A stretch of 11,198 nt of DNA. Origin: Azoarcus sp. GTDB lineage: Bacteria; Pseudomonadota; Gammaproteobacteria; Burkholderiales; Rhodocyclaceae. The stretch spans positions 1-11,198 of the forward strand of contig JAIRLA010000295.1 of assembly GCA_031259795.1 (NCBI GenBank). The letters are read 5' to 3'. The notes beneath the pieces are model-generated. The model saw nothing but the letters and a program-made list of their open reading frames with translations, did no database searches and had not been told where the DNA came from. Shown piece after piece: positions 1 through 11,198 of this stretch (position 1 is its first letter; every line of letters starts with the position of its first letter). The translations under genes were made by a program, and so were the position numbers.

Positions 1-377
1 CTCGTCGGGTTGGACGCCACCTCCTGCACCCCGGCGAAAAACTCATCCATGGCCGGGCTGAGACCCGCCGTGGCGTCGGCGAGCAGATTGTCGATCTGCT
101 GGATTTGCGCGGCGTAAGCCGAATAGGCGGATTTATTCGTTCCCGCGCTCAATACCTGGTTTTCGAGAAATTGATCGTAAGCCCGCGTCACCGTGACCAT
201 CCGCACGCCATTGCCGAAAAAACCGGCGCCGCTGAACCACGTCGGCTGCGAGCTTTGGATGAGGCGCTGGCGGTGATAGCCGCTGGTATCGGCATTGGCG
301 ATATTGTGGCTGGTCGTCGTCAGTTGACCTTGCGCGGCATTGACGCCGCTGAGTCCAATATTGAGCAGGCTTGACAT
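1..377 (-). CDS. flgK: Flagellar hook-associated protein 1 FlgK, N-terminal part (runs off left edge)
   Basis: FlgK forms the hook-filament junction at the tip of the flagellar hook, outside the cell, after export by the flagellar type III apparatus. The 125 visible residues begin MSSLLNIGLSGVNAAQ and continue with SHNIANADTSGYHRQR at about residues 23-38. This is the N-terminal rod/hook amphipathic segment shared by axial flagellar proteins (typical form NIANANTPGYSRQ). The stretch FGNGVRMVTVTRAYDQFLENQ (about 54-74, quoted in part as GVRMVTVTRAYDQF) matches the FlgK-specific continuation. The start ATG at 375-377 gives the canonical short MSS N-terminus; the ribosome binding site is a modest GGGGAA. 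The remaining roughly 300 or more residues lie beyond base 1. flgK often follows flgJ directly, but here it is preceded by 676 bp without a gene and a sigma-54-like site, so it probably starts its own transcript. Confidence 0.95.
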   Translation of the reverse strand, partial: MSSLLNIGLSGVNAAQGQLTTTSHNIANADTSGYHRQRLIQSSQPTWFSGAGFFGNGVRMVTVTRAYDQFLENQVLSAGTNKSAYSAYAAQIQQIDNLLADATAGLSPAMDEFFAGVQEVASNPT

Positions 378-414
378 GACGGTTCCCCGATTTGCGACTT
401 TCGCTTCTGCAAGA

Positions 415-429
415 GCAAAAAGCCTGCCA
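415..429 (-). promoter_or_regulatory. Putative sigma-54 (-24/-12) promoter of flgK
   Basis: Read on the minus strand, the site is TGGCAG, five bases, then TTGC followed by T. The RpoN consensus is TGGCAC-N5-TTGC(A/T), so only the sixth base differs and the invariant GG and GC doublets have the correct spacing. The expected transcript start is about 12 bp further on, near 404, giving a leader of roughly 27 nt before the flgK ATG. Hook and hook-associated genes are RpoN-dependent in several polar flagellates such as Pseudomonas and Vibrio. The match is seen directly; its use is inferred. No sigma-28 site was found nearby. Confidence 0.5.
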
Positions 430-731
430 GGGGGAAAGCGAACCCTCGGGACGAGCGGCAATGCGTCACGCCCGCAGGCGCATCCGGGCAAAACTCCCCG
501 GGAACGCATGGACGGGATGCGGACAAACGGAAAAAAAACAAAACCGCCGCGTGGCGTTGGATCCGCAAAAGTCGGGACGGCAAGAACCGGGGCGGCAAAA
601 TCAGCCGGACGCAGCCGGCAAGACGTCTCGCCCGGAAAACACAAGAACGCGCTGAAAAGGGGGAGAAAGGAGCGGATGCCTGTCCACGCTCCACCGCAAA
701 GAAATCAGCGTCGCTGCGCTCCGCATGGAAG

Positions 732-790
732 AAAGCCCTCTCCCGCCCCTGACGGGGCACCCTCCCCCGCAAGCGGGGGAGGGAACGGCA
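732..790 (-). repeat. Palindromic intergenic repeat, copy 1 (reverse orientation)
   Basis: The core at 760-783 is a perfect inverted repeat with arms CCCTCCCCCGC and GCGGGGGAGGG around AA. A second, weaker hairpin (GCCCC/GGGGC type) and a GGGAGAGGGC border lie on the 737-757 side. Read on the minus strand it has the same order of parts as the copy at 852-912, so the two copies face each other. Repeats of this composition are widespread between proteobacterial genes and resemble REP elements. Confidence 0.75.
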
Positions 791-851
791 AGCGGCTGTG
801 ATTGGGGGATGGCCATGCCCCGTGCAGGAAAGGCAAAGCCGCGTCATTGCG

Positions 852-912
852 ATGAAACTCCCCTCCCCCGCTTGCGGGGGAGGGTGGCCGAAGGCCGGGA
901 GAGGGCTTCCAA
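852..912 (+). repeat. Palindromic intergenic repeat, copy 2
   Basis: The core at 861-884 has arms CCCTCCCCCGC and GCGGGGGAGGG around TT. It is followed by a short GGCCG/AAGGCC hairpin and a GGGAGAGGGC border. It is the mirror partner of the copy at 732-790, with about 60 bp between them. Such paired, inverted arrangements are typical of REP doublets. Confidence 0.75.
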
Positions 913-916
913 CCAT

Positions 917-933
917 CCGGCGCGCAGCGCCGC
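917..933. repeat. Short CGGCGC/GCGCCG hairpin
   Basis: Arms CGGCGC (918-923) and GCGCCG (927-932) flank the triloop GCA. The same stem, with loops GAA, GCGA or GCA, occurs at 1023-1037, 3564-3579 and 7083-7097. Here it stands alone, without the adjoining GGCAATCCAGTTCG module. Confidence 0.6.
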
Positions 934-978
934 TGGAATCGCAAGGCGTTGTCGCTACGAAAGCCCCCTCCACCTCGT

Positions 979-1090
979 CATTGCGAGGGCCGCAGGCCCG
1001 TGGCAATCCAGTTCGTCCTATCCGGCGCGAAGCGCCGCTGTTTCCATCACCAACTATTCGGAGTGTGTGGATACCTGTGCCGTGGCGGCG
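979..1090 (-). repeat. Modular 3'-end repeat, copy A (overlaps the end of the membrane-protein gene)
   Basis: The copy has three parts on the plus strand. First is an ATTGC (980-984) / GCAAT (1003-1007) inverted repeat. Second is GTTCGTCCTATC leading into the CGGCGC-GAA-GCGCCG hairpin (1023-1037). Third is a block reading GGAGTGTGTGGATACCTGTG (1060-1079) up to about 1090. Parts one and two recur at 3541-3590 and 7039-7104; part three recurs inverted at 6916-6957. Transcribed from the minus strand, the hairpin lies just downstream of the membrane-protein stop codon at 1054. No U-run follows it, so termination is uncertain. Confidence 0.7.
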
Positions 1091-1626
1091 GGGCGGCGCA
1101 GTTTGCCTTGCCAGTAGCGCCATGCCAGCCACGCGAAGACAGCGGCGGTAATCAGCAGGAAACCGACGCCCTGCCAATAGGCGATCGGATCGACTGCCCG
1201 CAGGTAATCGCGCGGCGGCTGCACGAAATGTACGCGGCCGGAAGCCAGCGCATGGATCGCTGTCGCCAGGAAACCCAGTGCCGGCAGGAACCACGCGACG
1301 AGACCGGCGCCGACGATGACGCGGTCGATGATGGGCGTGGCGCGCTGGCGCGGCAGATAGACGCTTTCCACTCCGAACCAGAGCGCGAGCAGCCATCCGG
1401 ACACGGCGGCGACGGGGGCGATGGCCAGCGCCGCGCCGAACACGGTCACGCCAAGAGCGAAAGCCATGCCTTCGAGCGGTTCGATATGCGGCCACAGCCT
1501 GCCGATGCTGAGGAAAAGCCACGTCGACAGCGATGTGGAAACAAGCGCGAGAAGCAGGCAGAGCGCGCTGCGCCGCCGGGCGCGGTCACCGGGAGATGCG
1601 TTTTCGGGCAGGCGGAAAAGCGGCAT
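1054..1626 (-). CDS. Small integral membrane protein of unknown family (190 aa)
   Basis: I do not recognise a family. The protein shows four hydrophobic stretches: about residues 25-46 (LCLLLALVSTSLSTWLFL), 57-90 (long, around GVTVFGAALAIAPVAAV), 102-130 (VIVGAGLVAWFLPALGF) and 152-172 (GVGFLLITAAVFAWLAW). This predicts a four-helix inner-membrane protein with a basic, RARRR-containing N-terminus and a short RRP tail. The start at 1624-1626 is chosen for the strong AAGGAG site just upstream and because longer frames enter metY. It begins 14 bp after the metY stop, so the two are probably co-transcribed. A sulfur-metabolism or transport accessory role would be a guess from position only. Its last dozen codons (AATAQVSTHSE) lie inside a dispersed repeat, so its C-terminus may have been replaced by repeat insertion. 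Confidence 0.75.
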   Translation of the reverse strand: MPLFRLPENASPGDRARRRSALCLLLALVSTSLSTWLFLSIGRLWPHIEPLEGMAFALGVTVFGAALAIAPVAAVSGWLLALWFGVESVYLPRQRATPIIDRVIVGAGLVAWFLPALGFLATAIHALASGRVHFVQPPRDYLRAVDPIAYWQGVGFLLITAAVFAWLAWRYWQGKLRRPAATAQVSTHSE

Positions 1627-1640
1627 GGGCGTCTCCTTCC

Positions 1641-2912
1641 TCAAACCGCCGCCAGCGCCTGATCGAGATCGGCGAGGATGTCGTCGATGTGCTCGATGCC
1701 GATGGACAGCCGCACCATATCGGGCGAAACGCCCGCTTTTTGCAATTCCCCGGCATCGAGCTGGCGGTGCGTGGTGGAAGCCGGGTGGCAGGCGAGCGAC
1801 TTGGCGTCGCCGATATTGACCAGCCGTGTAAACAAGGCGAGCGCATCCTGGAAGCGCGCGCCGGCTTCGGCCCCGCCCTTGATGCCGAACGTGAGAATGC
1901 CCGAAGCGCGCCCGCCCATGTATTTCCGCACCAGCGGGTAATCGGCGTGGCCGGGCAAGCCGGCGTAATTGACCCACGATACTTTTGCGTGCTTTTCGAG
2001 GAATCGCGCGACTTCGAGCGCGTTGTCGCAGATACGGTCGAGGCGCAGGGCGACAGTCTCCACGCCTTGCAGGATCAGGAATGCGTTGAAGGGAGAGAGC
2101 GCCGCGCCCTGATTGCGCAAGGGCACGACGCGGGCGCGGCCGATATAGGCCGCTTCGCCGAACGCCTCGGTATAGATCACGCCGTGATAGGAAACATCGG
2201 GTTCGCTCAGGCGCGGGAAACGCGCCCTGTGTCGCGCCCAGGGGAACTTGCCCGAGTCGACGATGACTCCGCCGAGCGAATTGCCATGTCCGCCGAGATA
2301 CTTGGTGAGCGAATGCACCACGATATCCGCGCCGTGCTCGAAAGGACGGCACAGATAGGGCGTCGGCACGGTGTTATCGACGATGAGGGGAATACCGGCT
2401 TCGTGGGCGATGGCGGCCAGCGGCGCGAAATCGGTGATATTGCCGAGCGGGTTGCCCACGGATTCGCAATAGATAGCCTTCGTGCGGGCGTCGATCAGGC
2501 GGCGGAAACTGTCCGGATCGCGGTAATCGGCGAAGCGCGTTTCGATGCCCGATTGCGGAAAAGTATGGGCGAAAAGGTTGTAAGTACCGCCATAGAGCGT
2601 GGCGGTAGACAGGATATTGTCGCCGGTCTCGGCGATCGTCTGGATGGCGTAAGCGATCGCGGCCATGCCGGAAGCCACCGCCAGCGCGCCGATACCGCCT
2701 TCCAGCGCCGCGATGCGCTGCTCCAGCACCGCGTTGGTGGGATTCATGATGCGGGTGTAGATATTCCCCGGCACCTTGAGATCGAAAAGATCCGCGCCAT
2801 GCCGGGTGTCGTCGAACGAGTAGGACGTGGTCTGGTAAATCGGCACGGCGACGGCGTGGGTCGTGGGTTCGGGCGTGTAGCCGCCATGGACGGCCAAGGT
2901 TTCGAGCTTCAT
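1641..2912 (-). CDS. metY: O-acetylhomoserine sulfhydrylase (aminocarboxypropyltransferase)
   Basis: This PLP enzyme makes L-homocysteine from O-acetylhomoserine and sulfide, giving direct sulfhydrylation for methionine synthesis in the cytoplasm. The 423 residues match the usual length of about 425-430. Visible motifs of the Cys/Met-metabolism PLP family are: ETLAVHGGYTPEPTT (4-18); YTRIMNPTN with the phosphate-binding Tyr/Arg (52-60); ASGMAA (80-85); TLYGGTYNLF (105-114); DNTVPTPYL with the Asp that contacts the pyridine nitrogen (179-187); and VVHSLTKYLGGHG with the Schiff-base Lys at 204. The insertion around FPRLSEPDVSYHGVIYTEAFG is typical of MetY rather than MetB or MetZ. The start ATG at 2910-2912 gives the conserved N-terminus and has a GGAAG element upstream. 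A membrane protein gene follows after 14 bp. O-succinylhomoserine as substrate cannot be excluded from sequence alone. Confidence 0.95.
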   Translation of the reverse strand: MKLETLAVHGGYTPEPTTHAVAVPIYQTTSYSFDDTRHGADLFDLKVPGNIYTRIMNPTNAVLEQRIAALEGGIGALAVASGMAAIAYAIQTIAETGDNILSTATLYGGTYNLFAHTFPQSGIETRFADYRDPDSFRRLIDARTKAIYCESVGNPLGNITDFAPLAAIAHEAGIPLIVDNTVPTPYLCRPFEHGADIVVHSLTKYLGGHGNSLGGVIVDSGKFPWARHRARFPRLSEPDVSYHGVIYTEAFGEAAYIGRARVVPLRNQGAALSPFNAFLILQGVETVALRLDRICDNALEVARFLEKHAKVSWVNYAGLPGHADYPLVRKYMGGRASGILTFGIKGGAEAGARFQDALALFTRLVNIGDAKSLACHPASTTHRQLDAGELQKAGVSPDMVRLSIGIEHIDDILADLDQALAAV

Positions 2913-2957
2913 GGTACGAGTGTCTTCCGTGAACGCGGGATGAAGGACAGAGCGGCG

Positions 2958-2986
2958 AGTATATCGGGTGCGCGGAAGATAAAGAA
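2958..2986 (-). promoter_or_regulatory. Possible metY promoter (sigma-70 type)
   Basis: On the minus strand a TATACT hexamer (2958-2963) sits about 40 bp ahead of the metY start codon. The -35 position at 17-bp spacing reads TTCTTT (2981-2986), a poor match. The good -10 and sensible leader length make this the best candidate, but it is weak. A leader of about 40 nt leaves no room for a SAM riboswitch. Confidence 0.3.
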
Positions 2987-3239
2987 ATCAGCGCGCCGGC
3001 GGCGGCAAGCCCCGCGCACTCTTCCCCCGCTCGAAACGCGCATTGTGCGGAAAGCCCGCGACAGATAGAACGCACAGGTCCGTTTTATGCAGTTCGTGTT
3101 GTCCGGGCCTGGAGTCTATTTCACCAGAAACTCATCCTCATCAGGAACTCATCCCGAAATCCATGATTGATCCCGCGCTTGTAACCTGAATACCGCCCGC
3201 CATGGATCAAGGGCATTCCCCGCCGGGTGAGATCGGCGT

Positions 3240-3504
3240 CTGGACAAGGGCTATGACGAAGTGCACGCCATCGTCCGGGAGTTTGGCTTTACCGCGCATC
3301 TCGCGCGCGAGATGAGGAGGCCAAAGCCATCAGGGAGGAAACCGGGTTCAAGGCGTGGCGCCGGGTGGTCGAGTACACGCATGGTTGGATGAATCGCTTT
3401 CGCCGGATACTCGTTCGCTGGGAGAACTTCCCGGGACGGTCATGGCTATGCCGTATTTTGCTTGTGGCATTATTGCCTGGCGGGCAACGAGGCCGTCGGA
3501 ATAG
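3240..3504 (+). pseudogene. IS5-family transposase remnant, C-terminal part, frameshifted
   Basis: Translation in three successive frames recovers the end of an IS5/IS427-type DDE transposase. Frame one gives LDKGYDEVHAIVREFGFTAH from about 3240. After a shift near 3303-3315 comes EEAKAIREETGFKAWRRVVE with THGWMNRFRRILVRWEN. After another shift near 3430-3445 comes ACGIIAWRATRPSE and a TAG at 3502-3504. The VE-x-THGWMNRFRR region, which carries the catalytic Glu and the conserved Tyr/Arg-rich helix in intact relatives, is still recognisable. The N-terminal half and left end are missing. It is a dead fragment with at least two frameshifts. The family assignment rests on recognised motifs, not a search. 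Confidence 0.72.
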
Positions 3505-3507
3505 ATC

Positions 3508-3525
3508 ATTGGAATCCATTCCAAT
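3508..3525. repeat. Perfect 8-bp inverted repeat after the transposase remnant
   Basis: Arms ATTGGAAT and ATTCCAAT are separated by CC and start 4 bp after the remnant's stop codon. It could be part of the old insertion-sequence end or a hairpin. There is no T-run, so terminator function is not supported. Confidence 0.45.
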
Positions 3526-3540
3526 AGGCCCGCCCTGAAC

Positions 3541-3634
3541 CGCGGCAATCCAGTTCGTTCATCCGGCGCGCGAGCGCCGCTGTTTTCATCGCCAGCTGTT
3601 TCGGCGCGTGCAGAGATACCTATGTGTAGATACC
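3541..3634 (-). repeat. Modular 3'-end repeat, copy B (just beyond the slyX stop)
   Basis: It carries CGGCAATCCAGTTCGTTC, the hairpin CGGCGC-GCGA-GCGCCG (3564-3579), then TGTTTTCATCGCCAGCTGTT and a diverged block with GATACCTATGTGTAGATACC (about 3615-3634). The order and orientation relative to the upstream slyX stop match copy A after the membrane-protein gene. The ATTGC half of the first module is missing; the copy begins where the transposase debris ends, so the two may have been joined by deletion. Confidence 0.65.
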
Positions 3635-3640
3635 CACGGA

Positions 3641-3850
3641 TTACCAGTGCGGCGGAACCTCGTCTTCCGGACGCGGATGCGCCGTTGCCCGCGCGTCCTT
3701 GAGTTGCCGCGCCAGTTGCGCTATTTGCGCCTGCAAGCGGTCGATCAGGCATTGCTGGCGATAAGCGGCGTTGTTGAGCGCGTCGATTTGATCTTCGGCC
3801 AGCATCAGGCGGGATTCGAGGCGCTCCAGGCGCTCTTCCGTGTCGCTCAT
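3641..3850 (-). CDS. slyX: SlyX family protein
   Basis: The 69-residue acidic, helical protein has an uninterrupted coiled-coil pattern from about residue 5 to 53 (RLERLESRLMLAEDQIDALN and following) and ends in VPPHW. SlyX proteins are about 70 residues long with the same coiled coil and a closing PPHY or PPHW motif. Their function is unknown; the name comes from location next to slyD in enterobacteria, and lysis activity is not established. The ATG overlaps the stop of the upstream GTPase gene as ATGA, so translation is probably coupled and the start is well defined. Confidence 0.9.
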   Translation of the reverse strand: MSDTEERLERLESRLMLAEDQIDALNNAAYRQQCLIDRLQAQIAQLARQLKDARATAHPRPEDEVPPHW

Positions 3851-4755
3851 CGCGCCTCGCTCCCGTCGTTCGCGGCCTGGGCGGGCGGTATTGCCGCATC
3901 CGCCGCCAGCATCTTTTCCCGGCTTTCCGGCGTCTCCAGGCTGATGCGTCCGAGCGCGCCATTGCGGTAGTCGGTGAGAAAGATGTTTGCCGCTTTTTCC
4001 AGATCGGACGCGCCGCCCTTTTGCACGCAGGCGCGCCGGCGGGCAATGGCTTCGAGCAGCGCTTCGCCGTCCATCCCGGCGGGGTCGATGCGGTAGCGGG
4101 CGACGATGGACGCGGGGTAGCGCGCCAGCACAATGTCGCCCAGGCGCGCGGCGACTTCTTCGTCGATCATGGCGTTGCGGCCAATGGCATGACTGGCGGC
4201 GAGCATGAAACCGTCGATGTCGTGGCTGATTTTCGGCCACATCAATCCCGGGGTGTCGGTCAGCGTCATGCCCGGCCCGAGATCGAGTGTCTGCTGGCTT
4301 TTCGTTATCGCCGGTTCATCGCCGACTTTGGCCACGCGGCGCTTGAGGAGCGCATTCATCAGGGTGGATTTCCCCACGTTGGGAATGCCGGTCAGGATCA
4401 GGCGCAACGGTTTGTCGCCGCCGGTGCGATGTGGCGCGAGCTGGCGAGCGAGCGCCGGGATGCATGCCGCCGCTCCGGGTTTCTTGAGCGAGATCGCCGC
4501 CGCATGCACCCCCGGGCAGGCGTCGTAATGCGCGATCCATGCGCGCGTCGCCTCCGGGTCGGCGAGATCGGCCTTGTTGAGAAGCTTGAGGCAGGGCCGG
4601 TTGCGGAAACGGCGCAGCTCCTCGATCAGCGGGTTGCTGCTGGCCCCGGGCAGGCGGGCGTCGGTCACTTCGATGACAACGTCGATTACCGCGAGCGTTT
4701 CGGCAAGCTTGCGGCGCGCGGAATTCATGTGACCGGGAAACCACTGGACAGGCAT
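3847..4755 (-). CDS. ylqF: Ribosome biogenesis GTPase YlqF/RbgA type (circularly permuted)
   Basis: Relatives act late in assembly of the large (50S) ribosomal subunit and couple GTP hydrolysis to its maturation in the cytoplasm. The 302 residues show the circularly permuted G-motif order that defines the family: G4 LLNKAD (58-63) comes before G1 GIPNVGKST (123-131), then G3 DTPG (167-170). The N-terminus QWFPGHMNSARRKL (4-17) is the family signature, and LMWPKI after DTPG is also typical. A helical C-terminal region of about 120 residues follows. The start at 4753-4755 gives this canonical N-terminus. The gene ends in an ATGA overlap with slyX. The tail after about 270 is rich in Ala and Glu and probably disordered. 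In proteobacteria the protein is usually not essential; its role here is inferred from family. Confidence 0.93.
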   Translation of the reverse strand: MPVQWFPGHMNSARRKLAETLAVIDVVIEVTDARLPGASSNPLIEELRRFRNRPCLKLLNKADLADPEATRAWIAHYDACPGVHAAAISLKKPGAAACIPALARQLAPHRTGGDKPLRLILTGIPNVGKSTLMNALLKRRVAKVGDEPAITKSQQTLDLGPGMTLTDTPGLMWPKISHDIDGFMLAASHAIGRNAMIDEEVAARLGDIVLARYPASIVARYRIDPAGMDGEALLEAIARRRACVQKGGASDLEKAANIFLTDYRNGALGRISLETPESREKMLAADAAIPPAQAANDGSEAR

Positions 4756-5230
4756 CGGCGATGGAAAGAGGCGGAAACGAAGGGCGCATTATCGCATGGA
4801 GGGGCATGCGGCTTCGCGGCGATCATCGTCTCGCCAGCCCTTGCCGCGCATTGGCGTCGTCCCTGGCCTCGCGCCCTGTTCCCGCCTTGTTTGCGAATCC
4901 GCATGCGCCGGGGTTCCGGGCGATGTGGCGCGATCCGGATGGTTTTGTTGCGGGTTGTCATCGACGTTGTAGTTTGTCGAGTCCAGCGCCCCGAAATATC
5001 CTGTGTCAACTTACTATGGTTTTCAGGTTTAGCCTTGGCGGGGGAAATGATCTTTGCCAGGGTGTTGGAAAGTGTCTTGTTGTGCGAAAAACCACGCGCG
5101 CGGATTCGTGCATGCAATATCTTTTCCTGTCGGCACGCCGCCGCAATGTGGATCGAGTGCGTCGCCGAGTATCGACACTTATAAAGCAAATTCGGCTCAT
5201 TCCTGCGTGGGCCGGGGAGGGGAGACTAAA
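4756..5230. other. Divergent intergenic region between ylqF and the chemoreceptor gene
   Basis: This 475-bp stretch lies between two divergently transcribed genes and should carry both promoters. The only candidate signals are the GATAAT at 4788-4793 for ylqF, and the strong ribosome binding site GGGGAGGGGAG at 5214-5224 for the chemoreceptor. A TATAAA at 5180-5185 lacks a -35, and a GCCGAGTA at 5164-5171 lacks a sigma-28 -35. A 154-residue minus-strand open frame (4725-5189) overlaps the ylqF start, is Arg/His/Pro-rich and resembles no family; I treat it as spurious. Confidence 0.6.
4788..4793 (-). promoter_or_regulatory. Possible -10 element for the ylqF-slyX unit
   Basis: The minus strand reads GATAAT (5 of 6 bases of TATAAT) about 33 bp before the ylqF start codon. 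No good -35 hexamer lies at 16-18 bp, so this is only a candidate. Confidence 0.22.
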
Positions 5231-6892
5231 ATGAAGGTCAAGCACAGGGTTTTTGTCCTTTTTGCCATTGGTTTGCTGGGCATGCTCATCATCGCGGGCA
5301 TCGGCGCGGCTTCCATGTGGCAGGACGAAAAAGCGTTCCAGGGCATCTCGGAGGTCCGTATGCCGAACATGGAACAATTGCTGCGCCTGCGCGGCGCGTC
5401 CACTGATCTCGTGCGCCGCGGCTATGAAATTTCCTCCAAGCGCGGTCTGGATCGCGAACTCCTGGAAGCCGAATTGCGGCGTTTGCAAAAGGCTGAAGAG
5501 GATGCGATCGCAAGGGCGGGGGATGCGTTCAGGAAGTTCGAGGAGTTGCCCACTCCGAAGGAAAGCCTGCTCATCTGGGACAAGTTCAAGTCGCTGTGGG
5601 ACGGGTGGCACAAGTTCGATCTCGACATCCTTTCCGCCCTGAACATGGCGATTGCTTCCCCGACGCCGGAGAATATCCAGAGGCTGATGCGGATCATCGA
5701 CGACAGTGACATGAAGCGCCGCGACGTCACCCCGCAACTGGCCGCGCTTCTCGACGAACTGACCAGCCTGGAAAGCCAGATCAGCAACAGAACCATCCAG
5801 GACGCCGTGTCCGGGAGCGAACGCGACTTCACCATCATGTGCATGGTCGCCGGAATTGGCCTCGCCGTGCTGGCGGGGTTCACCTGGTCGATCATGCATT
5901 CGGCGATCAAGCCCCTCGAAGCGGCGAAAAATACGGTTTCGCGGGTCGCGGAAAATCTCGATCTGACCCTGCGTCTCGACAACAAGGCCAAGGACGAGAT
6001 CGGCGAGTTGTCGCAGTCTTTCGATTACATGATGGGCAAGCTCCAGCTTGCTTTCCAGACCATCCAGAACCAGATCGCCGAAGTCGTCAAGACCGTGGAA
6101 GCGGTGGCCGCCGGCGCCGGACAGGTCGCGCAAAGCTCGGCGAGCCAGAATGCTTCCGCTTCCGCGATGGCCGCCTCCATCGAGGAGATGAGCGTCTCGA
6201 TCAACACCGTCTCCAGCAGCGCCTCCGAAGCGCAAACAATGGCGCAAGCGGCCGGCGACATCTCCGGGCAAGGCAGCCAGATCATCGAGCGGACTTGCGA
6301 CGAGATCGCGACGATCGCGCAGATCGTCTCCAACGCCGCCGGCGTCATCAAGAACCTGGGCGAGGAATCGCACCAGATCACCAATGTGGTCAACGTCATC
6401 AAGGAAGTGGCCGACCAGACGAATCTGCTGGCCCTGAATGCCGCCATCGAGGCGGCGCGCGCCGGCGAACAGGGCAGGGGGTTCGCGGTTGTCGCGGATG
6501 AGGTGCGAAAGCTCGCCGAGCGTACCGCGCAATCGACAGTCGATATTTCCAGCATGGTGAGCAAGATCCAGATTTCGGCCACCGAGTCGGTCGCGGAAAT
6601 GGAAAAAGTCGTCAGGCAAGTGGAATCCGGCCAGTCGCTGGCGCAGGACGCCGGCGAGCGCATGAAAACCATCCGCGCGGAGGCCGCCAAGGTATCGGGC
6701 GCGGTAACGGAAATCTCCGAAGCGCTGAAAGAGCAAAGCCAGGCGAGTCACGACGTGGCGCGTCATGTGGAGAGCATCGCCCAGATGACTGACGAGAACA
6801 ACGCCGTTGCCGAGGACGCCGCCGCCAGCGCCAAACGGCTCGATCGCCTCGCCGGTGAAGTCAATGCCGCGCTCGGCCATTTCAAGGTGTAG
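5231..6892 (+). CDS. Methyl-accepting chemotaxis protein (transmembrane chemoreceptor)
   Basis: This inner-membrane chemoreceptor senses a periplasmic signal and controls the CheA-CheW kinase complex, and hence flagellar rotation. The 553 residues are in class-I order. TM1 is about 8-29. A largely helical periplasmic domain of about 170 residues (30-200) is consistent with a four-helix-bundle sensor. TM2 is about 202-222. A HAMP domain (about 223-276) carries IKPLE and the [10 protein letters not shown] motif. The long cytoplasmic coiled coil has its conserved hairpin tip at about 391-431 ([19 protein letters not shown], then [16 protein letters not shown]). The ligand cannot be read from sequence. 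The C-terminus is GHFKV, without the NWETF-type CheR/CheB pentapeptide tether. The start at 5231 is set by the strong SD and places TM1 at the N-terminus; an upstream in-frame ATG at 5054 would add 59 unrelated residues. It is an orphan receptor gene with no che genes beside it. Confidence 0.95.
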
Positions 6893-6915
6893 GAATTGGC
6901 CGATGCCCGAAACCT

Positions 6916-6957
6916 CGCCGCCGCGGCATAGATATCCACACACTCCGGAATAGCGGC
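6916..6957 (+). repeat. Third module of the 3'-end repeat, after the chemoreceptor stop
   Basis: Starting 24 bp after the chemoreceptor stop, the plus strand carries GCGGCATAGATATCCACACA followed by CTCCGGAATAGCGGCG. The reverse complement matches 1053-1090 closely (CTATTC, GGAGTGTGTGGATA, TGCCG, GGCGGCG). So the same module lies downstream of two unrelated genes in the same orientation relative to each. Confidence 0.65.
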
Positions 6958-6963
6958 GTTTGA

Positions 6964-6997
6964 GATTCCCCTCCCCCGCTTGCGGGGGAGGGGAATC
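6964..6997. repeat. Perfect 16-bp-arm palindrome between convergent genes
   Basis: Arms GATTCCCCTCCCCCGC (6964-6979) and GCGGGGGAGGGGAATC (6982-6997) flank TT and are exact reverse complements. It shares the core of the repeats at 760-783 and 861-884 but has longer arms. It lies between the ends of the chemoreceptor (plus) and large LRV (minus) genes and would form a very stable hairpin in either transcript. There is no T-run, so it is at most a non-canonical bidirectional terminator or mRNA 3'-end stabiliser. Confidence 0.7.
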
Positions 6998-7038
6998 CAT
7001 CGGAAGAATTGGCCATTGCGAAAGCCGCATCCCCTCGT

Positions 7039-7104
7039 CATTGCGAGGAGCGCAGCGACGTGGCAATCCAGTTCGTTCTATTCGGCGCGCAGCGCCGCTA
7101 TTTT
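7039..7104 (-). repeat. Modular 3'-end repeat, copy C (just beyond the large LRV stop)
   Basis: This copy has the ATTGC/GCAAT inverted repeat (CATTGCGAGGAGCGCAGCGA, then GTGGCAATCCAG). GTTCGTTCTATT follows, then the hairpin CGGCGC-GCA-GCGCCG (7083-7097) and TATTTTCCC. It lies 20-85 bp past the stop of the large LRV gene, in the same gene-relative orientation as copies A and B. The CATTGCGAGGAGCG type of repeat is common in proteobacterial genomes. Confidence 0.7.
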
Positions 7105-7124
7105 CCCGGCTCCCCGCGCCTTAT

Positions 7125-9323
7125 TCATGTCCGCTTCGGCGCGAAACGGCGCAGGGCGGCTTTCCGCACGCCGGGGTCCGCGTCCTCGGCCAATACCGCC
7201 AGGAGGTCGCGCGGCGTGGCGGGGTTCTCCGCCAACCTGGCGCGGACGGAGGTTTTTTCGTGGCTTGCCATGCGCGTCAGAACGTCGAGCGGCGCACCTG
7301 GATTGCCCGCGACGGCTTTATGCAATTCTTCCAGACGCCAAATCGTGGCGTCCTGATTCAAGGACAAGGCTCGCAAGGCTTGCGGCGGCGTCCTGGGATT
7401 GGCCGCGACCGCGACGCATACATAGTGATCGTCCGTATTGTCCGCCAGGATTTGCAGGATTTCCGGCGGGGTATTCGGATTCCTGGCGACATGTTCGTGA
7501 ACGCCGCTTCGCTTGTTCTCCGCCAAGGCTCGCAAGGCTTCCGGCGGGGTGTTGGGGCACCTCGCCACCGAATGATAGACGGAATGGTCGTTCTTGCCGG
7601 ATGAATCGCGGGCAAGCAGCAGCAAAGCTTCTGCCGGAGTATTGGGATTGTCCGCGATATATCGCCGGATCTCGATATACGGGTCAAGGGCAAGATGGAC
7701 GAAGGCTTCTTGCGGCCTCCGGGCATTTTGCAATACCGCCTTGCGAACCAAGGCATCTTCGTCGTCCATCAGACGCGCCAGAAGCTCTTGCGGCGCGTTG
7801 GGGTTTCTCGCCACGGTGCGGCGAATCCCGGCGGACGCGTCGCCCGCCAGACGCGCCAGAGTCTCATGCGGCGCATGGGGATTGTCCGCTACGGTAAAAC
7901 GAATCCAGTGCACTTCATCCTCTGCCAGACGCGCCAGCACCTCATGTGGCGCACGGGGATTTTCCGCCACGGCGCGGCGAACCCAAGCGAATTCATCGCC
8001 CGCCAGCCGCGCCAGGACTTCCGGCGAGGCATGCGCTTCCGCTGCCGCGCTGGCGCGCTGTTCTCCCTCGAAGAGCGCCGCCAGGGCTTCCGGCGGCATG
8101 GCGGGGTTTCTCGCTGCCAGTTGGCGCACGCTCGGGTAGATACGGTGAAGCAGCCTTGCCAGGCTTGCGGGCGGCGTATGGGGATTCCTCGCCACGCAAT
8201 CAAGAACCTTCGGATCGGCGTGATCCGCCAGCCGATCAAGCACTTCCGGTGGCGTGCCGGGATTCTCCGCCAAGTGTCGCGGGACATTTCCCTTGGCGTC
8301 CGCGAGCGTCCGCAAGACCTCTGTGGGCGTCGCCGGATTGGCCGCCAAGTGTCGCAGGACATTTCCCTTGGCGTCCGCGAACGTCCGCAATACCTCTGCG
8401 GGCGTCGCCGGATTGGCCGCCAGGACTTCCGCGAGGTTTTTGTCCCGCGCAAGTTTTTCCAGGCATTCCGGCGGGGTATTGGGATTTCCCGCGACGCTCT
8501 GGCGCACATGAACATTCTCGTCCTCCGCCAGCGTTGCCAGGATATCCGGCGGCGTGTTGGGATTTGCCGCCAGATGGCGCGAAACGCTTTCGTCATGTCG
8601 CGCGAGCGTTCGCAGTACATCCCCGGGCGTTGCCGGATTCGCCAGCAGGATTTCCGCGAGTTTCTTGTCGCGCGCGAGTTTTCTCAGGCATTCCGGCGGG
8701 GTGCGGGGATTTTCCGCGACGCCCCGGCGCACGTGACCATTCTTGTCTTCGGCCAGCGCCGCCAAGACTTCTGGCGGGGTTTCCGGGAGTTGGGCCATCC
8801 TGCGCCGCCGGATCAGCACATCTGGCGGTGTATTGGGATTGAGCGACACCGGCTCGCGCACTTTCGGGCTTTTGTCCTCGGCCAAAAGGCGCAGGGATTC
8901 CGCCGGGAGCGCCGGATTGGCCGCGACGAACTTGCGGACGTCCACATCCTTGTCGCACGCCAGTTTTTCCAGCAAATCCGGGGGGGCGTGGGGATTCTGC
9001 GCCACGGAATAGCGCACTTCCTTGAGCGCGTCGCCGGCAAGCTGGAACAGGATGTCCCGCGGCGCGTTCGGGTTTCTCGCCGTGAAGGCGCGTACCCAGC
9101 GATCCCGATGACCCGCCAGCGCCGCGAACTGTTCCGGGGGCAGGGCGGGATGCGCCGCGACATAAACGCGCACCCAGCGATCCTTGTCCGCCATGAGTTC
9201 CAGAAGGCGCTCGGGCGAAGTTCTTCCGTCCCTGGCCTCCGCCCGCCGCGCCCCGGTTTCCGGCTCCGCCGGGGCGTCGAGTTCTTCCATACCGTCTTCT
9301 TTCATGAACTGGTTTTCTTCCAT
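7125..9323 (-). CDS. Large leucine-rich-repeat-variant (LRV) protein, about 27 repeats
   Basis: The 732-residue protein is almost wholly LRV repeats of 25-26 residues with the pattern NPxTPPEVLxxLAxDxxxxVRxxVA. Such repeats fold as paired helices (one alpha, one 3-10) in a right-handed solenoid, usually a protein-binding scaffold. About 33 charged residues precede the cap TSPERLLEL (35-43). Repeats then start near residues 58, 84, 110, 136, 162, 179, 205, 229, 254, 280, 304, 329, 354, 380, 406, 430, 455, 481, 507, 533, 559, 589, 615, 642, 674 and 700, ending VRKAALRRF. One unit (162-178) is shortened; those starting at 559 and 642 carry insertions. No signal peptide or membrane segment is seen. 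The N-terminal cysteine cluster that binds [4Fe-4S] in the Azotobacter vinelandii LRV protein is absent. It is the last gene of the minus-strand cluster, 44 bp after the small LRV gene, with AAGGGAG upstream of its ATG. Function unknown. Confidence 0.93.
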   Translation of the reverse strand: MEENQFMKEDGMEELDAPAEPETGARRAEARDGRTSPERLLELMADKDRWVRVYVAAHPALPPEQFAALAGHRDRWVRAFTARNPNAPRDILFQLAGDALKEVRYSVAQNPHAPPDLLEKLACDKDVDVRKFVAANPALPAESLRLLAEDKSPKVREPVSLNPNTPPDVLIRRRRMAQLPETPPEVLAALAEDKNGHVRRGVAENPRTPPECLRKLARDKKLAEILLANPATPGDVLRTLARHDESVSRHLAANPNTPPDILATLAEDENVHVRQSVAGNPNTPPECLEKLARDKNLAEVLAANPATPAEVLRTFADAKGNVLRHLAANPATPTEVLRTLADAKGNVPRHLAENPGTPPEVLDRLADHADPKVLDCVARNPHTPPASLARLLHRIYPSVRQLAARNPAMPPEALAALFEGEQRASAAAEAHASPEVLARLAGDEFAWVRRAVAENPRAPHEVLARLAEDEVHWIRFTVADNPHAPHETLARLAGDASAGIRRTVARNPNAPQELLARLMDDEDALVRKAVLQNARRPQEAFVHLALDPYIEIRRYIADNPNTPAEALLLLARDSSGKNDHSVYHSVARCPNTPPEALRALAENKRSGVHEHVARNPNTPPEILQILADNTDDHYVCVAVAANPRTPPQALRALSLNQDATIWRLEELHKAVAGNPGAPLDVLTRMASHEKTSVRARLAENPATPRDLLAVLAEDADPGVRKAALRRFAPKRT
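8265..8414 (-). repeat. Tandem 75-bp near-identical repeat inside the large LRV gene
   Basis: Two adjacent 75-bp units encode NPATPAEVLRTFADAKGNVL / RHLAA and NPATPTEVLRTLADAKGNVP / RHLAE (residues 304-353). The DNA differs at only a few bases, for example CAAGTGTCGC plus GGGACATTTCCCTTGGCGTC against CAAGTGTCGC plus AGGACATTTCCCTTGGCGTC. Most other repeats in the gene have diverged far more, so this is a recent duplication or gene conversion. Confidence 0.85.
8286..8732 (-). repeat. Higher-order repeat: two 75-residue blocks of three LRV units
   Basis: Residues about 198-272 and 273-347 align block to block. Each has VR..VA.NP.TPPECL.KLARDK (sharing an unusual Cys), then a short 24-residue unit (LAEILLANPATPGDVLRTLA against LAEVLAANPATPAEVLRTFA), then a third unit. 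At the DNA level the shared 16-mer CAGGCATTCCGGCGGG recurs at 8685 and 8460, exactly 225 bp apart. This shows growth by duplication of three-repeat cassettes. Confidence 0.75.
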
Positions 9324-9367
9324 GTCACACTCCCTTGTTCCACATCACCGCAACGAAGCCCCGGCCT

Positions 9368-9670
9368 TCATGTTCGTGTCTGCTTGAAATGGCGCAGGGC
9401 CGCCCGCCGCACCTCGGGGTCCCCGTCCTCGACAAGAACCGCCAGAAAGTCGCGGGGCGTGCCGGGATGCTTTGCCACGGCAAGGCGAACATAATCTTCA
9501 TCGCTCGCCAGATGCGCCAGAGCTTCTGGCGGCGTGTTGGGATTTTCCGCCACGGCATTGCGAACCATATGATCCTTGTCCGCCGCGAGTTCCAGCAAAC
9601 GTTCGGGCGAAGTCCCTTTGTTCCTGGCTTCCTCGAGCCGCATCTGAACTTCTTTCCAGTCTGTTGCCAT
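9368..9670 (-). CDS. Small LRV protein (100 aa), miniature paralogue of the large one
   Basis: The protein has a charged helical lead (1-19), the cap TSPERLLELAADKDHMVR (20-37), and two LRV units starting at NPNTPPE (43) and HPGTPRD (68). It ends in GDPEVRRAALRHF with an RT-terminated tail. Both caps match the large LRV protein: TSPERLLELMADKDRWVR at its N-terminus, and TPRDLLAVLAEDADPGVR followed by KAALRRF at its C-terminus. It is therefore a cap-to-cap version of the same fold with about 24 units fewer. The gene starts 24 bp after the upstream VWA gene stop, with AAGGAAG ahead of the ATG, and ends 44 bp before the large LRV gene. It is cytosolic by appearance. Function is unknown; a role as partner, regulator or half-site binder of the VWA protein is speculation. 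Confidence 0.85.
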   Translation of the reverse strand: MATDWKEVQMRLEEARNKGTSPERLLELAADKDHMVRNAVAENPNTPPEALAHLASDEDYVRLAVAKHPGTPRDFLAVLVEDGDPEVRRAALRHFKQTRT

Positions 9671-9694
9671 GTCACGCTTCCTTGTTCCACATCA

Positions 9695-10891
9695 TCAAAA
9701 CGAATCCCCAACTTCCATGCGCACCACTCGTCCCCAGCCGGGGGCGGGAACCTGTGCCTTATTTGCCGTGATGCACCAGATGACCGGGTAATCGCGTTCG
9801 GGACCGAAATCCGTGTAGCCGTCGGTCATGACGAGCGCGACGGCGGGCGGCGTGAAGAATTCCTGCCGGACGATGCCCCGGTCGATCCAGTCGAGCGCTG
9901 CCGGCATGTCGGTGCCGCCGCCGCCCTTGAGGGCGTCCCGGCTCTGAAGACCTTGCAGCACCGTGTCGCGCGCGGGCACGCAATCGAAGGAAAGCGGCGG
10001 GTACACTTTAGCGTCACAGGGAATGATCGTCACGGCGCGAGGAAAACAGACTTCCACTACCCCAAGGATTTCGCCGATGAAGCGGGCCAATTCCTTTTTC
10101 CCGATAGAGCCGGAGGTATCGACCACGATGGCGATGTGTTCGAGCGCCCCCGCCGTCGCCATCCCCGGCAAAAAAGTCTCCAGCACGCCATTCCTGCGGT
10201 TGGGGCGCATCCAGTCGTAATCGCTTTTTTCCAGCGCGGTCAGGTATTCGGCCAGGAGCGCCCGCCAATCCTGTTCCGGCTCCAGGATTTTTTCCAGATA
10301 CCGCTCGACGCCCAGGGGCAGGCTCCCTTGCGTCATGCGCGCGGCCTGGGCGGCTTGCAGGATGAGGGCGCGCGCCCGCTGGCGGTTGCGCGCGCGTTGC
10401 GCCGGAGAAAAAATCTTTTCCGCGAGGTCGTCGCCTTCCTGCAAATCGGCGAGAAACTTGCCGCCTAAACGCTCTTCGATGCCCGGCGGGAGCTTTTCAT
10501 AAACTTCTTCCTCGATCAGCCCCTTATATGCCTTGTTGCAAAATCCGCCGGGAGGCAGGGCGCCGCCTTCTTCCAGAATCATCAGATTGATGACGCAGTC
10601 GCAAGCAATATTCCAGCGCAGGGGATGGCGCGCGCCCCGGCGGAAGACATGTTCGAAAGCCACGTGCATGACTTCATGCTTGAGCAGCGCCACCTGTTCC
10701 TTCGCGCCCAGCGCGGCGAAAAACGCCGGATTGATCTGGATGCGCGCGCCGTCCGTGCAGGCGGTGGAACACCAGGGCGCGTCCAGGAACCGGGGATCGA
10801 GATAAAACGCGAGCGAGGAAAAAAAGACATCGTTGCGGGAAAGGCGCACCAGCGCGTGGCTCAGGGCTTTTTCCGCCTTGGTCTGCCTCAT
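9695..10891 (-). CDS. VWA-like/metallopeptidase-domain protein (DUF2201 type)
   Basis: The 398-residue protein has two parts. The N-terminal domain (about 1-220) carries LLKHEVMHVAFEH (70-81 region), an HExxH zinc-peptidase-like motif with a further His five residues on. The C-terminal VWA-like domain (about 250-395) has a complete MIDAS: DTSGS (258-262), the Thr of GGGGTD (327) and the Asp of MTDG (357). This is the layout of putative metallopeptidase plus VWA (DUF2201) proteins, which usually pair with a MoxR-type AAA+ ATPase; whether they cleave substrates is not known. The start is set at 10889-10891 because it overlaps the preceding gene's stop as ATGA; a longer in-frame opening to 11140 reads Arg/Gly-rich noise antisense to sense of the upstream gene. 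The two LRV genes follow at once, suggesting one operon and a shared complex. Confidence 0.92.
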   Translation of the reverse strand: MRQTKAEKALSHALVRLSRNDVFFSSLAFYLDPRFLDAPWCSTACTDGARIQINPAFFAALGAKEQVALLKHEVMHVAFEHVFRRGARHPLRWNIACDCVINLMILEEGGALPPGGFCNKAYKGLIEEEVYEKLPPGIEERLGGKFLADLQEGDDLAEKIFSPAQRARNRQRARALILQAAQAARMTQGSLPLGVERYLEKILEPEQDWRALLAEYLTALEKSDYDWMRPNRRNGVLETFLPGMATAGALEHIAIVVDTSGSIGKKELARFIGEILGVVEVCFPRAVTIIPCDAKVYPPLSFDCVPARDTVLQGLQSRDALKGGGGTDMPAALDWIDRGIVRQEFFTPPAVALVMTDGYTDFGPERDYPVIWCITANKAQVPAPGWGRVVRMEVGDSF

Positions 10892-11145
10892 GCCGCGCCC
10901 AGCAGAGCGCGATGCTTGCCGACCCACGCGGTATGCGCCTCGCCGAGCAAATACATCGGATTCTTCCGCCGCACGAAATTGATGAAGAGCGCGGCAAAGC
11001 GAATATCGAGCCGGTCGAGCCAAACGATACTGTGCTGGCTCTCCGCCTGGGCGCGCGCCATATCCTTGCCGCCCGCCTCGATGACCCGGCGCGCCAGCGC
11101 CACGGCCGCCGCGTAGCGTACATCCGCCTTGTCCGCGCAAGCCAC
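10888..11145 (-). CDS. Small protein of unknown function upstream of the VWA gene (about 85 aa)
   Basis: I do not recognise this protein. From a GTG at 11143-11145 it reads MACADKADVRYAAAVALARR, an amphipathic helical stretch, then HSIVWLDRLDIRFAALFINF and a basic tail with MYLLGEAHTAWVGKHRALL. It looks like a folded protein: balanced hydrophobic and charged residues, Trp, Tyr and Phe present, and codon usage like its neighbours. Its stop overlaps the VWA start (ATGA), which implies translational coupling. The only start is GTG, placed 3 bases after an in-frame TAG that ends the upstream gene, with no clear Shine-Dalgarno. It may therefore be a separate coupled gene or the C-terminal part of the upstream protein cut off by a stop codon. 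Confidence 0.6.
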   Translation of the reverse strand: MACADKADVRYAAAVALARRVIEAGGKDMARAQAESQHSIVWLDRLDIRFAALFINFVRRKNPMYLLGEAHTAWVGKHRALLGAA

Positions 11146-11148
11146 CGC

Positions 11149-11198
11149 CTACCCCGCCAGCACCTCATCAATGTCCGGCAAATCCTTCTTCAGTGCGC
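11149..11198 (-). CDS. 3' end of an unidentified upstream gene (partial)
   Basis: The last 15 codons before a TAG (11149-11151) read ALKKDLPDIDEVLAG, an acidic helical C-terminus in good coding register. The rest lies beyond the right edge. In comparable clusters the gene before a DUF2201/VWA protein is a MoxR-like AAA+ ATPase, but nothing in these 50 bases proves that. The frame continues past the TAG into the 85-residue protein. Confidence 0.45.
   Translation of the reverse strand, partial: ALKKDLPDIDEVLAG

What the first reader, a model, noticed from the sequence alone, without database searches (positions are those of the whole stretch)
7125..11198. Gene cluster joining a VWA/metallopeptidase protein with two LRV-repeat proteins
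A DUF2201-type protein (HEVMH motif plus intact MIDAS) is followed within 24 and 44 bp by a tiny and a giant LRV protein on the same strand, with an ATGA-coupled small unknown gene ahead. VWA proteins of this class normally work with MoxR AAA+ ATPases as a chaperone-like machine. I know of no described system in which LRV solenoids are dedicated partners. The layout suggests a module where the LRV solenoids act as client adaptors, or as substrates whose repeats engage the MIDAS or peptidase domain. Positions and motifs are seen; the shared function is inference.
Basis: partly seen in the sequence, partly recalled or inferred. Interest (0 to 1): 0.72.

Follow-up and report, generated by a model that had tools for sequence, protein, structure and literature searches.

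The report
MoxR-peptidase machine with repeat-protein partners
In the six bacterial genomes found with it, a small machine made of an ATP-driven ring protein and a predicted peptidase is followed by one or more length-variable repeat proteins, which look like interchangeable recognition parts, possibly for defence against phages.

Summary
In detail: a DUF2201 gene (HExxH zincin plus intact MIDAS) is followed at 24 and 44 bp by LRV genes of 100 and 732 aa. The "small unknown gene" ahead is the C-terminal part of a MoxR-like ATPase; the contig ends inside it. The adjacency is conserved: all six genomes found with this DUF2201 subfamily have MoxR, DUF2201 and LRV in that order on one strand, with no shared flanking genes. 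LRV was not seen at 80 viral and 15 cellular loci with distant DUF2201 (72 and 14 of them with over 1 kb downstream), and is rare (8 of 398 Pseudomonadota genomes). The LRV proteins share a C-terminal cap, differ in repeat number, and sit in duplicated cassettes; one locus has 12 LRV ORFs. There nonsynonymous change concentrates at a few repeat positions. Three of the other five loci have defence genes within about 5 kb; eight control loci gave none at E 1e-40. Best reading: a MoxR-VWA/zincin machine with a repertoire of LRV recognition proteins, most likely a conflict/defence system of the MoxR-vWA kind. Module: well supported. Defence role and mechanism: inferred, untested. I found no description in the paper library held here.

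The parts
10888..11198 (-). C-terminal part of a MoxR-like AAA+ ATPase, cut by the contig end; in-frame TAG at 11149-11151
   Evidence: 68% identity over 81 aa to residues 283-363 of the 366-aa MoxR-like protein L048:7958-9058(-) (first seen); genome-wide match 10894-11196 with 1 TAG. No other piece of the gene was found in this genome at E 1e-5.
9695..10891 (-). DUF2201 protein, zincin-like metallopeptidase domain plus VWA-like domain, 398 aa
   Evidence: Pfam PF13203 and PF09967 above cut-off; ATGA overlap with the MoxR frame at 10891-10888
10664..10678 (-). HEVMH metallopeptidase motif
   Evidence: read from sequence; H72, E73, H76 and also H81 invariant in 16 aligned subfamily members
10106..10120 (-). 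DTSGS, first MIDAS motif of the VWA-like domain
   Evidence: read from sequence; D258, S260, S262, T327, D357 invariant in 16 aligned members
9368..9670 (-). LRVsmall, 100 aa, 3 LRV repeats
   Evidence: PF01816 61.7 bits; 3 repeats
7125..9323 (-). LRVbig, 732 aa, about 26-27 LRV repeats
   Evidence: PF01816 313.5 bits; 27 matches to own profile, 26 repeat starts
9667..9719 (-). Leader of LRVsmall (end of DUF2201, AAGGAAG site, start codon), first copy
   Evidence: 43 of 53 bases identical to the leader of LRVbig; best of 20000 random placements 31
9320..9372 (-). Leader of LRVbig, second copy; suggests that the two LRV genes are duplicated cassettes
9368..9475 (-). Shared C-terminal cap of LRVsmall
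   Evidence: cap profile built without the window: 31.5 bits, best of 120 other LRV proteins 28.2
7125..7232 (-). Shared C-terminal cap of LRVbig
   Evidence: cap profile built without the window: 37.4 bits, best control 28.2

Best explanation
A MoxR-like AAA+ ring and a DUF2201 protein (VWA plus zincin metallopeptidase) form an ATP-driven remodelling or degradation machine. The LRV genes behind it encode its interchangeable recognition parts: solenoids of about 2 to 27 repeats of 26 residues that bind targets through one variable face and dock on the VWA/MoxR part through a shared C-terminal cap. ATP hydrolysis would then remodel the bound target and hand it to, or switch on, the zincin. The likeliest biological role is conflict with invaders such as phages, with LRV cassettes duplicated and diversified as a repertoire. 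Shown: the gene order and its conservation, the cap, the cassette duplication, the uneven substitution pattern, defence genes nearby at three loci. Inferred: complex formation, docking by the cap, target binding by the variable face, peptidase activity, defence.
For: Order MoxR-DUF2201-LRV on one strand in 6 of 6 subfamily loci: window, L048/L076, L077, L078, L079, L080. A probable seventh: P0242, a capped 144-aa LRV, and P0004, a DUF2201 at 69%, each list a longest contig of 16684 bases. No flanking ORF is shared among the six loci at E 1e-8, so the module sits at different sites. LRVbig-like proteins occur in only 8 of 398 Pseudomonadota genomes, and none of the 7 others has MoxR or DUF2201 in the stretch fetched. 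In G000 all 12, and in G188 (=L079) all 6, listed LRV matches lie in this locus. L078 has 12 LRV ORFs of 61 to 507 aa, the last cut by the end of the stretch, with one 0.9-kb gap and recurring N-termini and leaders. Leaders are duplicated in the window (43 of 53 bases) and, as read, over about 95 nt in L079. Shared C-terminal cap: 18 of 20 caps score above every one of 120 other LRV proteins when their own locus is left out of the profile. In L078, repeat pairs at least 75% alike show pN 0.48 at positions 2, 20, 21, 24, 25 against pS 0.22 overall, ratio 2.16 (bootstrap 1.82-2.53). Zincin and MIDAS residues are invariant in 16 of 16. Defence genes within about 5 kb: HEC-01A, HEC-01B, PDC-S05, PDC-S13 at L078, RT-Cas1 at L077, PDC-S67 at L079; also an IetA-like tandem AAA behind LRV genes at L077 and L079, with a WYL protein at L079. 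Flank test at E 1e-40: 0 of 76 ORFs at 8 distant MoxR-DUF2201 loci against at least 6 defence-gene proteins (my assignment) of 46 ORFs at the 6 LRV loci.
Against: No window protein matches a PADLOC defence family except a stray AbiEi match to LRVsmall at 0.0085. The window's true neighbours (PLP enzyme, GTPase, chemotaxis protein) are not defence genes by Pfam. By locus the defence enrichment is 3 of 6 against 0 of 8 (one-sided Fisher 0.055), and four of the six proteins come from one locus; housekeeping-type genes lie between them and the module. The variable positions were chosen after seeing the L078 data; positions 4 and 5 (pN 0.33, 0.31) vary as much as position 20 (0.29) but were left out. 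Against pS at the same positions the L078 excess is smaller (0.48 against 0.33). At 70% identity L048 and the unrelated L049 control both give 1.43; at 75% they give 1.81 (1.08-2.89, 12 pairs) and 1.26 (1.01-1.52); L079 is uninformative (6 pairs, interval 0-9.6). The window has no repeat pair at or above 75% identity, so no test there. The MoxR gene is damaged or chimeric as assembled at 3 of 6 loci (window, L077, L080): assembly or amplification artefact, or decay. L080a and L078_6 caps do not beat the best control, and L080b has no cap. No structure could be predicted.
Confidence: 0.5

Rival explanations
1. A housekeeping chaperone machine of the RavA-ViaA / CbbQ-CbbO / NorQ-NorD kind: LRV solenoids are adaptors that bring particular cell complexes to the MoxR-VWA machine for maturation or metal insertion.
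For: MoxR-vWA pairs studied so far mostly work this way (section 8 of PMC7159879, read); the best solved relatives of the L048 MoxR are NorQ, midasin and CbbQ, all weak (E 0.011, 0.089, 0.13).
Against: Patchy presence: close subfamily in 2 of 21 genus genomes and in 3 of 395 family genomes at E below 1e-200. No shared flanking ORF among the six loci. LRV number varies from 1 or 2 to 12, odd for a fixed adaptor. Defence genes within about 5 kb at three loci.
Confidence: 0.22
2. LRV proteins are substrates or regulated clients of the zincin rather than sensors, for example cleaved solenoids, with the cap as the cleavage or docking signal.
For: A peptidase domain with invariant HExxH and a conserved C-terminal cap that differs from internal repeats. 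For ternary systems a VMAP peptidase is predicted to cleave the vWA protein (Kaur et al. as told in passages of PMC10907252).
Against: No cleavage site is evident; the LRVs scanned with Pfam (window and L048) show only repeat-type matches above cut-off or weak chance-like ones, and no effector domain (those of L077-L080 were not scanned). Peptidase activity of DUF2201 is itself only predicted.
Confidence: 0.13
3. Passenger repeats: LRV genes landed behind the pair once in an ancestor and expand by slippage and recombination with no shared function.
For: LRV repeats duplicate easily, and the six loci descend from one DUF2201 subfamily, so the linkage may have arisen once.
Against: The linkage and cap persisted while the DUF2201 proteins diverged to 62-73% identity with the window's and the loci came to lie at different sites; leaders and start sites are kept across the L078 array; nonsynonymous change is near zero at positions 11, 14, 17, 23, 26 and high at a few others.
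Confidence: 0.1
4. A phage-type role: MoxR-DUF2201 is a phage accessory pair and the bacterial loci are domesticated remnants with LRV added, for example for particle assembly.
For: 505 of 50,697 phage records carry a DUF2201 relative below 60% identity; L080 lies next to Mu-like prophage genes.
Against: LRV in 0 of 80 viral loci; the best 80 of 509 viral relatives are at most 36% identical; phage structural genes were seen only at L080 among the flanking ORFs that I scanned with Pfam, which are a selection.
Confidence: 0.05

Closest known systems
MoxR-vWA ternary conflict systems (VMAP, beta-propeller and FtsH types; Kaur et al. 2020, PMC7159879)
   Same: MoxR AAA+ plus vWA protein plus a further protein in one cluster; HEAT repeats and other solenoids are named among the associated domains (passages).
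   Different: Here the vWA protein is a DUF2201 zincin fusion and the third component is a capped, tandemly duplicated LRV; the terms LRV and DUF2201 occur 0 times in that paper's main text. The L048 MoxR reaches only 20.2 bits against bpMoxR (cut-off 27).
DGR-diversified sensors of MoxR ternary systems (PMC10907252)
   Same: A variable recognition part is coupled to MoxR/vWA and proposed to be a sensor of invasion (passages).
   Different: Variation here lies at certain positions of LRV repeats plus repeat number; that paper's variable fold is mostly a C-type lectin. I did not search for a DGR here.
MoxR-DUF2201 pair of phages, plasmids and other bacteria
   Same: Same two genes in the same order; MoxR adjacent on the same strand in 72 of 80 viral loci and found in 13 of 15 cellular loci.
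   Different: 26-33% (cellular) and 29-36% (viral) identity to the window DUF2201, an insert in several, and no LRV seen: 0 of 80 and 0 of 15.
LRV protein of Azotobacter vinelandii (recalled: solenoid of alpha and 3-10 helices with an iron-sulphur cluster)
   Same: LRV repeats (PF01816).
   Different: No iron-sulphur domain match in LRVbig or LRVsmall; no PDB chain matched LRVbig at E 0.01 by sequence.
Variable lymphocyte receptors of jawless fish (recalled)
   Same: Constant ends, variable number of repeats, variability at certain repeat positions.
   Different: Unrelated repeat family, separate complete genes instead of somatic assembly; analogy only.

Membership tests
DUF2201 (PF13203 + PF09967) | Both domains above the Pfam cut-off | tested here: met
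   143.2 and 67.1 bits against cut-offs 23.2 and 26.4
DUF2201 (PF13203 + PF09967) | HExxH and MIDAS residues intact | tested here: met
   HEVMH, DTSGS, T, D present; invariant in 16 of 16 aligned subfamily members
DUF2201 (PF13203 + PF09967) | Metallopeptidase activity | not testable with these tools
   none
LRV (PF01816 / PF25591) | Repeats above the Pfam cut-off | tested here: met
   LRVbig 313.5 and 213 bits, LRVsmall 61.7 and 53.4 bits
Iron-sulphur LRV of Azotobacter type (name recalled) | Iron-sulphur domain | tested here: not met
   No such family among the Pfam matches up to E 0.1 of LRVbig and LRVsmall
MoxR AAA+ ATPase | P-loop and Walker B | tested here: inconclusive
   Seen in a relative (GPPGIGKS and VLFLDEASS in L048); the window holds only the C-terminus. 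Pfam matches of L048 are weak: AAA_5 21.4 bits against 22
MoxR AAA+ ATPase | Helix-2 insert of the clade | not tested
   No structure prediction available
VMAP-type MoxR-vWA ternary conflict system | MoxR and vWA genes adjacent | tested here: met
   6 of 6 subfamily loci; in the window and at L080 only part of MoxR is present
VMAP-type MoxR-vWA ternary conflict system | VMAP, or bpMoxR with beta-propeller | tested here: not met
   In the window and L048 the third component matches LRV and other repeat-type families and no VMAP or propeller family; bpMoxR below cut-off
Known anti-phage system in PADLOC-DB 2.0.0 | Window proteins match a system's models | tested here: not met
   Only a stray AbiEi match to LRVsmall at E 0.0085 among 4 proteins

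The most novel reading that the evidence does not exclude
A bacterial immune-receptor repertoire: tandem, separately started LRV receptor genes with a constant docking cap and a positively selected binding face, amplified by cassette duplication and read out by a shared MoxR-VWA/zincin machine that destroys or remodels whatever any receptor binds.
Probability: 0.25. Interest if true: 0.92.

Novelty: new variant of a known kind. Interest (0 to 1): 0.72.

Why it matters
If right, it adds a solenoid-receptor branch to the MoxR-vWA conflict systems and gives the orphan DUF2201 pair, common on phages and plasmids, a testable biochemical job. The L078 array, with 12 receptor-like ORFs of different repeat number behind one putative machine, makes it possible to ask directly whether bacteria keep germ-line repertoires of protein-binding receptors, and whether the cap is the common docking signal.

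Tried and rejected
Rejected: the small gene ahead as a new gene (it is the MoxR C-terminus). G004 as a further case: its 703-aa LRV (L049) starts with a lipoprotein-like signal, no DUF2201 was seen in the remaining 0.7 kb of contig, and it sits among genes that look like type VI secretion genes (recalled, not scanned). G006 as a case: only about 50 residues of an LRV C-terminus remain. A CRISPR array beside RT-Cas1: no direct repeats of 24 bases or more in L077:6000-13046. No DGR search was run. Rfam scan of six loci gave only one tRNA. Promoter scan of 6900-11198 found 0 sigma-70-like sites (0.8 expected by chance), so it says little. Solved-structure searches: none for LRVbig at E 0.01 or for the DUF2201 alignment at E 1.

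Dropped or weak: the first regular expression for repeats found only 2 repeats, so the profile was rebuilt; one search assumed 24-residue units and stopped with an error, corrected to 26; the first cap expression was too strict and replaced by a profile. L053's weak LRV is missed by my own profile, so that profile has limited sensitivity. L100 repeats L055 and was not counted; L086 and L089-L091 have short flanks and were not counted among the 15 cellular controls. Of those 15, MoxR was not found at L059 and L098, and L051 has no downstream sequence; of the 80 viral loci (kept out of 509 relatives) 72 have 1 kb or more downstream. The 120 control LRV proteins are the listed best of 595. The genome scan used two strict peptide patterns and is not exhaustive; the protein search scored 8000 candidates and listed 120 of 1461. 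In the flank test the ORFs were picked by length, so many, the window's four among them, are antisense to or overlap the true genes; this holds for both sets. The RtcR_PspF2 match I take to be the sigma-54 activator of L048/L076 (Pfam) and did not count it. One search printed 25 of 45 families and no member names; the six defence-gene proteins are assigned, and more could hide in the 20 not shown.


Full report
WHAT IS THERE. The window is the whole of contig C108 of an unnamed 2.4-Mb genome, 78% complete. On the minus strand, in order of transcription: the C-terminal end of a MoxR-like ATPase (11198-10888), a 398-aa DUF2201 protein (10891-9695), a 100-aa LRV protein (9670-9368) and a 732-aa LRV protein (9323-7125). 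The DUF2201 protein has HEVMH and an intact MIDAS set. Those residues (H72, E73, H76, D258, S260, S262, T327, D357), and H81, are invariant in 16 aligned subfamily members, the window's own included.

THE SMALL GENE IS MOXR. The frame ahead of DUF2201 matches residues 283-363 of a 366-aa protein in a same-genus genome (L048:7958-9058) at 68% identity (first seen). That protein shows GPPGIGKS and VLFLDEASS and weak AAA_5 and bpMoxR matches, both below cut-off. In the window the frame carries TAG at 11149-11151, 48 bases from the contig end. I cannot tell a real stop from a contig-edge error. No other piece of this MoxR was found in the genome at E 1e-5.

CONSERVED ORDER. A search of 5.8 billion proteins found a tight subfamily (besides the window's own, 15 members at 56-77% identity over at least 97% of the query, and five with lower coverage) and then a drop to 37% (best 120 of 1461 listed). 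A scan of one genome for each of 84,980 species with the alignment of 16, by two strict peptide patterns, gave five loci: L076 (the same 13693-base contig as G005/L048, titled Azoarcus sp.), L077, L078, L080 (three records titled Betaproteobacteria bacterium MS502) and L079 (titled Zoogloeaceae, in G188). In all five, and in the window, MoxR, DUF2201 and at least one LRV follow each other on one strand: 6 of 6 genomes. At L077 the MoxR frame is interrupted and at L080 only its C-terminal two thirds remain, fused to a phage tape-measure frame. That these are termite-gut bacteria I infer from record names and recall; it was not tested. A probable seventh case: P0242, a 144-aa capped LRV, and P0004, a 69% DUF2201, each list a longest contig of 16684 bases. 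Outside the module the six loci share no flanking ORF at E 1e-8.

CONTROLS FOR ADJACENCY. Distant DUF2201 proteins keep MoxR but not LRV. Among 80 viral loci (of 509 relatives), MoxR is adjacent on the same strand in 72 and LRV was seen in 0; 72 of the 80 have 1 kb or more downstream. Among 15 cellular loci, MoxR was found in 13 and LRV in 0; 14 of the 15 have over 2 kb downstream. LRV itself is rare: 8 of 398 Pseudomonadota genomes, the window's own included, match LRVbig at E 1e-10; of the 7 others, and L053, none has MoxR or DUF2201 at E 1e-4 in the stretch fetched. In the window's genome all 12 LRV matches, and in G188 all 6, fall in this locus. Within the genus, 4 of 21 genomes match LRVbig: the window, G005, G004 (a separate, lipoprotein-like LRV) and G006 (a remnant of about 50 residues). 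The close DUF2201 is in 2 of 21.

THE LRV PROTEINS. The repeat is 26 residues. LRVbig has about 26-27 copies, LRVsmall 3, and L078 about 100 in 12 ORFs of 61 to 507 aa, the last cut by the end of the fetched stretch, with one gap of 0.9 kb. Most L078 ORFs begin with one of two recurring N-termini, each with its own repeated leader and start site. In the window the 53 bases around the two LRV starts are 43 of 53 identical (best of 20,000 random placements: 31), and the second copy still resembles the end of DUF2201. In L079 the 95-nt spacers before two LRV genes differ at two sites as read. In L048 the gap after DUF2201 holds what reads as a decayed LRV end. So LRV genes appear to multiply as cassettes. 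Twenty of 21 complete LRV proteins carry a common C-terminal cap, roughly NPNTPPxVLAVLALDxDPxVQxAALxxLQ (in L079d about 30 residues follow it; L080b lacks it). With each locus left out of the profile in turn, 18 of 20 caps score above all 120 other LRV proteins; L080a and L078_6 do not.

VARIATION. In L078 the nonsynonymous change among similar repeats is highest at positions 2, 21, 24 and 25 (pN 0.48-0.57), then 4, 5, 20 and 19 (0.25-0.33), while positions 11, 14, 17, 23 and 26 hardly change. Positions 20, 21, 24, 25 and 2 (that is, 28) would fall on one side of a helix (inference). For L078 pairs at least 75% alike, pN at those five is 0.48 against overall pS 0.22 (ratio 2.16, 1.82-2.53; 312 pairs); at 85% the ratio is 3.40 (2.17-5.82; 36 pairs), at 70% 1.86 (1.64-2.13). 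With the same positions, L048 gives 1.81 (1.08-2.89) at 75% and 1.43 at 70%; the unrelated L049 control gives 1.26 (1.01-1.52) at 75%, 1.43 at 70% and 0.53 (0-2.86, 7 pairs) at 85%; L079 has too few pairs. So at 70% L048 does not differ from the control. Further limits: positions were picked on L078, pS at the face is itself 0.33, and the window offers no pair at 75%. I read this as suggestive for L078, not proof, of selection for change.

NEIGHBOURS. L078 carries HEC-01A (8e-153), HEC-01B (2e-83), PDC-S05 and PDC-S13 2 to 6 kb upstream of MoxR. L077 has an RT-Cas1 fusion 0.8 kb after its tandem-AAA gene, facing it. L079 has PDC-S67 about 5 kb upstream of MoxR and, behind a further LRV that overlaps it by 4 bases, a tandem-AAA protein whose AAA part resembles IetA, then a WYL protein. 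L077 has the same tandem-AAA protein (75%) directly after its LRV. L080 has a ParE-like toxin, a SIR2 gene and Mu-like prophage genes, none of which I counted as defence hits. As a control, 76 flanking ORFs of eight distant MoxR-DUF2201 loci gave 0 PADLOC matches at E 1e-40, against at least six defence-gene proteins among 46 flanking ORFs of the six LRV loci (the six assigned). By locus that is 3 of 6 against 0 of 8 (one-sided Fisher 0.055). The window itself shows none, though its four ORFs in that scan are mostly antisense to its true genes; those were named by Pfam.

MECHANISM. MoxR-vWA pairs are thought to bind a peptide of a client at the MIDAS and use ATP to remodel it (PMC7159879 section 8, read). 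The simplest extension is that capped LRV solenoids choose the client and the zincin acts on it. Variable sensors coupled to MoxR/vWA have been proposed for DGR systems (PMC10907252, passages), and solenoid repeats are listed in ternary systems (PMC7159879, passages). I put a conflict/defence role at about 0.5, housekeeping adaptors at 0.22, LRV as zincin substrate at 0.13, passenger repeats at 0.10 and a phage-derived role at 0.05.

NOVELTY. Library searches for 'leucine rich repeat variant' with MoxR (0 papers), MoxR with LRV, COG3864, variable lymphocyte receptor with MoxR, DUF2201 (four papers; titles and abstract openings seen, none on this) and 'leucine rich repeat variant' alone (one citrus LRR paper listed) gave no description. 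The library lacks most subscription papers. I class it as a new variant of a known kind, the MoxR-vWA systems, without claiming VMAP membership, since the VMAP or propeller feature was not met.

Noticed in passing
window 11149-11151: In-frame TAG inside the MoxR-like frame, 48 bases from the contig end; nonsense codon or edge error.
   Followed up: partly
L077:791-980: A 79-nt, 99% inverted repeat with a 32-nt gap interrupts the MoxR frame; could be an amplification chimera or a real rearrangement.
   Followed up: partly
L080:5400-9968: A 1522-aa open frame joins a phage tape-measure protein (PF20155) to the C-terminal two thirds of MoxR; fusion or assembly chimera.
   Followed up: partly
L077:3974-6112 and L079:15314-17446: A tandem-AAA protein, 75% identical between the two loci, with IetA-like AAA domains, directly behind an LRV gene; a possible second LRV-AAA+ partnership.
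   Followed up: partly
L049:9635-11746: A 703-aa LRV protein with a lipoprotein-like start among genes that look like type VI secretion genes (recalled, not scanned) in a same-genus genome.
   Followed up: partly
L052:7332-8381: Only about 50 residues of an LRV C-terminus, 78% identical to LRVbig, remain in G006: perhaps the scar of a lost LRV gene.
   Followed up: partly
phage records H16-H30: DUF2201 relatives in Vibrio phages are annotated as HNH endonuclease, probably a misannotation.
   Followed up: no
P0165, P0169: Proteins named glutathione synthase in Neisseriaceae carry LRV repeats in the same chain.
   Followed up: no
window 1641-2912, 3847-4755, 5054-6892: Ordinary neighbours: Cys/Met PLP enzyme, ribosome-binding-type GTPase, methyl-accepting chemotaxis protein.
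   Followed up: yes
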